A DNA stretch of 64,000 nucleotides, taken from Geobacteraceae bacterium. Its GTDB lineage: Bacteria > Desulfobacterota > Desulfuromonadia > Geobacterales > Pseudopelobacteraceae. Positions 1 to 64,000 of the stretch are shown one piece after another. The number at the start of each line of letters is the position of its first letter. The stretch's first letter is position 1. Where the stretch lies: contig JAJTBI010000006.1 of assembly GCA_021286935.1 (NCBI GenBank), positions 1 through 64,000 on the forward strand, given 5' to 3'. The position numbers were made by a program, and so were the translations under genes. The notes under the pieces were generated by a model that ran no database searches, was not told the origin of the DNA, and saw only the letters and a program-made list of their open reading frames with translations.

Positions 1-191
1 TTAAAATCGAATATCCTGCCATGCTTGACAGTAACAAGGATGTTTACTTTGACAGCTATGGTCTGTTTGGGCAGCCGGTGAGTGTTATTGTTGATCGCAG
101 CGGTCTGGTAAAAGAGAAGCTTGTTGGTGCAGTAGAGTGGAATTCCCCCCAGATCAGGGCAAAAATATCCAGCTATCTGAAAGGACGGTGA
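1..191 (+). CDS. TlpA/ResA-like thioredoxin-fold protein, C-terminal end (5' truncated by window)
   Basis: The open frame enters at base 3 and ends with TGA at 189-191, giving about 62 C-terminal residues. The visible part reads as the last third of a thioredoxin fold: a G-Q-P turn where the cis-proline loop lies, a V-I-V-D-R-S-G strand-turn, and a helix ending in S-Y-L-K-G-R. This is the usual end of periplasmic TlpA/ResA/AhpC-TSA reductases that handle thiols, for example in cytochrome c maturation. The CxxC active site would be upstream of the window and cannot be checked. The next gene starts only 4 bases after the stop, so the two are probably co-transcribed. Confidence 0.6.
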   Translation, partial: KIEYPAMLDSNKDVYFDSYGLFGQPVSVIVDRSGLVKEKLVGAVEWNSPQIRAKISSYLKGR

Positions 192-195
192 CCCT

Positions 196-546
196 ATGCA
201 TTCCCTGCTGAAAGTCGGTGTAGTGGTAATGACAGCCTTCACGATTAGCGGCTGTAGTTCCGGTAACTTTTTGGTTTACAAGGATTCCAAACATTTCTAC
301 GTGACCAGCACCGGGCCGGAGTTGAGGAGAATATTGTGTGATACCGGTGATATGGCTAGAATAACGAAAGACTCGAAACTGCCGGACGCCTTGCAGAAAG
401 ATCTTAACGATGGCATCTGCAACAGCAATAAAGTCAAGGAACGGTTAATGGCTACCCTTGAGGGGATGACCAAAGAACAACGCACCGCATTAAAGACGGC
501 ATTCCAGCAGAACGGCTACGATATCAACGTCGTGGCCAACTGTTGA
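196..546 (+). CDS. Small predicted lipoprotein of unknown function
   Basis: The product has 116 residues. It begins with a charged start, a hydrophobic stretch and the lipobox I-S-G-C at residues 17-20, followed by S-S-G, so it should be cleaved and lipidated at Cys20. The mature part is hydrophilic, has further Cys residues in the middle and at the C-terminus (C-D-T-G, G-I-C-N, V-A-N-C end), and matches no family I recognise. It begins 4 bases after the TlpA-like gene, so it may be an envelope partner of that reductase; this is inference from position only. Confidence 0.6.
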   Translation: MHSLLKVGVVVMTAFTISGCSSGNFLVYKDSKHFYVTSTGPELRRILCDTGDMARITKDSKLPDALQKDLNDGICNSNKVKERLMATLEGMTKEQRTALKTAFQQNGYDINVVANC

Positions 547-667
547 GGCAGCGGCTACTAGCGCCCGTGTGGCGCTGATGCATGTTTATAAGCAGATTGA
601 CTGGACAATCGGCAGTTGTCTGTTAGAAGGGGCGTATACCGTATTCTAACCCTGAAAGGATCTTCCC

Positions 668-1051
668 ATGAAAAAACTCATTACGCTGCTGGCTGTTGTT
701 GTTGCTGCTTCTGTTGTCTATGCCTCAGAACCTGCCAAGCCTGAGCTGCGTCCTGCCCAAAAGGCGATGCAGGCCCGCGCCGGTTGGATGAAGGCGATGG
801 GGGAGAACCTCGCTGCCAAAAAGTTTGCAGATGTTGCCAAGGATGCAGAGGCACTGGCTGGACAAACCCAAAAAATCGGGGAGAGTCATCCTAATCCGCT
901 GGCCAAGGAGCTGACCCTGAAAGTCTCAGGTCTGGCAAAGGCAACAGCTGAGGCAGCCGGTAAGCAGGATGAGGCCGGTGTTAAGACGAAGCTGGGTGAA
1001 ATTAAGGCAACCTGTGCCGAGTGTCACGCCAAGATTCGCGATAAGAAGTAG
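668..1051 (+). CDS. Monohaem c-type cytochrome (class II-like, C-terminal CxxCH)
   Basis: The product has 127 residues: a signal peptide (about 1-20, cleavage near Y-A-S-E), a helical Lys/Ala-rich body and a single haem motif C-A-E-C-H at residues 116-120 only seven residues from the end. A C-terminal CxxCH on a four-helix-sized body is the arrangement of class II cytochromes (cytochrome c' or c-556 type). It should be a periplasmic electron carrier or a gas/redox-binding protein. The axial ligand at the other end cannot be assigned by eye. A good ribosome site (AAAGGA) precedes the ATG. The gene stands alone, with 120 bases before and 250 bases after. Confidence 0.8.
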   Translation: MKKLITLLAVVVAASVVYASEPAKPELRPAQKAMQARAGWMKAMGENLAAKKFADVAKDAEALAGQTQKIGESHPNPLAKELTLKVSGLAKATAEAAGKQDEAGVKTKLGEIKATCAECHAKIRDKK

Positions 1052-1237
1052 TCTGCAACTACTTGTTTGTCAGGGATACTATTGTTGCAGGAGTTTCAGC
1101 TGGTTGTTGTATGGTTCGTTTGAAATCTTCGACATCAGGGCCTTGAAGAACAGCAGAGAAGGACTGCTAAGGGAGGTTTGTTCCCTGTCCTCATTTCTGG
1201 TCTCTTCAGGGCCCTGCATATTTGGAGCTGGCGTTCA
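1052..1237. other. Intergenic stretch with no gene seen
   Basis: About 250 bases separate the cytochrome from the next gene. An open frame that runs through here overlaps the cytochrome out of frame and has no convincing ribosome site, so it was not called. The only signal seen is the promoter-like pair at its right edge. Confidence 0.5.
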
Positions 1238-1265
1238 TTGACAGCCCCTTCTTTTAAGGTAGAGT
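1238..1265 (+). promoter_or_regulatory. Sigma-70-type promoter candidate for the binding protein/kinase pair
   Basis: A perfect -35 hexamer TTGACA (1238-1243) is followed after 16 bases by TAGAGT (1260-1265), four of six matches to TATAAT. The start codon is at 1301 behind a strong AAAGGAGGAG ribosome site. Spacing is acceptable; no start-site data exist here. Confidence 0.45.
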
Positions 1266-1300
1266 TTTAGTGTCTCCAGACAAAGGAGGAGTAAACGCCT

Positions 1301-2413
1301 ATGTTCTCCCTCTGCAAGATGGCAGTTGTCGGTTGCCTTTTGGGTTTGTTGTTTGCCTGTTCGCCCAAAGAGCCGGTTAAAATCGGTTTTTTGGGTGGCA
1401 TGTCAGGCCGGGTAGCGGATCTTGGCGTGGCGGGACGTAATGGTGCCATGCTGGCCATTGAGCAGCGCAACGCCTCCGGTGGCATTCATGGCCGGCCAGT
1501 GGAACTTGTTGTGCGGGATGACGAACAAAATCCGGAAGTTGCTCAAAAAGCGGTTGCTGATCTGCTAAACTGCAACATTGAACTGATCATTGGTCCGATG
1601 ACCAGTAGTATCGCTATGGCGGTGCTGGATCAGATCAATGCCTCAAAGAGTATTCTGCTCTCTCCCACCGTTACGACAACAGCACTGACCGGCAAGGATG
1701 ACAATTTTATACGGGTGACTGGTGACACCGCATCTTATGCAACCAAGGTTGCCCGTTATCAGGTTCAGAAGCTCGGGCGTCGGACCGTCGCTGTGATCTA
1801 TGACCTGAATAACCGTTCCTACACGGAAAGCTGGTTTAGGGATTTTAAGCGTGAGTTTGAACGGCACGGGGGGTCTGTCGGGACCGTCCAAACCTATGGT
1901 TCTTCCTCTTCTACCTCATTTAATCAATTGGCTAAGGCCCTTTTGAAGGGCCAACCCCAACTGATACTTGTCATCAGTAACGCCATTGACGCAGCCCTGA
2001 TCTGTCAACATATACGCAAACTTGATGCAACGGTGCCAATTGAGATGGCGGAGTGGGCTTCAACGGAGCGCTTTATAGAACTGGCCGGTGGAGCCGCAGA
2101 AGGGATTATGGTCTCGCAGTTTGTTAATCGCAATGATCGCTCTGAGCGCTATCAGACATTCCTGAAACAGTACCGTGAACGTTTTGGTGGACAGGAACCG
2201 GGGTTTGCCGGGCTTGCCGGGTATGATGCGGCCTTGGCTGCCATGGAGGCCTACGGCTCACGTAAGCAGGGCGAGTCACTCAAACAGACCCTGATTCGTC
2301 TGAACAGCTTCCAGGGCGGACAGCTGAGATATCAGATTGACCGTTTTGGGGATGCAAACCGTGAGACAACGATTACCATTGTTCGTAATGGAACCTACCA
2401 AACCCTGGAGTAG
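1301..2413 (+). CDS. Periplasmic binding-protein lipoprotein (Peripla_BP_6, LivJ-like)
   Basis: The product has 370 residues. A signal peptide ends in the lipobox L-F-A-C (Cys20), so the protein is probably tethered to a membrane. The mature chain opens with V-K-I-G-F-L-G-G-M-S-G and runs through G-I-H-G-R-P-V-E-L, the signature start of type I binding proteins of the branched-chain amino acid family, and the length is that of the family. No permease or ATPase gene lies nearby. The gene is followed after 8 bases by a sensor kinase with a periplasmic domain, so the likely job is ligand presentation to that kinase rather than transport. The ligand (amino acid, amide or aromatic acid) cannot be predicted from sequence. 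Confidence 0.8.
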   Translation: MFSLCKMAVVGCLLGLLFACSPKEPVKIGFLGGMSGRVADLGVAGRNGAMLAIEQRNASGGIHGRPVELVVRDDEQNPEVAQKAVADLLNCNIELIIGPMTSSIAMAVLDQINASKSILLSPTVTTTALTGKDDNFIRVTGDTASYATKVARYQVQKLGRRTVAVIYDLNNRSYTESWFRDFKREFERHGGSVGTVQTYGSSSSTSFNQLAKALLKGQPQLILVISNAIDAALICQHIRKLDATVPIEMAEWASTERFIELAGGAAEGIMVSQFVNRNDRSERYQTFLKQYRERFGGQEPGFAGLAGYDAALAAMEAYGSRKQGESLKQTLIRLNSFQGGQLRYQIDRFGDANRETTITIVRNGTYQTLE

Positions 2414-2421
2414 GCGGTCTT

Positions 2422-4392
2422 ATGAGTGTACGTCCGCTACGTCATATGCTGGTCCGTTTTGCTGCGCTGGTTACCCTGTTGCCGCTGGGGTTGAGCGCAC
2501 TGCTGGGAGGTCTGTGGCTGCTACCTCAGGCTGAACAGGAGATTGCATCCTATCATCGCCAGTTGGCGGTCACCATTGCGGGACAGGTTGACTCGTATTT
2601 CAAGACATCACGTGCCTCTGCTGTTTCCGTTGCAGCTGTTACCAGTCATCATGAGGCCTTTGTTACTGCCCAGAAGGCCATTGCAACCAACCTGCAGCTG
2701 CTTAAACGTCTGCGTGCCATGTATCTGGTTGATGCCACTGACCATGTACGGGCAATCGGCGTCAGCAATAGCCCCAAGGTCCTGCAGAACGATCTGATCG
2801 GCCTGGATCTCTCCCGTAATGAGCTGCTGCAAAAAGCAAAAAGAACTCATGTTGAACAGTGGTCGGACAGCTTTCTTTCTGTGGTCGGGGGCGGACTGTC
2901 GGTTGCTTTGGCCGTGCCTGCAGGTACTAATGTGGTGATTGCCGAGTTTGACCTTGCCTACCTGAGTGAGTTTCTCCACCAGACAACATCAGATCCTGAA
3001 CAGGTGATTATGCTGATTGACCGCCGTGGGCAGGTGGTTGCCGATCAGGCCGGGACCTGGACCGCCCAGCAACTGAATCTGAACAACATCCCGTTGATCC
3101 GTGATCGGTCTCAATCGTCAAAAGAAGTGCGCGGCAGCCTGGTGTTGAACGGGGTTGAGATGGTGGGCAGCCTGCATAAGATCAATACGGTTGACTGGTG
3201 GGTGCTGGTGGCGCGTCCGACCCAGACCGCCTATCGCCAGCTCTGGACCTCGCTGGGGATTATGGCTTTAACACTTACCACCACAACACTGGCCGCCTTT
3301 GGTGTGGCCATACTGCTAACCCGTCGGCTGTCGCAACGCTTTGAATCGCTGGCGGCACATGCGCAACAGGTTACCAGCGGCAATGAAGCAAGCGACTGGC
3401 CACATTCGAACATAACTGAATTCAACGCCTTGGCAGACAGTCTGGAAAAAATGTCAGTAAGTCTGCATGAACGGGCCCGGCTGCTTGAAGACGAGATTGC
3501 AGAACGCCAGCAGGCGCAGGAACAACTGCATGAGAAAGCGCTGTTGCTTGAACAGGAGATTGGTGAACGGGTGCTGGCAGAGCAGAGTCTGCAGGTCAAG
3601 CAGACCCAACTTGAGACGCTGAATCTGACCCTTGAAGACCGGGTGCAACATGAATTGGCCAAAAACCGGGAAAAGGATGCCATTATGATTCAGCAGGGGC
3701 GTCTTGCCGCCATGGGGGAGATGATATCAAATATTGCCCATCAATGGCGGCAGCCGTTGAATGAACTGGCAATCATGGTTCAGACCCTCAGGCTTGAGTA
3801 TGATGATAAACTGCTGGATGGTGAGAGGATTGATGAATTTACCGATGACTGCATGAACACCATTCAACATATGTCCCAGACCATCAATACCTTCCGTGAT
3901 TTTTTTCAACAAAGTCGTGTAGCGCAGCAGTTTGACCTGTCCGGGGCTATCTTGTCGACAACCGGTTTACTCCAGGCCTCGTTTCAGGCAGCAGGTATCC
4001 GGCTGAAGCTTGAGCTGCAACCGGGGCTCTTGTTACCGGGGAGGCTGAATGACTTTTCTCAGGTTATCTTGAATCTGCTCAACAATGCCCGAGATATACT
4101 GCAGGTTCGGGCTGTGCGGGATCCCTTTGTCCGGGTGGTTACGCAGCAGCTGCAGGATACGGTTGAGATCGTGGTTGAAGATAACGGTGGCGGCATTTCA
4201 GATGAGGTGATTGATAAGATCTTTGACCCCTATTTTACCACCAAACATAAGGCCCAGGGGACCGGTCTGGGGCTGTACATCTCCAAAAAGATCGTTGAAG
4301 GCAGCTTTAATGGTACGATTGAAGTGAACTCTCAATCGAAGGGGACCTGTTTTAAAATTATTGTGCCGCTGCAGCCAGCTGCAATGCCGTAG
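2422..4392 (+). CDS. Membrane sensor histidine kinase paired with the upstream binding protein
   Basis: The product has 656 residues. Order: membrane segment (about 8-32), large periplasmic sensor region of the double-Cache type (to about 270), second membrane segment (about 274-298), HAMP, a long heptad coiled coil with repeated E-I-x-E-R units (about 345-425), then the kinase. The phosphoacceptor is His440 in N-I-A-H-Q-W-R-Q-P-L-N, a HisKA variant typical of delta-proteobacterial kinases, and the ATPase domain shows D-N-G-G-G-I, D-P-Y-F-T-T-K and G-T-G-L-G-L. There is no receiver domain and no response regulator next door, so the partner regulator is elsewhere. It is presumably translated together with the binding protein eight bases upstream. 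Confidence 0.85.
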   Translation: MSVRPLRHMLVRFAALVTLLPLGLSALLGGLWLLPQAEQEIASYHRQLAVTIAGQVDSYFKTSRASAVSVAAVTSHHEAFVTAQKAIATNLQLLKRLRAMYLVDATDHVRAIGVSNSPKVLQNDLIGLDLSRNELLQKAKRTHVEQWSDSFLSVVGGGLSVALAVPAGTNVVIAEFDLAYLSEFLHQTTSDPEQVIMLIDRRGQVVADQAGTWTAQQLNLNNIPLIRDRSQSSKEVRGSLVLNGVEMVGSLHKINTVDWWVLVARPTQTAYRQLWTSLGIMALTLTTTTLAAFGVAILLTRRLSQRFESLAAHAQQVTSGNEASDWPHSNITEFNALADSLEKMSVSLHERARLLEDEIAERQQAQEQLHEKALLLEQEIGERVLAEQSLQVKQTQLETLNLTLEDRVQHELAKNREKDAIMIQQGRLAAMGEMISNIAHQWRQPLNELAIMVQTLRLEYDDKLLDGERIDEFTDDCMNTIQHMSQTINTFRDFFQQSRVAQQFDLSGAILSTTGLLQASFQAAGIRLKLELQPGLLLPGRLNDFSQVILNLLNNARDILQVRAVRDPFVRVVTQQLQDTVEIVVEDNGGGISDEVIDKIFDPYFTTKHKAQGTGLGLYISKKIVEGSFNGTIEVNSQSKGTCFKIIVPLQPAAMP

Positions 4393-4425
4393 CGCAGCTT
4401 CCAGGGGAGCGTGGATGCTGCAGCC

Positions 4426-4461
4426 GGGCCGCCTCCCTGCCAGAGGACGGCCCGTTCTGTT
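4426..4461. terminator. Hairpin between convergent genes
   Basis: GGGCCG (4426-4431) pairs with CGGCCC (4448-4453), followed by a T-rich stretch on the plus strand. It lies between the stop of the kinase (4392) and the stop of the convergent TerC gene (4464), where a shared terminator is expected. The T-run is interrupted, so strength is uncertain. Confidence 0.4.
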
Positions 4462-4463
4462 TC

Positions 4464-5408
4464 TCAGGCTGTCTCGGGCAGTCTGTTTGTTTCTGTTTTC
4501 CGTAAAAGTAGTGAGGCAATCACCGCAACCGCCAACGTGACCATAATCACTGCCAGTGAAAGTACGATCGGGATATGGATGCCAAGCATCATCAGGATCA
4601 TTTTGGCTCCTACAAAGGCCAGGATCAGAGCTATGCCGAATTTCAGGTAGGCGAACATCCCCATCAGGTTGGCCAGCAGGAAGTACAGTGATCTGAGCCC
4701 CATAATGGCAAAGATGTTTGAGGTCAGGACAATGAACGGGTCCAGGGTGATGGCAAAGATGGCCGGAATGGAGTCCATGGCAAAGACCAGGTCGCTGCTC
4801 TCCACCACCAGCAGCACCATGAACAGCGGGCTGGTGACCCAGATCTGCATCTTGCGGGTGATGAACCAGTCTCCCCGGATCCTGCGGGTCATCGGCAGGA
4901 TCTTGCGGGCAATACGGACCAGCGGATTCTTTTCCGGCTCAATCTCATCATCCTCACTGAAGGCCATCTTCCAGGCGGTGTAGACCAGCAGGGCGCCAAA
5001 GAAGTAGAACAGCCATTGAAATTCTTTCAGCAGGGCTGCACCGATGAAGATGAACAGCAGGCGCATCACAATTGCACCGATAATCCCCCACTTGAGCACC
5101 TTGGCCTGTAATGCCCCCTGCACCCCGAAGACCGAGAAGATCATGATGAAGACAAACAGGTTGTCCACCGAAAGCGACTGTTCAATCAGATAGCCGGTCA
5201 GAAACTCCAGCGCCTTCTGCTGCCCCATGGTGTACCAGATACCACCACCGAACAACAGCGCCAGCAACATCCAGACCACGGTCCAGGTGGCTGCCTTTTT
5301 AAAGCTGACCTGTCCGCTTCTGCGATTCAGGCTCAGGTCTATGATCAGCATACAGCTGATCAAGACGGCAAATACTATCCACATCAGTGTTGTCGGGGAC
5401 ATGTACAA
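4464..5408 (-). CDS. TerC/Alx family integral membrane protein, likely metal (Mn) transport
   Basis: The product has 314 residues and eight to nine hydrophobic segments. Family marks are E-Q-S-L-S-V-D-N-L-F-V-F in the third segment and V-V-E-S-S-D-L-V-F-A-M-D-S-I-P-A-I; the paired acidic residues inside membrane segments are the family's presumed metal ligands. TerC proteins (E. coli Alx, Bacillus YkoY/YceF) are linked to Mn2+ efflux and to metal supply for exported enzymes. It is the last gene of the operon that starts at htpX, nine bases after the GDT1-type gene, and the leader riboswitch fits a manganese role. M3 (M-S-P) is an alternative start. Confidence 0.85.
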   Translation of the reverse strand: MYMSPTTLMWIVFAVLISCMLIIDLSLNRRSGQVSFKKAATWTVVWMLLALLFGGGIWYTMGQQKALEFLTGYLIEQSLSVDNLFVFIMIFSVFGVQGALQAKVLKWGIIGAIVMRLLFIFIGAALLKEFQWLFYFFGALLVYTAWKMAFSEDDEIEPEKNPLVRIARKILPMTRRIRGDWFITRKMQIWVTSPLFMVLLVVESSDLVFAMDSIPAIFAITLDPFIVLTSNIFAIMGLRSLYFLLANLMGMFAYLKFGIALILAFVGAKMILMMLGIHIPIVLSLAVIMVTLAVAVIASLLLRKTETNRLPETA

Positions 5409-5417
5409 ACTCCGGTT

Positions 5418-6005
5418 TTACAGGGAAAAGAGACGCCAGCCCATGGCGATGCCAAAGACCAGAAACATGAAGCCGGCAGTGCGGTGAATCCAGCAGACCG
5501 GTATATACTTGACCAGTTGTTTGCCGGCAAAGATGCCGATCAGTGAAACCAGCCAGAGTGCCAGGGTTGAGGCAACAAAAACGGTGATCATGCCAGTCAG
5601 GCTGCCGGAATGCTGGGCCGCCTGACTGGCGGTTACCAGCTGGGTCTTGTCACCCAGCTCGGCCATGAAGATCATCAGGAAAGCGGTCCGCACTGCATCG
5701 GCTGCTGTGGGGGGCGGACCGTCGTCATCTTCTGCATCACAGGCATTTTTCAGGGTGCTGTAGCCAAAGTACAGGAACAGCAGGGCAGAAACCAGAGTGA
5801 CCCAGAAGATCGGCAGCACCAGAAACAGGATCTTGCCCACCAGCACTGCTGCCAGATTCAGCACGGTAAAGGCGGCGGCAATGCCGATGAAGATCCGTTT
5901 CCAGGGGTAGCGCAGTGCCAGGGCCATGGCAGTGAGCTGGGTCTTGTCACCCAGCTCTGCCAGAAAGATCAGCCCAAAGGTGCTGATAAAGGTGGACAGC
6001 TCCAC
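5418..6005 (-). CDS. GDT1/TMEM165 family protein (UPF0016), putative Mn2+/Ca2+ exporter
   Basis: The product has 195 residues, six predicted membrane segments, and the family's duplicated motif: A-E-L-G-D-K-T-Q-L-T-A near residue 16 and A-E-L-G-D-K-T-Q-L-V-T in the second half. Members (yeast Gdt1, Vibrio MneA, cyanobacterial Mnx) are cation exchangers exporting Mn2+. The likely start codon is GTG at 6003-6005, abutting the lemA stop with no gap, so the two are translationally coupled. Pairing with a TerC protein under a Mn2+ riboswitch supports a manganese function. Confidence 0.88.
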   Translation of the reverse strand: MELSTFISTFGLIFLAELGDKTQLTAMALALRYPWKRIFIGIAAAFTVLNLAAVLVGKILFLVLPIFWVTLVSALLFLYFGYSTLKNACDAEDDDGPPPTAADAVRTAFLMIFMAELGDKTQLVTASQAAQHSGSLTGMITVFVASTLALWLVSLIGIFAGKQLVKYIPVCWIHRTAGFMFLVFGIAMGWRLFSL

Positions 6006-6590
6006 CTAGAACTTCACTTTCGGTGCAACCTTGGCCCCTTCTTCAGCCTTGAACGGCTCCTTGCGCTTCAGGTGCAGCAGCATGGAGTTGGTCAGGCTGT
6101 TGGGGAAGGTGCGGATACTGGTGTTAAATACCTGCACCTGCTTGTTGTACCGCTCTCTTGCCACATTGATCCGGTTTTCGGTCCCTTCCAGCTGCTTTTG
6201 CAGATCAAGGAAGTTCTGGTTTGCCTTCAGATCAGGATACTTTTCCGCTACCACCATCAGGCGGGACAGGGCGCCGGACATCTGACCCTGCATCTGCTGA
6301 AACTTGGCAATAGCCGCAGGGTCGTTAATGATTTCTTTGCCCACCTTCATGCCACCCACACTGGCTCGCGCCTCGGTGACCGCCTTCAAGGTATCGGCCT
6401 CATGCTTGGCATAGCCCTTGACCACCTCAACCAGGTTGGGGATCAGATCGTTCCGACGCTGGTAGGCGGATTCTACATCGCCCCAGGCGGCAATTACCGC
6501 TTCTTCATTGGCCTGCATGGAGTTGTAGCCGCAGCCGGACAGCATGCCCATCAACAGGGTTCCCATAATCAACAGCATGATTCGTTTCAT
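6006..6590 (-). CDS. lemA: LemA family lipoprotein
   Basis: The product has 194 residues. An N-terminal signal ends in the lipobox L-S-G-C (Cys20), then a long-helix body: A-W-G-D-V-E-S-A-Y-Q-R-R-N-D-L-I-P-N-L-V-E-V-V-K is the LemA hallmark, as are the F-P-N-S near the end and the final short strand. The cellular role of LemA is unresolved, though the gene often lies beside htpX-type protease genes. It overlaps the upstream PGPGW gene by four bases (ATGA). Confidence 0.9.
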   Translation of the reverse strand: MKRIMLLIMGTLLMGMLSGCGYNSMQANEEAVIAAWGDVESAYQRRNDLIPNLVEVVKGYAKHEADTLKAVTEARASVGGMKVGKEIINDPAAIAKFQQMQGQMSGALSRLMVVAEKYPDLKANQNFLDLQKQLEGTENRINVARERYNKQVQVFNTSIRTFPNSLTNSMLLHLKRKEPFKAEEGAKVAPKVKF

Positions 6591-6823
6591 TGTGATTCCT
6601 CCGTTTTCTTTGGTTTCTTTACTTTCTTTTCAATGTAAGTCTTGACCTGATGCAGCAAGGTGCGGGCCCAGACAAATTCAGTGGCCAGTATGCCCAGCCC
6701 CAACGGTATTACTACAATGGCCGGGCCGGGGGTAAAGATCATAATGATACCGATGATCACCACCGTGCTACCTACTACCGCCACCACCAGCTGGCGGGCC
6801 TTGCGCAGGGTCCAGTGCAGCAT
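6587..6823 (-). CDS. Small PGPGW-type membrane protein
   Basis: The product has 78 residues with two hydrophobic segments flanking T-P-G-P-A-I-V-V-I-P-L-G-L, the motif that names the PGPGW family of putative transmembrane proteins, then a Lys-rich tail. Function is unknown. It overlaps htpX by one base and lemA by four, so it belongs to that translation-coupled unit. Confidence 0.7.
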   Translation of the reverse strand: MLHWTLRKARQLVVAVVGSTVVIIGIIMIFTPGPAIVVIPLGLGILATEFVWARTLLHQVKTYIEKKVKKPKKTEESQ

Positions 6824-7680
6824 TAACGCTGGGCCATGGCCTGCAGTCGGGCAATCCGCTCTTCCATGGGCGGATGGGTGGAGAACAGGCTCATCATGCC
6901 GCCGCCGGTCAGTGGGTTGACGATGAACATGTGAGCGGTGGCCGGAGTGGCGTCATGCATCGGAATCTGGTGTGATGCATTCTGCAGGCGGGACAGCGCA
7001 CTTGCCAGGGCGCGGGGCTTGCCGCAGATCTCGGCGCCGGTTGCATCAGCCAGATATTCTCGGGAGCGGGAAACCGCCATCTGGATCAGCATCGCCATGA
7101 AGGGGGCCAGAATGGCCATGGCCAGTGATCCCACCAGGCCGCCAAGGCCACCGCCTTCTTCGTCATCCCGTCCGGCGCCCAGCATGGCTCCCCACTGCAG
7201 CATACTGCCGATCATGGAGATGGCACCGGCAAAGGTGGCGGCAATGGTGGAGATCAGGATGTCGCGGTTCTTGACATGGCCCAGTTCATGGGCCATCACA
7301 CCCTCAAGTTCTTCGGGTGAAAGAATCCGCAGGATTCCTTCCGTGGCTGCCACGGCAGCATGGCTGGGGTTGCGGCCGGTGGCAAAGGCGTTGGGTGACT
7401 GGTCCGGAATGATGTAGACCTTGGGCATCGGCAGATTTGCCCGCTGTGCCAGCCGCTCCACCATGTCGTAAAAAGCCGGATGGTCGCCGCGCTCGATCTC
7501 CTGGGCGCCATACATGCGCAGCACGATCTTGTCTGAAAACCAATAGCTGCCGAAGTTCATCACTGCGGCCATGACAAAGGCGATCAGCATGCCGCCTGAT
7601 CCGCCAACAGCGCCGCCCATGGCCACCAGCAGCACGGTTAACAGTGACAGCAACAGGGTTGTTTTAAACTGGTTCATCAT
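6823..7680 (-). CDS. htpX: HtpX-type M48 membrane metalloprotease
   Basis: The product has 285 residues. Two N-terminal membrane segments (about 7-24 and 29-48) precede the catalytic domain with the zinc motif H-E-L-G-H (His131, Glu132, His135); a third ligand is expected in the [10 protein letters not shown] helix. HtpX cleaves misfolded or damaged membrane proteins with its active site on the cytoplasmic side. It is the first gene behind the riboswitch leader, about 50 bases after the terminator hairpin, so this protease appears to be manganese-regulated here instead of, or in addition to, the envelope-stress control known in E. coli. Confidence 0.92.
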
Positions 7681-7728
7681 TACTTGGTTCCTCCGTTAGG
7701 TTGCTTTGATAAAACCGGGGAAGGCCAA

Positions 7729-7890
7729 ATAAAAAAGACCTTTACCCACGGCGAAATAAAAATTTTGCACCTGGATAAAGGTCTTGCTGGCGATCTCTCG
7801 TCCCACGTCCGAGTCCTTTTTACAGGACTGTCTTGACGAATCGTGGGCCGACCATGTCTCCGGTCGGTAGCTACTCCCCTTTACGTACTG
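7729..7890 (-). promoter_or_regulatory. yybP-ykoY (Mn2+) riboswitch with overlapping terminator
   Basis: Read on the minus strand, the leader contains AAAGGGGAGTAGCT near 7871-7884 and GCCAGCAAGACCTTTATCC near 7773-7791, the two conserved segments of the yybP-ykoY aptamer, separated by stems in the middle. The P1 stem pairs AAAGG with CCTTT. The same AAGACCTTTA (7776-7785) is also complementary to TAAAGGTCTT (7735-7744), which is followed by a T-run, so P1 and a terminator exclude each other. This predicts that Mn2+ binding stabilises P1 and turns the operon on, as described for this class. Confidence 0.88.
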
Positions 7891-7950
7891 AAATCATAAT
7901 CAGCCTTAGTATGCTTGTCAAGGGGATTCGATAAGTCTTGTTGTTACGTT

Positions 7951-8097
7951 ATGAGCCACTTGCAAAACTACTGCGGAGGCCGTCTACTGCGTTGCGCGGT
8001 GCTCGCTTCTTCGCCTACCTACATTGGTATGTCTCAGTCGCTGCGCGCCGTGCGCCTTGTATCCGGCCTTCCTCATGACATTTTGCAAGAGGCTCAT
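7951..8097. repeat. 147-base palindromic dispersed element, copy 1
   Basis: Ends are near-perfect 17-base inverted repeats: ATGAGCCACTTGCAAAA on the left and TTTTGCAAGAGGCTCAT on the right (16 of 17 pair). The interior also pairs in large part (GGCCG with CGGCC, GCGCGG with CCGTGCGC region). A second copy is at 57030-57172. It begins 14 bases past the stop of the carbonic anhydrase gene. A 66-codon open frame through it is a by-product. Confidence 0.8.
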
Positions 8098-8111
8098 TAT
8101 TTCAACAGGTT

Positions 8112-8744
8112 TTAGACAAGCAGGGTAAATTCGCCACTGGCCGGGTGGTAGCTGTAGAGGTTGCCGGATTCAATATCAAAGTACCAGCCATGCAGGTCCA
8201 GTTTTCCGCTATCAACCCGCTCTTTAACCCAGGGGAAGGTCAGCAGGTTCTCCAGCGATACCAGGATGGAAGCATGCTCGCAGGCCTTGGCCTGGCGCTC
8301 CGCTGAGGCGCCTGCAAAGTTTTCCAGCACCTGCTGCTTGGCCCGTTCAGCAATACTGACCCACTTGCTGATATATTCGCCGTTCTTGTCAGCAGGAATC
8401 CCTTCCATCAGAGAACGGATACCACCGCAGTTGGAGTGGCCCAGTACGATGATATGCTCCACCTCAAGGTGGCAGACCGCATACTCAAGGGCGGCACTGA
8501 CCCCGTGGTAGGCTTGGTCATGTTCGCAGGGGGGGACCAGGTTGGCCACGTTGCGGACAATAAACAGATCACCCGGTTCTGAACGGACCATCATGGAAGG
8601 ATCAACCCGCGAATCACTGCAGCCGATCAGCACCACCTTGGGTCGCTGCCCCTTTTTCAAGCAGTCAAACAGCTCATGGTCTTCATGAAAATATTCTTCC
8701 TGAAAATTACGGAAGCCGTGGATGAATTTCTGGATCTCCTGCAT
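8112..8744 (-). CDS. can: Beta-class carbonic anhydrase
   Basis: The product has 210 residues, the normal bacterial size. Zinc ligands and catalytic pair are visible: C-S-D-S-R (Cys42, Asp44, Arg46) and H-S-N-C-G-G (His103, Cys106). It interconverts CO2 and bicarbonate in the cytoplasm. It lies 13 bases downstream of purE; because the purine pathway here uses bicarbonate through PurK before PurE acts, and the cell also needs bicarbonate for anaplerotic carboxylation, the pairing is metabolically sensible, but that link is inference. Confidence 0.92.
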   Translation of the reverse strand: MQEIQKFIHGFRNFQEEYFHEDHELFDCLKKGQRPKVVLIGCSDSRVDPSMMVRSEPGDLFIVRNVANLVPPCEHDQAYHGVSAALEYAVCHLEVEHIIVLGHSNCGGIRSLMEGIPADKNGEYISKWVSIAERAKQQVLENFAGASAERQAKACEHASILVSLENLLTFPWVKERVDSGKLDLHGWYFDIESGNLYSYHPASGEFTLLV

Positions 8745-8757
8745 TGTTACTTCTCCT

Positions 8758-9261
8758 TCAAGCCTGCTTCAGGCGGGTCTGCAGCTCGCTTGACTTTGTC
8801 TCCAGCTCCTGCCGGGTGGCGGCACGGAACTGCTCCAGCCTGTCTGCCAGTTCAGGCCGTTTGATGGAAAGAATGGAGGCAGCCAGGTAGCCGGCATTCT
8901 TGCCGCCATCAATGGCCACGGTTGCCACCGGAATACCGGGGGGCATCTGCACCGTGGCATAGAGTGCATCCACACCGGCCAGGGCGCCGGACTTCAGTGG
9001 TACGCCGATTACCGGCAGGGTGGTGTGAGAAGCCACAACGCCGGCCAGGTGGGCAGCCATGCCTGCTCCGCAGATCAGCACCTCAATCCCGCGCTCGCGG
9101 GCGGTACGGGCATACTCGGCGGTTTTGTCCGGCAGACGGTGAGCAGAACTGATATCCATTTCCCAGGCAACTCCCAGTTGTGTCAGTACTTCAGCGGCCT
9201 TCTCCATCACCGGCAGATCGCTGTCGCTGCCCATCAAAATACCAACCAGCGGCTTGTTCAT
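8758..9261 (-). CDS. purE: PurE, N5-carboxyaminoimidazole ribonucleotide mutase (class I)
   Basis: The product has 167 residues, right for class I PurE. It shows [11 protein letters not shown] at residues 8-18, S-S-A-H-R (the catalytic His region) and [12 protein letters not shown]. The enzyme moves the carboxylate of N5-CAIR to C4 to give CAIR in de novo purine synthesis. The S-S-A-H-R form rather than the class II pattern indicates a mutase, needing PurK elsewhere. First gene of a two-gene unit with the carbonic anhydrase. Confidence 0.95.
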
Positions 9262-9303
9262 GGTGTACGTCCCTTTCAGATGTTATCTCGCTACGATTTG
9301 CAT

Positions 9304-9380
9304 AAAAAAACCTTCATCAGGCAGTTTTGGTCTCTGGATAAAGGTTGGCACAACCTAACGAAACAGCCGTTTGCTGTCAA
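9304..9380 (-). promoter_or_regulatory. purE promoter with an immediate 5' hairpin and T-run
   Basis: On the minus strand TTGACA (9375-9380) and TAGGTT (9352-9357) are 17 bases apart, placing the start near 9345. The transcript would begin with AACCTTTATC, which pairs with GATGAAGGTT just before a seven-T run (9304-9310). The hairpin therefore looks like a terminator about 40 bases into the leader, upstream of purE. No known purine or ZTP riboswitch core was recognised. Confidence 0.4.
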
Positions 9381-9479
9381 CAGCTTTTGGGGCATGCAGG
9401 CGTTGATGCAGCTGGATTCTGGTAATCAGCTGTGGCATGATGCGCCATGCCCATTTCAGCCCCTGATAAGAACGGTTCA

Positions 9480-9566
9480 ATGCACTATGGCTGGGTCATT
9501 GTGGTGGTCGGCGCCGTGGTGCTGTCTCCCTGGTTGATCAGCCGTTTTCGTGTCCCCGGGCAGTGA
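9480..9566 (+). pseudogene. Possible remnant of a major-facilitator transporter N-terminus
   Basis: A 28-codon frame opens with M-H-Y-G-W-V-I-V-V-V-G-A, the typical first strand of oxalate/formate-type MFS proteins, and stops after about one membrane helix. Shifted frames downstream stay open for a while without clear MFS motifs. It may be the decayed start of a lost gene, or chance; no good ribosome site is present. Confidence 0.28.
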
Positions 9567-9706
9567 TCAGAGCCAGCCTTTGGGCACGTCTCTATGGCTC
9601 GTTTAGTCCTGCCTATCTCTGCTCTGCTGTTGTGACCCCTCTCTGCGGTCCTGTTTGCCCTCTCTTTTTCAGCGCCCCAGAAGCGTGATCCAGCTTGACA
9701 TTTCCT

Positions 9707-9746
9707 CGTTTAATGGCAGACTTTATCTGCCTTAAACGGTTTTTTG
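9707..9746 (+). terminator. Strong intrinsic-terminator hairpin just before the kinase operon
   Basis: CGTTTAATGGCAGA pairs with TCTGCCTTAAACG (one bulged base, loop CTTTA), then GTTTTTT. It ends about 40 bases before the first kinase's ATG. It could be the surviving terminator of the decayed upstream gene or an attenuator in the kinase operon leader. Confidence 0.65.
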
Positions 9747-9786
9747 ACAGAGGCGTTTGAGGTAGTCCTGGAATGTTGGAGCTGCC

Positions 9787-12468
9787 ATGAAAAAGTACCG
9801 TACCATCTGGATGGCGTTACTGCAGTGGGGACTACTTTGGAGCCTGATCGTCGGCTCTTCATTGCTCTGGAATGAACGCCTGATCCAACAGCAGGTCTAT
9901 GATTACTCCCGTCATGAAGCAACAACGGTCATTAACAAAGACCTGGCCTTTCGACGTTGGGCCACCATGCATGGTGGCGTCTATGTGCATCCCACTGAGC
10001 AGACCCCGCCTAATCCCTGGTTAACCGTTCCGAAACGCGATGTTGTGACAACTGATGGCGACAAACTGACCCTGATGAACCCGGCCTATATCACCCGTCA
10101 GGTCATGGGGCTGTTTGGCGAACAGTTCGGCGTCAGAGGACATATCACCAGCCTGATGGCCAAAAATCCTGCCAATGCTCCGGATGCCTGGGAAAGGGCT
10201 GCCCTGCTTGATTTTGAAAAAGGGAATACCTCTGTCAGCGAGCTGACCACTATTAACGGTGCTCCCTACTATCGCCTGATCCTGCCGATGAAGATGGAAC
10301 AGGGCTGTCTAAAGTGCCATGCTGACACCAAGATTCCTGTGGGAGGGATCAGGGGCGGTATCAGTGCTGCAGTGCCATTAGCTCCGTACCTGCAAGCCGG
10401 TGAGAAGGGGCTAAGAGGGATACGTCTGGCCCACGGCGGCATCTGGCTGGCGGGGATGATCGGCATCATGATTGCCAGCGCCATCTACCTGCGTCAGCAG
10501 CAGCGCGAGCGCCAGGCTGAAGAGAATCTGCGTGCCCAGGAGGCGCTGTATGCCTCGCTGACTACCGCTTCACCAACCGGCGTATTTCAAACTGACACCA
10601 CAGGAAGCTGCTGTTATGTCAATGATCGCTGGCTCCAGCTGGCCGGCCTGCCTTTTGAACAGGCCCTGGGTAGCGGTTGGGCAGCGGCGCTGCATCCTGA
10701 TGACCGCCAGCTGGTCTACGAAGAATGGAACCGATCAGTTGTTGAGCGGCGCTCCTTTAACCTTGAATATCGTTTCCTGCATCCTGACGGCAACGTGGTC
10801 TGGGTCTATGGCCAATCAGCAGAGATCTTTGACAGCAAGGGGGGGATTGTCGGTTACGTCGGCACCATTACCGATATCTCGATCCGTAAAAAGGCAGAGG
10901 CAGCCCTGGCAGAGCAGGCCGTTTTCCTGCGGGAAAGCCAGGCCATTGCCCATCTGGCTGGCTGGAAGTCGAACCCGGACTCGAACCTGCTTTCCTGGAC
11001 CGATGAGATGTACCATATGCTGGACCATCCGCGGGGAGAGCCGATCAGCCACCGCGCCTGCTTCAGGTATTTTGATCCGCAGGATCTGCCGATGGTGGAA
11101 AAGGCGCTGCTGGAGGCGATGCACAACGGTAGTCCCTTCAAGCTGACCTGCCGGATGATCAGTGCCCATGGCCGTCGTTTCTGGGCTGATTTCCGCTGCA
11201 TCGGCCGGATGGATGGGCCCGATGGCGCTTATATTGCCGGTACCCTGCAGGATATCAGTGAGCACAAGCAGATCGAAGAACTTTTGATCAGCGCCAAGGA
11301 GACGGCCGAGGCCACCAGTCGCGCCAAGACAGAGCTGCTGGGTACCCTGAGCCATGAGTTGCGTACGCCGTTGAATGGCGTGATGGGGGGCGTACAGTTG
11401 CTTGAGATGACCGGTCTTTCTGCAGAGCAGGAAGAATACCTGCAGATGGTCAGGGCATCGGCAACCAATGAGCTGGCTCTGGTGAACGATCTGCTTGATC
11501 TGGCAGGACTTGAGGCATCAGGCCTGAAGGTCGAGTCAGCGCCATTCAATCTGCTGGAGAGCATTAAACTGGCTATCACCCTGCACCGCAGCGCGTTGGA
11601 GGCGCGGGGACTGCCGCTGGTAACCAGCTTGCCGGAGCATCTTGCGCAACAGGTAATTGGTGATGGACGCCGCCTGACCCAGATTGTCTCCAACCTGCTG
11701 GGCAATGCTATCAAGTTTACCGAGCAGGGGGAGATCTCCCTTGCCGCGGCGTGCGTGCCGTGCGCCGGCAACAGGCTGCGGTTGCAGCTACGGGTCAGTG
11801 ATACCGGCATCGGTATTGCTGAAAAAGATCTGCAACGGATCTTTGATCCCTTTGTGCAGGCCGATATGTCCAGTACCCGCCGCTTTGGCGGCACCGGCCT
11901 CGGCCTGGCGATCTCTCACCGGCTGGCAGAGCGGATGGGGGGCAGCATCCGGGTAGACAGTATCCCCGGCGAGGGAAGCAGTTTCACCCTTGAGTTGCCG
12001 CTGCAGACCGCCGTCGCTGATCCGGCGGAGGCGGGCGGGCATGAACCAGCTCCGTTGCCACTCTGGCATGGCTCACGTCTGACGGTGGTAATTGCCGAAG
12101 ATAATCCGGTCAACCTGCAAGCGGCGGCAGGGCTGGCAGGCAAACTGGGGCTCAAGGTGCTCTGCGCTACAGACGGTAAGCAGGCTCTGGCGCACTGGAT
12201 GTCAGGCGGCGTTGATGCTATTCTGATGGATATTCAGATGCCGGTCATGGATGGCAGTGAGGCCGTCCGCTTCATTCGTCAGCGGGAACAGGGCAGCGGT
12301 ACCCACGTTCCGATCATTGCCCTGACCGCCCATGCCATGGCCGGTGACCGTGAGCGGTTGCTGGCTGACGGTTTTGACGGCTATGTGGCAAAGCCGTTCC
12401 AGCTCTCCGAGCTGGCCGCAGAACTAGAGCGGGTGACAGCGACTGTGGCCGGTGTGTCTTCTAGCTGA
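9787..12468 (+). CDS. Hybrid kinase 1: periplasmic haem-type (Tll0287-like/DUF3365) sensor, 2 PAS, HisKA, HATPase, receiver
   Basis: The product has 893 residues. A first membrane segment (about 8-27) and a second (about 215-234) bound a periplasmic domain that carries a c-type haem motif C-L-K-C-H (Cys174, Cys177, His178) followed by G-G-I-R-G-G-I-S, the pattern of Tll0287-like/DUF3365 sensors. Two PAS domains follow (about 252-375 and 380-500). The phosphoacceptor is His523 in L-S-H-E-L-R-T-P-L-N-G; ATPase marks are D-T-G-I-G-I and G-G-T-G-L-G-L; the receiver has Asp815 in [11 protein letters not shown] covalent haem outside the membrane suggests sensing of redox state or a small gas. It opens the 13-gene run; its GGAGCTGCC ribosome site is shared with kinase 6. 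Confidence 0.9.
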   Translation: MKKYRTIWMALLQWGLLWSLIVGSSLLWNERLIQQQVYDYSRHEATTVINKDLAFRRWATMHGGVYVHPTEQTPPNPWLTVPKRDVVTTDGDKLTLMNPAYITRQVMGLFGEQFGVRGHITSLMAKNPANAPDAWERAALLDFEKGNTSVSELTTINGAPYYRLILPMKMEQGCLKCHADTKIPVGGIRGGISAAVPLAPYLQAGEKGLRGIRLAHGGIWLAGMIGIMIASAIYLRQQQRERQAEENLRAQEALYASLTTASPTGVFQTDTTGSCCYVNDRWLQLAGLPFEQALGSGWAAALHPDDRQLVYEEWNRSVVERRSFNLEYRFLHPDGNVVWVYGQSAEIFDSKGGIVGYVGTITDISIRKKAEAALAEQAVFLRESQAIAHLAGWKSNPDSNLLSWTDEMYHMLDHPRGEPISHRACFRYFDPQDLPMVEKALLEAMHNGSPFKLTCRMISAHGRRFWADFRCIGRMDGPDGAYIAGTLQDISEHKQIEELLISAKETAEATSRAKTELLGTLSHELRTPLNGVMGGVQLLEMTGLSAEQEEYLQMVRASATNELALVNDLLDLAGLEASGLKVESAPFNLLESIKLAITLHRSALEARGLPLVTSLPEHLAQQVIGDGRRLTQIVSNLLGNAIKFTEQGEISLAAACVPCAGNRLRLQLRVSDTGIGIAEKDLQRIFDPFVQADMSSTRRFGGTGLGLAISHRLAERMGGSIRVDSIPGEGSSFTLELPLQTAVADPAEAGGHEPAPLPLWHGSRLTVVIAEDNPVNLQAAAGLAGKLGLKVLCATDGKQALAHWMSGGVDAILMDIQMPVMDGSEAVRFIRQREQGSGTHVPIIALTAHAMAGDRERLLADGFDGYVAKPFQLSELAAELERVTATVAGVSSS

Positions 12469-12478
12469 GGTTTCGTTG

Positions 12479-14176
12479 ATGATCTATCTTGCGCTGATAC
12501 AAAATATCGCCCTGCTGGTGGCCCTGACCTTTGTCCACGGCCTGCTGATCAGGCATGTCCGCAATCAGGGGCCGGGCTACGCGCTGTTGTCCGGGCTGCT
12601 GTTTGGCGGAGTGGCCCTGGTGGGGATGATGACCCCGATCATCTTGCAGCCGGGCCTGATCTTTGACGGGCGCAGTATTGTCGTGGCTGTAGCCGGTCTG
12701 TTTGGCGGTCCGGTTGCCGCTGCTGTCACGGTTGTTATGGCAGCAGGCTACCGCTACTGGCTGGGGGGAGTCGGGGCCGTCATGGGGGTGGCGGTAATCT
12801 TTGGCAGTGCCGGAATTGGCGTCATCGGCTACTACCTGCGTCGAACCCATCCCCGGGTTGTCAGTCTGGCAGGACTCTACCTGTTCGGCCTGCTGGTGCA
12901 TCTCTGGATGATCGGCTGTACTCTGTTGCTCCCTTCAGCTGTCATTGCTAAAACACTGGCAACCATTACGCTGCCGGTCCTGGTTATCTATCCCCTTGCC
13001 ACGCTGCTGGTCTGCCAGCTGTTTCTGCAGATGGAACGCCATATCGCCGTTGAACAGGCCTTGGAACAGGAACGTAGCAACCTATCCAGCCTGATTCAGG
13101 CCGTGCCGGACCTGTTGTTTGAACTGGGGCTGGATGGCCGTTACTATGCCTGCTACACCCGTGATCCAGACAAACTGATTGCGCCGTCTGAGCAGCTGGT
13201 GGGCAGAACGGTGCATGAGGCGCTGCCTGCAGAGGCTGCAAAGGAATGTTGTAAGGCGCTGCAGGAGGCCTATGCAGTGGGGTATTCCCATGGACGTCAG
13301 TTGAGACTCCCGTTGGCGGAAGGGGATGCCTGGTTTGAGCTGTCCGTTGCCCGTAAAAGCGGAACGGTCACCGATCAACCGCATTTTGTGGTGCTTTCCC
13401 GAGATATCTCATTACGCAAGCGTTACGAAGAAGAGCTGCTTGTAGCCCGTTATGCCGCAGAGGCTGCCAACCGGGCCAAGAGCGAGTTTCTGGCCAATAT
13501 GAGCCATGAGATACGCACACCGATGAACGGTCTGCTGGGGATGGTTCAACTGATGCGTTTTACCGAGCTGAGCCGTGAGCAGGAAGACTACCTGCAGAAT
13601 ATGGAACTTTGCTCAAGTACGCTGCTCTCCCTGATCAGTGATATCCTGGATCTCTCCAAGATTGAGGCTGGCAGGATGGAGCTTGAAGAGATTACCTTCC
13701 CGGTCCGTTTGCTGCTTGAAGAGGTAGTGGCTATCCAGAGCGCCAATGCCCGTCAAAAGTCGTTGCAGCTGGTACTTGAACTGGCGGACGACCTGCCGGA
13801 CCAGATGCTGGGTGACGCGTTGCGTTTCAAACAGATTATCCTGAACCTGCTGGGTAATGCCGTCAAGTTTACCCGGCAGGGGGAAGTCAGGGTCAGTGCC
13901 CGCAAGCTGCCACCGTCAGAGAGCCAGCCGGACAGAGTTCTGGTCGAGGTGCGGGATACCGGGATCGGCATTTCGGATGAACAGCAAAAGCGTATTTTTG
14001 CGCCGTTTATGCAGGCAGATGGATCAACCACCCGCACCTTTGGCGGCACCGGTCTGGGGCTTACCATCTGTAAACGTTTGGCAGAGTTGATGGGGGGCAG
14101 TATCCGGGTGGCGTCGGAGCCGGGTAAAGGAAGCTGTTTTAGTGTTGAACTGCCGATTACAAAGGAACGTCCATGA
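12479..14176 (+). CDS. Kinase 2: 5TMR-LYT membrane sensor, PAS, HisKA, HATPase, no receiver
   Basis: The start at 12479 is preferred over an earlier in-frame ATG inside the previous gene because GAGG lies eight bases upstream and it follows the previous stop. The 565-residue product begins with five to six hydrophobic segments (about 1-185) with G-G-P-V-A-A-A-V-T-V-V-M-A-A-G-Y-R, matching the 5TMR-LYT domain of LytS-type sensors. One PAS domain (about 195-310) precedes His343 ([11 protein letters not shown]) and an ATPase domain (D-T-G-I-G-I, G-G-T-G-L-G-L). It ends right after the ATPase domain, so it is the only kinase of the first nine without its own receiver and may phosphorylate a neighbour's receiver or the lone receiver at 35477. 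Confidence 0.88.
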   Translation: MIYLALIQNIALLVALTFVHGLLIRHVRNQGPGYALLSGLLFGGVALVGMMTPIILQPGLIFDGRSIVVAVAGLFGGPVAAAVTVVMAAGYRYWLGGVGAVMGVAVIFGSAGIGVIGYYLRRTHPRVVSLAGLYLFGLLVHLWMIGCTLLLPSAVIAKTLATITLPVLVIYPLATLLVCQLFLQMERHIAVEQALEQERSNLSSLIQAVPDLLFELGLDGRYYACYTRDPDKLIAPSEQLVGRTVHEALPAEAAKECCKALQEAYAVGYSHGRQLRLPLAEGDAWFELSVARKSGTVTDQPHFVVLSRDISLRKRYEEELLVARYAAEAANRAKSEFLANMSHEIRTPMNGLLGMVQLMRFTELSREQEDYLQNMELCSSTLLSLISDILDLSKIEAGRMELEEITFPVRLLLEEVVAIQSANARQKSLQLVLELADDLPDQMLGDALRFKQIILNLLGNAVKFTRQGEVRVSARKLPPSESQPDRVLVEVRDTGIGISDEQQKRIFAPFMQADGSTTRTFGGTGLGLTICKRLAELMGGSIRVASEPGKGSCFSVELPITKERP

Positions 14177-16236
14177 TTGAACGTATTATTCTGATCTGCC
14201 TGCTCTGCTTTTTGTCTGTGCTGGTCATCCTGCTTCGCAATCTCAGCAGGCGTCTGCAGGTAGTGATTGATGAGCAGCGAAAAACAGAATGCGAGCTGCT
14301 TGCCAATGAAGAACGGTTACGCACTCTGATCAATGCCGTACCTGACATTGTCTGCTTCAAGGATGGCGAAGGTAGATGGCTTGAGGCCAATGAATTTGAT
14401 CTGCAGCTGTTTCAACTGGAAGGGGTTGACTACCGGGGCAAGAAGGATTCTGAACTTGCCGCCTACAGCGGGTTTTACCGGGATGCCTTCTTAGGCTGCG
14501 AGGCCAGCGATGAGATCGCTTGGCGCAAGGGCAGCCTCTCCCGCTCTGACGAGATCATTCCCCGCCCTGATGGCAGTAACAAGATTTTCGATGTTATCAA
14601 GGTTCCCACCTTTGACCAGCAGGGCAGGCGCAAAGGGTTGATTGTGGTGGGGCGGGATATTACCGAACGCAAACAGATTGAGCAGAAGCTGGAGACTGAT
14701 CGAAACTATCTGAAGGTGTTGTTTGAGTATGGTGGTTCAGGGCACCTGATTGTTTCCTCGGACCGCAGGATTGTGCAGGTAAACCAGCAGTTCTGTGAGA
14801 TGCTGGGCTATATGGAACAGGAGCTGCTGGGACAATCGGTGCGGATGCTGCACCTTGACGAACAGCACTATCTGGATTGGGCCCCCCGCTTTATCCAGGC
14901 CCGTAACGGTTGCACCCATCTGAATGCGGAACATCCCTCGCGCCGTAAGGATGGCAGCATTATCTGGTGCGTCTTTACCGGGGTGCGGCTGACCCTGCCC
15001 GATGGCGATCAGGGTGTTGTCTGGAGCGTGATCGACATCAGCGATCGCAAGCAGGTGGAGGACGAGCTGCGTCAGGCCATGGAGGCAGCCGAGGCAGCCA
15101 ACCGGGCCAAAAGTGAGTTTCTGGCCAATATGAGCCATGAACTGCGTACTCCGCTGAATGGCGTGATCGGCATGGCCCACCTGTTGGGCGCCACAGAGCT
15201 AAGCCCGGAACAGGAAAAGTATCTTGCCTGCATTGAAAGCTCAGCAACCAGCCTGGTTACCCTGATTGGCGACATACTGGATCTCTCCAGAGTCGAGGCC
15301 GGCAAGATGGTACTTGAGAACGTCTCCTTTTCGTTGCGGGACTGTATCGATGAACTGGTGGCAAGCCAGCAGTTTGAGATCAGCCGGAAGAACTTCAGTG
15401 TGCAGATTGCTGTGGCTGACGGTGTGCCGGAAATTCTACTGGGAGACCAGATGCGGACGCGGCAGATCTTGCTGAACCTGCTGGGTAATGCGATCAAGTT
15501 TACCGAGCAGGGTATGATTACCGTTGCCGTGAAGCTGGTGTCACGCAGCAATGGCACCGTAGTGGTTCAGCTGAGTGTCACTGACACCGGCATCGGTATG
15601 TCGCTGGATAAGCTGGAGCGGATCTTTGCCCCCTTTGAACAAGCCGATAACTCGACCACCCGCAGATACGGCGGTAGCGGGTTGGGGCTTGCCATCTGCC
15701 GTCGCCTGGTTGAGCTGATGGGGGGGCAGATCCGGGCGGAAAGCCGGGAAGGGGTCGGCAGTACCTTCTCTGTAGAACTGCCGTTTACGGTGCCTGAACC
15801 AGCTCTTCCGTGCCCGTCTGCTGCGCCTGAGGAGTCTGAAAACGGGCAGTCACGGCGATCATTGGCCATCCTGCTGGCAGAGGATAATCAGATCAGCACC
15901 GAATTTATTGTCAAGCTGCTGCAACGGTCCGGGCATCAGGTCACTGCAGTTGAAAATGGCCAGCAGGCGCTTGAGAAGGTGGCGCAACAGCAGTTTGATG
16001 TTGTCCTGATGGATATTCAGATGCCGGTACTGGGGGGGGATGCCGCCACCAGAATAATTCGCCGACAGGAACAGCAGAGCGGTGGACACCTGCCGATTAT
16101 CGCCCTGACGGCCCATGCCCTGGATGATGAACGTCGACGGCTGTTGGCGGATGGTTTTGATGCCCATGTCTCCAAACCGGTAAATGTCGCTCTGTTATTG
16201 GAGGTCATAAAACGACTGACAGGGGTAGTGTCATGA
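14173..16236 (+). CDS. Hybrid kinase 3: one membrane helix, 2 PAS, HisKA, HATPase, receiver
   Basis: The ATG overlaps the previous stop by four bases. The 687-residue product has one N-terminal membrane helix (about 4-22) with no periplasmic domain, PAS domains at about 45-165 and 175-290, His322 (M-S-H-E-L-R-T-P-L-N-G), an ATPase domain, and a receiver with Asp614 (M-D-I-Q-M-P-V-L-G-G). The second PAS domain is close kin of the first two PAS domains of kinase 4, sharing I-V-S-S-(D/E)-R, (V-R/V-Q)-M-L-H-(L/V)-D and R-R-K-D-G, a sign of domain copying between neighbours. Confidence 0.9.
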   Translation: MIERIILICLLCFLSVLVILLRNLSRRLQVVIDEQRKTECELLANEERLRTLINAVPDIVCFKDGEGRWLEANEFDLQLFQLEGVDYRGKKDSELAAYSGFYRDAFLGCEASDEIAWRKGSLSRSDEIIPRPDGSNKIFDVIKVPTFDQQGRRKGLIVVGRDITERKQIEQKLETDRNYLKVLFEYGGSGHLIVSSDRRIVQVNQQFCEMLGYMEQELLGQSVRMLHLDEQHYLDWAPRFIQARNGCTHLNAEHPSRRKDGSIIWCVFTGVRLTLPDGDQGVVWSVIDISDRKQVEDELRQAMEAAEAANRAKSEFLANMSHELRTPLNGVIGMAHLLGATELSPEQEKYLACIESSATSLVTLIGDILDLSRVEAGKMVLENVSFSLRDCIDELVASQQFEISRKNFSVQIAVADGVPEILLGDQMRTRQILLNLLGNAIKFTEQGMITVAVKLVSRSNGTVVVQLSVTDTGIGMSLDKLERIFAPFEQADNSTTRRYGGSGLGLAICRRLVELMGGQIRAESREGVGSTFSVELPFTVPEPALPCPSAAPEESENGQSRRSLAILLAEDNQISTEFIVKLLQRSGHQVTAVENGQQALEKVAQQQFDVVLMDIQMPVLGGDAATRIIRRQEQQSGGHLPIIALTAHALDDERRRLLADGFDAHVSKPVNVALLLEVIKRLTGVVS

Positions 16237-18983
16237 CAGCAGGTATCCTGGCCTGTGGTGTTGGCATACTGGTTCTGGCTGTTTTGCTGTTATTCTGTCA
16301 CTGGAAGAACCGCCGGTTACAGCACCAGGTGCTATTCAGGCAGGCATTGCTGGAGCGTAGCACCGCAGGGATCCTGATCGTATCCTCAGAACGGATGATC
16401 GTTGAGGTGAACCGGCGTTTCTGTGAACTGTTCGGGTACACCAGGGATGAGCTGGTTGGCCAGAGCGTAGAAATGGTGCATCTTGACCACGAACAGTACA
16501 CACGTTTTGGTCAATGGTTCGCCAATGCCCGTGCAAATGGACCGCTGGTACAGATTGAATGGCAGTACCGACGCAAGGATGGCAGCCTCTTCTGGGCAGT
16601 CATTTCTGGTGGCGCCATTATCCTGCCTGATGGTGATGTCGGGGTGGTCTGGAATCTGACTGATATCACTGATCGTAAACAGGCTGAAGAGGAACTGCTT
16701 GCAGAACGCAGCCATCTGCAGGCGCTGTTTGAGCATAATGGCACCGGTAACCTGATTGTCTCGTCTGAGCGGCTGATGCTGAAGGTTAACCAGCAGTTTT
16801 GTGATCTGTTCGGCTATCAGGAAGCGGAGCTGGTCGGGCAATCCGTACAGATGCTGCATGTTGATCAGCAGCACTATGATGGCTGGGCCCCCACCTTTCG
16901 GCAGGTCCGCGACGGGAAAACGCATCTGACGGCTGAATATCCGATGCGGCGCAAAGATGGCACGATTTTTTGGTGCTATCTGACCGGGGTCAAACTGCAG
17001 TTGCAGGATGGCGAGACCGGGGTTGTCTGGAGCATTATTGATACCACCGAGCGTAAACATGCCGAAATCGTCCTGAAACGTCTTTCACTGGCCGTGGAAC
17101 AGAGTGCCAATATCGTGGTGATCACCGATCCAAACGGGGTGATCCAGTATGTGAACCCCCGTTTTAGCGAGGCAACCGGTTACAGCCCGGAAGAGGCCAT
17201 TGGTCAAACCCCCTCGATACTCAAATCGGGGTGTCATCCCCCGGAGCTGTATGCTGAGCTCTGGCAGACCATTACCGCAGGCCAGCCCTGGCGGGGTGAG
17301 CTGCTGAACAAGACTAAGGATGGCACGGAATTCTGGGAACAGGCCACCATCACCCCCCTGCTTGATGATACCGGAGCCATCATTAACTTTGTGGCGATCA
17401 AGGAGATTATTTCTGAGCGGAAAGCGATAGAACAGCAGATGGCGCTGCTGAACTTTGCCCTGGATACGATCCATGAGGCGGCCTATATGGCCGATAAGGA
17501 TGCCCGTTTTTACTATGTCAATCAGGAAGCCTGCCGTGCCACCGGCTACAGCCGTGAAGAGCTGCTGACCATGGGGATTGCCGATATCGATATCGATTTC
17601 CCGGCAGAACAATGGCCCGCCATCTGGCAGCAGTTGACCGAGCAACGCAGCCAGACCTTTGAAGGGCGACACAAGACCAAGTCAGGCCGTATCTATCCGG
17701 TTGAGGTAACGGCCAACTATCTTGAATTCAATGGTCAGGGCTATGATCTGGGACTGGTGCGGGACATTACGGAACGCAAGAGAGACGAGGCTGCCCTGCA
17801 GGAGGCCAAAGAACGGGCCGAGTCTGCCAGCCGGGCCAAGACTGAATTTTTGGCCAACATGAGCCATGAGCTGCGTACCCCGATGCACGGGATCATCAGT
17901 ATGGCCCACCTGCTGCGCTCAACAAAACTTGACCCTGAACAGGACGGGTATCTGGAAAGCGTGGAACTGTCCGCCAAAAGCCTGTTGACCATACTGAGTG
18001 ATATTTTAGATATCTCAAAGGTCGAGGCAGGCAAACTTGAGCTTGAGTATGCAGATTTCTCCCTGCGCCAGGCCATTCATGAAATGGTAGGGTCCCAGGC
18101 CTACCCCATCCGCCAAAAGGGACTTGAACTGATCTGCAACCTGTCAGAAGAACTGCCGGATATCCTGCAGGGGGACGCACTGCGGGTAAAGCAGATCATC
18201 CTCAATCTGCTGGGCAATGCCATCAAATTTACGGCCCAGGGGCAGATCTGCATTGATGTCAGGCAGGTGTCACGGGAAGGCAACAGGATTACCCTGCGCC
18301 TCTCCGTACGGGATACCGGGATAGGTATTTCAGCCGCTGCCATGGAGCGGATCTTTGCCCCCTTTGAACAGGCAGACAGCTCCACCACCCGCAGGTATGG
18401 CGGCACCGGTCTGGGGCTTTCCATCTGCCGCCGCCTGGTTGAGCTGATGGGGGGGCGAATCTGGGCAGAAAGTACGCAAGGGGTAGGCAGCTGCTTCCAT
18501 GTTGAATTGCCGTTTCTGCTTCAGAAACAGCCGGAACTGCCCCAATGCCCGGTTAAGCCCGTTCTGCCTGAACTGCAGTTGATCCGTCCCTTAAAAATCC
18601 TGCTGGCAGAGGATAATCAGATTAACGCCCGCAGTATGACGGCCATCCTGAGCCGGATGGGACATCAGATTACCGCAGTGGAGGATGGCCTTCAGGCAGT
18701 TGAGCAATGGCGAGCTGCTGATTGGGACTGTATCCTGATGGATGTGCAGATGCCGGTCATGGATGGCATTGAAGCCACCCGTCAGATCCGCCAGGAGGAG
18801 CACCAGCGGGGCATCCACACCGCCATTATCGCCCTCACCGCCCACGCCCTGCGGGGTGACCGCGAACGGATCCTGGCAGAAGGGTTTGACAACTACATCG
18901 CCAAGCCGGTGGATATTGATCTACTGCTGGCAGCATTGGCATCACTACCAGGAGGTACATCTGCTTCTGCTCACCGGGTATGA
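16233..18983 (+). CDS. Hybrid kinase 4: one membrane helix, 4 PAS, HisKA, HATPase, receiver
   Basis: Overlaps kinase 3 by four bases. The 916-residue product has a membrane helix (about 4-22) and four PAS domains (about 36-152, 160-277, 285-405, 405-525). The phosphoacceptor is His545 in M-S-H-E-L-R-T-P-M-H-G, the ATPase domain shows G-G-T-G-L-G-L, and the receiver Asp837 lies in M-D-V-Q-M-P-V-M-D-G. PAS1 and PAS2 resemble each other and PAS2 of kinase 3. PAS3 begins A-V-E-Q-S-A-N-I-V-V-I-T-D, a common cytoplasmic redox/energy sensing form. A 57-base gap follows before kinase 5. Confidence 0.9.
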   Translation: MTAGILACGVGILVLAVLLLFCHWKNRRLQHQVLFRQALLERSTAGILIVSSERMIVEVNRRFCELFGYTRDELVGQSVEMVHLDHEQYTRFGQWFANARANGPLVQIEWQYRRKDGSLFWAVISGGAIILPDGDVGVVWNLTDITDRKQAEEELLAERSHLQALFEHNGTGNLIVSSERLMLKVNQQFCDLFGYQEAELVGQSVQMLHVDQQHYDGWAPTFRQVRDGKTHLTAEYPMRRKDGTIFWCYLTGVKLQLQDGETGVVWSIIDTTERKHAEIVLKRLSLAVEQSANIVVITDPNGVIQYVNPRFSEATGYSPEEAIGQTPSILKSGCHPPELYAELWQTITAGQPWRGELLNKTKDGTEFWEQATITPLLDDTGAIINFVAIKEIISERKAIEQQMALLNFALDTIHEAAYMADKDARFYYVNQEACRATGYSREELLTMGIADIDIDFPAEQWPAIWQQLTEQRSQTFEGRHKTKSGRIYPVEVTANYLEFNGQGYDLGLVRDITERKRDEAALQEAKERAESASRAKTEFLANMSHELRTPMHGIISMAHLLRSTKLDPEQDGYLESVELSAKSLLTILSDILDISKVEAGKLELEYADFSLRQAIHEMVGSQAYPIRQKGLELICNLSEELPDILQGDALRVKQIILNLLGNAIKFTAQGQICIDVRQVSREGNRITLRLSVRDTGIGISAAAMERIFAPFEQADSSTTRRYGGTGLGLSICRRLVELMGGRIWAESTQGVGSCFHVELPFLLQKQPELPQCPVKPVLPELQLIRPLKILLAEDNQINARSMTAILSRMGHQITAVEDGLQAVEQWRAADWDCILMDVQMPVMDGIEATRQIRQEEHQRGIHTAIIALTAHALRGDRERILAEGFDNYIAKPVDIDLLLAALASLPGGTSASAHRV

Positions 18984-19040
18984 TAGAGTCGCCGTGAAAC
19001 ATTGCCTTGGGCCATCTAACATGGCATCGGAGCCTTACCT

Positions 19041-21398
19041 ATGACCAGCCCATTTAAACTACCCCGTCTGAGTTTGTTCACCCGCCTGCTGCTGGTTAGC
19101 GGTTTTGTCATGTTTGTGATTACCTCGCTGTTGGTCTGGTTTCAGGCAGTTGGTGGCCGTTCCTACGCTGAATTGATGCTGGGCTACTCGCCTAGTAAAG
19201 AACAGACACTGTTCTGGCGCTCGTTGCAGTTGCAAGGATGTTTTTTGCTGGTTGGTCTGGTCTCCTTTTGTGGGCTGATGGCGCCTGTTATCAGGCAGGC
19301 ATTGCGGCCACTGCGTAGTCTGCAACAGTCTGCGAAACGGTTTGGCAATGGTGATTACCGTACCAGGGCAGAGCTTTGTGGCCTGCCGGAGATCGATACC
19401 TGCGTCACCGCCTTCAATGAGATGGCTGCTACCATTGAAGGTCTGATCCACCAGCGTGACCTGCGGGAACAGCATCTGCAGGATCGTCGTGCCTTTTTGC
19501 ATACCCTGCTGGATACTATTCCTGCCCTGATCTTCTACAAAGATGTCAACGGCTGCTATCTGGGCTGTAATACCCGGTATGCCGAGCGTTTTATCGGCCT
19601 GCCCAGAGAGCAGATTATCGGCCATTCTGATCTGGAACTGATTAAGGATCAGGAGCTGGCCGGCTTTATCCGACACAAAGACCGTGAGGCGCTGGAAGCC
19701 GGACAGCCGATCAGCTATGAGCTGCCGCTAGTCATGCAGGATGGCAGTCAGGTGCTGGTGGAAAGTACCAAGATGGCCTTTCGCGACAGCGCCGGGCAGG
19801 TGGTTGGGCTCATCGGTATCAGTCACGACATTACGGCACGTAAACAGGCGGAAACCGAGCTGCGCCGCAGTCGTGATGAATGGGAGCGGACCTTTGATGC
19901 CATGGCTGATCTGATTTTTATCATTGATGCCAACCACCGCATCATCAGAATCAATCAGGCCGCTTTGGATGCACTTGGTGTCACCAGAGCGCAGGCTTTG
20001 CAGGCCCCCTGTTATCTTTGCATGCATGGCAAAGGTGCGCCCCCTGAGTCGTGCCCCCAGTCTCAAACCCTGCTTGACCATGACAATCATTGTGTTGAGA
20101 CACTGGTGGAGCGGCTGGGGCGGAGCTTCCAGGTAACCACTATTCCGATGTTTGATGCAGATGGCAGCTACGAGGCCACGGTGCATGTCGCCCATGATAT
20201 TACCGAGCGGAAGCAGCATGAGGCAGAGCTTGAGCTGGCCCGCGAGGCAGCTGATGCGGCCAACCAGGCCAAAAGCGAGTTCTTGGCCAATATGAGCCAT
20301 GAAATCCGTACGCCGATGAACGGTGTCATCGGTATGTCCCAACTGCTTCGCTTTACGGAGCTGACCCCGGAGCAGTCAGAATATCTGCACAGTATCGAAC
20401 TGTCTGCCGACAACCTGCTGTCGTTGATCAATGATATCCTTGATCTCTCCAAGATTGAGGCTGGCAAGGTAGAACTGGAATATGCCGACTTTTCCCTGCG
20501 CAAGACCATCAACGATATTGTCAATACCCAGATTTCACGCATCCATCAGAAACAGTTACAGGTCAAGGCTGATCTTTCTGCAGCCGTGCCGGATCTGCTG
20601 GTGGGGGATCAGCTGCGTATCAAGCAGATCCTGCTGAATTTGCTGAGTAATGCCATCAAATTTACTGAGCAGGGCAGCATAACCATTGGGGCAACGGTTG
20701 TTTCGCAGGATGGTGGTCAGCTGGTGCTGCGTCTGAGTGTGAGCGATACCGGCATCGGTATCTCGCCGGAGGCGATGGAGCGGATCTTTGCCCCCTTTAC
20801 CCAGGCAGACAGTTCCACCACCCGCCGATACGGCGGCACCGGTTTGGGGTTGGCAATCTGTCGTAAGCTGGCGGAGCTGATGGGGGGACGGATCTGGGCT
20901 GAAAGCAGTGATGGAAACGGCAGTGAGTTTCATCTGGAATTACCCTTTGCCGTACCACAGCAACTGATCTGCAGCAATGATGACAGACCGGATGCAATAC
21001 CGGTCTGGAGCGGAACACCACTCACCCTGCTGGTGGCTGAAGACAACCCGGTTAATGCCCGTTTTATCTCTACCCTGCTGACCAAGATCGGGCATCAGGT
21101 CACCACGGTTGAAAACGGCAGGCAGGCGCTTGAACGGTGGCAGCGACAGCGGTTTGACTGTATCCTGATGGATGTACAGATGCCGATCATGAGCGGTACT
21201 GAGGCATTGCAGACAATGCTGGCCATTGACCAGATCGGGGGAGCTCATACGCCGGTTATTGCCCTTACGGCCAATGCGCTGCGTGGTGATCGTGAACGCC
21301 TGCTGGCTGACGGATTTGACGGCTATGTCACCAAGCCGGTTGATATCAGACTGCTCTGCGCCGAGATGGCGCGGGTTACCGGCCAGGAGAGGAAATGA
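19041..21398 (+). CDS. Hybrid kinase 5: 2 membrane helices, HAMP, 2 PAS, HisKA, HATPase, receiver
   Basis: The 785-residue product has membrane segments at about 12-34 and 62-84 with only a short loop between, then HAMP (about 85-140) and two PAS domains (about 145-270, 275-395). PAS2 carries a Cys cluster C-Y-L-C-M-H-G and E-S-C-P that could bind metal or respond to thiol redox. His420 sits in [11 protein letters not shown], and the receiver Asp711 in [10 protein letters not shown]. It overlaps the following methyltransferase gene by four bases. Confidence 0.9.
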
Positions 21399-22153
21399 CC
21401 GCCACCGCTTTCACCGACCATTTTGCCCAGGTGGCGGCCCACTACGCCAGCCACCGTCCCACGTACCCGGCAGGGCTGTTCAGCTGGCTGGCTGCTCAGG
21501 TCCCTTCGCGGCGTCTGGCCTGGGATTGCGCCACCGGTACCGGACAGGCTGCGATAGGGCTGGCGGAGCATTTTGAGCAGGTATGGGCCACCGATGCCAG
21601 TGCATCTCAGATTGAAGCTGCTCCTGTCTGCCCCGGAGTGACGTATCGCACCGCAGCGGCTGATTGTTCCGGTCTGCCGGATCAGTCTGTTGATCTGGTA
21701 ACCGTGGCTCAGGCCCTGCACTGGTTTGATCTGGAGCGTTTTTATGCCGAGGTACGACGTGTGCTGAAGCCGGGCGGTCTGCTGGCGGTCTGGACCTATG
21801 GTGTCTTTCAGGTTGAAGGGGCTGATACGGTCGGGATACAGGCGCTGCTGGATCGTTTCTACTACGAGACCGTTGGTGACTGCTGGCCAACGGAACGGCG
21901 TCATGTGGAGAACGGCTATGCCGACCTGGCCTTCCCCTTTCAAGAGTTAAAACCACCGGTTTGTGCCATGGCGGTGGACTGGGACCTGGATGATCTGTGC
22001 GGCTATCTGCGCAGCTGGTCTGCCACCAGTCGTTATCGTGATCAGCATGGCAGTGACCCGGTGGTGAGTCTGGCCGCAGAACTTGCTCCCTACTGGGGGC
22101 AGGGCTGTCAGCGGGTGGTCTGGCCGCTATCAATCAAGGCGGGTCGGATCTGA
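21395..22153 (+). CDS. Class I SAM-dependent methyltransferase embedded in the kinase run
   Basis: The 252-residue product has the class I motif [10 protein letters not shown] (motif I), D-A-S near the end of strand 2 and [11 protein letters not shown], the Methyltransf_11 pattern. The opening [16 protein letters not shown] resembles the trans-aconitate/Tmt1-like small-molecule methyltransferase group. It shares a four-base overlap with kinase 5 and is the only non-signalling enzyme among the first ten genes. Substrate is unknown; a small acid is as likely as a protein. Confidence 0.8.
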
Positions 22154-22231
22154 TTTTTTCTGACTTGATTGTAAACCGTTAAACCGGTGGTACACTGATC
22201 TGACTATGGTCTTAACCGCACGGGAGCTGCC

Positions 22232-24826
22232 ATGAAGTTCCGTACCCGACTTACCATAACCTTTGCCGTGATTATCCTGCTGATTGTCAGCGTGGAACTC
22301 CTGGTCAGCTATCTGGGAGCCACCCGAAATGATCAACAGGTGGCTGTGCGCAACCTGCAATCCACCAGCCGTCAGGTGAGCCACACCCTGGATCTATTGT
22401 TGCAGCAGGCCTCCCGTGATCTCGCCATGGTTTCACGTTCTGCCTTCCTGAATGAGCCTGGCCGCAGTATCCCCTCCATCAACCGCCGTCTGTTTGACTT
22501 TCGTGAAAGTTCCGCCTCCTTTGGACACCTGACCTTCTGTGGCCCTGACGGTGCGGTTCGGGCAGATGCCGATGGTCTTAACCTCGGGCAGCCGACCGAT
22601 AAGGCGTTGTGGCAGAAGGGGATGGCTGGTCAGAGCGGCTTCCTGATTCAGCCGGGAAGTGGCAGTGCAGCGGCCGGGGTGTTGTTTTATGCGCCGGTAC
22701 GCCGTGAGCCGGGGGAACCACCCAAAGGGGTTGTCATCGGCAGGCTGCAGGTAAACCACCTTAGTGCCTTGTGTGAGCATTTTCAATATTACCGGATGAA
22801 CGGGACAGATCGTCTTCAGGCTGCGTTGTTAAACCAGGCCGGACTGGTACTGTTTGCCAGTAGCGGCAGCCCGCTACCGGTCAGCGGCGAACCCGGCAAT
22901 ACCACTCAACTGGTGCGTGACAGCGGGACTGAACTGCAGATCATAACGCCGGTGCAGGGCCTGAATACTACCGCTGCAGGGGGATGGCGTCTGCAGGTGA
23001 GCATCCCCAAGGCCCAGATCTATGAGGAGGCCAGACGCAGGCTTAAACGGAAGCTGGTGGTAAACGGGATCATGTGTGCGGTCGGTATCGGCATTGTCTC
23101 GCTGATGGTGGGCAGACTGAGCCGCCCCCTTGAAGAAATTTCCCTCGCTGTGCGACGCAGGGGGGAGGGCGATACCACGGCGCTTGAACAGCTGCCGGTC
23201 CGTCATGATGAATTTGCCCTGCTGCAGGAGAGCCTGCAACAGATGTCAGCACGCTTGCTGGAAAGTATGGAACGTCTGACCGCCAGTGAAGAACAGTTCC
23301 ATGCCCTGTTTGATGCCATGGCTGAAGGAGTGGCGTTGCACCGTATTTGCTACAATGCAGAGGGCACGCCTTGTAATTACCAGATTGAAGAGGTTAATCA
23401 ATGCTACCGGGATATCCTGGGGCTTTCCCGTGACGAGGTGGCGGGAAGGCTGGCAACGGAGGTCTATCGTGTCTCCCATGCCCCCTATCTGCAGGAGTAC
23501 GCTCTGGTGGTGGCCACTGGTCAGCCCTGCAGCTTTGAAACCTATTATGAGCCGCTGCAACTGCACCTGAGTGTATCGGTCTGCCGGATCGGCCCGGAAC
23601 GGTTTGCCACCATCTTCAGTGATATTACCGCGCGGATCTGGCAGGAGGAAACCCTGCGCAGCACCATGGCGCAACTCAAGCAGGCCAATGAGGCCAAGAG
23701 CCGTTTCCTGGCGGTGATGAGCCATGAGATCCGCACACCGCTGAACGGCATAACCGGTATGGTGCAACTGCTGCAGGATATGGCTATGCCGGCCCTGCAG
23801 CGGGAGTTTTTGGAAAACATCGATATCTCGGCTGAAAGTCTGTTGAACGTGATTAACGATATCCTTGATTTTTCCAAGATCGAGGCTGGCCGGATGGAGC
23901 TGGAGGAGCTGCCGTTCCAGCCCTGTGCACTCCTGAACGATACCCTGCGGGTGATGCGCCTGCGGGCACAGGCCAAAGGGCTGCAGCTTACCCTGACCTG
24001 CAGCGACAGCCTGCCGGCAGCCCTGACCGGTGACCCGCACCGTCTGGCCCAGGTTGTGACCAATCTGGTAAACAATGCCATCAAGTTTACCGTAGGGGGG
24101 GAGGTTGCGGTACACTCTTCAGCCAGAGAGGTGAATGACACTACCGTGCTGTTTCAGGTTGAAGTCAGGGACTCCGGCATCGGGATGGATGCAGCGACAC
24201 AGCAGGCGGTCTTTGAACCGTTTATTCAGGCCGACAGCTCCACCACCCGCAAGTACGGTGGCACCGGTCTGGGGCTGGCAATCTGCAAGCAACTGGTTGA
24301 ACTGATGAACGGCAGTATCAGTCTGGTCAGCAGTCCTGGCCAGGGCAGCACCTTCAGCTTTTCCGTGCCGCTGAAACGTGCTGAACTTCACGAGTCAGCA
24401 CCGGAAACAACGCCGCTGATCACCCTTGATCAACCGCTCAAGATTCTGGTGGCAGAGGATCAACCGGTTAACCAGCGCTTTGTGGCGGAAATCCTGCGGA
24501 AGCAGGGGCACACGCCGCTGCTGGCAAACAATGGCCAGGAAGCGGTAATCCTCTGGCAGGATGAGTCGATTGATCTGGTGTTGATGGATATTCAGATGCC
24601 GGTCATGGATGGCCTCAAGGCGCTGGCGGTGATTCGGGCGGCAGAAGATACCATCCGGCGCCATACCCCGATCATCGCTCTGACGGCCCACGCCATTGTG
24701 GGGGATCGGGAACGGCTGCTGAACGCCGGTTTTGACGGCTATCTTGCCAAACCGCTACAGGTCAGCAAGCTGTTTGAAGAGATGGCACGGGTGCTGGAAC
24801 AGATCGGAAGGGAGAAGCTCAGATGA
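22232..24826 (+). CDS. Hybrid kinase 6: periplasmic Cache-like sensor, HAMP, PAS, HisKA, HATPase, receiver
   Basis: The 864-residue product has a membrane helix (about 8-28), a periplasmic region of about 240 residues that looks like a double-Cache sensor (F-C-G-P-D-G-A-V-R-A-D-A-D and later F-Y-A-P-V-R), a second helix (about 275-293), HAMP, one PAS domain (about 350-475), His498 ([12 protein letters not shown]), and a receiver with Asp786 ([10 protein letters not shown]). A 78-base gap before it holds the only roomy spot for an internal promoter in this half of the run. It overlaps kinase 7 by four bases. Confidence 0.9.
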   Translation: MKFRTRLTITFAVIILLIVSVELLVSYLGATRNDQQVAVRNLQSTSRQVSHTLDLLLQQASRDLAMVSRSAFLNEPGRSIPSINRRLFDFRESSASFGHLTFCGPDGAVRADADGLNLGQPTDKALWQKGMAGQSGFLIQPGSGSAAAGVLFYAPVRREPGEPPKGVVIGRLQVNHLSALCEHFQYYRMNGTDRLQAALLNQAGLVLFASSGSPLPVSGEPGNTTQLVRDSGTELQIITPVQGLNTTAAGGWRLQVSIPKAQIYEEARRRLKRKLVVNGIMCAVGIGIVSLMVGRLSRPLEEISLAVRRRGEGDTTALEQLPVRHDEFALLQESLQQMSARLLESMERLTASEEQFHALFDAMAEGVALHRICYNAEGTPCNYQIEEVNQCYRDILGLSRDEVAGRLATEVYRVSHAPYLQEYALVVATGQPCSFETYYEPLQLHLSVSVCRIGPERFATIFSDITARIWQEETLRSTMAQLKQANEAKSRFLAVMSHEIRTPLNGITGMVQLLQDMAMPALQREFLENIDISAESLLNVINDILDFSKIEAGRMELEELPFQPCALLNDTLRVMRLRAQAKGLQLTLTCSDSLPAALTGDPHRLAQVVTNLVNNAIKFTVGGEVAVHSSAREVNDTTVLFQVEVRDSGIGMDAATQQAVFEPFIQADSSTTRKYGGTGLGLAICKQLVELMNGSISLVSSPGQGSTFSFSVPLKRAELHESAPETTPLITLDQPLKILVAEDQPVNQRFVAEILRKQGHTPLLANNGQEAVILWQDESIDLVLMDIQMPVMDGLKALAVIRAAEDTIRRHTPIIALTAHAIVGDRERLLNAGFDGYLAKPLQVSKLFEEMARVLEQIGREKLR

Positions 24827-27186
24827 CCTCTGCGGCAGATCGCCTGCTACTAGAACAGCAACTGCTGGCATCAGAGCAACGCTATCAGGCGTTCACTGAG
24901 CTGACCTCCGATTTCTGCCATGTCTGCAGTCGTACTGCCGGTGGGCCGTATCACGTACAGTGGATCGGCGGGCAGTTTGAGCGGATTTCAGGATACTCGG
25001 AAGAGGAACTGTATCAGATCGGCTGCTGGTTGCCGCTGGTTCACCCTGAAGACCGTGAGCGGATAGCAGCGGGACTGCTGCAGTTGAGAGCCGGAGATGA
25101 GGTCCGTACTGAATTCCGTATTGTCCGCAAAGATCAGCATGTGCGCTGGATCCGCGAACACAGCAAATGTGTGCAGCACCCCTCTGATCCAGATCAGTTG
25201 CTGCTGTATGGCACAGCCCGGGATATTACCGCTGCCCGTGAAGATGCCCTGGCGCTGCAGGCGGCAGAGAGCGCCTACCGGACCATCTTTAATGCCACCT
25301 ACGATGCCATTTTCATTCTTGATCCTGCCCTCGGCATTATTATCGACTGCAACAAGCAGGCCCAGCAGATCTTCAGCCGTCCCCGGGAAGAGCTGATCGG
25401 AGCAAGTCCGGTGCAGCTCTCGCCAGCTGAGCATCCCGGATTTGGTCTTGAACAGGCAGAACGGTATATTCAGGCTGCCAACGAGGGAGAACCGCAGCTG
25501 TTTGAATGGCTTTGCAGCGTGCCGGACGGCAGTACCTTCTGGACTGAGGTCAGTCTGCGGGCCACCGAGATCAACGGGCGTCCCCGGCTGTTGGCGGTGG
25601 TGCGTGATATTACGGAACGGAAACGTCTGGACGCAGCCCTGCGGGAAAGTGAGCACCGCTTTCGCGCCCTGGTGGAGAACGTGCCCCATCTTCCGGTACA
25701 GGGATACGACAGCCAACGCCGGGTCATTTTCTGGAACCACGCCAGTGAGCTGTTTTACGGTTACCGCTGCGAAGAGGCGATGGGCAGACAGCTTGAGGAT
25801 CTGATCATCCCGCCTTTCATGCGGGAAGCGGTTATCCAGGGGGTGCAGCTGTGGGTTGAAAAGGGTATCCCGATCCCGGCCGGTGAGCTGCAGCTGCAGC
25901 ACAAGTCAGGCCAGCTGCTGGATGTTTTTTCAAGCCATGCCATGTTGCATAACATCAAGGGCGAGCTTGAGATGTATTGTGTTGATCTTGACATTACCCA
26001 GCGAAAGCAGGCTGCCCTTGAACTGCAACGGACGCGGGATGCAGCCCAGGCTGCCACGGTTGCCAAGAACGAATTTCTGGCCAATATGAGCCACGAGGTC
26101 CGCACCCCTCTGAACGGCATCATGGGTTTGAGCCAGCTGCTGCGGACCACCGAACTGACCGAGGAACAGGCCGGCTACATGGATATGCTGGATAGCTCCG
26201 CCCGCAGCCTGTTGGCACTGATTAACGACATCCTTGACATCTCGCGGATCGAAGCCGGCAGTCTGGTCATTCAGCAAACGGTTTTCAGTCTGACCAAGCT
26301 GTTGCGGGAAGTGATCACCCTGTACGAAAAACCGGCAGAAGAGAAGGGGATCAGTCTGCAGCTGCAGTTGCCGGATGAACTGCCCACGGCCCTGGTTGGC
26401 GATCCGTTGCGCCTGAAACAGGTGCTGATCAATCTGATCGGGAATGCGATCAAGTTTACCGCCAACGGCGGTGTCAGTCTGCAGATCAGCCGGCTGCAGG
26501 ATTCTCCCCAGGGGATCAGATTCTGTTTTGAGGTGCAGGACAGCGGTATCGGAATGTCGGCGGAAACGCTGCAAAAGATCTTCAACCCCTTTACCCAGGC
26601 CGATGCCTCAACCGCCAGGATTCATGGTGGCAGCGGTTTGGGGCTGGCCATCTGCCGCCGTCTGTCAGAGCTGATGGGAGGAAGTATCCGCGCTGAAAGC
26701 AGTCTTGGCCACGGTAGCCGCTTTCTGGTGGAACTGCCCTTTGCCCGGTATGCCGGCGAGCAGGATGCTGATGCTGCCGAGACCGAGTTGCTGTCCCAGG
26801 CGCCGCTTGAGCCGCTCCATGTCCTGCTGGTTGAGGATCAGGAGGTGAATCGCACCTTTGTGCAACGCCTGCTGGAGCGCCAGGGGCACCGGATTGTACC
26901 GGCAGCTGACGGCCTGATGGCGCTTGAGCTGCTGGAGCGTGACAGCTATGATCTGATGCTGCTGGATATCCAGATGCCCGGTATGGGAGGCGAAGAGGTG
27001 CTGGCCCGTCTGCGTCAGCGTGAACAGGCCAGTGGGCTGCATCTGCCGGTTATCGCCCTGACCGCCCATGCCCTGGCAGGAGATAAGGAAAAACTGCTGG
27101 AAGCAGGTTTTGATGGCTACATCAGCAAGCCGGTCCAGATGGCCCGGCTGCTGGCAGAGATGGGAAGGGTTATACACCTGACGTGA
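24823..27186 (+). CDS. Hybrid kinase 7: soluble, 3 PAS, HisKA, HATPase, receiver
   Basis: The 787-residue product has no membrane segment, so it is cytoplasmic or recruited by a partner. Three PAS domains (about 15-135, 140-260, 265-390) precede His424 in [11 protein letters not shown]. The receiver Asp715 lies in [13 protein letters not shown]1 has the [12 protein letters not shown] form common to PAS_3 folds. It could act as a cytoplasmic integrator with the membrane kinases around it. Confidence 0.9.
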
Positions 27187-27224
27187 CAGTTTTCATGTCA
27201 GTCAGGCCTTAGAGGGACGGACGT

Positions 27225-29561
27225 ATGGAAGAAGTGACAGAGAACATAGCTGCGCCCCGGGGGCTTGAAGCAGTATGTTGTCTTGAGTTGACTGACCGTT
27301 TACCGGTGCTGTCGGTCAGTGGGGATATTGAGGCCTTGCTTGGTTTTAGTGCGGATGATTTTATCAGCTCGCGTGTCTCTCTGAAGGAGCTGATTCATCC
27401 CCACGATAGTGACATTGTTGAAACATTGTTGGCGCGGAATGCCGTTGTCGGATCAGGTTTCTGTAACCTCCGGATCAGGCAGGCCAGTGGTCGCATCCGC
27501 TGTATCAGGAGTGTCTATGAAAGACAGCTGGATGCCGTCGGGGGTGGTACCCTGCAGCTGCTTTTGCAGGATGCCAAGTGTTTGCAAAGGACCCTGGATG
27601 ACGCCGTGAGAATGCCTAATTTCCGCGCCATTATGGAAAATACTGACGATTATATCTATTTTAAGGATCGCAATCATGTCTTTACCGGAGCCAGCCAGAC
27701 ATTGGTGTCGCTGTGCCATCCAGCCGAGCATTGGACAGACCTGATCGGCAAGACCGATTATGACGTATTTCCTGAGGAGTACGCCGATATCTATTACCGC
27801 CTGGAAAAGGATGTCTTTGCCGGAGTGGCTGTTGCCCATGAAGTGCAGGAGTATCTGACCAAGGACGGCAGGAAGGGTTGGGTTGATAATCGAAAATATC
27901 CGATCCGGAATGAGCAGGGTGAGGTTATCGGCCTTTTCGGTATTGCCCGTGACATCACCGAACGTAAGCAGGTTGAAATGGCGCTGCTGGAGAGTGAGGA
28001 TCGTTTCAGGGCGCTGAGTGAGGCATCTTTTGGCGGTATTGTCATCCATGACAAGGGCTTGATTCTTGAGTGTAATCAGGGTTTATCTGAGCTGACCGGG
28101 TTCAGTTATCAGGAGTTGATCGGCATGGACGGCCTCAAGCTGATCGCACCTGAGTCCCTTGACACGGTCCTGCATAATATCCGCACCGGTTACGAAGAAT
28201 CGTATGAAGTAAAAGGTCTGCGTAAGGACGGCAGTGCCTATCCTCTGGCCATTAAGGGTAAGAATGTGGTCTATAGAGGGGTGCTTGCGCGGGTGATTGA
28301 GTTCCGCGATATAACGGAGCAGAAACAGGCAGAAGCAATGCTGTTGGAAGCCAACCTCCAGCTTGCCGATGCTATGGCTCGGACCAAGGAACTTGCTCGC
28401 CAGGCTGATGCAGCCAACCGCGCCAAGAGTGAGTTTTTGGCTAACATGAGTCATGAGATCCGCACGCCGATGAACGGCATTATCGGCATGGGGCAGTTGC
28501 TTGGGTTTACCCAGCTGAGCGAGGAGCAGAAGGAATATCTTGAGGCAATAGTCTTGTCCAGCAATAATCTGCTCTCCCTGATTAACGATATCCTTGACCT
28601 TTCAAAGGTTGAAGCTGAAAAACTTGAGATCAATCTGGATAGCTTCAGTCTGCGTAATTGCATCAATGAATTGGTCTGTACTCAAAAAGCGCGTATCACC
28701 AGCAAAGGCCTTTCTTACAAGGTCAGTATACCTGATGATCTGCCGGATGTACTGGTGGGCGATCAGTTGAGGATCAAGCAGATACTACTTAATCTGGTGG
28801 GTAATGCCATCAAGTTTACTGAAACTGGCGGGATCATGGTGTTGGTTACTGAGGTTGAACGGGTAGACTCCGGCCTTTTGGTGGATATTGCAGTACAGGA
28901 TAGCGGTATTGGTATCCCTCCAGAACTGCAGGAACATATTTTTGAGCCGTTTAGCCAGGCCGACAGTACGACGACCCGGCGTTTTGGTGGTACAGGGCTA
29001 GGGTTGACAATCTGCCGTCGCCTGGCAGAACTTATGGGGGGTAGCATCCGGGTGGAAAGCCGGGAGGGTGTTGGCAGTACTTTTTATCTGCGACTGCCAC
29101 TTACCGTCTCTACACTGGTCACAGAAACAGGGAAGCCGCCAGAGCAGGTCGAGCAGCTGTGGGATGGTCCCGCACTTGAGGTTCTAGTTGTGGAGGATAA
29201 CCAGATCAATCGAAACTATGCCAGAACACTTTTGAGGAAAATGGGGCACCAGGTCACGGTTGCAGAAAACGGTAGGATTGCACTTGATCTCATCACAACC
29301 TCCAGGTTTGATCTTGTACTGATGGACATAAAGATGCCGGAGATGAATGGTAATGAAGCACTAGCCGGCCTTCGTGCGTTTGAGTCTGCAAAAGGGGGCC
29401 ACCTGCCCGTGATTGCCCTGACCGCCTATGCCCTGAATGGCGATAAAAACAGGTATCTGGAGGCTGGTTTTGATGGGTATCTGCCCAAGCCGGTTACAGT
29501 CAGAGAGTTGGCCGATGAGATGGGGAGAGTCGTTGCCATGAAAGGGATGTTTCATACATGA
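27225..29561 (+). CDS. Hybrid kinase 8: soluble, 3 PAS, HisKA, HATPase, receiver
   Basis: The 778-residue product lacks membrane segments. PAS domains lie at about 15-125, 130-255 and 260-380; the second has Y-I-Y-F-K-D-R-N-H-V-F-T-G-A-S, typical of PAS_4 folds. The phosphoacceptor is His410 ([11 protein letters not shown]) and the receiver has Asp701 in M-D-I-K-M-P-E-M-N-G. It starts 38 bases after kinase 7 with AGAGGGA upstream of the ATG and overlaps kinase 9 by four bases. Its base use seems slightly more AT-rich than its neighbours. Confidence 0.9.
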   Translation: MEEVTENIAAPRGLEAVCCLELTDRLPVLSVSGDIEALLGFSADDFISSRVSLKELIHPHDSDIVETLLARNAVVGSGFCNLRIRQASGRIRCIRSVYERQLDAVGGGTLQLLLQDAKCLQRTLDDAVRMPNFRAIMENTDDYIYFKDRNHVFTGASQTLVSLCHPAEHWTDLIGKTDYDVFPEEYADIYYRLEKDVFAGVAVAHEVQEYLTKDGRKGWVDNRKYPIRNEQGEVIGLFGIARDITERKQVEMALLESEDRFRALSEASFGGIVIHDKGLILECNQGLSELTGFSYQELIGMDGLKLIAPESLDTVLHNIRTGYEESYEVKGLRKDGSAYPLAIKGKNVVYRGVLARVIEFRDITEQKQAEAMLLEANLQLADAMARTKELARQADAANRAKSEFLANMSHEIRTPMNGIIGMGQLLGFTQLSEEQKEYLEAIVLSSNNLLSLINDILDLSKVEAEKLEINLDSFSLRNCINELVCTQKARITSKGLSYKVSIPDDLPDVLVGDQLRIKQILLNLVGNAIKFTETGGIMVLVTEVERVDSGLLVDIAVQDSGIGIPPELQEHIFEPFSQADSTTTRRFGGTGLGLTICRRLAELMGGSIRVESREGVGSTFYLRLPLTVSTLVTETGKPPEQVEQLWDGPALEVLVVEDNQINRNYARTLLRKMGHQVTVAENGRIALDLITTSRFDLVLMDIKMPEMNGNEALAGLRAFESAKGGHLPVIALTAYALNGDKNRYLEAGFDGYLPKPVTVRELADEMGRVVAMKGMFHT

Positions 29562-32500
29562 GTGATAGTGATAACCAGGCGCTACCAGAGTCTGAACTGC
29601 TGGAAAACGGCGCTGATGATGAGAGTACAACTGACTGGCAACCGATTACCGAGCTGCTTCGTCGTGTTCTGGGCATCGATTTTGGCTGTTACCGCTCCGG
29701 TACGGTAGGACGTCGCATCAGGCGCCGGATGGAGATGCTGCAGCTTGATGATCTGGCGGATTATGTCACCCTGCTGTCAGCCAATCAGGAAGAGGTTGAG
29801 CTGCTGGGCCGAGATCTGCTGATCGGCGTGACGGAGTTTTTTCGTGATCCCCAGGTGTTTCGCGGGCTTGAAGAGCAGCTGCGGGAGCTGCTGCGCGGAC
29901 GGTCGGCATCTGACGGGTTCAGGATCTGGTCCGCCGGCTGTGCAACCGGTGAAGAGGCCTACTCGCTGGCCGTGCTGCTGCACAGTATCGCTCAGGAGGT
30001 GGATTTTAGCGGTGACCTGAAGGTGTTTGCCACCGATGTCCACAAGGGTGCTCTGGAAACCGCTTCGCGGGGCACCTACTGCGGTGACCTGCTGGCTGGC
30101 ATGCCTGCAGTATTTCTGGACCGTTACTTTCGTCCCGAAGAGGAGGGCTGCTTTCGGATAGATCCCCAGATCCGGCGCATGCTGGTCTTTGCCCATCACA
30201 ACCTGCTGTCTGATCCCCCCTTTACCCGGATTGACCTGGCGGTCTGCCGCAACATGCTGATCTATCTGCAACCGGATGCCCAGCAGCGGGTGCTGAGCGC
30301 CCTGCAGTTTTCGCTGGTGCCGGGTGGCCTGCTGCTGCTGGGTCCCAGCGAAGGGGTCAGCCATCTGCCCAACGCCTTCAGTGCGGTACAGGCCGGGATC
30401 AAACTGTTCCGTAAACAGGCCACCCCCCGTGACAGCATCACCGTGCCGGGCATCCCCTGGATGGCCCGTAATCCACTGATCGCTTCACTACACCAGGGAC
30501 CCCGTAACGCCATAGCTCTGGACCGTCATCTGCTGCATGACTATGACCTGATTCTGGAGCGGTTTGCACCCCCCGGTATGCTGTTGAGCGGCAATCGCCA
30601 GGTGCTGCATATCTTTGGTGATCTGACCCGCTATCTGCGGCCGCTTACCGGTCGTTTGACCGGAGATATCCTGGGCAGCCTGCGTGATGAGCTGCGCCCG
30701 GCGCTCTCAACCGCCCTGCTGCGGGCTGAACAGCAACATGAAAGCTCTCTGGTGGACCGGATTCCTCTGTTTGAGGATGGGGAATGCCACTATGTTGATC
30801 TCGCGGTCAGTTGCCTGCGGGATGATCGCAGCAGTGAGGTGCATTTCCATGTCACCCTGGCCCCTTCAGGGTGGCAACCGGCGCAGGAGTCCGAGGCGGC
30901 CTGTCATCATGATGCTACTGATTCAGCCCTTCACCGGCGTCTGTCAGACCTTGAGCAGGAGCTGCATTCCACCCGCCACTCTCTGCAACTGACCATTGAA
31001 GAACTGCAGGCAAGTAATGAAAAGCTGGATCTTGCCAATGAAGAACTGATCTCGTCCAATGAAGAACTGCAGAGCACCAATGAAGAGCTGAAATCGGTCA
31101 ACGAGGATCTCTATGCCGTCAACGCAGAACTGGAGCGGCGTAATGAAGAACTGGTACATCTGAACCGCGATCACGATAACCTGCTGGCCAGTACCGAGGT
31201 GGGAACGGTTTTTCTGGACCGCCAGCTGCGTATCCGTAAATTTTCCAGCGCCACCAGCGCCTTCATGAAGCTGCTTCCCCAGGACCTGGGGCGTCCGATC
31301 GAACATATCGCCTACGAACTGGGCTCCCCCCGTACATTCAGCATGCATCTTAATCAGGTACTGCAAGACGGAATACGTCATGAAGAGGAGCTGCAGTCAG
31401 CTTCAGGGCAGTGGGTTTTACAGCGGATTCTGCCCTTTAAGGGTGAAAGTGGCAGCATCGACGGCGTGGTGCTGACCTTTACCGATATCAGCGTGGTCAA
31501 GCAGGCTCAGGCGGCTGTAGCCGATATGAACCGGGAGCTGGAGCGGAAGGTGCTGGAGCGGACCCAGGAACTGGCAGGTAGCGAGTCAAGGATTCGTGAC
31601 TTCATTGAAAATGCCGGGCAGGGATTCTGGCAGCTGGGGCCTGACCGGCTGACCATGGATGTCAATCCGGCCCTCTGCAACATGCTGGGCTACAGTCGTG
31701 AAGAACTTGTGGGGCGCTCGCCGCTTGAATTTGTTGACGCCCATAACCGGGCCATTTTTCTGTACCAGATGGGGCGGATCGATGCAACGCTCCACCGCAG
31801 TTATGAAATCAGTCTGCTCCATAAAAATGGGCATCTGGTGCCGGTGATGTTCTCCGCCACGACCCACCGCGATGCTGAAGGTAAGGTGGACAACGCCTTT
31901 TCCTTTGTCACCGATCTGAGTCAGCAAAAACAGGTTGAACAGGAGATACGGGCAGCCAAGGAAGCGGCTGAATCGGCCAACCGGGCCAAGAGCGAGTTTC
32001 TGGCCAATATGAGTCATGAGGTACGTACTCCCCTGAACGGCATCATGGGGATGAGCCACCTGTTGCACATGACCCCGCTGGGAGATGAACAGCTGGATTA
32101 CCTGCGCCACCTGGATGACTCTGCGCAAAGTCTGTTGTCGGTCATCAATGATCTGCTGGATCTGACCCGGATTGAGGCGGGCGGGTTCGGCCTGGAACAG
32201 GCTGATTTCCATCCCGATGAGCTGGCCAATGATGTCCTGCGGATTCACCAGCCGGTTGCCCAGCGCAAAGGGGTGGCCTTGCTGCTCAAACTGGCGCCGG
32301 ACCTGCCTGCCACCATGCGGGGGGTGCCTTCCCGGCTGAAACAGGTGCTGCATAACCTGGTGGGGAATGCGGTCAAATTTACCGATCAGGGGCAGGTGAC
32401 GTTACAGATCGAATCGCTGTCCCGGCCGGGGCAACCGCTCCATGCCTGTTTCAGGGTCATCGATACCGGTATCGGTATGGAGCAGGATACGCTGTCCCGG

Positions 32501-33115
32501 ATCTTTGTGCCGTTTAGTCAGGCAGATGAAACCATCAGTCGCCGCTACGGCGGAACCGGTCTCGGGCTGACCATCTGTCGGCGTCTGACCGAACTGATGG
32601 GGGGAACCATAACCGTTGAAAGCACGCCCGGTGTTGGCAGTTGCTTCACGGTAACGCTGCCGATGAAGGTGCCGGTGGGGGCTATTGTGCATCCTGGCCA
32701 GGTTGAAAAGCCGTCGCTTAAGCAGCAGGAACGGTCGTTGCGCGTGCTTCTGGCAGAGGATCAGCCGGTGGGACGGCTCTATGCCACCCGGCTGCTGGAA
32801 CGTCTGGGGCACCGGGTAACCGCAGTGGAAGACGGCAAAGCAGCCCTTGAAACCTGGGGGCAGGAACGGTACGACCTGATCCTGATGGATGTGCAGATGC
32901 CCGGTATGGATGGCATTGCCGCCACATCGGCCATTAGAATGCAAGAGCAGGGTAGTGACCGTTATACACCGATCATTGCCCTGACCGCCCACGCCCTGAC
33001 CGGTGACCAGGGCAAACTGCTGGAGTATGGTTTTGACGGCTATGTGCCCAAACCGATTGATGTTGCCGGCCTGGTGGCAGAGGTGGACCGGTTGATGGCG
33101 CGTGATGTCGGCTGA
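29558..33115 (+). CDS. Kinase 9: CheR methyltransferase fused to PAS-hybrid histidine kinase
   Basis: The 1185-residue product opens with a CheR-type methyltransferase (about 25-290): R-R-I-R-R-R-M helix, F-F-R-D motif, SAM site [13 protein letters not shown] and [12 protein letters not shown] long Glu/Leu coiled coil (about 460-545) of repeated N-E-E-L units leads to two PAS domains (about 545-650, 690-805), His820 ([11 protein letters not shown]), ATPase and a receiver with Asp1111 ([10 protein letters not shown]). The CheB esterase usually fused in front of CheR in such proteins is missing. No membrane segment. It closes the nine-kinase block; 24 bases separate it from the next gene. Confidence 0.9.
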
Positions 33116-33139
33116 TACCAGCCTGAAGGGAGAGATGCC

Positions 33140-33964
33140 ATGAAAACAGTCACAGGGTTGTTGCTGCTGCTGATGATGGCTGTACTGCCTGCACAGGGGG
33201 CGGAACAGAAACCGTATGTTTTTGCGGTACTGCCCCAGCGCCCGCCGGTGGCGATGCATACTGCCTGGCGTCCTTTCCTGGACCAACTTGAACAGGCTAC
33301 CGGATTCAGGTTTAAACTGAAGCTGTATGAGACCATGAACCAGTTTGAAGCGGAACTGAAACAGGGTGTGCCGGACCTGACCTTTTCAACCCCCTATCAG
33401 CTGATGCTGGTACATGGCAGCCAGCATTACCGGCCACTGGTGCGGGGCAGTCATGTGCTTGCCGGTATGCTGATAACCAGAGCGGACTCTTCCATCAAGG
33501 AGCTGCCGGACCTCAACAACAAGCAGATTGCCTATGTGGGCAGCCGCAACGTCTGCAGTCTGTCATTGCGACAGACCTTGTCCCATCAGAATATCAAGCT
33601 GAATATGAAAGAGGTCTTTGTCGGGTCAAGCAGCAATGTCTATAAAATGGTGCTGCTGGGCAAGACCGATGCCGGTACCGTGCTGAATGTGGACTTTGAT
33701 GCCCAGCCAGAGGATGTGAAGGCGAAATTGCGCGTGCTGCTGATTGCGCCAAAGATTGCGCCCCATCCGATCTCCGCCCATCCGCGTGTGCCGAAGCAGG
33801 TTCAGCAGGCGGTGGCTGATGCGGTGCTGCAGATGGCGGCCAAGCCGGAAACTAGCGCCCTGCTTAAACCGGTACAGCTGGGCAAGCCGGTTGTGGCTGA
33901 CTATGCCCGCGATTACAAGGCCCTGGAAAAAATGGATTATGAGGCAATGACCAAAGGGATCTGA
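33140..33964 (+). CDS. PhnD-like periplasmic binding protein
   Basis: The 274-residue product has a signal peptide (about 1-20, ending A-Q-G-A-E) and a type II binding fold of the phosphate/phosphite/phosphonate (PhnD) family: F-A-V-L-P-Q-R-P-P near the start, D-L-T-F-S-T-P-Y-Q, and V-G-S-R-N-V-C-S. No transporter genes accompany it. The kinase begins one base after its stop, so it is likely a dedicated periplasmic co-sensor. The natural ligand need not be a phosphonate; the family also serves as a sensor for other anions. Confidence 0.82.
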   Translation: MKTVTGLLLLLMMAVLPAQGAEQKPYVFAVLPQRPPVAMHTAWRPFLDQLEQATGFRFKLKLYETMNQFEAELKQGVPDLTFSTPYQLMLVHGSQHYRPLVRGSHVLAGMLITRADSSIKELPDLNNKQIAYVGSRNVCSLSLRQTLSHQNIKLNMKEVFVGSSSNVYKMVLLGKTDAGTVLNVDFDAQPEDVKAKLRVLLIAPKIAPHPISAHPRVPKQVQQAVADAVLQMAAKPETSALLKPVQLGKPVVADYARDYKALEKMDYEAMTKGI

Positions 33965-33965
33965 C

Positions 33966-35477
33966 GTGCTACAGCTGCTGCCACGGCGCCTGCATACCCG
34001 AATGCTGATGGCAATTACCCTAGCCATGATCATCGGCACGCTGGGGTTGTCTTTCTGGAACGCTGCAAGCCAGTCCAACCAACTGCTTGCTGCACGTCTT
34101 CAGCAGGCAACCCTGTTGTCTGAAAATCTTGCCGAGGGGTGCGCCCATCCCCTGGCACTTGAGGACTATGCCTCGCTTGATCAGTATTTGCGGCATGCCA
34201 CAGGGTTGCCAGGGTTGCGCAAGGTGGTGGCAACCGATGCCAAAGGTGGTATGCTGGCTGCCCTGCAGCGGTCGAGTGATACCTCCCCTGCGGAGCTGGC
34301 TGATGGACCATCCACGCTTCAGGTCCCGGTTGCCCCCCGACAGGTAACCCGGTTGAACGGTACTACCTTGCTGGTCTGGCAACCGGTGCAGGCGGGCGGG
34401 CTGCTGGGCTGGCTGCAGCTTACCTACAGTCTGGATGAGATCACGCGACTGCAGCAACAGATCTGGCGCCATGGTATCATTCTCAGTGTTGTTGAGACCC
34501 TGATCGGTATCAGTCTGGTTGTCCTGCTACTGCGTCGGCCCCTGCGCTCAATCAACAGACTGTCCCGCTTTGCCCGTGAGCTGCCGCAGCACAAGGGGAT
34601 GACGCTGCCGGTTGAGCGCTTTGTGACAGAGGTGCAGGACCTGGGAGAATCCCTTAACTACGCCTCTACGGAACTTTACCGGATTGAACAGGAACTGCTG
34701 GATCTGAACCGCACCCTGGAGGCGCGCGTCGAGGAAGAGGTTGCCCAAAGCCGGGAAAAGGATGCCTTGCTGTTGCAGCAGGCCCGCTACCAGACCCTGG
34801 GAGAACTGCTGGTCAACATTGCCCATCATTGGCGGCAGCCGCTGAATAACATCGGTGCCCGGGTGCAGGAAAATGCCTGGCTGCTTGCAAATGGCGAGCT
34901 GGCCCCGGAAAAGGCCCTGGATGCATCTGAGCTGGTTATGCAGGAGCTGAAACAGCTTTCCCGCTCAATCGCAGGCTTCCAGCTGCTCTGTCGGCCTGCA
35001 GTGCCTGATGAAACCGTCGTGCCTTCAGAGGCGGTTAACCGTTCGATCAGCATGGTGCGGGACAGCTATCAGCAATTGGGAATCAGCTTCGAACTGCACC
35101 TGATTTCTGAACAGCAGCTTCAGGGTTCCCTGCCGGATCTGGTGCAGTGCATGCTGAACCTTTTTACGAACGCGCGGGATGCGATTATTGAAACACAGGC
35201 AGCTGCCGGGTGTATTACGGTAACGGTTGAGATTGGTGAACAGGATTGTGTAAGGATTATGGTTGCGGACACCGGTGGCGGTATTCCACGGCAGTTGCTG
35301 CATTCGCTTTTTGACCCCTATGTAACCAGCAAGTTTCGTACGCAGGGGGTCGGTTTGGGGTTGTTTGTGGTGCGGCAGATTGTTGAGCAGCGATTTAACG
35401 GTACGGTTACGGCTGATAACCGGGATGACGGCGCTGTCATCACCCTTGTCATGCCGCTGAAACAGGGAGAAATCTGA
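33966..35477 (+). CDS. Sensor histidine kinase 10, paired with PhnD-like protein and lone receiver
   Basis: The start codon is GTG at 33966, one base after the previous stop, behind AAAGGGA. The 503-residue product has membrane segments at about 14-34 and 172-192 around a periplasmic domain of about 135 residues, HAMP, a coiled coil (about 235-270), and a kinase core with His287 in N-I-A-H-H-W-R-Q-P-L-N, the same HisKA variant as the kinase at 2422 and unlike the M-S-H-E-x-R-T-P of the hybrids. ATPase marks are D-T-G-G-G-I and G-V-G-L-G-L. The stop overlaps the receiver gene start by one base. Confidence 0.88.
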   Translation: MLQLLPRRLHTRMLMAITLAMIIGTLGLSFWNAASQSNQLLAARLQQATLLSENLAEGCAHPLALEDYASLDQYLRHATGLPGLRKVVATDAKGGMLAALQRSSDTSPAELADGPSTLQVPVAPRQVTRLNGTTLLVWQPVQAGGLLGWLQLTYSLDEITRLQQQIWRHGIILSVVETLIGISLVVLLLRRPLRSINRLSRFARELPQHKGMTLPVERFVTEVQDLGESLNYASTELYRIEQELLDLNRTLEARVEEEVAQSREKDALLLQQARYQTLGELLVNIAHHWRQPLNNIGARVQENAWLLANGELAPEKALDASELVMQELKQLSRSIAGFQLLCRPAVPDETVVPSEAVNRSISMVRDSYQQLGISFELHLISEQQLQGSLPDLVQCMLNLFTNARDAIIETQAAAGCITVTVEIGEQDCVRIMVADTGGGIPRQLLHSLFDPYVTSKFRTQGVGLGLFVVRQIVEQRFNGTVTADNRDDGAVITLVMPLKQGEI

Positions 35478-35869
35478 TGGAAGAACCTACTGATGTACTG
35501 AAGCAGTTGACCCTGCTGTATGTGGAAGACGAAGATATTGCCCGGCTCTCCATCGGCAGTTTTCTGCGGAGATACGTGGGGACACTGTTGCTGGCCTCAA
35601 ACGGCAGTGAGGGCCTGCAGCTGTATCAGGAAAACCGGCCTGCTGTGGTGATCACTGATCTTGAGATGCCGGTTATGAACGGTATGGAGATGATTCGCAG
35701 GATACGGGAGTTGAATCACGCCATTCCGATTATCATCACCACTGCCTACGATGATGATGCCCATTATTGCCCTGAGGCTGATCTGACCATCCTGAAGCCG
35801 ATCAGTTTCATGGAGCTGTTGCAGGCTGTTCTGGATTGTCTGGCCGCGCGGCGGAAAAGTGATGTGTAA
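35477..35869 (+). CDS. Single-domain response regulator (receiver only)
   Basis: The 130-residue product is one receiver: acidic pair E-D-E-D near residue 16, phosphoacceptor Asp61 in I-T-D-L-E-M-P-V-M-N-G, T-T-A-Y for the switch Thr, and L-K-P for the Lys. No output domain. As the last gene of the run and the only free-standing receiver, it is the natural partner of kinase 10 and could be a phosphate carrier or sink for others. Confidence 0.9.
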   Translation: MEEPTDVLKQLTLLYVEDEDIARLSIGSFLRRYVGTLLLASNGSEGLQLYQENRPAVVITDLEMPVMNGMEMIRRIRELNHAIPIIITTAYDDDAHYCPEADLTILKPISFMELLQAVLDCLAARRKSDV

Positions 35870-35880
35870 GAGCTGAAATC

Positions 35881-35972
35881 AACCCCCTCAGTCCCCCCTT
35901 GTCAGGGGGGGAAGCCTTTAAAACTGTCACGTTAGCCCCTCCCCTGACAAGGGGAGGCTGGGAGGGGTTAGG
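35881..35972. repeat. Large inverted repeat between convergent genes
   Basis: The left arm (35881-35908) and right arm (35944-35972) pair over about 29 bases, with the core CCTTGTCAGGGG / CCCCTGACAAGG perfect. It fills the gap between the receiver stop (35869) and the convergent oxidoreductase stop (35995), so it can serve as a two-way terminator. The C-rich CCCTTGTCAGGGG motif resembles dispersed repeats seen in many unrelated genomes. Confidence 0.7.
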
Positions 35973-35994
35973 TGTAAAACGAATTGGTTGCCCC

Positions 35995-37962
35995 CTACCG
36001 CAGTACCGCCTCTGCCATCACCTCCGCAATATCCTTCACCTGGACTTTATCTGCCTTCAGATCCTTGATACCGTCATCCAGCATGGTTAGGCAGTAGGGG
36101 CAGGCGGTACAGATCGTGTCCGGTTGCTGCTCCAGCGCCTCGGCGGCCCGCACCAGGTTGATCCGGTCGCCGGTAAACTCTTCCATCCACATCCGGCCAC
36201 CACCGGCGCCGCAGCAGAAGCCGTCTTCACGGTTGCGGGGCATTTCAAGCGGCTCTGCACCGGTGGCAAGGGCTAGTGCCTCCCGTGGTTCGTCATAGAT
36301 ACCGTTGTGACGGCCCAGATAACAGGAGTCATGGTAGACCAGTTTGCCCAGATCAGCCTGCTTGGGCAGCTTCAGCCGGCCATCCTGCACCAGATACAGC
36401 AGCAGCTGGCTGTGGTGGATTACTTCTAGCTCTATGCCGTACTGCTTGTAGTCGTTTTTCAGGGTGGTCAGACAGTGGGGACACTGTACGATCACTTTCT
36501 TGATACCCCGCTCTTTGAACAGGGCCACGTTCTCTTTGGCCAGCTTGTCAAAGACGTACTCATTGCCCAGCCTGCGCAGGCTGTCTCCGCAGCACTTCTC
36601 ATCCTTGCCCAGCATGCCCCACGACACCCCGGCCTTATCCAGCAGCAGTGCGGTGGCCACCGTAATCTGTTTGGCCCGGGCATCAAAGGAACCGGCACAG
36701 CCAACGTAGAAGAGGTACTCGCTCTTGCCTGCCTCGTAGGGACGCTCCCCCAGCTGAGCCGCCCACTTGCCCCGCTCGGTGGGGGCGATACCCCAGGGGT
36801 TGCTGCGCCCTTCCATGTTTTCAAACAGGTTCAACAGCTCTTCCGGGAATTTTGATTCCATCTCCACCAGATGCCGCCGCAGCGGGATCAGCTTGGGCAT
36901 CTGTTCGATAAAGACCGGACAGGCTTGCAGGCAGGCGCCGCAGGTGGTGCAGGACCAGATCGCCTCTTCAGAGATGGAGGCATCACCTTCGCCGATCAAC
37001 GGTACGGTTGCCGGTTGTCCCTGCTTCAGCAGCGGGCCGTTGGCCATCAGGTTATGCTTCAGTTGAGCGATTACCCCCCGCGGGTTCAGCGGCTTGCGGG
37101 TCTGGTCTGCCGGGCAGGCCATCTGGCAACGACCACACTCGGTACAGGAAAAGGAGTCCAGCAGCTCTTTCCAGGTATAGCCGTCAACCTGATTGATGCC
37201 GAAGCTGTTGCCAGCTTCAAACTTCTCCCGCTCCGGCAGGGGCGGATGCTCGCGCCGCCGTAGAAAGACATTGGGGATGGCGGTAATGATATGGAAATGC
37301 TTGCTTAGCGGCAGCAGGTTCATAAACAGCAGCAACACCAGGGCATGGGTCCACCAGGAGAGGTCATGTACCAGTTTACCGGTTCCCGCTGGAACAAATG
37401 CGGCAAAGAAACTCGATATCGGAAGGATGTGATGAAAGAGATTCAGGTTTGCTCCCTGAAGACGTGAAATCTTGGCGGCGTTTACGCCAAAGTTTGCCAG
37501 CATCAGGGTGGCGATCAGGAACAGGATAAAGAACGCCTCAAAGGTGCGGGCCTCAGGATAGGGCGGGGCCACCAGTCTGCGGATGGCAGCCGCTATCACG
37601 GCCAGCAGGGTGATCAACGAGACCACGTCAATTATCTGCAGCAGCGGCATGGAGATGCTGTCTGGCAGTATGGCGAAGTTGATGGCAGGGAACAGGCCAT
37701 GCAGAATAAATTCAGTGTTGGCAACCATCAACACCAGAAAACACCAGAAGATGGCCACATGGATCAGGCCGGATGGCTTGGCCAGCACCCGTTTCTGGGC
37801 AAAGGCATAGCTCAGGGTGTCGCTGATCCGCTGGCCGATGTTGTCAAGGCGGTCATCGGCCTTGCCCAGCGCGGTCAGCGAGAGTCGTTTCCAGCAGCTC
37901 CAGATAAACAGGGCAGTTGCAACAATAAAGAGCGGTGCGAAGATGGTCGGAGTTGGTGTCAT
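35995..37962 (-). CDS. Membrane EtfAB:quinone oxidoreductase (EMO-type Fe-S/cytochrome b fusion)
   Basis: The 655-residue product has an N-terminal integral-membrane part (about six helices, to residue 230) like the NarI/HdrE haem b subunit, then two [4Fe-4S] ferredoxin motifs (C-T-E-C-G-R-C-Q-M-A-C-P and C-T-T-C-G-A-C-L-Q-A-C-P), then two CCG domains of the HdrD/GlpC type (C-C-G-D-S-L and C-C-G-A-G-G-G-R). Encoded directly after EtfB and EtfA (four-base overlap), it should pass electrons from the electron-transfer flavoprotein to menaquinone during oxidation of acyl-CoA-type substrates. Confidence 0.9.
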   Translation of the reverse strand: MTPTPTIFAPLFIVATALFIWSCWKRLSLTALGKADDRLDNIGQRISDTLSYAFAQKRVLAKPSGLIHVAIFWCFLVLMVANTEFILHGLFPAINFAILPDSISMPLLQIIDVVSLITLLAVIAAAIRRLVAPPYPEARTFEAFFILFLIATLMLANFGVNAAKISRLQGANLNLFHHILPISSFFAAFVPAGTGKLVHDLSWWTHALVLLLFMNLLPLSKHFHIITAIPNVFLRRREHPPLPEREKFEAGNSFGINQVDGYTWKELLDSFSCTECGRCQMACPADQTRKPLNPRGVIAQLKHNLMANGPLLKQGQPATVPLIGEGDASISEEAIWSCTTCGACLQACPVFIEQMPKLIPLRRHLVEMESKFPEELLNLFENMEGRSNPWGIAPTERGKWAAQLGERPYEAGKSEYLFYVGCAGSFDARAKQITVATALLLDKAGVSWGMLGKDEKCCGDSLRRLGNEYVFDKLAKENVALFKERGIKKVIVQCPHCLTTLKNDYKQYGIELEVIHHSQLLLYLVQDGRLKLPKQADLGKLVYHDSCYLGRHNGIYDEPREALALATGAEPLEMPRNREDGFCCGAGGGRMWMEEFTGDRINLVRAAEALEQQPDTICTACPYCLTMLDDGIKDLKADKVQVKDIAEVMAEAVLR

Positions 37963-39290
37963 TGTTTTTTGCCTCGTGCTTTCAGCTCACGAATTTTTCG
38001 CGTCAGGACAGGTACCACCTGGAACAGATCGCCCACAATGCCGTAATGGGCCACTTCAAAGATCGGTGCATCCTTGTCCCGGTTAATGGCGATGATCAGA
38101 TCAGCATCCTGCATCCCCACCAGATGCTGGATGGCACCGGAGATGCCGCAGGCGATGTAGATCTTGGGCCGCACCGTCTTGCCGGTCTGGCCGACCTGTC
38201 TATCGTGCGGCATCCAGCCTGCATCCACTGCAGAACGGGAAGCCCCCACCACACCGTTCAGCTCCTTGGCCAGTTCTTCCAGCATGCTGAAGTTTTCCGG
38301 CCCCATCATCCCCCGTCCGCCGGAGATGATGAATTCAGCGCCGCCGATATCCACCTTGTGCTTGCTGTCGCCATCCCGGATGATCTCCAGCACCTTCACC
38401 AGCACCTGGTCCTCCGGCACGGTAAAGCTGTCTCTGATGATCTGGCCGCTGGCGGCTGGCAACGGCTCCGGCATCTGCATCACGTGGGGCCGGACCGTAG
38501 ACATCTGGGGCCGGTATTTGTCGCACATGATCGTAGCCATGATGTTGCCGCCAAAGGCGGGACGGGTCTGCATCAGATTGCGCTTGTCGTCAATATCCAG
38601 GCCGGTACAGTCGGCGGTCAGGCCGGTGCCGACCCTGGTGGCCACTGCCCCGGCCAGGTCACGGCCCATGCCGGTGGCCCCCATCAGGATCACCTCCGGC
38701 TTATGCTGCTCAATCAGATGGCACATCGCCTCAAGGTAGGACTGGGTACGGTACTCGGCATACAGCGGCGCATCAAGCAGATAGGCTTTTTCTGCGCCGT
38801 AGGTGAATGCTTCATGGCAGAGCGGCTCCACCTTGTGACCGACCACCACCGCACACAGCTCCACCCCCAGCTTGCCAGCCAGCTCCTTGCCCTTGCCCAG
38901 CAGCTCCCAGGAAACCTTGGCCGCCTCACCGTCGGTCTGTTCGATAAAGACCCAGACGCCACGGTATTGGGCCTGCATCCGGGCAATGGCTGCCGCCTCA
39001 GGGTCGTCATCTTCAGCCGGTGCTGCTGCCCCTGCTGCGGCAAGCTGGTCCAGAATCTTTTGCTCTTCAGGGGTGAAAAACATCTCCAGTGCTTGGGCCG
39101 GGCAGACCTTGACGCACTTGAGGCAGCCGATACACTTTTCAGCATCCACCACCGGCTCGCCAGCCTCATTCATGCTGATACAGTTAACCGGACAGGAACT
39201 TTCGCAGCGGGCGCCGCAGGAGATACACTTGCCGTCCAGCAGCCGGGCGCGCCCCCGTGGCTTTTTGATCTTTGGTGTGGTTTCACTCAT
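37959..39290 (-). CDS. etfA: EtfA with N-terminal two-cluster ferredoxin domain
   Basis: The 443-residue product is about 100 residues longer than a plain EtfA. The extension holds two ferredoxin motifs ([13 protein letters not shown] and [12 protein letters not shown]). The C-terminal half has the FAD site pattern S-R-S-A-V-D-A-G-W and G-Q-T-G-K-T-V-R-P and S-G-A-I-Q-H-L. With EtfB it carries electrons from dehydrogenases to the membrane oxidoreductase. Overlaps both neighbours by four bases. The ferredoxin extension is found in several anaerobes and could give an extra electron exit. Confidence 0.93.
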
Positions 39291-40102
39291 AGCGGTAGCA
39301 GATCCTTTTCCATCAATTTACCCAGCAGCAGGTCAACGGTTCCTTCTGGGTCAGCATAGCCGTCTCCCACAATCTCACCTTTGTCGCGCTCAGGCGAAAA
39401 TATCTTTGAAACCCAGGTGGGTGATCCTTTCAGTCCGATGGTCTGGGGATCAAGCTGCAGTACACTGTTATCCCAGACCTCCACCTCGGCAGTGGCCGCA
39501 GCCAGCCGCATCGGCACCGTCGGGTAGCGGGGGCGGTTCAGCTCCCGCACCACCGTCAGCATGGACGGTAGCGGCGCCTGCACCCGCTCGTGGCGCCCTT
39601 CCAGCTTGCGGCTGACCACCAGCTTCCTGGCAGCCAGGTCCAACTCTTCCACCTTGTCCACCAGGGTCAACTGCTGGTAGCCCAGCCGCACCGCAATGCC
39701 CGGTCCCACCTGGGCGGTGTCGCCATCAATGGTCTGCTTGCCGCAGATCACCAGTCCCACCGGTTCCAGCTCGTCATTCAGCTTGGCAATGGCCGCGGCC
39801 AGCACCTTGCTGGTGGCCAGGGTATCGGCGCCGCCAAAGACCCGGTCAGACAGCAGAATGGCACGATCAACACCGGCGGACAACGCCTTGCGCAGGGTTG
39901 CCTCGGCATTGGGAGGTCCCATGGAAAGCACCGCAACCCGGCAGCCAAACTGGTCTTTCAGTTGCAGCGCCGCCTCCATGGCATGGGTGTCATAGGGGTT
40001 CATGATAAAGGGGATACCTTCCCTTACCAACGTGTTGGTGACCGGGTCTATCTTGACCTGGGTGGTGTCCGGGACTTGTTTGATACAGGCGACAATCAGC
40101 AT
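39287..40102 (-). CDS. etfB: EtfB, electron-transfer flavoprotein beta subunit
   Basis: The 271-residue product shows I-K-Q-V-P-D-T near the start, N-P-Y-D-T-H-A-M-E-A-A-L-Q-L-K, and C-G-K-Q-T-I-D-G-D-T-A-Q-V-G-P, the AMP/FAD-binding signature of beta subunits. It is the first gene of the EtfB-EtfA-oxidoreductase operon, with a 310-base upstream region shared with the gdhA promoter. Confidence 0.95.
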   Translation of the reverse strand: MLIVACIKQVPDTTQVKIDPVTNTLVREGIPFIMNPYDTHAMEAALQLKDQFGCRVAVLSMGPPNAEATLRKALSAGVDRAILLSDRVFGGADTLATSKVLAAAIAKLNDELEPVGLVICGKQTIDGDTAQVGPGIAVRLGYQQLTLVDKVEELDLAARKLVVSRKLEGRHERVQAPLPSMLTVVRELNRPRYPTVPMRLAAATAEVEVWDNSVLQLDPQTIGLKGSPTWVSKIFSPERDKGEIVGDGYADPEGTVDLLLGKLMEKDLLPL

Positions 40103-41833
<1,731 letters not shown>

Positions 41834-41857
41834 GTTCGCTTTGCAGATACTGTTCTC

Positions 41858-41888
41858 CCTCTAGCCCGGTCCAAAGCCGGGCTAGAGG
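41858..41888 (+). terminator. Twelve-base-pair hairpin after gdhA
   Basis: CCTCTAGCCCGG pairs perfectly with CCGGGCTAGAGG around a seven-base loop, 25 bases after the gdhA stop. Only a weak T-rich tail follows, so it may slow or end transcription, or stabilise the gdhA 3' end; lysC starts 43 bases later. Confidence 0.55.
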
Positions 41889-41930
41889 TGTATTTGCAGA
41901 GATGAAAAAAACGGTTATCACGAGGTTGCT

Positions 41931-43154
41931 ATGGCATCGGTAGTTCAAAAGTATGGCGGCTCCGCAGTCACCTCTCCGGAGCAGATCAGGAAGATAGCGG
42001 AACGGATTATCCAGTCCTACAATGACCGCAATGATGTGGTCGTTGTCATCTCGGCCCGGGCCGGAGAAACCAACCGTCTGATTGAGATGGCCCAGGAAAT
42101 GTGTCCGCATCAGACCGGCAGTGACTATGATCTGCTGATCTCTGCCGGTGAACAGGTCTCGATTGGCCTGCTGGCGCTCTGCATCCGTTCGCTGGGGTAC
42201 AAGGTCAAGACCTACCTGGGTTGGCAGGTGCCGATCATTACCGATTCGCTGCACACCAGGGCCTCCATAGAATATATCGATCCAACAAAAATCAGAGCAG
42301 ATCTCAACCATGGCGCCATTGTGCTGGTTGCCGGATTTCAGGGGATTGACCGCAGCGGCACCATTACCACCCTGGGGCGGGGTGGCGGTGACACCTCTGC
42401 CGTGGCCCTGGCCCATGCACTGGGTGCAGAGGTGTGTGAGCTGTACTCCGATGTTGATGGCATCTTTACTGCAGATCCGGCCATCTGTGAGAATGCCCGC
42501 AAGATAGAGAAGATCTCCTATGATGAGATGCTGGAACTGGCCAGTCAGGGGGCACGGGGTGTCCAGATCCGTGCCATTGAATACGCAAAGAAGCACAACG
42601 TGACCATTCATGTCCGTTCCGCATTCACTGCAGAGCGTGGCACCCTGGTCGTAAAGGAGCATATGCCTATGGAAGGTGTGGTTGTTACCGGGATTGTGGC
42701 AGACAAGAACGAGGCAAAGATTGCGGTGCTGGGCGTGCCGGACAAGCCGGGCAGTGCCGCAAAGATCCTGACCGGTCTGGCGGACAAGGATATCTCCGTT
42801 GATATGATTGTCCAGAACGTGGGACAGGACGGTCTGGCTGATATCACCTTCTCCATCTCAAAGACCGACCTGGACAAGGCCCACCAGATCACCGCCCAGG
42901 TCGCCAAAGAGGTCAATGCGCGAGAACTGCTTGCTGACCGCAACATCAGTAAGGTCTCCATTGTCGGCCTGGGGATGAAAAACCACGCCGGTGTGGCAGC
43001 CCGGATGTTTACCGCGCTGGCCTACAACAACATCAACATTCAGATGATCTCCACCTCGGAAATCAAGGTCTCGGTGGCCATTGAAGAAAAATACACCGAA
43101 CTTGCCGTGCGGGTTCTGCATGAGGCCTTTAAGGTGGATCAGTGCAGTGAGTGA
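41931..43154 (+). CDS. lysC: Aspartate kinase with two ACT domains
   Basis: The 407-residue product starts V-V-Q-K-Y-G-G-S-A-V, where most homologues read K-(F/Y)-G-G-T/S-S-V; the second Ser is Ala here. G-R-G-G-G-D-T-S-A-V-A-L-A and the D-V-D-G-I-F-T-A-D-P follow. Two ACT domains fill about 260-400 and should give feedback inhibition by lysine and/or threonine. It phosphorylates aspartate in the first step to lysine, threonine and methionine. ATG has AGGTTG-like weak ribosome site upstream. Confidence 0.95.
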   Translation: MASVVQKYGGSAVTSPEQIRKIAERIIQSYNDRNDVVVVISARAGETNRLIEMAQEMCPHQTGSDYDLLISAGEQVSIGLLALCIRSLGYKVKTYLGWQVPIITDSLHTRASIEYIDPTKIRADLNHGAIVLVAGFQGIDRSGTITTLGRGGGDTSAVALAHALGAEVCELYSDVDGIFTADPAICENARKIEKISYDEMLELASQGARGVQIRAIEYAKKHNVTIHVRSAFTAERGTLVVKEHMPMEGVVVTGIVADKNEAKIAVLGVPDKPGSAAKILTGLADKDISVDMIVQNVGQDGLADITFSISKTDLDKAHQITAQVAKEVNARELLADRNISKVSIVGLGMKNHAGVAARMFTALAYNNINIQMISTSEIKVSVAIEEKYTELAVRVLHEAFKVDQCSE

Positions 43155-43183
43155 TGGGGTGAGGGGTTGAGCCGATATGTTCC

Positions 43184-43315
43184 TCACGCGAAGCCGCGAA
43201 GCCGCGGAGAAAATCTGATGGTGAGGAATAGCAAGCGGTAACCCTGCAGGGGAAATGAAAACATTCTGAGAATACCAGCCTGATTAAATGCTTCGCGTCT
43301 CTGCGTCTCCGCGTG
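43184..43315. repeat. Inverted dispersed repeat (CGCGGAGA family), copy 1
   Basis: The left arm TCACGCGAAGCCGCGAAGC... (43184-43211) pairs with the right arm ending CTGCGTCTCCGCGTGA (43291-43315). A related pair occurs at 57260-57390. It lies between the convergent lysC and radical-SAM genes. Similar GCAGAGACGCGGAG-type repeats occur in many genomes. Confidence 0.65.
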
Positions 43316-43348
43316 AAATGGTTTTTCTGGCGGTATTGTTTTGTTCTG

Positions 43349-44653
43349 TCAGCAGCCTGGTCGCAAGTCAGGCTTCCTTGTCCCCAGATCCTGTAGCACC
43401 AGACGCTCCAGCGAGGCATCCAGCATCGGGCGGTGGCATTCCACGGTGTCGATCGCACCATTTTTCTGTAGCGTCAGCAGGCGGCAGCCGCCGAAGCAGA
43501 TCGGCAGGTAGGCGCAGTCCAGGCATTCATCATTCTTCCAGATATCCAGCTTGTGGGAGTCATGGTAGTCGCGCACTCCATCAGTCAGGGTGCCGACGCA
43601 GAACTCCGGCCAGCCCATCAGGCTGGGGCATTTGTACAGGCTGCCATCGTAGTTGACCACCAGGGTCTGTTCCAGATCAATCATGCAGATCCCCATCTGC
43701 AGTTTGTCCACCGCAAAGCCGCGCCGCAATATTTCTTCCCGCAGAAACAGATTTGCCTCAATCAGCCAGGGCTCGTTGGGAAGCACACAGGCTGCGGCAT
43801 GGGGGTCAAACAGGCCTGACTTGGGGTGGATCGGTGAAAACTGCACCGGTCCCAGTTGCGTGGGATCAATACCGGCCTCCAGCAGCAGGTCCAGCATTGC
43901 CGGGAAGCAACGGTAATTGTCGCGGGTAAAATTGCCGCCCGGCTTGATGGTGACCAGATCATACACCGTTGCAAGGTTGTCAATAATGGTCTTGAAACTT
44001 CCTTTGCCCGATACAAACGGACGCTGCTGATCATGGATCTCCGGCGGGCCATCCAGGGTAATGATGGCGCTCTTCAGGCCAAGGGGTAGCAGCTCTTCCA
44101 CCACGGCCCGTGTCAACAGGGTGGCATTGGTCACCAGGCTGAACGAGAATGTTCTGCCTGCGTTTGCAGCTGCGGCCAACAGTGGGGTGGCAATCTCCTT
44201 TAGTCGTGTGGGGGCCATTAACGGTTCGCCGCCATAAAAGCGTAGTTCCACGTTGCGGCCCTGTTCAAGATGCTTGCTGACAAGATAATCAACCAGCTCC
44301 CTGCCGGTTTCCTCAGTCATCTCCTGACCGTCCCGGAACTGTTCTTCAAAACAGTAGGGACAGGCCAGATTGCAGGCCAGGGTCAGCACCACTGTGGCGG
44401 AAAAGAGCGGGACATGGCTATTGGTATGATCAACAATGGCGGCCATTTCGCTGCGTTCAGTAGCTGGGTCATCGGTCCAGAGCTGGAGCTGCTGTAGGGT
44501 GGCGCGTTCTTTGGTTGTAAGGGTGTTGTTTGTAATAGCGGTTAACAACTGCTCAGGTACCCTGACCACCGATCCCTTGCGGGTGGAGTACAGAATTGTA
44601 AAGCCGGGACGCTGCGGGTCAGGGAATGAGATGGCGTAACGGGAGAGTGGCAT
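43349..44653 (-). CDS. Radical SAM/SPASM peptide maturase (geopeptide maturase type)
   Basis: An ATG at 44653 is preferred over an upstream in-frame ATG because AGGAG lies at the right distance on the minus strand, giving 434 residues. Residues 1-75 look like a small peptide-recognition region; the radical SAM cluster motif is C-N-L-A-C-P-Y-C (Cys94, Cys98, Cys101); the C-terminal SPASM part has C-L-D-C-A-Y-L-P-I-C-F-G-G-C and C-H-R-P, ligands for auxiliary clusters. Such enzymes make thioether or other crosslinks in short precursor peptides. A 29-codon Cys peptide gene lies just upstream. The size and context match the family named geopeptide radical SAM maturase. Confidence 0.85.
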   Translation of the reverse strand: MPLSRYAISFPDPQRPGFTILYSTRKGSVVRVPEQLLTAITNNTLTTKERATLQQLQLWTDDPATERSEMAAIVDHTNSHVPLFSATVVLTLACNLACPYCFEEQFRDGQEMTEETGRELVDYLVSKHLEQGRNVELRFYGGEPLMAPTRLKEIATPLLAAAANAGRTFSFSLVTNATLLTRAVVEELLPLGLKSAIITLDGPPEIHDQQRPFVSGKGSFKTIIDNLATVYDLVTIKPGGNFTRDNYRCFPAMLDLLLEAGIDPTQLGPVQFSPIHPKSGLFDPHAAACVLPNEPWLIEANLFLREEILRRGFAVDKLQMGICMIDLEQTLVVNYDGSLYKCPSLMGWPEFCVGTLTDGVRDYHDSHKLDIWKNDECLDCAYLPICFGGCRLLTLQKNGAIDTVECHRPMLDASLERLVLQDLGTRKPDLRPGC

Positions 44654-44666
44654 GGTCAGGCTCCTG

Positions 44667-44700
44667 AAAAAATGAATGGGGAGCCAAGCGCCCCCCATTC
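44667..44700 (-). terminator. Hairpin plus T-run between precursor peptide and maturase
   Basis: On the minus strand GAATGGGG pairs with CCCCATTC (44674-44700) and is followed by A-T6, the form of an intrinsic terminator. It lies after the peptide stop and overlaps the region of the maturase ribosome site, so read-through would give much peptide and little enzyme, a common arrangement for modified peptides. Confidence 0.65.
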
Positions 44701-44720
44701 AAACACAACTTTGTCTTGTG

Positions 44721-44810
44721 TTACTTACGGGTGCTGTTGGTGCCACCAGTACAGCAGCCTGCCACCATCTGACACTCTTCCACTCCCTGATTCAGCACTT
44801 CAATTTCCAT
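44721..44810 (-). CDS. 29-residue Cys-containing precursor peptide (geopeptide-like RiPP)
   Basis: A 30-codon frame (ATG at 44808-44810, TAA at 44721-44723) sits behind a perfect AAAGGAGG ribosome site. The N-terminal half is acidic and leader-like (M-E-I-E-V-L-N-Q-G-V-E-E); the C-terminal half has Cys13, Cys19 and Cys20, with C-C-T-G-G-T-N-S-T-R-K at the end. The Gly/Ser/Thr-rich Cys core next to a SPASM maturase marks it as the substrate. Too short for standard gene callers. Product structure and role are unknown. Confidence 0.8.
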   Translation of the reverse strand: MEIEVLNQGVEECQMVAGCCTGGTNSTRK

Positions 44811-44835
44811 GATGCACCTCCTTTTGAGTGTAATG

Positions 44836-44871
44836 CCATCCAAATAGATGGAATGTAGGGTGTTTACCCTA
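44836..44871. promoter_or_regulatory. Two palindromes in the divergent promoter region
   Basis: TAGGGT-GTTT-ACCCTA (44856-44871) is a perfect six-base inverted repeat with a four-base spacer, and CCATC-N6-GATGG (44836-44851) is a second. They lie between the peptide gene (minus) and the TonB-dependent receptor gene (plus), where an operator governing both would be expected. No regulator gene is near enough to name. Confidence 0.45.
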
Positions 44872-44934
44872 GACGAATGTGTATAAATTTGCTAGTAAGA
44901 ATATGCACTGTAGGCAGGTTTACCAGGAGTGGTC

Positions 44935-46806
44935 ATGTTGATCCGTATCAACTGCAAAACATCATGGTTGCTTCTGCTGATGCTGTTGTGGCACACAACA
45001 GCCGTTTCGCTGTGTGCTGCTGATGATGGTCTGGAGGATCTTGGTATTATTGAGGCCCAGGCTGAATCGGTTGTTGCTGCTTCCCGTAGTCCCCGTCCTG
45101 CCTCCCGCGTTGCTGAAAACATCACTGTTATTACTGCTGATGATATTGAACGACTGAATGCCCATACCCTGGCTGAGGTGCTGCAGACTGTGCCCGGTAT
45201 CCAGCTTGATTTTATGCGTACCCCTGGCACCTTTAGTTTCTTCAATATCCAGGGAGCCTTGAACACAACGGTGCTGGTACTGGTGGATGGTATCCGCCAG
45301 AATGATTTTGACCAAAACATGGCTATTGTTGGTCTGATTCCGGTGCAGCAGATTGAGCGGGTTGAGATCATCAAGGGGGCTGCCTCGGCTGCCTGGGGAC
45401 CGGCCCTGGGTGGGGTGATCAACATCATCACCAAATCACCGGATGTTGAACGCAAATTCGGCGGCATGGTGTCCGGCTCCAGCGGTTCCCGGTTTACCGC
45501 AGATTCCCGCGCAGAGGTAAGCGGCAGCCTGGATCGTTTGGGCTATTACCTGACCGTTGCCAACCTGCGTTCCTCTGGTCTGACCCCCAATACCGGCACC
45601 AACCGGAATAACCTGTTTACCAAGCTCTCCTATCAGTTGCCCAATAATGGCAGCCTGACCTTTGGCCTGTCCTATCTGACCGCCAAGCCGGGTCTGGATG
45701 AAGGGGAAACAGTCAGCTGGGGTTTTGTGCATGATAACAACCAGTACCGCCGCACCAATGCCTACCTGAAACTTAACCAGCCGTTGACTGATCGCTTGAC
45801 CTTGGAACTGGACAGCTTTCTGACCAACCGTGATGACCATACCAAATTTGGTGGCCTGGACGGCTCAGGTAATCTGACTTTTTTTAATGATTATGTGGCG
45901 CGGGATACCAGCCAGGGGGTCAATGCCCGGCTGCGCTGGGGCGACTACCAGAAGAGTCTGTTGCTGGGGGTTGATTATAGCCACGCCTGGGCCATTAACA
46001 AAGACGCGCTGAGCAGTGATCCGCCGGTCTATGAACGGAGCTGGGACCGCTGGGGCATCTATGCCAACGGTGCCTACACCTTGGGCAAGTTCACGATTCT
46101 GCCCGGTGCCCGCTATGACATTACCGGTACCTCTGGGGATGTTACCAGCCTGACCCTGGGTGCCACCTATCAACTGGCTGAACATACGCTGCTGCGGGCC
46201 TATGCTGCCCAGGGCTATACCCTGCCCACACCCCGTGCCGACAATAAACTGCAGAAGATCAAGACCGTTCAAGTAGGGGTAGAGAGCGAGGCGCTGCCTT
46301 TTGTCTGGCTGAAGGGGACCTACTTTTTTAATGCCCTGCGTGACAGCCAGTCTATCGGTACCGTAACCACCAGCAACCAGCAACGTCAGGGGGTTGAGCT
46401 GGAGGCCCGCACCACACCGCTGTTCGGCCTTTCTCTGACCGGCGGCTATACCTATCTGGATGCCTGGGACAGTGATACCGGCCAGCGGCTGCATACCAAT
46501 TACGGCCAGGCGGTTCCCCCCCATACTGTCAAGCTGGGCCTGAATTATGATAACCGTGAGCTGGGGTTACGCGGCACGGTGACTGGCAACTATGTCTGGT
46601 GGAACCGGGATGAAGGCACTCTTGCACGCGACACCGGCATGATCTGGGATCTGCACCTGAACTGGCGATTGAAGTCGTTGTATAAACTGACACCTGAACT
46701 GTTCTTCTCTGCCCACAACCTGTTCAACGGTGTACAGACCACAGACACCGAACTGTATCGTAACGCCAGCCGCTGGTTTGAAGGCGGCATGCGGGTGAAG
46801 TTCTGA
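44935..46806 (+). CDS. TonB-dependent outer-membrane receptor
   Basis: The ATG at 44935 follows AGGAG with five bases between; the 623-residue product has a signal peptide (to about 28, A-A-D-D), a plug domain (I-T-V-I-T-A-D-D-I, L-V-D-G-I-R-Q-N, V-E-I-I-K-G-A-A-S-A-A-W-G-P, G-G-V-I-N-I-I-T-K) and a 22-strand-type barrel ending in aromatic Phe. The plug is of the BtuB/siderophore class. It shares a one-base overlap with the next gene, so it forms a trio with a binding protein and a hybrid kinase. The substrate is not predictable; no cobalamin riboswitch was seen upstream. Confidence 0.9.
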   Translation: MLIRINCKTSWLLLLMLLWHTTAVSLCAADDGLEDLGIIEAQAESVVAASRSPRPASRVAENITVITADDIERLNAHTLAEVLQTVPGIQLDFMRTPGTFSFFNIQGALNTTVLVLVDGIRQNDFDQNMAIVGLIPVQQIERVEIIKGAASAAWGPALGGVINIITKSPDVERKFGGMVSGSSGSRFTADSRAEVSGSLDRLGYYLTVANLRSSGLTPNTGTNRNNLFTKLSYQLPNNGSLTFGLSYLTAKPGLDEGETVSWGFVHDNNQYRRTNAYLKLNQPLTDRLTLELDSFLTNRDDHTKFGGLDGSGNLTFFNDYVARDTSQGVNARLRWGDYQKSLLLGVDYSHAWAINKDALSSDPPVYERSWDRWGIYANGAYTLGKFTILPGARYDITGTSGDVTSLTLGATYQLAEHTLLRAYAAQGYTLPTPRADNKLQKIKTVQVGVESEALPFVWLKGTYFFNALRDSQSIGTVTTSNQQRQGVELEARTTPLFGLSLTGGYTYLDAWDSDTGQRLHTNYGQAVPPHTVKLGLNYDNRELGLRGTVTGNYVWWNRDEGTLARDTGMIWDLHLNWRLKSLYKLTPELFFSAHNLFNGVQTTDTELYRNASRWFEGGMRVKF

Positions 46807-47681
46807 TGCGGCGCCTGGTCCTGTGCATACTCGCCCTGGCGTTGCTGGTTCCCTCATTGGCACAGGCCTATGACGTGCTGGTGCTGCAGAGCCAGCGCAA
46901 CCCGGCTTATGATGAGGTGTTGAAAGGTTTCTACCGTGATCAGGGGATTACCCGGCGGTTGGTGCTGCTGTCTGACTATGCCGAGGTGGATGTTGTGCGT
47001 CTTGTGCGCGAAGACCGGCCCCGCATGATCCTGGCCGTGGGGGATGCTGCCCTGGCCCTGGCCCGCAAGATACGGACGATTCCGGTGATAGCCCTGATGT
47101 CCCTTGATATCCATCGCCTGAAGTCTGTTCAATCCAACCTGACCGGTATCGATATGGTTGCCCAGCCTGAACAGTATTGTAATCTGCTGCGGCAGATGAA
47201 GGTGCGTCGGGTGGGGGTGGTCTATAACCCTGCCAGAAGCGGCTGGTACCTGCGCCAGGCACAGCAGGCAGCGGAACAGGCCGGTATCAGTCTGGTGCTG
47301 CGGGAGGTGACAACCCCCCGTGATACCCTGCCGCAACTGGCTTCGCTGGCCGGCAAGGTGGATGCGCTCTGGATGCTGCCGGATCTGACCGCCGTTACCA
47401 GAGAAACAACCGAGGCCTATTTTTACTTCAGCCAGCAGCACGGGGTGCCGGTGGTCTCGTTTACCGCCAGTTATCTGGGGCTGGGGGCGGCGGCGGTGCT
47501 GGATATTGATCGGGCTGCCCTGGGGCGTCAGGCCAGAGATCTGGTTGATCAGCTGCTTGAAGGCAGCTCTGGTGACAGCATGTCACTGCGCTTTCCCAGA
47601 GGGGTGACACTTAAAACCAATACCGGTCTGTTGAAACGTCTGAAAATCAACGATGCTCTGGTTAAACAGGTGTCAGAGTAG
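46806..47681 (+). CDS. ABC_sub_bind-type periplasmic binding protein
   Basis: The 291-residue product has a signal peptide (about 1-21, A-Q-A-Y) and the fold pattern of the ABC_sub_bind (TrpX-like) family: V-L-V-L-Q-S-Q-R-N-P-A-Y, a V-G-V-V-Y-N-P-A strand, and the final L-R-F-P-R-G-V-T-L. Its ATG overlaps the receptor stop by one base. There are no permease or ATPase genes, and the hybrid kinase starts 12 bases later; it probably reports a ligand delivered by the receptor to that kinase. Confidence 0.8.
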   Translation: MRRLVLCILALALLVPSLAQAYDVLVLQSQRNPAYDEVLKGFYRDQGITRRLVLLSDYAEVDVVRLVREDRPRMILAVGDAALALARKIRTIPVIALMSLDIHRLKSVQSNLTGIDMVAQPEQYCNLLRQMKVRRVGVVYNPARSGWYLRQAQQAAEQAGISLVLREVTTPRDTLPQLASLAGKVDALWMLPDLTAVTRETTEAYFYFSQQHGVPVVSFTASYLGLGAAAVLDIDRAALGRQARDLVDQLLEGSSGDSMSLRFPRGVTLKTNTGLLKRLKINDALVKQVSE

Positions 47682-47693
47682 TAAGGATCGCCC

Positions 47694-49631
47694 ATGATCT
47701 CCCGCCTGAAAAGTTTGAATGTCCGTACCAGCTTCCAGCTCAAACTGTTTCTTATCTTTACCCTGTTTACCTTTCTGATTGTCCTTGTCCTGAGTACCCT
47801 GTTTATTGCCCGTGAAGTTAGCAGGACAAAAACCGAGGCGGTCAAGCATCTGCAGCTGCAGGCCCAGACGCTGGCGCAATCGATCCGGCTGCCGCTGTTT
47901 GCTGAAAATACCTTTCTGCTGCGCCAGATGGCAGAGCAGCTGGCTGAATCACCGGAAATCCATCGGGTGGTGATCTCTGCCCCGGACGGCAGGGTACTGG
48001 TAGACCTGCATGGCAAATCCACTGAGCCTGCTGCAGAAATCATCAGCCAGACCATGGAGGTGCGTAGTAATCCGCAGACTTCCTCAATCAGCTCGTCACT
48101 GGGGGCCGGGGGAGATGTGCAGTCTGTGCTGGGATCGTTGCGGATTGAGCGCAGTACGGCTGATCTGTCCCGTTCAGTGCGGATGCTGGTGGCCTGGTCG
48201 GTCAGTATCGCCCTGCTCTTCTGGGTGGCTGTCTCTTGCCTGAGTCATCTGGTGCTGCTCCGGCTGACCCGCTCTTTTAATGCGCTGATGGAGGGGATTG
48301 ATGTCCTGCAGCAGGGTGAATACAGTTCCAGGATTGTCATTACATCCAATGACGAACCGGGACAGGCGGCGCTTGCGATCAATGAGCTGGCAGATTCACT
48401 GGAACAGCGCTTTGAAGAGATACGGCTGGCCAAGGAGGAGTTGCTTAGGGCCAAGGCTGAGGCAGAAGCGGCCAACAGTGCCAAGACCGAGTTTCTGGCC
48501 AACATGAGCCATGAGATCCGTACCCCGATGAGCGGGGTGATTGGCAATGCCCAACTGCTCCGTTTTACGGTTCTTTCTGAAGAACAGACCACGTATCTTG
48601 CAAATATCGAAAATGATGCAAAAACCTTGCTGGCGTTGATCAATGACGTGCTGGATATCTCCAAGATTGAGGCGGGAAAACTTGAGCTTGAGAGTGCGCC
48701 GTTCAGTCTGCACAGTTGCATCACACAGCTGATCAGATCCCAGGAAGCACGGGCGCAGGCAAAGGCTATTGCGCTGGTGCCTGAGGTGGCTGGCGATGTC
48801 CCGGACAGTCTGTTCGGTGATCAGTTGCGGCTGAAACAGATTCTGTACAATCTGGTGGGTAACGCCATCAAGTTTACCAGTAAGGGTGAGATACGGGTAG
48901 CGGTCAGGCTGCTGGAACGCCATGATGACAAGGCGCAACTCAGTTTCAGCGTTAGTGATACCGGTATTGGCATCAAACCGGAGGTGTTGGAGAAGATTTT
49001 TGCCCCCTTTGCCCAGGCCGATACCTCGGTGAGCCGCCGGTTTGGCGGTACCGGCCTGGGGTTGGCCATCTGCAGCCGGCTTGTCCAGCAGATGGGTGGG
49101 GAGATAACGGTTGAGAGCCGGGAAGGCACGGGCAGCAGCTTTACGGTTACCCTGCCGTTCCTGATCAACTCGCAGCCGATACCGCAGCAGGAAACCTCGA
49201 CGCCGGACAGGGTAAAATCGACATGGCAAGGGCCGCCGCTGCGGATTCTGCTGGCGGATGACAGTGAAACCAACTGCATGATGCTGAGCCTGCTGCTTTC
49301 TCGCTACGGTCATACCGTTACCCAGGCCGGTGATGGCGGTGAGCTGCTGCACCACTGGCAGAAGGGTGAGTTTGATGTGGCCCTGATGGATATCCAGATG
49401 CCGGTTATGGATGGTATGGAGACCACGCGGGTTATCCGTGAGCGTGAAAAAAAGAGCGGCGCACATCTGCCGATTATCGCCCTGACCGCCCATGCGTTGA
49501 AAGAGACCCGTGAACATATGTTAAGTTCAGGTTTTGACGGCTATGTTTCAAAGCCGATTGATCTGAAGCTGCTGCATGAGGAACTGCGGCAGGTGCTTGC
49601 GCAGCAGGCTGGGCAGGCGTCTGAAGGGTAG
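47694..49631 (+). CDS. Hybrid histidine kinase of the TonB-receptor trio
   Basis: The 645-residue product has membrane segments at about 17-37 and 165-186 around a periplasmic domain of about 125 residues, HAMP, a short coiled coil, His273 ([11 protein letters not shown]), an ATPase domain with D-T-G-I-G-I and G-G-T-G-L-G-L, and a receiver with Asp566 ([10 protein letters not shown]). It has no PAS domain, unlike the hybrids of the large run, so input must come through the membrane. No response regulator or HPt gene accompanies it. Confidence 0.9.
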
Positions 49632-49658
49632 GCTGGATAACGTACCTGCAACGGCTTT

Positions 49659-49884
49659 AGCCGCAGAGGGCTCAGAGAAAGGCGAAACAAAACAAGAAAA
49701 GTCCAAAACTGCAGCACGCGGATTAAATCTGATTTTGACGGATTTACGCTGATTATAAAAATAAGCTGTTTTAAATCTGTATATATCCGCCAAATCCGCG
49801 TCATCCGCGGGCTATGGTTATAGTTTCTGAAGATTTGAGCTAAAAATTACCGGTTTGTTCTGTGTTCTCTGTGACCTCTGTGGA
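49659..49884. repeat. Nested inverted dispersed repeats reaching into uvrC
   Basis: Outer arms are GCCGCAGAGGGCTCAGAGAA (from 49660) and TTCTCTGTGACCTCTGTGG (to 49883), which pair at about 15 of 19 positions. Inside lies a second pair, CGCGGATTAAATCTG... (from 49717) and ...CAAATCCGCGTCATCCGCG (to 49809). Both motifs are of widely dispersed repeat types. The right outer arm encodes the last residues of uvrC. Confidence 0.65.
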
Positions 49885-51708
49885 AACTTCCTTTTGTTGA
49901 TTAATCAATCTGGCCAGTTCCTGGCTGACCCCTGCCACGCTGGCAAGTTCCTCGACCGTGGCATTGTTAATCCCTTCCAAAGAACCGAACTGCGTCAACA
50001 GCAGTCGTTCCAGTTTTGGTCCGATACCGGGAATCTCCCGCAGGGCGGAACGGAGCGTCTCTCTGTCCCGCAGGCTGCGGTGGTAGCTGATGGCAAAGCG
50101 GTGGGCTTCGTCCCGGATGGCTGCCAGCAGTTTCAGTGGGGCTGAATCCTGACGCAGTCTGACCGGGTTGCGGCGGCCCGGCAGAAAGACCCGTTCTTCG
50201 CTTCGTACCACGTGAATATCCTTGCCATCCCCCTTAACCCTGCTTTTTGCCAGTGAGACAACCGCCAGCTGTTCTGCAAGTCCCAGCTCAGTGAGCACCG
50301 CCAGAGTGCTGTTCAGCTGGCCGATGCCGCCATCCACCACCACCAGGTCCGGCAGCCCCCATTGTTCAAGCCGTTCCGGGCTGAAACGTCGGGCAAAGAC
50401 CTCCTGCAGCATGCCGAAATCATCCTGCCCCTGGCTGTGTCTGATCCGGTAGCGTCGGTAACGGGTCTTGTCCGGCAGGCCATCCAGAAAGGCGACGCCG
50501 CTGCCCACGGAGTGCCGCCCCTGCAGGGTGGAGATGTCGTAGCATTCAATCCGGCGGGGCAGGCTTGGCAGGGACAGTTTTTGCTGCAGCTCATGCAGGG
50601 TCTGTTCGCTTCCCTGTCTGGCTGCTGCTTTTTCAGACAGTGCGGCCTGGGCATTGCGGCCAGCCAGATTGACCAGATCCAGCTTGTCGCCACGCCGGGG
50701 CTGATGCAGGCGGACCTTTTTCCCCTTCAGCTCAGTCAGCCATTCTTCCAGGGTCTGACCGGCATCAAGCGCCAGCGGCAGCAGCAGCTCATCCGGGATA
50801 AAACGTTCACCGGCGTAGTAGTGCTGGATAAAGGCGGTCAGGGCATCGGCAGCATCCAGCCCGCCGGAGCCATGCAGGACAGTACTGCCGGACAGGTTGC
50901 CGCCCCGTACGAACAGCACGGCAATCGCAAGGCGGTCTTCACTGCTGGCCAGCCCCAGGATGTCGCTGTCGCCCCCCTGGCTGACCATTTTCTGGTGTTC
51001 CAGGGTGGTGTCAATCGCCTTGAGCAGGTCGCGCCAGCGGGCTGCCTCTTCATAGCGCATCTCTTCAGCAGCCTGTTTCATCCGGGTCTTGAAGCCAGCC
51101 ACCAGATCGTTGCTTTTCCCTTCCAGAAACAGTACCGCACCAGCCACCAGTGAGTTGTATTCCTCGGCTGAAATCAGCTTGTGGCAGGGGGCGCTGCACT
51201 GGCCGATCTGGTGGTACAGGCAGGGACGGGGGCGGTTCATGCAGCTCTTGAGCGGATAGTGGCGCAGCGGGAACATCCGCTGCAGCTGGCGTAATACTTC
51301 ACGGGCCGCACCAGCCGAGGCGTAGGGGCCAAAGTAACGCGCAGCATCCCGGCTTACCTTGCGCACCACGGTGAAGCGGGGAAACGGCTTGTGCAGATCG
51401 ATCCGTAGCGAGAAGAAGGTCTTGTCATCCTTCAGGTTCAGGTTGTAGCGGGGCTGGTGCTGCTTGATCAGGGTGTTTTCCAGCAGCAGCGCCTCTTTTT
51501 CGGTGTCGGTGATGGTGAACTCGATTGAGGTTACCCGTGCCATCAGGAAGCGGACCTGGGGACGGCCATCGGTACTGCCGAAGTAGTTGCGGAGCCGCTG
51601 ACGCAGATTACGGGCCTTGCCGACATAGAGGATGCTGCCGTCAGCGCCGTACATCCGGTAGACGCCGGGGGAGGTGGGAAAGGATGCTATCTGCTGTTTC
51701 AGGTCCAT
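49840..51708 (-). CDS. uvrC: UvrC, excinuclease subunit C
   Basis: The 622-residue product has the GIY-YIG nuclease at the start (G-V-Y-R-M-Y-G and L-Y-V-G-K-A-R-N-L-R), the Cys cluster C-L-Y-H-Q-I-G-Q-C-S-A-P-C, a UVR motif (about 205-240), the RNase H-like C-terminal nuclease with C-Y-D-I-S and V-V-D-G-G, and helix-hairpin-helix repeats near I-P-G-I-G-P-K. It makes both incisions in nucleotide excision repair with UvrAB. The last 14 or so residues (T-E-V-T-E-N-T-E-Q...) are encoded by a dispersed repeat and look added on. Transcribed alone. Confidence 0.95.
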   Translation of the reverse strand: MDLKQQIASFPTSPGVYRMYGADGSILYVGKARNLRQRLRNYFGSTDGRPQVRFLMARVTSIEFTITDTEKEALLLENTLIKQHQPRYNLNLKDDKTFFSLRIDLHKPFPRFTVVRKVSRDAARYFGPYASAGAAREVLRQLQRMFPLRHYPLKSCMNRPRPCLYHQIGQCSAPCHKLISAEEYNSLVAGAVLFLEGKSNDLVAGFKTRMKQAAEEMRYEEAARWRDLLKAIDTTLEHQKMVSQGGDSDILGLASSEDRLAIAVLFVRGGNLSGSTVLHGSGGLDAADALTAFIQHYYAGERFIPDELLLPLALDAGQTLEEWLTELKGKKVRLHQPRRGDKLDLVNLAGRNAQAALSEKAAARQGSEQTLHELQQKLSLPSLPRRIECYDISTLQGRHSVGSGVAFLDGLPDKTRYRRYRIRHSQGQDDFGMLQEVFARRFSPERLEQWGLPDLVVVDGGIGQLNSTLAVLTELGLAEQLAVVSLAKSRVKGDGKDIHVVRSEERVFLPGRRNPVRLRQDSAPLKLLAAIRDEAHRFAISYHRSLRDRETLRSALREIPGIGPKLERLLLTQFGSLEGINNATVEELASVAGVSQELARLINQQKEVSTEVTENTEQTGNF

Positions 51709-51857
51709 GGGGGCGATTGTAGCATTGCCGTTGAAAAAGAAAAGGACTCTTGCTGATTAAAACAGCGGCACAGCTGCACTAAAAATAATCATAACCTGAT
51801 GCCTGCAATTTAGACAGAAGCTCCATTTTTCAGGCAGTTGCGAGGTAAGTTGCTGAT

Positions 51858-51872
51858 TGGCCAAGTTTTTGC
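51858..51872 (+). promoter_or_regulatory. Sigma-54 (-24/-12) promoter of amt
   Basis: TGGCCAAGTTTTTGC has GG and GC separated by exactly ten bases and matches the consensus TGGCAC-N5-TTGC well, including a perfect TTGC. It sits 64 bases upstream of the amt start codon, so the start site would be near 51884. Ammonium transporter genes are classic NtrC/sigma-54 targets. An NtrC enhancer was not clearly seen. Confidence 0.75.
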
Positions 51873-51935
51873 TTATGCTGCTACTGCCATCAATTGATGC
51901 AGTGCAGTCTATATTATGCCCAGGAGGCAGCAACA

Positions 51936-53153
51936 ATGGAGTTGTCACCCCTTACCCCCCTGAAACAGAGTGGAGATGTCCTGTTCCTGATGCTTGGTGC
52001 GGTGATGGTCTTTGCCATGCACGCCGGATTCGCTTTTCTTGAAGTGGGCTCGGTCCGCAAGAAAAGCCAGGTGAATGCCTTTGTAAAGATCCTGACCGAC
52101 TGGTCCGTTTCAACGGTTGTCTATTTTTTGATCGGCTTTCCGCTGGCCTACGGTATCTCATTCCTGAAACCGGCTGACCAGCTGATGCAGGGGGCCATGG
52201 GCTATGACCTGGTCCATTACTTCTTTCTGCTCTGTTTTGCGGCCTGTATTCCGGCCATTATTTCCGGCGGTATTGCCGAGCGGGCCAAGTTCTGGCCCCA
52301 GGTGATTGCCGGGGCGATCTTTGCCGGTCTCTGTTATCCCCTGTTTGAATCGCTGATCTGGGGCAAGAACGCCTCGCTGCTGCAGGGGTTCTTCAAATCA
52401 ATTGGCGGGCTTGAGTTTCATGATTATGCCGGCTCAGTGGTGGTGCACTCCATTGGCGGCTGGATTGCCCTGCCTGCGGTGATCCTGCTGGGGGCGCGTA
52501 AAGGGCGCTACAGCCATGGCAAGTCCCATCCGCTGCCGATCAGCAATATTCCGTTTCTGGCGCTGGGCTCATGGATTCTGGCGGTGGGCTGGTTTGGTTT
52601 TAACGTGATGAGTGCCGGTAACCTTGAGAAGATTTCAGGTCTGGTGGCGGTCAACTCGCTGATGGCCATGGTGGGCGGGGTGCTGGCAGCGCTGGTGGCA
52701 GGCAAAAATGACCCCGGCTTTGTGCATAACGGTGCCCTGGCCGGTCTGATTGCCGTCTGTGCCGGCAGTGACCTGATGCACCCCCTGGGGGCGTTGGCAA
52801 CCGGCGCCATAGCTGCAATTATCTTTGTCTACGGATTTAGCTTTGAACAGGAAAAACTGAAGATTGACGATGTGCTGGGGGTCTGGCCGCTGCATGGGGT
52901 GATCGGTACCTGGGGCGGGATTGCCGCCGGAATCTTCGGCCAGAAATTCCTGGGCGGGATGGGCAACATCAGCTTTATTTCGCAGCTGGCCGGTTCTCTG
53001 ACTGCGGTGCTGTTTGCCGTTGCCAGTGGCCTGATTGTCTATGGCGCCCTGTCCAAAACCGTCGGTATCAGGATGCATGAAGAGGATGAGTATAACGGGC
53101 CTGACCTGGCAATCCATAAGATCGGAGCCTATCCAGAAGACCATATCCGCTAA
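51936..53153 (+). CDS. amt: Ammonium transporter (Amt/MEP/Rh family)
   Basis: The ATG at 51936 follows AGGAGG by eight bases and is preferred over an upstream in-frame ATG. The 405-residue product has about eleven membrane segments and the family motifs: F-F-L-L-C-F-A-A region, D-Y-A-G-S-V-V-V-H-S-I-G-G with the first pore His, and G-V-W-P-L-H-G-V-I-G-T-W-G with the second. It conducts ammonium into the cell. Unlike most bacterial amt genes, no glnK (PII) gene follows within the next 3 kb. Confidence 0.93.
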   Translation: MELSPLTPLKQSGDVLFLMLGAVMVFAMHAGFAFLEVGSVRKKSQVNAFVKILTDWSVSTVVYFLIGFPLAYGISFLKPADQLMQGAMGYDLVHYFFLLCFAACIPAIISGGIAERAKFWPQVIAGAIFAGLCYPLFESLIWGKNASLLQGFFKSIGGLEFHDYAGSVVVHSIGGWIALPAVILLGARKGRYSHGKSHPLPISNIPFLALGSWILAVGWFGFNVMSAGNLEKISGLVAVNSLMAMVGGVLAALVAGKNDPGFVHNGALAGLIAVCAGSDLMHPLGALATGAIAAIIFVYGFSFEQEKLKIDDVLGVWPLHGVIGTWGGIAAGIFGQKFLGGMGNISFISQLAGSLTAVLFAVASGLIVYGALSKTVGIRMHEEDEYNGPDLAIHKIGAYPEDHIR

Positions 53154-53159
53154 GCGGTC

Positions 53160-53261
53160 TTTTTCGCTTCAGGCCTCGTCATACAGCAGAAGGGCTTGTG
53201 CGACGTACGTTTCTGTACGTCTCCGCGCCCTTCTTTGTCTACCAAGCCCTGAAACGAAAAA
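53160..53261. repeat. Nested palindrome directly after amt (repeat/terminator)
   Basis: Three stacked inverted segments: outer TTTTTCGCTTCAGG / CCTGAAACGAAAAA, middle AGAAGGGC / GCCCTTCT, inner GACGTAC / GTACGTC. Arms end in T- and A-runs, so it can terminate transcription in both directions. It looks like a mobile or structural intergenic repeat; only one copy was seen here. Confidence 0.65.
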
Positions 53262-53427
53262 TCCTCGTTTCGTCAATGCTGGTGATTGGTTAAAACCCTC
53301 TACTGCTCGCTTTCCGCGGTTGACAAGGGACGGTGAAGATGCTAAGGAATACCCATTTTACCCAAGTATTTCTTGGCAGTTACCACCGCCGTCCCGGTCA
53401 GCCGGGGAAAGGGTGCCCCCCGTGAAG

Positions 53428-56400
53428 ATGCTTAGATACTGCCGTGCCTTAACGGCATTTCTTACCTGCCTGCTCCTCGCCACCCTGCTGTGTGCGGCAA
53501 CGGTCGTTGCACAAGAGACCGAAGATTCCCAACTGTTTCTCTCCGGGTTTAATGCCTATCAGCAGAAAGATTTTTCAGTTGCCACAACCCGCCTTGGCGA
53601 GGTCCTGAAGAAATATCCCGAAACTCCCCTGCGTGACATGACCCTGTTCTGGTTGGCCAGGGCCCATTTTAAGGCCGGTAACCGTTCTGATGCAGCCCGC
53701 TACATGGCGCAGTTTTCCCGTGAATACCCGGATAACCCCCTAAAAAATACGGTTGAGGAAGATCTGCTTGCGTTGGCGTCCCAGTATGAAAAGGGGCAGG
53801 GCAGCGCTGTTCAGGTTGCTGCTGCAGCACAGCTTGAGGCTGAAAAACAGCGTGCTGCAGAAGCCACGGCGCAGGTTGCCCGAGAAAAGGCTGAAGCGGA
53901 CCGTCTGGCAGCTGCCAGGCTGGAGGCAGAGCGTGTAGCTCAAGAGAAAGCAGCCCAGGAAGCAGCCGAGAAGGCCCGTATCCTGAAGGCCAAGGCAGAG
54001 ACAGACCGGATCGCCCGCGAGAAGGCGGAGGCGGATCGTCTGGTTGCGCTTAAGCTGGAACAGGAAAAACAGCAGGCAGCAGCTGAGGCGGAGCGGATTG
54101 CCCGTGAAAAGGCTGAAGCTGATCGTCTGGCAGCCGCCAGGCTGGAGGCAGAGCGTATAGCTCAAGAGAAAGCAGCCCAGGAAGCAGCCGAGAAGGCCCG
54201 TATCCTGAAGGCCAAGGCTGAGACAGAGCGGCTAGCCCGCGAGAAGGCAGAGGCTGATCGTCTGGCTGCACTTAAGTTGGAGCAGGAAAAACAGCAGGTT
54301 GCAGTTGAGGCTGCGGCACAGGCTGCCAAAGAAAAGGCTGAAGCAGATCGTCTGGCAGCCGCCAAGCTTGAGGCAGAACGTGTCGCTCAAGAGAAAGCAG
54401 CCCAGGAAGCAGCCCAGGAAGCAGCCGAGGAAGCAGCCGAGAAGGCTCGCATCCTGAAGGCCAAGGCTGAGGCTGACCGGATCGCCCATGAAAAGGCAGA
54501 GGCAGATCGTCTGGCAGCCGCCAAGCTGGAGGCCGAGCGTGTAGCCCAGGAGAAAGCAGCTCGGGAAGCAGCCGAGAAGGCCCGTATTCTGCAAGCTAAG
54601 GCCGAAGCTGATCGTTTGGCTGCAGTAAAGGCCGAAGAAGAACGCCTGGCCAGGGAAAAGGCGGCAGCGGACAAAGTGGCAGCCGAAAAGGCTGCTGAAG
54701 AACGCCGACTGGCTGAGAAAGCCGCCATGGCTGTTGCCGAGCAGAAAGAGCGTGAGCTTGCAGCTGCTCGCAAGGTTGAGGAGGCAAAGGTTGCAGCAGA
54801 GAAGCTGCGTCAGGAACGTGCCGGGCTGAAGGAAAAGGCGATTGCTGGATACAAAGGGATTCTGGAACGTTTCCCCAACACGCCGGCTGCCCGTACGGCT
54901 GCTACCCGTCTGAAGGAGCTGGGGGTGGCAGTGGCACTGCCGCCTGCCGCTTCATCGGCCCAGCCGGCTGAAAATACCACTACAGCTCAGGTGCTGACCC
55001 TTGAGGTTGCTCAGTATGCAGCCTTTGAGTTTGATGTGCAGTCTCCCCAGGCCCCCCTCGAGGTTGCCCGTAAGAACGTTATCCCATTTGAGATTCAGAA
55101 CCGGGGCAACGGCCAGGACAGTTTCTATCTGGCTTCCAGTTTTCCTGCCGAGTTTGGTGCCCGCTTTGCCGCTGCAGGGATGCCGGAACAGTCGATCAAC
55201 CAGACCCCGCAGCTTGCTCCAGGTGAAAAGTTCAAGGGTCTGTTGGTGCTGAGCGTGCCCGCAGTTTCCATTGACGGTCTCAGAATTGCCCATCCGATTA
55301 AAGCCGCTTCCCAGTTTATGCCTGAGGCATCCCAGAGCCGGACGGTGTCACTTGTTGCCGCTGCGCCGTTGTTACGCGCTGTCGTCAAGACCGAAAAGCT
55401 CCAGTTGCTGCCCGGTGAGACGGTGCAGTACCGGGTTGCCGTGCTGAACGTGGGATCAACGCCGGCTGAGGATGTTACCCTGCGTCTGAATTTTCCACCC
55501 CAGTATCAGGCGGTTGATTTTGCCGCAGCAGGTTTCCGGCAGGAGATGGGTGCTGCGCTGGTGCTGGATGGGCTCTCGCTTAAATCCGGTGAAAGCCGTG
55601 ACCTGACCGTGACCTTCCAGCTTAAGGCTGAGGCACTGGCAAAGGAAGAGCTGATCGTGCGTGCTGATCTGCTGAATAATCCGTTGCAGACCAGAGGAAC
55701 CTTCCTGTCCAATGCCAGCTTTGTGCTGCCGGTGAGTGAGCTGGCGGTGAAGATGGCAACAGAGCGGATTAAGGCGGTACCAGGGCAGGTGGTGACGGTT
55801 CCGGCCCGGATTGTGAACAAAGGCAACCAGCGGGAGCGGTTCAGTCTGGTGGCTTCAGCGAGTCCCTTCCAGAAAGTGATTGTCTATCATGACCTGAACC
55901 GTGACGGTCTGCGCCAGCCGGGTGAGCCGGAGGTGACGGCCATCGGTCCGTTAGGGCCGAAAGAAGAAGCCGCATTACTGCTTGAGGTGACCACCTCAAA
56001 GACGGCTCAGGATGGAACGGTTGAAAAACTGTCGTTAAGCGCAGCTCCTGAAGCAGCCCAGGGCAAGGCCGTTATGGTTGAGACTGAGATCGGTTATTCA
56101 AGGCCGGTGCTGCAGCTGGCAATGAAGGGACGCGAAGGCCGGATGGTGCCGGGTGATCTGCTGACGATCGATCTTGATATCCTGAACCGTGGTTCCAACC
56201 TTGCCAAGCAGGTGGAACTGGCAGTTACCTGGCCTGAGCAGATTGAGCTGGTGGCCATTGATCAGGCTGCCGGTAAAACCGAGGCAGGTACATCACTCTG
56301 GCGTTTCAGTGAACTTGGCGCCGGTGAGAAGCGGGTGGTGAAGGTGTCATTCAGGATCAAGTCCGGTACCGGTGTCGGCACCGGGGTTCAGTTGAAGAGC

Positions 56401-56439
56401 ATCTTGTCCTACCAGGATCAAGTGGGGAACAGGTACTGA
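53428..56439 (+). CDS. Large envelope protein: TPR-like start, Ala/Glu coiled-coil repeats, Ig/DUF11-like C-terminus
   Basis: The start at 53428 gives 1003 residues beginning with a signal peptide (about 1-30); a GTG two codons earlier is an alternative. Residues 30-115 are TPR-like (F-N-A-Y-Q-Q-K-D-F, L-K-K-Y-P-E-T-P). About 120-480 is a long charged coiled coil built of repeats such as A-E-K-A-R-I-L-K-A-K-A-E, recalling TolA; the DNA repeats too, with a unit near 219 bases (53944, 54163, then 54391). A second TPR-like link (Y-K-G-I-L-E-R-F-P-N-T-P-A) leads to at least three beta domains with V-L-N-V-G-S-T and I-L-N-R-G-S-N patterns (DUF11-like). Probably spans the periplasm; function unknown. 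Confidence 0.75.
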   Translation: MLRYCRALTAFLTCLLLATLLCAATVVAQETEDSQLFLSGFNAYQQKDFSVATTRLGEVLKKYPETPLRDMTLFWLARAHFKAGNRSDAARYMAQFSREYPDNPLKNTVEEDLLALASQYEKGQGSAVQVAAAAQLEAEKQRAAEATAQVAREKAEADRLAAARLEAERVAQEKAAQEAAEKARILKAKAETDRIAREKAEADRLVALKLEQEKQQAAAEAERIAREKAEADRLAAARLEAERIAQEKAAQEAAEKARILKAKAETERLAREKAEADRLAALKLEQEKQQVAVEAAAQAAKEKAEADRLAAAKLEAERVAQEKAAQEAAQEAAEEAAEKARILKAKAEADRIAHEKAEADRLAAAKLEAERVAQEKAAREAAEKARILQAKAEADRLAAVKAEEERLAREKAAADKVAAEKAAEERRLAEKAAMAVAEQKERELAAARKVEEAKVAAEKLRQERAGLKEKAIAGYKGILERFPNTPAARTAATRLKELGVAVALPPAASSAQPAENTTTAQVLTLEVAQYAAFEFDVQSPQAPLEVARKNVIPFEIQNRGNGQDSFYLASSFPAEFGARFAAAGMPEQSINQTPQLAPGEKFKGLLVLSVPAVSIDGLRIAHPIKAASQFMPEASQSRTVSLVAAAPLLRAVVKTEKLQLLPGETVQYRVAVLNVGSTPAEDVTLRLNFPPQYQAVDFAAAGFRQEMGAALVLDGLSLKSGESRDLTVTFQLKAEALAKEELIVRADLLNNPLQTRGTFLSNASFVLPVSELAVKMATERIKAVPGQVVTVPARIVNKGNQRERFSLVASASPFQKVIVYHDLNRDGLRQPGEPEVTAIGPLGPKEEAALLLEVTTSKTAQDGTVEKLSLSAAPEAAQGKAVMVETEIGYSRPVLQLAMKGREGRMVPGDLLTIDLDILNRGSNLAKQVELAVTWPEQIELVAIDQAAGKTEAGTSLWRFSELGAGEKRVVKVSFRIKSGTGVGTGVQLKSILSYQDQVGNRY

Positions 56440-56440
56440 T

Positions 56441-57028
56441 ATGCATCTATCGGGTGTGAAATGTTTTGTGATGGCCTTGCTGGTGTTCGGAGCAACCGCA
56501 AGCTGGGGTACCGACTACCTCTATGCGCCAAAGCCGTTTGAGGGCGAGGTTGTGGGCGATGGTGTGCTGGTACAGGAAGTTACCGTAAAAAAAGGTGATA
56601 ACCTCTCGCGCATCTCCAAAAAATATTCAGGCCGTGATTACTACTATCCCCAGATTCTGCTCTTTAATGATATCAAAAGGCCCCATTGGATTCAGATCGG
56701 GCAGGTACTGCGGGTGCCTGTTTCCCGCAAAGCAGCCGCTAAACTTGGACAACAGGCTGCAGGAGAAAAAAGGCCGGAACAAAAGTCTCTTACCCATGAG
56801 TTGACCGTGGATGTTCCAAAGAAGAAATCTGAAAAACAGCGCCCCCCTGCTGGTGCCCAGGGCGAGTACAATACCTACAACCGTGGGCTTGAAGCCTACA
56901 AAAAAGGTGATTGTGAAACAGCCATTGCGCAGTTTGATCAGTTTATCAGCCGCTATCCTTCCTCAGCACTGCTGCCTGAGGCTACCTTGAACCGGGCTGA
57001 GTGTTATCTGAAACTTTCGGCAAAATAG
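56441..57028 (+). CDS. LysM plus TPR periplasmic protein
   Basis: The 195-residue product begins one base after the previous stop. It has a signal peptide (about 1-23), a LysM domain (K-K-G-D-N-L-S-R-I-S-K-K-Y to I-Q-I-G-Q-V-L-R-V-P, about 47-93) and a C-terminal TPR like that of YbgF/CpoB (Y-N-R-G-L-E-A-Y-K-K-G-D). LysM binds peptidoglycan glycan, so with its coiled-coil partner it probably anchors an envelope structure to the wall. Confidence 0.8.
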   Translation: MHLSGVKCFVMALLVFGATASWGTDYLYAPKPFEGEVVGDGVLVQEVTVKKGDNLSRISKKYSGRDYYYPQILLFNDIKRPHWIQIGQVLRVPVSRKAAAKLGQQAAGEKRPEQKSLTHELTVDVPKKKSEKQRPPAGAQGEYNTYNRGLEAYKKGDCETAIAQFDQFISRYPSSALLPEATLNRAECYLKLSAK

Positions 57029-57029
57029 G

Positions 57030-57172
57030 GCGCCACTTTCAAAACTACTGCGGAGGCCGTCTACTGCGTTGCGCGGTGCTCGCTCCTTCGCCTAACGAGC
57101 TGTTATGTCTCAGTCACTGCGCGACCTACGCCTTGTATCCGGCCTTCCTCATGACATTTTGAAAAAGGCTCT
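57030..57172. repeat. Palindromic dispersed element, copy 2
   Basis: Matches the element at 7951-8097 over most of its length, beginning GCCACTTTCAAAACTACTGC and ending TTTTGAAAAAGGCTC. Where copy 1 has G pairing with C in the arms, this copy has T pairing with A, so pairing is preserved. It starts just after the stop of the LysM gene. A 64-codon frame through it is a by-product. Confidence 0.8.
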
Positions 57173-57203
57173 AGTAGTTTTAGCGATTGTTGATCCAAAA
57201 CAA

Positions 57204-57238
57204 AACGGGCGTCCTGGTTGGGACGCCCGTTCGTGTTT
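57204..57238. terminator. Strong hairpin with flanking A/T runs
   Basis: AACGGGCGTCC pairs perfectly with GGACGCCCGTT (57221-57231), loop of six, with CAAAA before and CGTGTTTT after. It can end transcripts from either side, from the LysM gene (plus) or the membrane gene at 57426 (minus). Confidence 0.65.
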
Positions 57239-57259
57239 TAAACCTGAAAACAACGGATA

Positions 57260-57390
57260 TTCACGCGGAGCCGCGAAGCTCGCGGAGAATAGTAAGTGAT
57301 GAGCAAAAACAAGGAACAAAGGATTTGCCGAAACAACACCATGCCATAACGGCATGATTGTACTCTTCGCGTCTCCGTGTCTCCGCGTGC
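57260..57390. repeat. Inverted dispersed repeat (CGCGGAGA family), copy 2
   Basis: Left arm TTCACGCGGAGCCGCGAAGC (from 57260) pairs with CTTCGCGTCTCCGTGTCTCC... (57365-57390). Same family as 43184-43315 with a different spacer between the arms. Confidence 0.65.
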
Positions 57391-57425
57391 AACTGTTTTT
57401 AAGGCTTAAACAATCACCTTCCGTT

Positions 57426-58682
57426 TTATGGCCAGGTTATTACAAAACCACGCATCCTGCCCCCCTGGGCATCCCGATACTGTACCAGCTGCAAGCCGGC
57501 CAGATCCCCCCGGCGGATTTCGTACCCTTCCTTGATCTCAGATGAGGTCGGACGCATTGCCGTCGCACCGGCCAGCTCTTTAAGGATGCTGATATAAAAG
57601 GATTCCTGGATACCGGCGCCACTGCGGTCAATCACCTGAATCGCCTTGATGGTGCCGTCTTTTTCTCTGAAGATGCGGTATTCACTGGTTTGGCCGCGAT
57701 AGTTTTCCCAACCTGGATTGTCTTTGCCATAGCCCGGCTCCAGGCCTTCTTTGGGGATAAAGCTTGGTAGACTGCGGGGCCGTCCGGTGCCATGGGAGGC
57801 AAGTGCCGGTTTCTGCTCTGGTTGAGGAGCAACAGCGGGGGCTACCGGAGGTGGCGTTGACGTCGCTGTTTTTTGTTCTGCACCAGCCTTGGGAGCTGTT
57901 GTTGTACGGTTTGAACGGTGCTGGAACAGACTGACTGCCACCACCACGACCAGCGTGACGCTGACCAGTATGAAGGTCGTTTTGCGATACCAAGGCTGTG
58001 GCTCATCAAAATCGGTAATCAGGTGAGGCTCCTGATGCAGATCCCTGATACGCAGTTCCTGCTCCCGTTCTGCAAACAGTGCCGGCTCTGCTTTAACGGC
58101 ATCAGACCGGGTGTCAAGCTGCCTGCTGAAGTCGGAAATAATTGAAAGGCCGGGGCGGCGTGGCATCTCGTAGGTGAGTGGAGCTTCCGGTGGCTCATCA
58201 TCTGCAGCCGGGGCGGCGGTGATGGATGGGATGAGCTGCTGCTGTAATGCCGGTTCTGTTGTCTGTTCAGTGACAACTGATGCACCGGTGGCCTGGTGAA
58301 GCGTTGTGCTGTCCTGTGGGGCTGGTGAAGCCTGGCGGTGCAGGATTCTTTCAAGAGCCAGCTCAAGCTGCGAGTCGTCAAGAACCGGGTCCAGGATGGT
58401 TTCAAACTGTGCAGAGGTGGCGACATCCAATGTTGCTGAACTGCTGATCAGGCCGAAGCGTGCCTTGTGCTGACCCAGGCGTGATTTGAGGTGCTTGTGC
58501 AGAATATCTGCCGACAGACCGGACAGGTGGTTTTGAATAAGCACCACGTCAGGTTTGCGATTTTCAAGCTCCTCAATGCCGCGATGTATCTCATTGACCA
58601 CCACCAGGTCAGGATACTGCTGGACCAGGCGCTCAAAAAATGCGGTCATGCGCGGTATGTCAGTAATAGCAACTATCTGCAT
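57426..58682 (-). CDS. Membrane protein with degenerate receiver-like N-terminus
   Basis: The 418-residue product opens with a receiver-like fold (about 1-115), but where the phosphorylated Asp belongs the sequence is V-V-L-I-Q-N-H-L-S-G, so Gln50 replaces it and phosphorylation is unlikely. A Pro/Gln/Thr-rich linker (about 116-230) leads to one membrane helix (about 235-254), another Pro/Ala linker, and a compact C-terminal domain (about 300-418) not recognised. If the N-terminus is cytoplasmic the end is periplasmic. It resembles in outline proteins that place envelope machines through pseudo-receivers, but no family is claimed. It lies 42 bases after gltX, same strand. Confidence 0.55.
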   Translation of the reverse strand: MQIVAITDIPRMTAFFERLVQQYPDLVVVNEIHRGIEELENRKPDVVLIQNHLSGLSADILHKHLKSRLGQHKARFGLISSSATLDVATSAQFETILDPVLDDSQLELALERILHRQASPAPQDSTTLHQATGASVVTEQTTEPALQQQLIPSITAAPAADDEPPEAPLTYEMPRRPGLSIISDFSRQLDTRSDAVKAEPALFAEREQELRIRDLHQEPHLITDFDEPQPWYRKTTFILVSVTLVVVVAVSLFQHRSNRTTTAPKAGAEQKTATSTPPPVAPAVAPQPEQKPALASHGTGRPRSLPSFIPKEGLEPGYGKDNPGWENYRGQTSEYRIFREKDGTIKAIQVIDRSGAGIQESFYISILKELAGATAMRPTSSEIKEGYEIRRGDLAGLQLVQYRDAQGGRMRGFVITWP

Positions 58683-58724
58683 GGGTGTCCTGTGAGGTTC
58701 CTGTGTGTGATTGAGCTAGCTGGT

Positions 58725-60122
58725 TCAGGCCAAGGCAGCCGTGGCCCGCTCGATCCGGGCCACGGTCTCTGGTACCCCTAACGCCATGACAATCTCGCCA
58801 ATACCGGGGGCCTGGGTGCTGCCGGAAAGTGCTATCCGTACCGGCTGGCCAACCTGTGGCATCTTCCAGCCACCTTCTGTGCAAATCTCCTTGAACAGTG
58901 CATCACACTCTGCAGCCGTTGAGGCGGTTGTCGCTGCCAGTTTGGCTGCTACTGCCGAAAAGACCGCTGCCAGATGGGGTTTCTCAAACTTGGCCAAGGC
59001 TGCCTCATCATAGCTCTGAGGTGCCTGATAGTAAAACAGCGCCCGGTCAGCCATCTCTTCCAGGGTCTGGGCCCGCTCCTGCAGGGTGCTGATCACCCCG
59101 GCAAGGTCAGGTGTTGCTGTGTCAGTCACACCACGGCTTGCCAGGTGTGGTTTCAGCAGTTCGGCCAGACGGGCAGGATCACCGGTCTTGATGTAATGGG
59201 CGTTCAGCCAGTTCAGTTTCTCTGGATTAAAGACCGAAGGGGAACGTCCCACATTGGCGATATCAAATTTCTGCACCATCTCCTCACGGCTGAAGATCTC
59301 ATCGTCGCCGTTACTCCAGCCCAGCCGCACCAGATAATTGTTCAGCGCCTCCGGCAGGTAACCCATATCGCGGTAGGCGATGACGCTGGTGGCGCCGTGG
59401 CGCTTGGAAAGGCGGGCCTTGTCGCTGCCCAGGATCATCGGCACATGGGCAAAGATCGGCACCGGATAGCCCAGTGCTTCGTAGAGCTGAATCTGGCGCG
59501 GGGTGTTGTTGACATGGTCATCGCCACGAATGACATGGGAGATCCGCATCAGGGCATCGTCAATCACCACGCAGAAGTTGTAGGTGGGGGTGCCGTCGGT
59601 ACGGCTGATGATCAGGTCATCCAGTTCTGCATTGGGGAAGGCGATCCGGCCTTTGATCAGATCATCAAAGGCGGTCTCACCCTCTTCCGGTGCCTTGAAG
59701 CGGATCACGTGGGGCTGGTCCAGCGGCTGGTTCTGGCGGTGGCGGCAGGTACCATCATATTTTGGCTTACGTCCTTCAGCCATGGCTGCCTCACGTTTAG
59801 CCTCCAGTTCTTCAGGCTTGCACCAGCAGCGGTAAGCCTTGCCTTCATCCAGCAGTTTCTGCACATGTTGCTTGTAGAGCGGAAAGTTGTCGGTCTGATA
59901 GAACGGCCCTTCGTCGCAATCCAGCCCCAGCCACTCCATACCTTGCAAAATGGCATCCACCGACTGCTGGGTGGAACGCTCGGTGTCAGTATCCTCAATC
60001 CGCAGGATAAAGGTGCCGCCAAAGTGACGGGCGTAGAGCCAGTTGAACAGAGCAGTACGGGCGCCACCAACATGCAGGTAGCCGGTGGGGGATGGGGCAA
60101 AGCGAACACGTAACTCAGACAT
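58725..60122 (-). CDS. gltX: Glutamyl-tRNA synthetase
   Basis: The 465-residue product has [15 protein letters not shown] (HIGH motif as L-H-V-G), the zinc-like C-R-C/C-W-C-K segment and the K-M-S-K-R equivalent A-R-L-S-K-R-H-G. It charges tRNA-Glu (and probably tRNA-Gln in organisms with amidotransferase). Length is standard. Divergent from hcp with a 205-base gap. Confidence 0.96.
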
Positions 60123-60218
60123 CGGGGGAAACTCCTGAAAGATTTTAGATAGTCCTGCTTAAAGGTTTTTGATCGCAGACAAGATACTACAGAACCTATT
60201 CGCAAGATACGCACTTTT

Positions 60219-60260
60219 TTTGACCAAGGTCATGCTTTCTGTAAAAGGACTGTTATACTC
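60219..60260 (+). promoter_or_regulatory. CRP/FNR-family operator and promoter of hcp
   Basis: TTGACCAAGGTCAT (60220-60233) is a palindrome of the HcpR/DNR/FNR type. Its centre lies about 40 bases before a start predicted from the -10 box TATACT (60254-60259), the class II activator position in which the regulator replaces a -35 box. HcpR-type regulators activate hcp under nitrosative stress in related anaerobes. Confidence 0.6.
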
Positions 60261-60327
60261 TTCATACCATACAAACGACCAAAACGCATCTGATGAGGAT
60301 GTACCTAACCAAAAGGAGGATACGAGT

Positions 60328-61929
60328 ATGAGTATGTTCTGTAACCAGTGTGAGCAGGCAGCAAATGGAACCGGCTGTAACATTTCCGGCGTCTGTGGCA
60401 AGAAGCCTGATGTGGCAGCCCTGCAGGATCATCTGTTGTACGGCCTGAAATCCCTGGCTCTGTATGCCGATAAAGTGGGACGTGATGCCGAGATCGACCG
60501 CTTTACCATTGAGGCGCTGTTCAGCACCGTCACCAACGTGGATTTTGATCCTGAAGATATCGCTAAGCTGATTCAGAAATGCTACCAGTTGAAGGAGAAG
60601 GCCAAGGCAGCCTCCGGCGCTGCAATCGCCTGCCCGGTTGCTGATTGGAAGCCTGCTGCAGATCTGGCCGGCATGGTTGCTCAGGGTGAGCAGCACGGCA
60701 TCAATACCCAGCATATCAACGAAGATATCCGTTCCGTGATCGAGATCCTGATGTACGGTCTGAAAGGGATGTCTGCCTATATGGATCACGCCATGATCCT
60801 GGGTCGCAGCGATGACGCAGTAATGGCCTTCTTCCAGAAGGCACTGGCCGCCACCACTGACCCGACCCTTGGTCTGATGGATTTCGTTGGCCTTTGCATG
60901 GAGTGCGGCAAGCAGAACCTGACCACCATGGCCCTGCTGGACACGGCCCACAACGAGACCTACGGCGCACCGACCCCGACCTCAGTTAACCTGGGCACCA
61001 AGGCCGGTAAAGGGATTCTGGTTACCGGTCACGACCTGAAGATGCTGGAAGAGCTGCTGAAGCAGACCGAAGGCAAGGGGATCAACATCTATACCCATGG
61101 TGAGATGCTGCCTGCCCACGGCTATCCCGGCCTGAAGAAGTACCCCCATCTGGTGGGCAACTATGGCGGCGCATGGCAGGATCAGGCCAAGGAGTTCCCT
61201 AACTTCCCCGGTGCGATCATCTTCAATACCAACTGCATCCAGCGTCCGGCTGATTCCTACAAGGATCGTCTCTATACCTGGGGGCTGGTACAGTGGCCTG
61301 GCGTCAAGCATATCAGCGGATGGGATTTCTCTGAGGTGATCAACAAGGCGCTTGAGTGCCCGAGTCTGCCGGAAAATCCGGGTCAGGAGATCCTGACCGG
61401 CTTTGGTCACAAGGCGGTGCTGGGTGTGGCTGACAAGGTGATTGCTGCGGTCAAGGCTGGCCAGATCAAGCATTTCTTCCTGGTGGGCGGTTGCGACGGT
61501 GCCAAGTCAGGTCGTAACTACTACACCGAGTTTGCCGAGAAGGCACCGCAGGATACTGTGATCCTGACCCTGGCCTGCGGCAAGTACCGCTTTAACAAGC
61601 TGGAGTTCGGCGATATCGGCGGTATTCCCCGGCTGTTGGATATCGGCCAGTGCAATGACGCCTATTCCGCCATCCAGATTGCGGTTGCCCTGGCCGGCGC
61701 CTTTGAGTGCGGCGTGAACGATCTGCCACTCTCCATGATCCTCTCCTGGTACGAGCAAAAGGCGGTGGTGATCCTGCTGACCCTGCTGTCACTGGGGATC
61801 AAGGATATCCGCCTCGGACCTTCACTGCCGGCCTTTATTACGCCGAACGTGCTGGCCTTCCTGGTGGAGAACTTCAACATCATGCCGATTACTACGGCTG
61901 AGGAAGATCTGAAGGCCATTTTGGGGTAG
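60328..61929 (+). CDS. hcp: Hybrid cluster protein (class I)
   Basis: The ATG at 60328 is preferred over a far-upstream in-frame ATG because AAAGGAGG precedes it. The 533-residue product has the N-terminal cluster ligands C-N-Q-C-x8-C-x5-C (Cys5, 8, 17, 23), the class I spacing, and the hybrid-cluster ligands spread later, including C-M-E-C-G-K, N-T-N-C-I-Q and G-G-C-D-G-A. Hcp acts on nitrogen oxides, as hydroxylamine reductase or, by newer work, nitric oxide reductase and S-nitrosylase. Monocistronic, with its own terminator. Confidence 0.95.
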   Translation: MSMFCNQCEQAANGTGCNISGVCGKKPDVAALQDHLLYGLKSLALYADKVGRDAEIDRFTIEALFSTVTNVDFDPEDIAKLIQKCYQLKEKAKAASGAAIACPVADWKPAADLAGMVAQGEQHGINTQHINEDIRSVIEILMYGLKGMSAYMDHAMILGRSDDAVMAFFQKALAATTDPTLGLMDFVGLCMECGKQNLTTMALLDTAHNETYGAPTPTSVNLGTKAGKGILVTGHDLKMLEELLKQTEGKGINIYTHGEMLPAHGYPGLKKYPHLVGNYGGAWQDQAKEFPNFPGAIIFNTNCIQRPADSYKDRLYTWGLVQWPGVKHISGWDFSEVINKALECPSLPENPGQEILTGFGHKAVLGVADKVIAAVKAGQIKHFFLVGGCDGAKSGRNYYTEFAEKAPQDTVILTLACGKYRFNKLEFGDIGGIPRLLDIGQCNDAYSAIQIAVALAGAFECGVNDLPLSMILSWYEQKAVVILLTLLSLGIKDIRLGPSLPAFITPNVLAFLVENFNIMPITTAEEDLKAILG

Positions 61930-61973
61930 GACTTTGTTGTCGTAAAAATTTACACTGTGCTGGTTTGGTTAAT

Positions 61974-62003
61974 AAAAAAGGCTGCTTTTGCAGCCTTTTT
62001 TAC
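61974..62003 (+). terminator. Intrinsic terminator of hcp
   Basis: AAAAAAGGCTGC pairs with GCAGCCTTTTTT around a short loop, 45 bases after the hcp stop, with a T-run that continues. Textbook form. Confidence 0.9.
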
Positions 62004-62104
62004 TTTTGCAGGTGTCAGTGATATTTACAATATGGCCAATGAGTTATATGGGTGATTTGTGGGGTTGGGTTGTTTGTTTCGTAATGTCGGTGTGTTGTGC
62101 TTTT

Positions 62105-62131
62105 TGGCATGTCTGGTGCATTTGCTATAAT
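62105..62131 (+). promoter_or_regulatory. Overlapping sigma-54-like and TATAAT promoter elements of the PEP-CTERM gene
   Basis: TGGCATGTCTGGTGC (62105-62119) has the GG-N10-GC spacing and a good -24 half; the -12 half reads GTGC rather than TTGC. A perfect TATAAT follows at 62126-62131 but has no good -35. The ATG is at 62162. Either could be the true promoter. Confidence 0.45.
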
Positions 62132-62161
62132 ACATATACTATGTAAAAGGAGATCCCGGAT

Positions 62162-62701
62162 ATGAAAAAAGTTATCGTAGCGTTAGCACTCTGTCTTGTT
62201 GCGGCAACTGCTCAGGCAACAGTATTGACTTTTGATGAGCTTAATGGTCAGGACTCACTCCCGTCAAATTATGCAGGTCTTACATGGGGGAGCGGTTGGG
62301 ATTATTATGATTGGAGCCAAGACCCGTATAATCCAGCGTCTGCTCCAGTGAGAGTTTACAATAACTATGGTGATCCTTCCGTCGGTTTTGCAACGCCTAG
62401 TGTGTTTGACGGAGCATATTTTGCCGGTTCTGGTACTGCTTCGTACTCCTTATATCTCGATAATCAACTTGTTTATACTTCCGGAGCGATTTATCTTTCT
62501 GCTGCTCCCACCTGGCTCGCATCAGGCTACAGCCAATCAGTAGATTATGTACATTTAAATGTATCTCAGGGCTCTTTCGTTATGGATAACTTTACTTTTA
62601 ATGAAGGTTCAGCTCCCGTTCCTGAACCCTCCACTTTTATTCTACTTGGTGCTGGTCTGGCTGGTCTGGCCTACACCCGCAAGCGGTTCGCAAAGAAATA
62701 A
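62162..62701 (+). CDS. PEP-CTERM sorting-domain protein
   Basis: The 179-residue product has a signal peptide (about 1-19, A-Q-A), a beta-rich middle with many Tyr/Ser/Gly, and the sorting tail V-P-E-P-S-T-F-I-L-L-G-A-G-L-A-G-L followed by R-K-R. Such proteins are cut and released by exosortase, often into an extracellular polysaccharide matrix. No exosortase gene is in the window. Ribosome site AAAAGGAG. The gene is clearly more AT-rich than the ones around it, possibly acquired. Confidence 0.88.
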   Translation: MKKVIVALALCLVAATAQATVLTFDELNGQDSLPSNYAGLTWGSGWDYYDWSQDPYNPASAPVRVYNNYGDPSVGFATPSVFDGAYFAGSGTASYSLYLDNQLVYTSGAIYLSAAPTWLASGYSQSVDYVHLNVSQGSFVMDNFTFNEGSAPVPEPSTFILLGAGLAGLAYTRKRFAKK

Positions 62702-62729
62702 TGACTGTTTGATGATATGATGTTTAAGA

Positions 62730-62757
62730 AAAGGGGAGGCCAAACGGTCTCCCCTTT
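62730..62757 (+). terminator. Terminator of the PEP-CTERM gene
   Basis: AAAGGGGAG pairs with CTCCCCTTT around a ten-base loop, 29 bases past the stop, with a short T-run. Confidence 0.75.
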
Positions 62758-62759
62758 CT

Positions 62760-63017
62760 GTTTGAATATAGACATGCTGTCAGACTATTTTACAGTTTAC
62801 TGCAGTGCTTTGCAGCGGCTTCATCTCCAGCGTGTTGGAGCTCTTGTGGAAGTGGTAACGTCTTCTTGTTCATCTTGCCAGGGGAGAATAGCTCGTTTCT
62901 GAGTGTTGTACCTCTTCCAAATTTTCCCTCTGCGAGGTGCCTGGGCACGGAGGGTGTATTGTTGATATTGAAGCAGAAAGCGGGCAGTCCCCTGGTGGGG
63001 CTGTCCGCTTCTGTTTG
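62760..63017 (+). ncRNA. Possible small RNA ending in a strong hairpin
   Basis: No convincing gene fills 62760-63040. A promoter-like pair TTGAAT...TATTTT (about 62762-62791, spacing 18) is followed about 180 bases later by a long hairpin: CAGAAAGCGGGCAGTCCCC (62974-62992) pairs with GGGGCTGTCCGCTTCTG (62997-63013) and then TTTG. A terminator without a gene suggests an untranslated transcript; a 27-codon minus-strand frame here was not believed. Confidence 0.25.
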
Positions 63018-63041
63018 TAACACAACTGAAACTTTACATCT

Positions 63042-63076
63042 CTGTCACATACCTGTAACATGCGCTCGCTTATCAT
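63042..63076 (+). promoter_or_regulatory. Pho box and -10 of the phosphate transporter genes
   Basis: CTGTCACATACCTGTAAC is a two-half-site Pho box (CTGTCAC-N4-CTGTAAC), ending 11 bases before a -10 element TATCAT (63071-63076). This is the PhoB-activated promoter layout. It predicts induction under phosphate limitation. Confidence 0.8.
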
Positions 63077-63112
63077 GATCTGTCAGTTGTCTGCATTTAA
63101 AAGGAGAGCAGC

Positions 63113-63730
63113 ATGTTCGGACTAAAGCCGAAAGAAGAGAAGTTTTTCAAGATGTTTCAGGATATGGGGGTCATCATTACTGAAGGTGCCCAGCAGTTAA
63201 AGGTGATGCTCGATGATTATGTTGATCCGGTTGCCAGCCAGCGCCAGATCAAGGATACGGAACACAAGGGGGACAACCAGACCCACCTGATTATCAAGAC
63301 CCTTAACAAGACCTTTATTACCCCCCTTGATCGCGAAGATATCTACTCGCTGGCCTCAAAGCTGGACGATATTATTGACCTGATCGATGCCTCGGCCCAG
63401 CGTTTTGTGATGTACAACGTTGAAAAACCGACCCCAGAGGCACAGCAACTGGCCTTCATCATCCTGAAGTGCTGCCAGACCGTTGAACGGGCCCTGAAAC
63501 ATCTGGGGGGCAAGTTTGACGATATCAATGACTGCTGCGTGGAGATCAATGCCTTGGAAAATGAGGCGGACCGGGTCTGCCGTGAGGCGATCAGCCGTCT
63601 GTTTGATGAAGAAAAAGATCCGATCAACCTGATCAAGTGGAAAGAGATCTACGAGACCCTTGAGAAGGCCACGGACAAGTGTGAAGACGCTGCCAATATC
63701 CTGGAAAGCGTGGTAGTGAAAAATGCCTGA
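63113..63730 (+). CDS. DUF47/PhoU-like Pit accessory protein
   Basis: The 205-residue product is helical with the D-x-x-E-H-K-G-D and L-E-N-E-A-D-R-V metal-binding helix patterns of the DUF47 (TIGR00153-like) PhoU relatives. It typically partners a PiT transporter, which overlaps its end here by eight bases. Ribosome site AAAAGGAG. Likely modulates phosphate uptake. Confidence 0.88.
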   Translation: MFGLKPKEEKFFKMFQDMGVIITEGAQQLKVMLDDYVDPVASQRQIKDTEHKGDNQTHLIIKTLNKTFITPLDREDIYSLASKLDDIIDLIDASAQRFVMYNVEKPTPEAQQLAFIILKCCQTVERALKHLGGKFDDINDCCVEINALENEADRVCREAISRLFDEEKDPINLIKWKEIYETLEKATDKCEDAANILESVVVKNA

Positions 63731-64000
63731 TCAGGCCCTGATTCTGTTGGTGTTGGTGATTGTTGCCGCACTGCTTTTTGATTACATCAACGGTTTCCAT
63801 GATACAGCCAACGCCATCGCCACCAGCGTTTCAACCCGTGCCCTTTCGGTCAGGTCGGCGATTGTCTTGGCGGCATCGCTTAACTTTATCGGTGCCATGG
63901 CGTTTACCAAGGTGGCCAAGACCATTGGAACCGATATTATTACCGCTGACAAACTGACCCAGTTGGTGGTCCTGTCCGGTGTACTCGGTGCAATCCTCTG
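63723..64000 (+). CDS. pit: PiT family phosphate transporter (3' end beyond window)
   Basis: The ATG at 63723 overlaps the accessory gene by eight bases. The 92 residues present include I-N-G-F-H-D-T-A-N-A-I-A-T-S-V-S-T-R-A-L, the N-terminal signature of PiT inorganic phosphate symporters, and three membrane segments. A Pho box upstream of the pair implies regulation unlike the constitutive E. coli pitA. Confidence 0.9.
   Translation, partial: MPDQALILLVLVIVAALLFDYINGFHDTANAIATSVSTRALSVRSAIVLAASLNFIGAMAFTKVAKTIGTDIITADKLTQLVVLSGVLGAIL

Follow-up and report, generated by a model that had tools for sequence, protein, structure and literature searches.

A probable MITE family of Trichlorobacter with a conserved palindromic core and exchangeable ends

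The window, the 64,000-nucleotide stretch of DNA that was analysed, comes from a draft genome that belongs to the genus of Trichlorobacter thiogenes (the Trichlorobacter group) and contains two copies of a palindromic element of about 143 bp. Both palindromes lie where the original prediction had placed them, and their exact ends are defined by the TIRs. The full element comprises a quasi-palindromic core of about 76 nt and linkers, which are held between two TIRs of about 15 nt. The features of both copies and their surroundings are the following, with relatives designated G003 (T. thiogenes), G006 and G010.

7949-7952, plus strand: left target-site duplication TTAT of copy 1, from alignment with the empty sites
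7953-8095, plus strand: copy 1, a complete type-A element (TIR, core, TIR), delimited by its TIR ends; site empty in G003, G006 and G010
7953-7967, plus strand: left TIR of copy 1, GAGCCACTTGCAAAA
7985-8061, plus strand: core of copy 1 (model R1, 78.5 bits)
8081-8095, minus strand: right TIR of copy 1, GAGCCTCTTGCAAAA on the minus strand
8097-8100, plus strand: right target-site duplication TTAT of copy 1, preceded by an extra A at 8096, from alignment with the empty sites
8112-8744, minus strand: neighbouring gene with its stop facing copy 1; its carbonate dehydratase match is below the curated cut-off
57026-57029, plus strand: left flank TAGG of copy 2, which includes the TAG stop of the gene at 56441-57028
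57030-57171, plus strand: copy 2, a complete type-A element
57062-57137, plus strand: core of copy 2, with the block variant GCGACCTACGCC
57172-57175: right flank TAGT of copy 2, a 3/4 match to the left flank TAGG
57203-57232, no strand assigned: separate intrinsic-terminator-like hairpin just past copy 2; a similar hairpin is found at a relative's empty site

No open reading frame of 80 or more amino acids lies over either copy, and the 64-kb window has no tRNA genes. Copy 1 folds far better than its shuffled sequences, with z-scores of -6.1 and -6.6 on the two strands, and copy 2 has z-scores of -2.9 and -3.3. The terminator-like hairpin beyond copy 2 is strong and was detected on both strands. 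The segment 57239-57372, which adjoins copy 2, matches many places in T. thiogenes and is a second dispersed repeat. Both copies had been described as starting within 15 bases of a stop codon. This holds for copy 2, which begins 1 bp past a TAG (57026-57028), but copy 1 approaches its neighbour by its far end (8095), 16 bp from the stop of the minus-strand gene. The change from a G/C pair to a T/A pair between the arms is real (CTTGCAAAA/TTTTGCAAG in copy 1 and CTTTCAAAA/TTTTGAAAA in copy 2), but the second of the two differences is uncompensated: the outer C, which has a G as its partner in copy 1, stands opposite an A in copy 2.

The element had been taken for a two-copy one, which is wrong, as a genome-wide search gave 38 matches in the own genome. 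Counting that genome, matches were found in 18 of the 57 genomes searched. The own-genome copies fall into three groups: those with TIRs of class A (GAGCCTCTTGCAAAA), which include both window copies, those with TIRs of class B (CAGGCTGTTGAAAAA, CAGGGCTTTGAAAAA and variants), and those without recognisable TIRs. Among the 31 copies with both arms readable, a known class was recognised at both ends in 13, at one end in 7 and at neither in 11. Three alignments were used, in which related copies are not independent. Alignment A1 holds 76 of the 78 references prepared (without L085 and L087; L042 was also skipped), A2 holds 38 of the 76 rows of A1, and A3 holds 44 of 45 rows (L009 is out). The block variant GCGACCTACGCC, which has three substitutions, is present in 5 of the 76 aligned copies. 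Its occurrence with class A, B1-like and B2-like ends suggests exchange between TIR classes.

Target-site duplications were sought in the 30 elements with both ends typed, those without script-found core edges having been excluded beforehand. An exact 4-bp duplication lies at the TIR edge of 8 of these elements, while 20,000 permutations of the flanks gave 0.9 on average and never more than 6. At least three of the four bases match in 16 elements (permuted mean 4.9), and exact 4-bp matches at other offsets were absent from the same 30. For the survey of empty sites, the flanks of 14 copies were sought in five relatives and the sites were then read. Five TIR-bearing copies, w1 (copy 1), w2 (copy 2), L015, L027 and L031, gave 12 readable orthologous sites, at which both flanks lay together, and all 12 are empty; L014 and L022 are left out of this count. 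The arrangement TTAT-element-A-TTAT at copy 1 corresponds to a single TTAT (or TCAT) in G003, G006 and G010, and the L031 site has two ATAA here and one in the relatives. L027 is inserted on the stop codon of its left-hand gene. Copy 2 has a duplication of 3/4, and its empty site in G010 has diverged. The core-only copies L033 (also in G003 and G006), L035 (also in G003) and L036 (also in G006) are each absent from at least one relative, and L034 is absent from all three relatives read. The core-only copies are older than the TIR-bearing ones; they have lost their ends and kept the core, and many of them lie next to stop codons.

Some sites read otherwise than their gap sizes implied. The sites of L026 and L030 appeared to be occupied in relatives, but on reading they hold partial or other sequences: G006 carries roughly one half of L026 and some 19 bp of L030, and neither is in the other relatives read there. 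The element found in G010 and G006 at the site of L038 is reversed in orientation and is not an ortholog of the same copy. L038 is core-only here, its counterparts L248 and L249 in two relatives have class-B-like ends and the opposite orientation, and a third relative is empty. This points to repeated insertion or inversion at this gene end.

Insertion sequences with both TIR types occur in relatives. They are 1.3-1.4 kb long and encode DDE transposases of the IS5/IS1182 kind. Autonomous partners with matching ends are found for class B in G006 and G010 and for class A in genomes G082 and G086. In G006 the class-B insertion sequence, of about 1.33 kb with a 364-aa transposase, has nine copies, and G010 has one insertion sequence with class-B ends; the transposases match NF033581 (IS5 family) with 286 and 246 bits, the cut-off being 140. 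Identical 4-bp flanks were read at six of the nine G006 copies (L161, L165, L167, L168, L169 and L170); L159, L163 and L166 are without them. The class-A insertion sequences have 1397 bp, TATT/TATT flanks and a 368-aa transposase in G082, and 1410 bp and a 382-aa transposase in G086. Their transposases are above the cut-offs of PF01609 and PF05598 and under every NCBIfam cut-off, the best scores being 69 and 83 bits for the IS1182 model (cut-off 270). None was found in the own draft genome, where a single PF01609 locus is without such ends. Tracing toward the class-A insertion sequence led to contig edges and one diverged place. The class-A TIR is present in 42 of the 76 genomes of the family, with a reversed control near-empty. 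It encloses several palindromic interiors that are unrelated to one another, and 4-bp duplications accompany most of them; one pair of ends thus carries many interiors. In several family genomes, class-A ends with mostly 4-bp duplications surround CCCTCCCCC-type hairpins (L176, L177, L179-L183, L185 and L186). At L133 (G002:C1:1345600-1347600, about 421-560), class-B-like ends surround another palindromic core, GCGTAGCAGCGCTACGCC.

The elements are thus short, without coding capacity, bounded by TIRs and 4-bp duplications, multicopy and precisely absent from empty sites, as MITEs are. Together with the insertion sequences of relatives that have the same ends, and with a core common to both TIR classes and to distant taxa, this makes it very probable that they are a MITE family, presumably moved in trans by the DDE transposase of insertion sequences with the same TIRs. 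A full-length insertion sequence would make the transposase, and insertion would duplicate 4 bp of the target. The arms would change together mainly because both ends must suit the same transposase. After insertion the TIRs would decay while the core lasts, an order of decay that we infer. Several observations count against the MITE explanation: no class-A insertion sequence was found in the own draft genome, 11 of the 31 copies have neither end of a known class, copy 2 has only a 3/4 duplication, and the arms of a distant genome, G154, behave differently.

Compensation between the arms had been taken to imply that the fold matters. The arms are TIRs that fall into two or more classes, each matching its own insertion sequences, and matched change is therefore expected without any role of a fold. 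Part of the claim survives, as core pairs outside the TIRs also show double changes (TAAC/GTTA versus TACC/GGTA; GC versus CG). In alignment A2, whose 38 rows were hand-picked as TIR-bearing so that the score for arm pairing is inflated, the TIR arms have double changes in 9 of 14 pairs, with a score of 0.391 versus 0.133 when shuffled, a value also inflated by relatedness. The core in the same alignment has double changes in 6 of 31 pairs and a covariation score of 0.174 versus 0.122 when shuffled, likewise inflated by relatedness. An unselected test of the arms in 62 Trichlorobacter rows gave a mean match of 7.31 for own arms versus 4.52 for swapped ones, which was reached in none of 5,000 permutations. 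The co-variation is thus real, but it is chiefly a property of transposon ends. By itself, arm co-variation in palindromic repeats is no evidence of RNA function.

The genome G154, of another family, has nine copies whose arms are nearly copy-specific, have a fixed length of about 16 nt and match their partners within each copy (own mean 8.5, cross mean 4.67; 0 of 20,000 permutations). These copies have no obvious duplications, and about five of them have a GGCTG-type end. Their matched arms are not explained by TIR classes alone, with one TIR per transposase; hairpin-templated homogenisation and selection on the stem are candidate causes. The former would mean that the hairpin homogenises its own arms, a nascent strand switching template within the palindrome during replication and carrying the changes of one arm over to the other; template switching that makes inverted-repeat arms alike is described for yeast and for quasipalindromes of Escherichia coli in the parts available of two papers (PMC8604942, PMC7202029). 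In the arms, G-T mismatches are not above A-C mismatches (10 vs 19, as whole-element minus core counts), which a process at the DNA level predicts. Against this, 13 of the 31 own-genome copies have unmatched outer arms, so that the process is not universal, and each of the large TIR classes has its own insertion sequences. Such non-compensating arms had been named beforehand as evidence against a role of the fold, yet the fold has other support. That homogenisation adds to transposition by way of the TIRs is a tentative possibility.

The fold could also act as RNA, with selection at gene ends for a 3'-end hairpin that serves as terminator or stabiliser. For 23 of the 38 own-genome copies, an open frame of 80 codons or more points at the copy and has its stop no farther than 15 bp away, compared with 14% of intergenic positions in the single 64-kb window. 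The core pairs are 97.9% standard and show the double changes given above. Old core-only copies shared between species are 93-96% identical, about as high as their mostly coding flanks (87-96%), and these four comparisons at three loci hint at selection to retain the core. Any function that the core may have is one that we infer. The preference for gene ends can be explained by targets that contain TAA or TAG and by harmless insertion there; insertion beside stop codons would be tolerated, and such targets would favour these sites. G-T and A-C mismatches are about equal in 15 cross-taxon copies (68 vs 63, summed), and the minus strand gives the better fold in 37 of 53, which gives no indication of an RNA read from one strand. 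An excess of G-T, which would be a strand-specific signature of RNA, is seen in the related Trichlorobacter set (118 vs 35) and was not relied on, as it is absent from the cross-taxon copies. Furthermore, a separate terminator already lies beyond copy 2, copy 1 has no terminator-like match, Rfam covariance models gave no match to the element, and the TIR-bearing copies are missing from orthologous sites. Selection as an RNA hairpin is doubtful.

It is very unlikely that a mobile core enters pre-existing palindromes, such as terminators, whose arms belong to the sites. The nearly copy-specific matched arms of G154 would suit this, but their length is constant, and neither arm is present at the sites that are empty of copy 1, L027 or L031, which rules it out for Trichlorobacter. 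A REP/REPIN element moved by a RAYT (a Y1 tyrosine transposase), a link that the original prediction had suggested looking for, is scarcely credible: the copies are palindromic, intergenic and multicopy and the own genome has three Y1 transposase matches, but there are 4-bp duplications and DDE-type TIRs, a scan of 8 RAYT/Y1 loci gave no core match, and G154, where the element has 9 matches, is without a Y1 match. T. thiogenes has 28 Y1 transposase matches, most of them truncated by contig ends, and this is a multicopy element that breaks the assembly.

The core also occurs far from Trichlorobacter. Its exact 20-base pattern was found in 40 stretches across the contig collection, in Trichlorobacter, Geobacter, Halomonas and relatives, Methylophilus, Methylotenera, Gallionellaceae, other Nitrosomonadales and Candidatus Troglogloeales, a list that is a lower bound and biased toward this core by the requirement for an exact match. 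The right half of the core, which lies outside the search pattern, is conserved in distant taxa as well. The ends in distant taxa are unlike those of Trichlorobacter and are palindromic in most. Of 15 cross-taxon copies, 5 have TIRs together with an identical 4-bp duplication; the null has a mean of 0.35, and none of 500 null draws reached this count. The same core is combined with two TIR classes in the own genome and with other TIRs in Halomonas, Methylophilus, Gallionellaceae and Troglogloeales. Within the phylum of the window the core has a patchy distribution, occurring in 10 of 395 genomes under strict filters. Carriage by phages or plasmids was considered and rejected, the element being nearly absent from both and from viral contigs: the core pattern had no match in viral contigs, a Troglogloeales copy had none in phages or plasmids, and the window copy matched one of 72,556 plasmid records, from Nitrosomonas. 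A single hairpin core may have spread through several phyla (that of Trichlorobacter, Gamma- and Betaproteobacteria, and Troglogloeales), repeatedly gaining new end pairs that are rewritten together through the hairpin, with the core selected, partly as a domesticated gene-end element. This wider scenario is speculative and rather improbable.

MITEs are usually viewed as ends and filler, with the TIRs conserved and the inside free. The present element reverses this view, as its inside is conserved over large distances and its ends change in step. This opens testable questions, namely how a non-autonomous element switches transposase and whether hairpin-templated repair rewrites both ends together. 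Worth pursuing are both the conservation of a core whose ends are exchangeable and the copy-specific but matched arms of G154.

Several known systems resemble this element in part. In Geobacter metallireducens, several sets of multicopy intergenic sequences have been read as regulator sites or RNAs, according to the available part of the description (PMC2700814). These are likewise dispersed palindromic families. The central palindrome of one of them, GRCGTAGCGCTGCTACGCC, resembles the core between the class-B-like ends of L133 in G002, and interiors between class-A ends (L176 and others) resemble their CCYTC-repeat class; the CCCTCCCCC-type hairpins are possibly the class read there as regulator sites; they differ in that the core of our element is not named in that part of the paper. 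The Chunjie MITE of Geobacter uraniireducens, as cited in the available part of a review (PMC10969869), is also a Geobacter MITE with tens of copies, but its full length is 235 bp, versus 143 bp here; the two are set apart by description and not by sequence. In the literature searched for the core letters and for similar MITEs or repeats, with subscription journals mostly outside the coverage, the core is not described. REP/REPIN elements with a RAYT are also palindromic and multicopy, but here there are target duplications and DDE TIRs, and a link to a RAYT was looked for without success. MITEs of IS5-like insertion sequences are likewise short and non-coding, with TIRs and 4-bp duplications that match the full-length insertion sequences of relatives. 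They differ from the present element, whose single core occurs with two TIR classes within one genome and, in other phyla, with additional TIRs, and persists where the TIRs are lost.

Follow-up and report, generated by a model that had tools for sequence, protein, structure and literature searches.

This locus raises the question of what purpose is served by a 29-residue cysteine peptide encoded beside a radical SAM/SPASM enzyme, and whether the surrounding genes hold the answer. A sequence-only reading of the window, that is, the whole 64,000-nucleotide stretch of Geobacteraceae DNA analyzed here, had proposed a RiPP locus matching the geopeptide idea, with a precursor made up of an acidic leader-like half and a CCTGG core.

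The precursor gene and its maturase

The peptide reading frame and its ribosome site AGGAGGT (44816-44822, minus strand) were both found in the sequence where that reading had placed them, as was the CCTGG core motif, and the acidic half of the leader proved to be real. The gene (44721-44810, minus strand, stop codon included) encodes 29 residues, MEIEVLNQGVEECQMVAGCCTGGTNSTRK, and is supported by its open reading frame, its ribosome site, its conserved position and a match to the NCBIfam model TIGR04229 (35.2 bits, cut-off 30, all 22 positions covered); that is, an existing curated model already recognizes the window peptide. The leader motif IEVLNQG (residues 3-9; 44784-44804, minus strand), delimited with a profile of 126 distinct CC precursors, is presumed to be the recognition motif bound by the N-terminal domain of the maturase. 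A vicinal Cys-Cys pair follows at residues 19-20 (44751-44756, minus strand), and after it a 9-residue tail, TGGTNSTRK.

The radical SAM/SPASM gene lies just downstream on the same strand, across a gap of 67 nt (43349-44653, 434 aa). Its longest frame spans 43349-44698, and the ATG at 44653 was chosen as start because the family model, an AGGAG site and the homologues support it. The protein matches TIGR04280 with 674.9 bits (cut-off 400; positions 1-427 of 428), so that peptide and maturase both score above curated cut-offs and the geopeptide identity stands; the next-best NCBIfam families are RiPP maturases as well, such as CefB, TIGR04463 and PapB. The features of a radical SAM/SPASM RiPP maturase are present, namely the CxxxCxxC motif, the SPASM cysteines and an N-terminal RRE-like domain, the last taken from a medium-confidence model; C95, C99 and C102, together with C343, C378, C381, C387 and C391, are invariant in alignment A1. 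In that AlphaFold model (mean pLDDT 66.9, with the last 70 residues poor and the SPASM part of low confidence), three strands and three helices (b3-a3) are predicted at the N-terminus, resembling a precursor-binding RRE domain. The nearest solved enzyme is CteB, in a sequence comparison (5wgg, E 7e-20) as well as in a fold comparison (5why, E 1.3e-18, 409 columns), the RRE-like N-terminus included, and PapB, the maturase of freyrasin, is among the best NCBIfam relatives. Thermocellin (CteB) and freyrasin (PapB) are thioether RiPPs of the sactipeptide/ranthipeptide type; their precursors carry several spaced cysteines, whereas those of geopeptides usually have a single vicinal pair. The link made by CteB is S-C-gamma, to Thr, and those made by PapB are S-C-beta, to Asp (PMC11002830).

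The nearest named relative is Trichlorobacter thiogenes, whose maturase is 93% identical. TIGR04280 was detected in 103 of 141 genomes of the order, in 83 of its 103 good genomes and in 24 of 29 genera, as well as in 31 of 395 genomes of a phylum sample over the cut-off, and in 0 of 14 control genomes. In gene order, leader and CC core the window pair is like the TIGR04229/TIGR04280 system, and as far as we found it is a new member of a named, apparently unstudied family: our search of the open literature returned no paper naming geopeptide, TIGR04229 or TIGR04280, and for Geobacter a RiPP survey of anaerobes from 2014 names lasso peptides, with the geopeptide system absent (PMC4289311). As a separate observation, a TCGCGTCTCTGCGTCTCCGCGTGA element lies downstream of the maturase at 43293-43316, with a 3-mismatch copy at 57367-57390 (none expected by chance); its exact core occurs once in the genome.

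Precursors and regulatory elements beside other maturases

Conservation of the small frame beside maturase homologues had been set beforehand as the test that could refute the sequence-only reading. Once run, a leader plus CC (or CxC) frame with a ribosome site was found upstream of 112 of the 123 order-level maturases, the sites at which the maturase start is present, against 0/123 on the opposite strand of the same intervals, a frequency far above chance. Outside the order, at least 18 of 33 maturases have a CC precursor upstream. The peptide family is wider than its curated model, as just 17 places, spread over 14 of the 141 order genomes, score above the TIGR04229 cut-off.

Among the distinct precursors, 126/132 carry CC, and their leaders follow the pattern [LIV]x[VI]L[DE]xG, where the glycine is fixed by the search pattern itself; at positions which the pattern left more open, Leu is found in 111/126 and Val or Ile in 125/126. 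Mostly 8-12 residues separate the leader glycine from CC, and the tail thereafter measures 7-10 aa in 114/126 precursors, with hypervariable sequences that range from TGGTNSTRK to WTIFTYFDNTTW. The features conserved are thus the leader motif and the vicinal Cys pair: of the conserved Cys and Gly anticipated for the core, the cysteines held, while the glycine is not general, because it belongs to the hypervariable tail. Two precursor genes with unlike cores or tails precede a single maturase in L117, L123 and L154, and two members of the order (L100 and L101) have precursor variants lacking the Cys pair, e.g., RILVLDEGCAKSPYPKFCMVPLFRYYAN.

Between precursor and maturase, a terminator-like hairpin with a 12 bp stem and a T6 run (44673-44701, minus strand; fold z -3.4) was identified, and such a hairpin recurs at 71 of 129 sites, against 3.1 expected from shuffles. 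It is likely an attenuator, and its position between the two genes suggests transcription of more precursor than maturase. The window and nine modules gave no match in Rfam, and thus no known riboswitch. In the divergent promoter region, the palindrome TAGGGT-N4-ACCCTA (44856-44871) has its sole exact copy within the window; it is retained in T. thiogenes and, for the most part, in G126, and is possibly the site of a regulator. A sigma-54 promoter ahead of the peptide was rejected as a general feature (one-mismatch matches at 3/131 sites, 0.31 expected), and sigma-70 consensus matches occurred at chance level only.

A receptor module linked to the pair

The genes which bear most on function had been missed by the sequence-only reading. 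Divergent from the precursor, on the plus strand, are encoded a TonB-dependent outer-membrane receptor of 625 aa (44929-46806; Pfam Plug and barrel), a periplasmic substrate-binding protein of family PF04392 with an apparent Sec signal (46806-47681; assigned by Pfam, with PDB relatives 3lkv and 3lft) and a hybrid sensor histidine kinase (47694-49631; Pfam), the latter consisting of a TM segment, a periplasmic CHASE8-like region (below cut-off), HAMP, HisKA, HATPase and a receiver. These receptor genes are part of neither the TIGR04229 nor the TIGR04280 model. Among the order's 96 well-flanked maturase sites, where each side extends for 5 kb or more, a TonB receptor of one family was present at 95, the binding protein at 94, the kinase at 87 and the three together at 85, and an NtrC-type regulator at 47; at 12 well-flanked sites outside the order, the corresponding counts were 12, 11 and 10 for TonB, binding protein and kinase.

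Such an association might reflect inherited synteny around an ordinary geopeptide pair with no functional tie to the receptor genes, and wider synteny is indeed shared within the Citrifermentans-like genus g21. We consider this explanation very improbable, as the gene order varies (receptor divergent, receptor co-directional with the maturase, or binding protein split away), the orientations differ, and the module also occurs in other families of the phylum; its retention in several gene orders argues against synteny alone.

Neighbor clusters, read by eye, contained no recurrent ABC permease, exporter or peptidase, and the PF04392 protein of the window has no partner ABC permease; the binding protein therefore looks sensory. 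The N-terminal, sensor half of the window kinase was matched by 55 of 59 kinases (median 132 bits), whereas the C-terminal half gave a median of 56 bits: the sensor half is kept and the output half swapped. A periplasmic binding protein acting on a membrane sensor is likewise known from LuxP-LuxQ and NspS-MbaA, whose ligands are small molecules and which have no TonB receptor.

With this gene set recurring across Geobacter relatives, the peptide, maturase and receptor genes look like an undescribed peptide-sensing system, perhaps for cell-to-cell signaling, as judged from sequence. We give about an even chance to a RiPP-based system whose modified peptide returns across the outer membrane and is detected in the periplasm; the conserved receptor module makes re-import and periplasmic sensing the best working model, and the lack of a linked exporter or peptidase weakens it. 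What was seen directly comprises the two gene families, the conserved leader motif and Cys-Cys pair, the hairpin, the linkage of the genes and the modules that hold receptor genes only; around these the following course may be proposed. A leaky terminator-like hairpin would allow the short precursor to be made in excess over the maturase, whose CteB-like enzyme would bind the conserved leader motif by its RRE-like N-terminal domain and modify the region around Cys-Cys, most likely as a thioether. The C-terminal part, presumably released by cleavage, would leave the cell by an export route encoded outside the module, and the TonB receptor would re-import this putative ligand across the outer membrane. 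In the periplasm, the PF04392 protein would bind the peptide and the loaded complex would act on the sensor kinase through its periplasmic half; the kinase may then signal, in this direction, via its own receiver or an NtrC-type regulator. Specificity would be set by the tail, which is hypervariable in sequence but limited in length.

The communities in which Geobacter relatives live are dense and electrically connected, and we know of no established peptide signal among them; a search of the open literature for one gave nothing relevant. If the sensing model is true, most genomes of the order would carry a signal with its receptor, binding protein and kinase in one conserved cassette, which would offer a Gram-negative cell a way to sense an external modified peptide. 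Among related systems, streptococcal radical SAM RiPPs under quorum sensing also tie a small RiPP to cell-cell signaling genes, but they are Gram-positive, have quorum-sensing genes as neighbors and lack a TonB receptor or periplasmic protein (PMC11002830). The Itf cluster of Bacteroides also joins a radical SAM RiPP to a TonB-dependent transporter, but includes a YcaO protein and an ABC transporter/C39 peptidase, with no kinase module described (PMC11002830).

The same genes may be read as a metallophore or metal-sensing RiPP, whose vicinal thiols or thioethers bind metal outside the cell while TonB receptor, binding protein and kinase report the loaded complex. The usual cargo of TonB receptors is metal complexes, which keeps this reading a rival; methanobactin clusters perform metal reporting of this kind for copper, and they likewise place a Cys RiPP next to a TonB receptor and a periplasmic binding protein, a logic which the near-universal vicinal cysteines (126/132 distinct precursors) would suit. 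Methanobactin clusters differ in their modifying enzyme and binding-protein family, and the geopeptide module has a sensor kinase; a methanobactin identity, with MbnB/MbnC-type modification and oxazolone/thioamide ligands, was rejected, the modifying enzyme here being of the radical SAM/SPASM type. In the neighbor clusters read by eye, no inner-membrane permease or metal-homeostasis gene recurs with the module, no ligand residue besides CC is conserved, the hypervariable tail is unlike a fixed metal site, and receptor-only modules are common; we regard a metallophore as unlikely, though with a real chance. If it alone were true, the Cys RiPP system would still be an unstudied one, present in 83 of the order's 103 good genomes.

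Receptor-peptide matching and modules without a peptide

Tail hydrophobicity, an index picked after the tails had been seen, was predicted from neighbors in other genera with rho 0.84 by TonB sequence, 0.73 by maturase and 0.44 by binding protein, while the leader control failed (rho -0.20). Given the maturase, the partial correlation of TonB with tail hydrophobicity was 0.56-0.63; for two of the three genus-out settings the bootstrap interval of the TonB-maturase difference reaches zero, and one family-out setting reverses the order of the two. Furthermore, partial Mantel tests, in which parts of the peptide were compared with receptor and maturase, did not tell ligand matching apart from co-inheritance, because the leader control also correlates with TonB. 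A match between TonB sequence and peptide tail is suggestive only, and would also be expected if old cassette lineages were inherited whole.

Peptide loci almost always come with receptor genes, but the reverse does not hold: for instance at the loci L168, L170, L171, L175, L179 and L180, whose flanks measure about 5 kb or more on each side, a TonB gene is paired with a binding-protein gene, in many cases together with a kinase, and maturase and peptide are absent. Such modules, and the lack of a linked exporter, agree with the idea that the receptor genes sense a different compound from outside and that the kinase does no more than control production of the geopeptide, which would act elsewhere, e.g., as an antimicrobial or a cofactor. 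This is improbable in our judgment, since the TonB/binding-protein link survives rearrangements and spans families, the type of tail is predicted by TonB sequence across genera, and no immunity-type gene was recognized near the module.

Under the sensing model, modules of this kind may be receivers. At L185 (10020-10180) a peptide leader, and at L172 (538-730) a broken peptide frame, is fused to the last maturase codons; in both, the TonB, binding-protein and kinase frames are kept, and the peptide core and most of the maturase are deleted. These are possibly receiver-only lineages that arose via two different deletions; both genomes are drafts, in which an assembly fault is conceivable, yet the two remnants are unlike each other. 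More broadly, and with somewhat less than even confidence, we propose a widespread peptide language among Geobacter relatives, which would comprise radical SAM-modified peptides, TonB re-import, sensing by binding protein and kinase, many dialects of the tail, orphan receivers, and lineages in which the peptide was lost but the receptor retained. Separately, a geopeptide-like gene with a CIC core adjoins TonB and binding-protein genes at L182 (9928), a locus without a maturase, in a genome that encodes two other maturases elsewhere.
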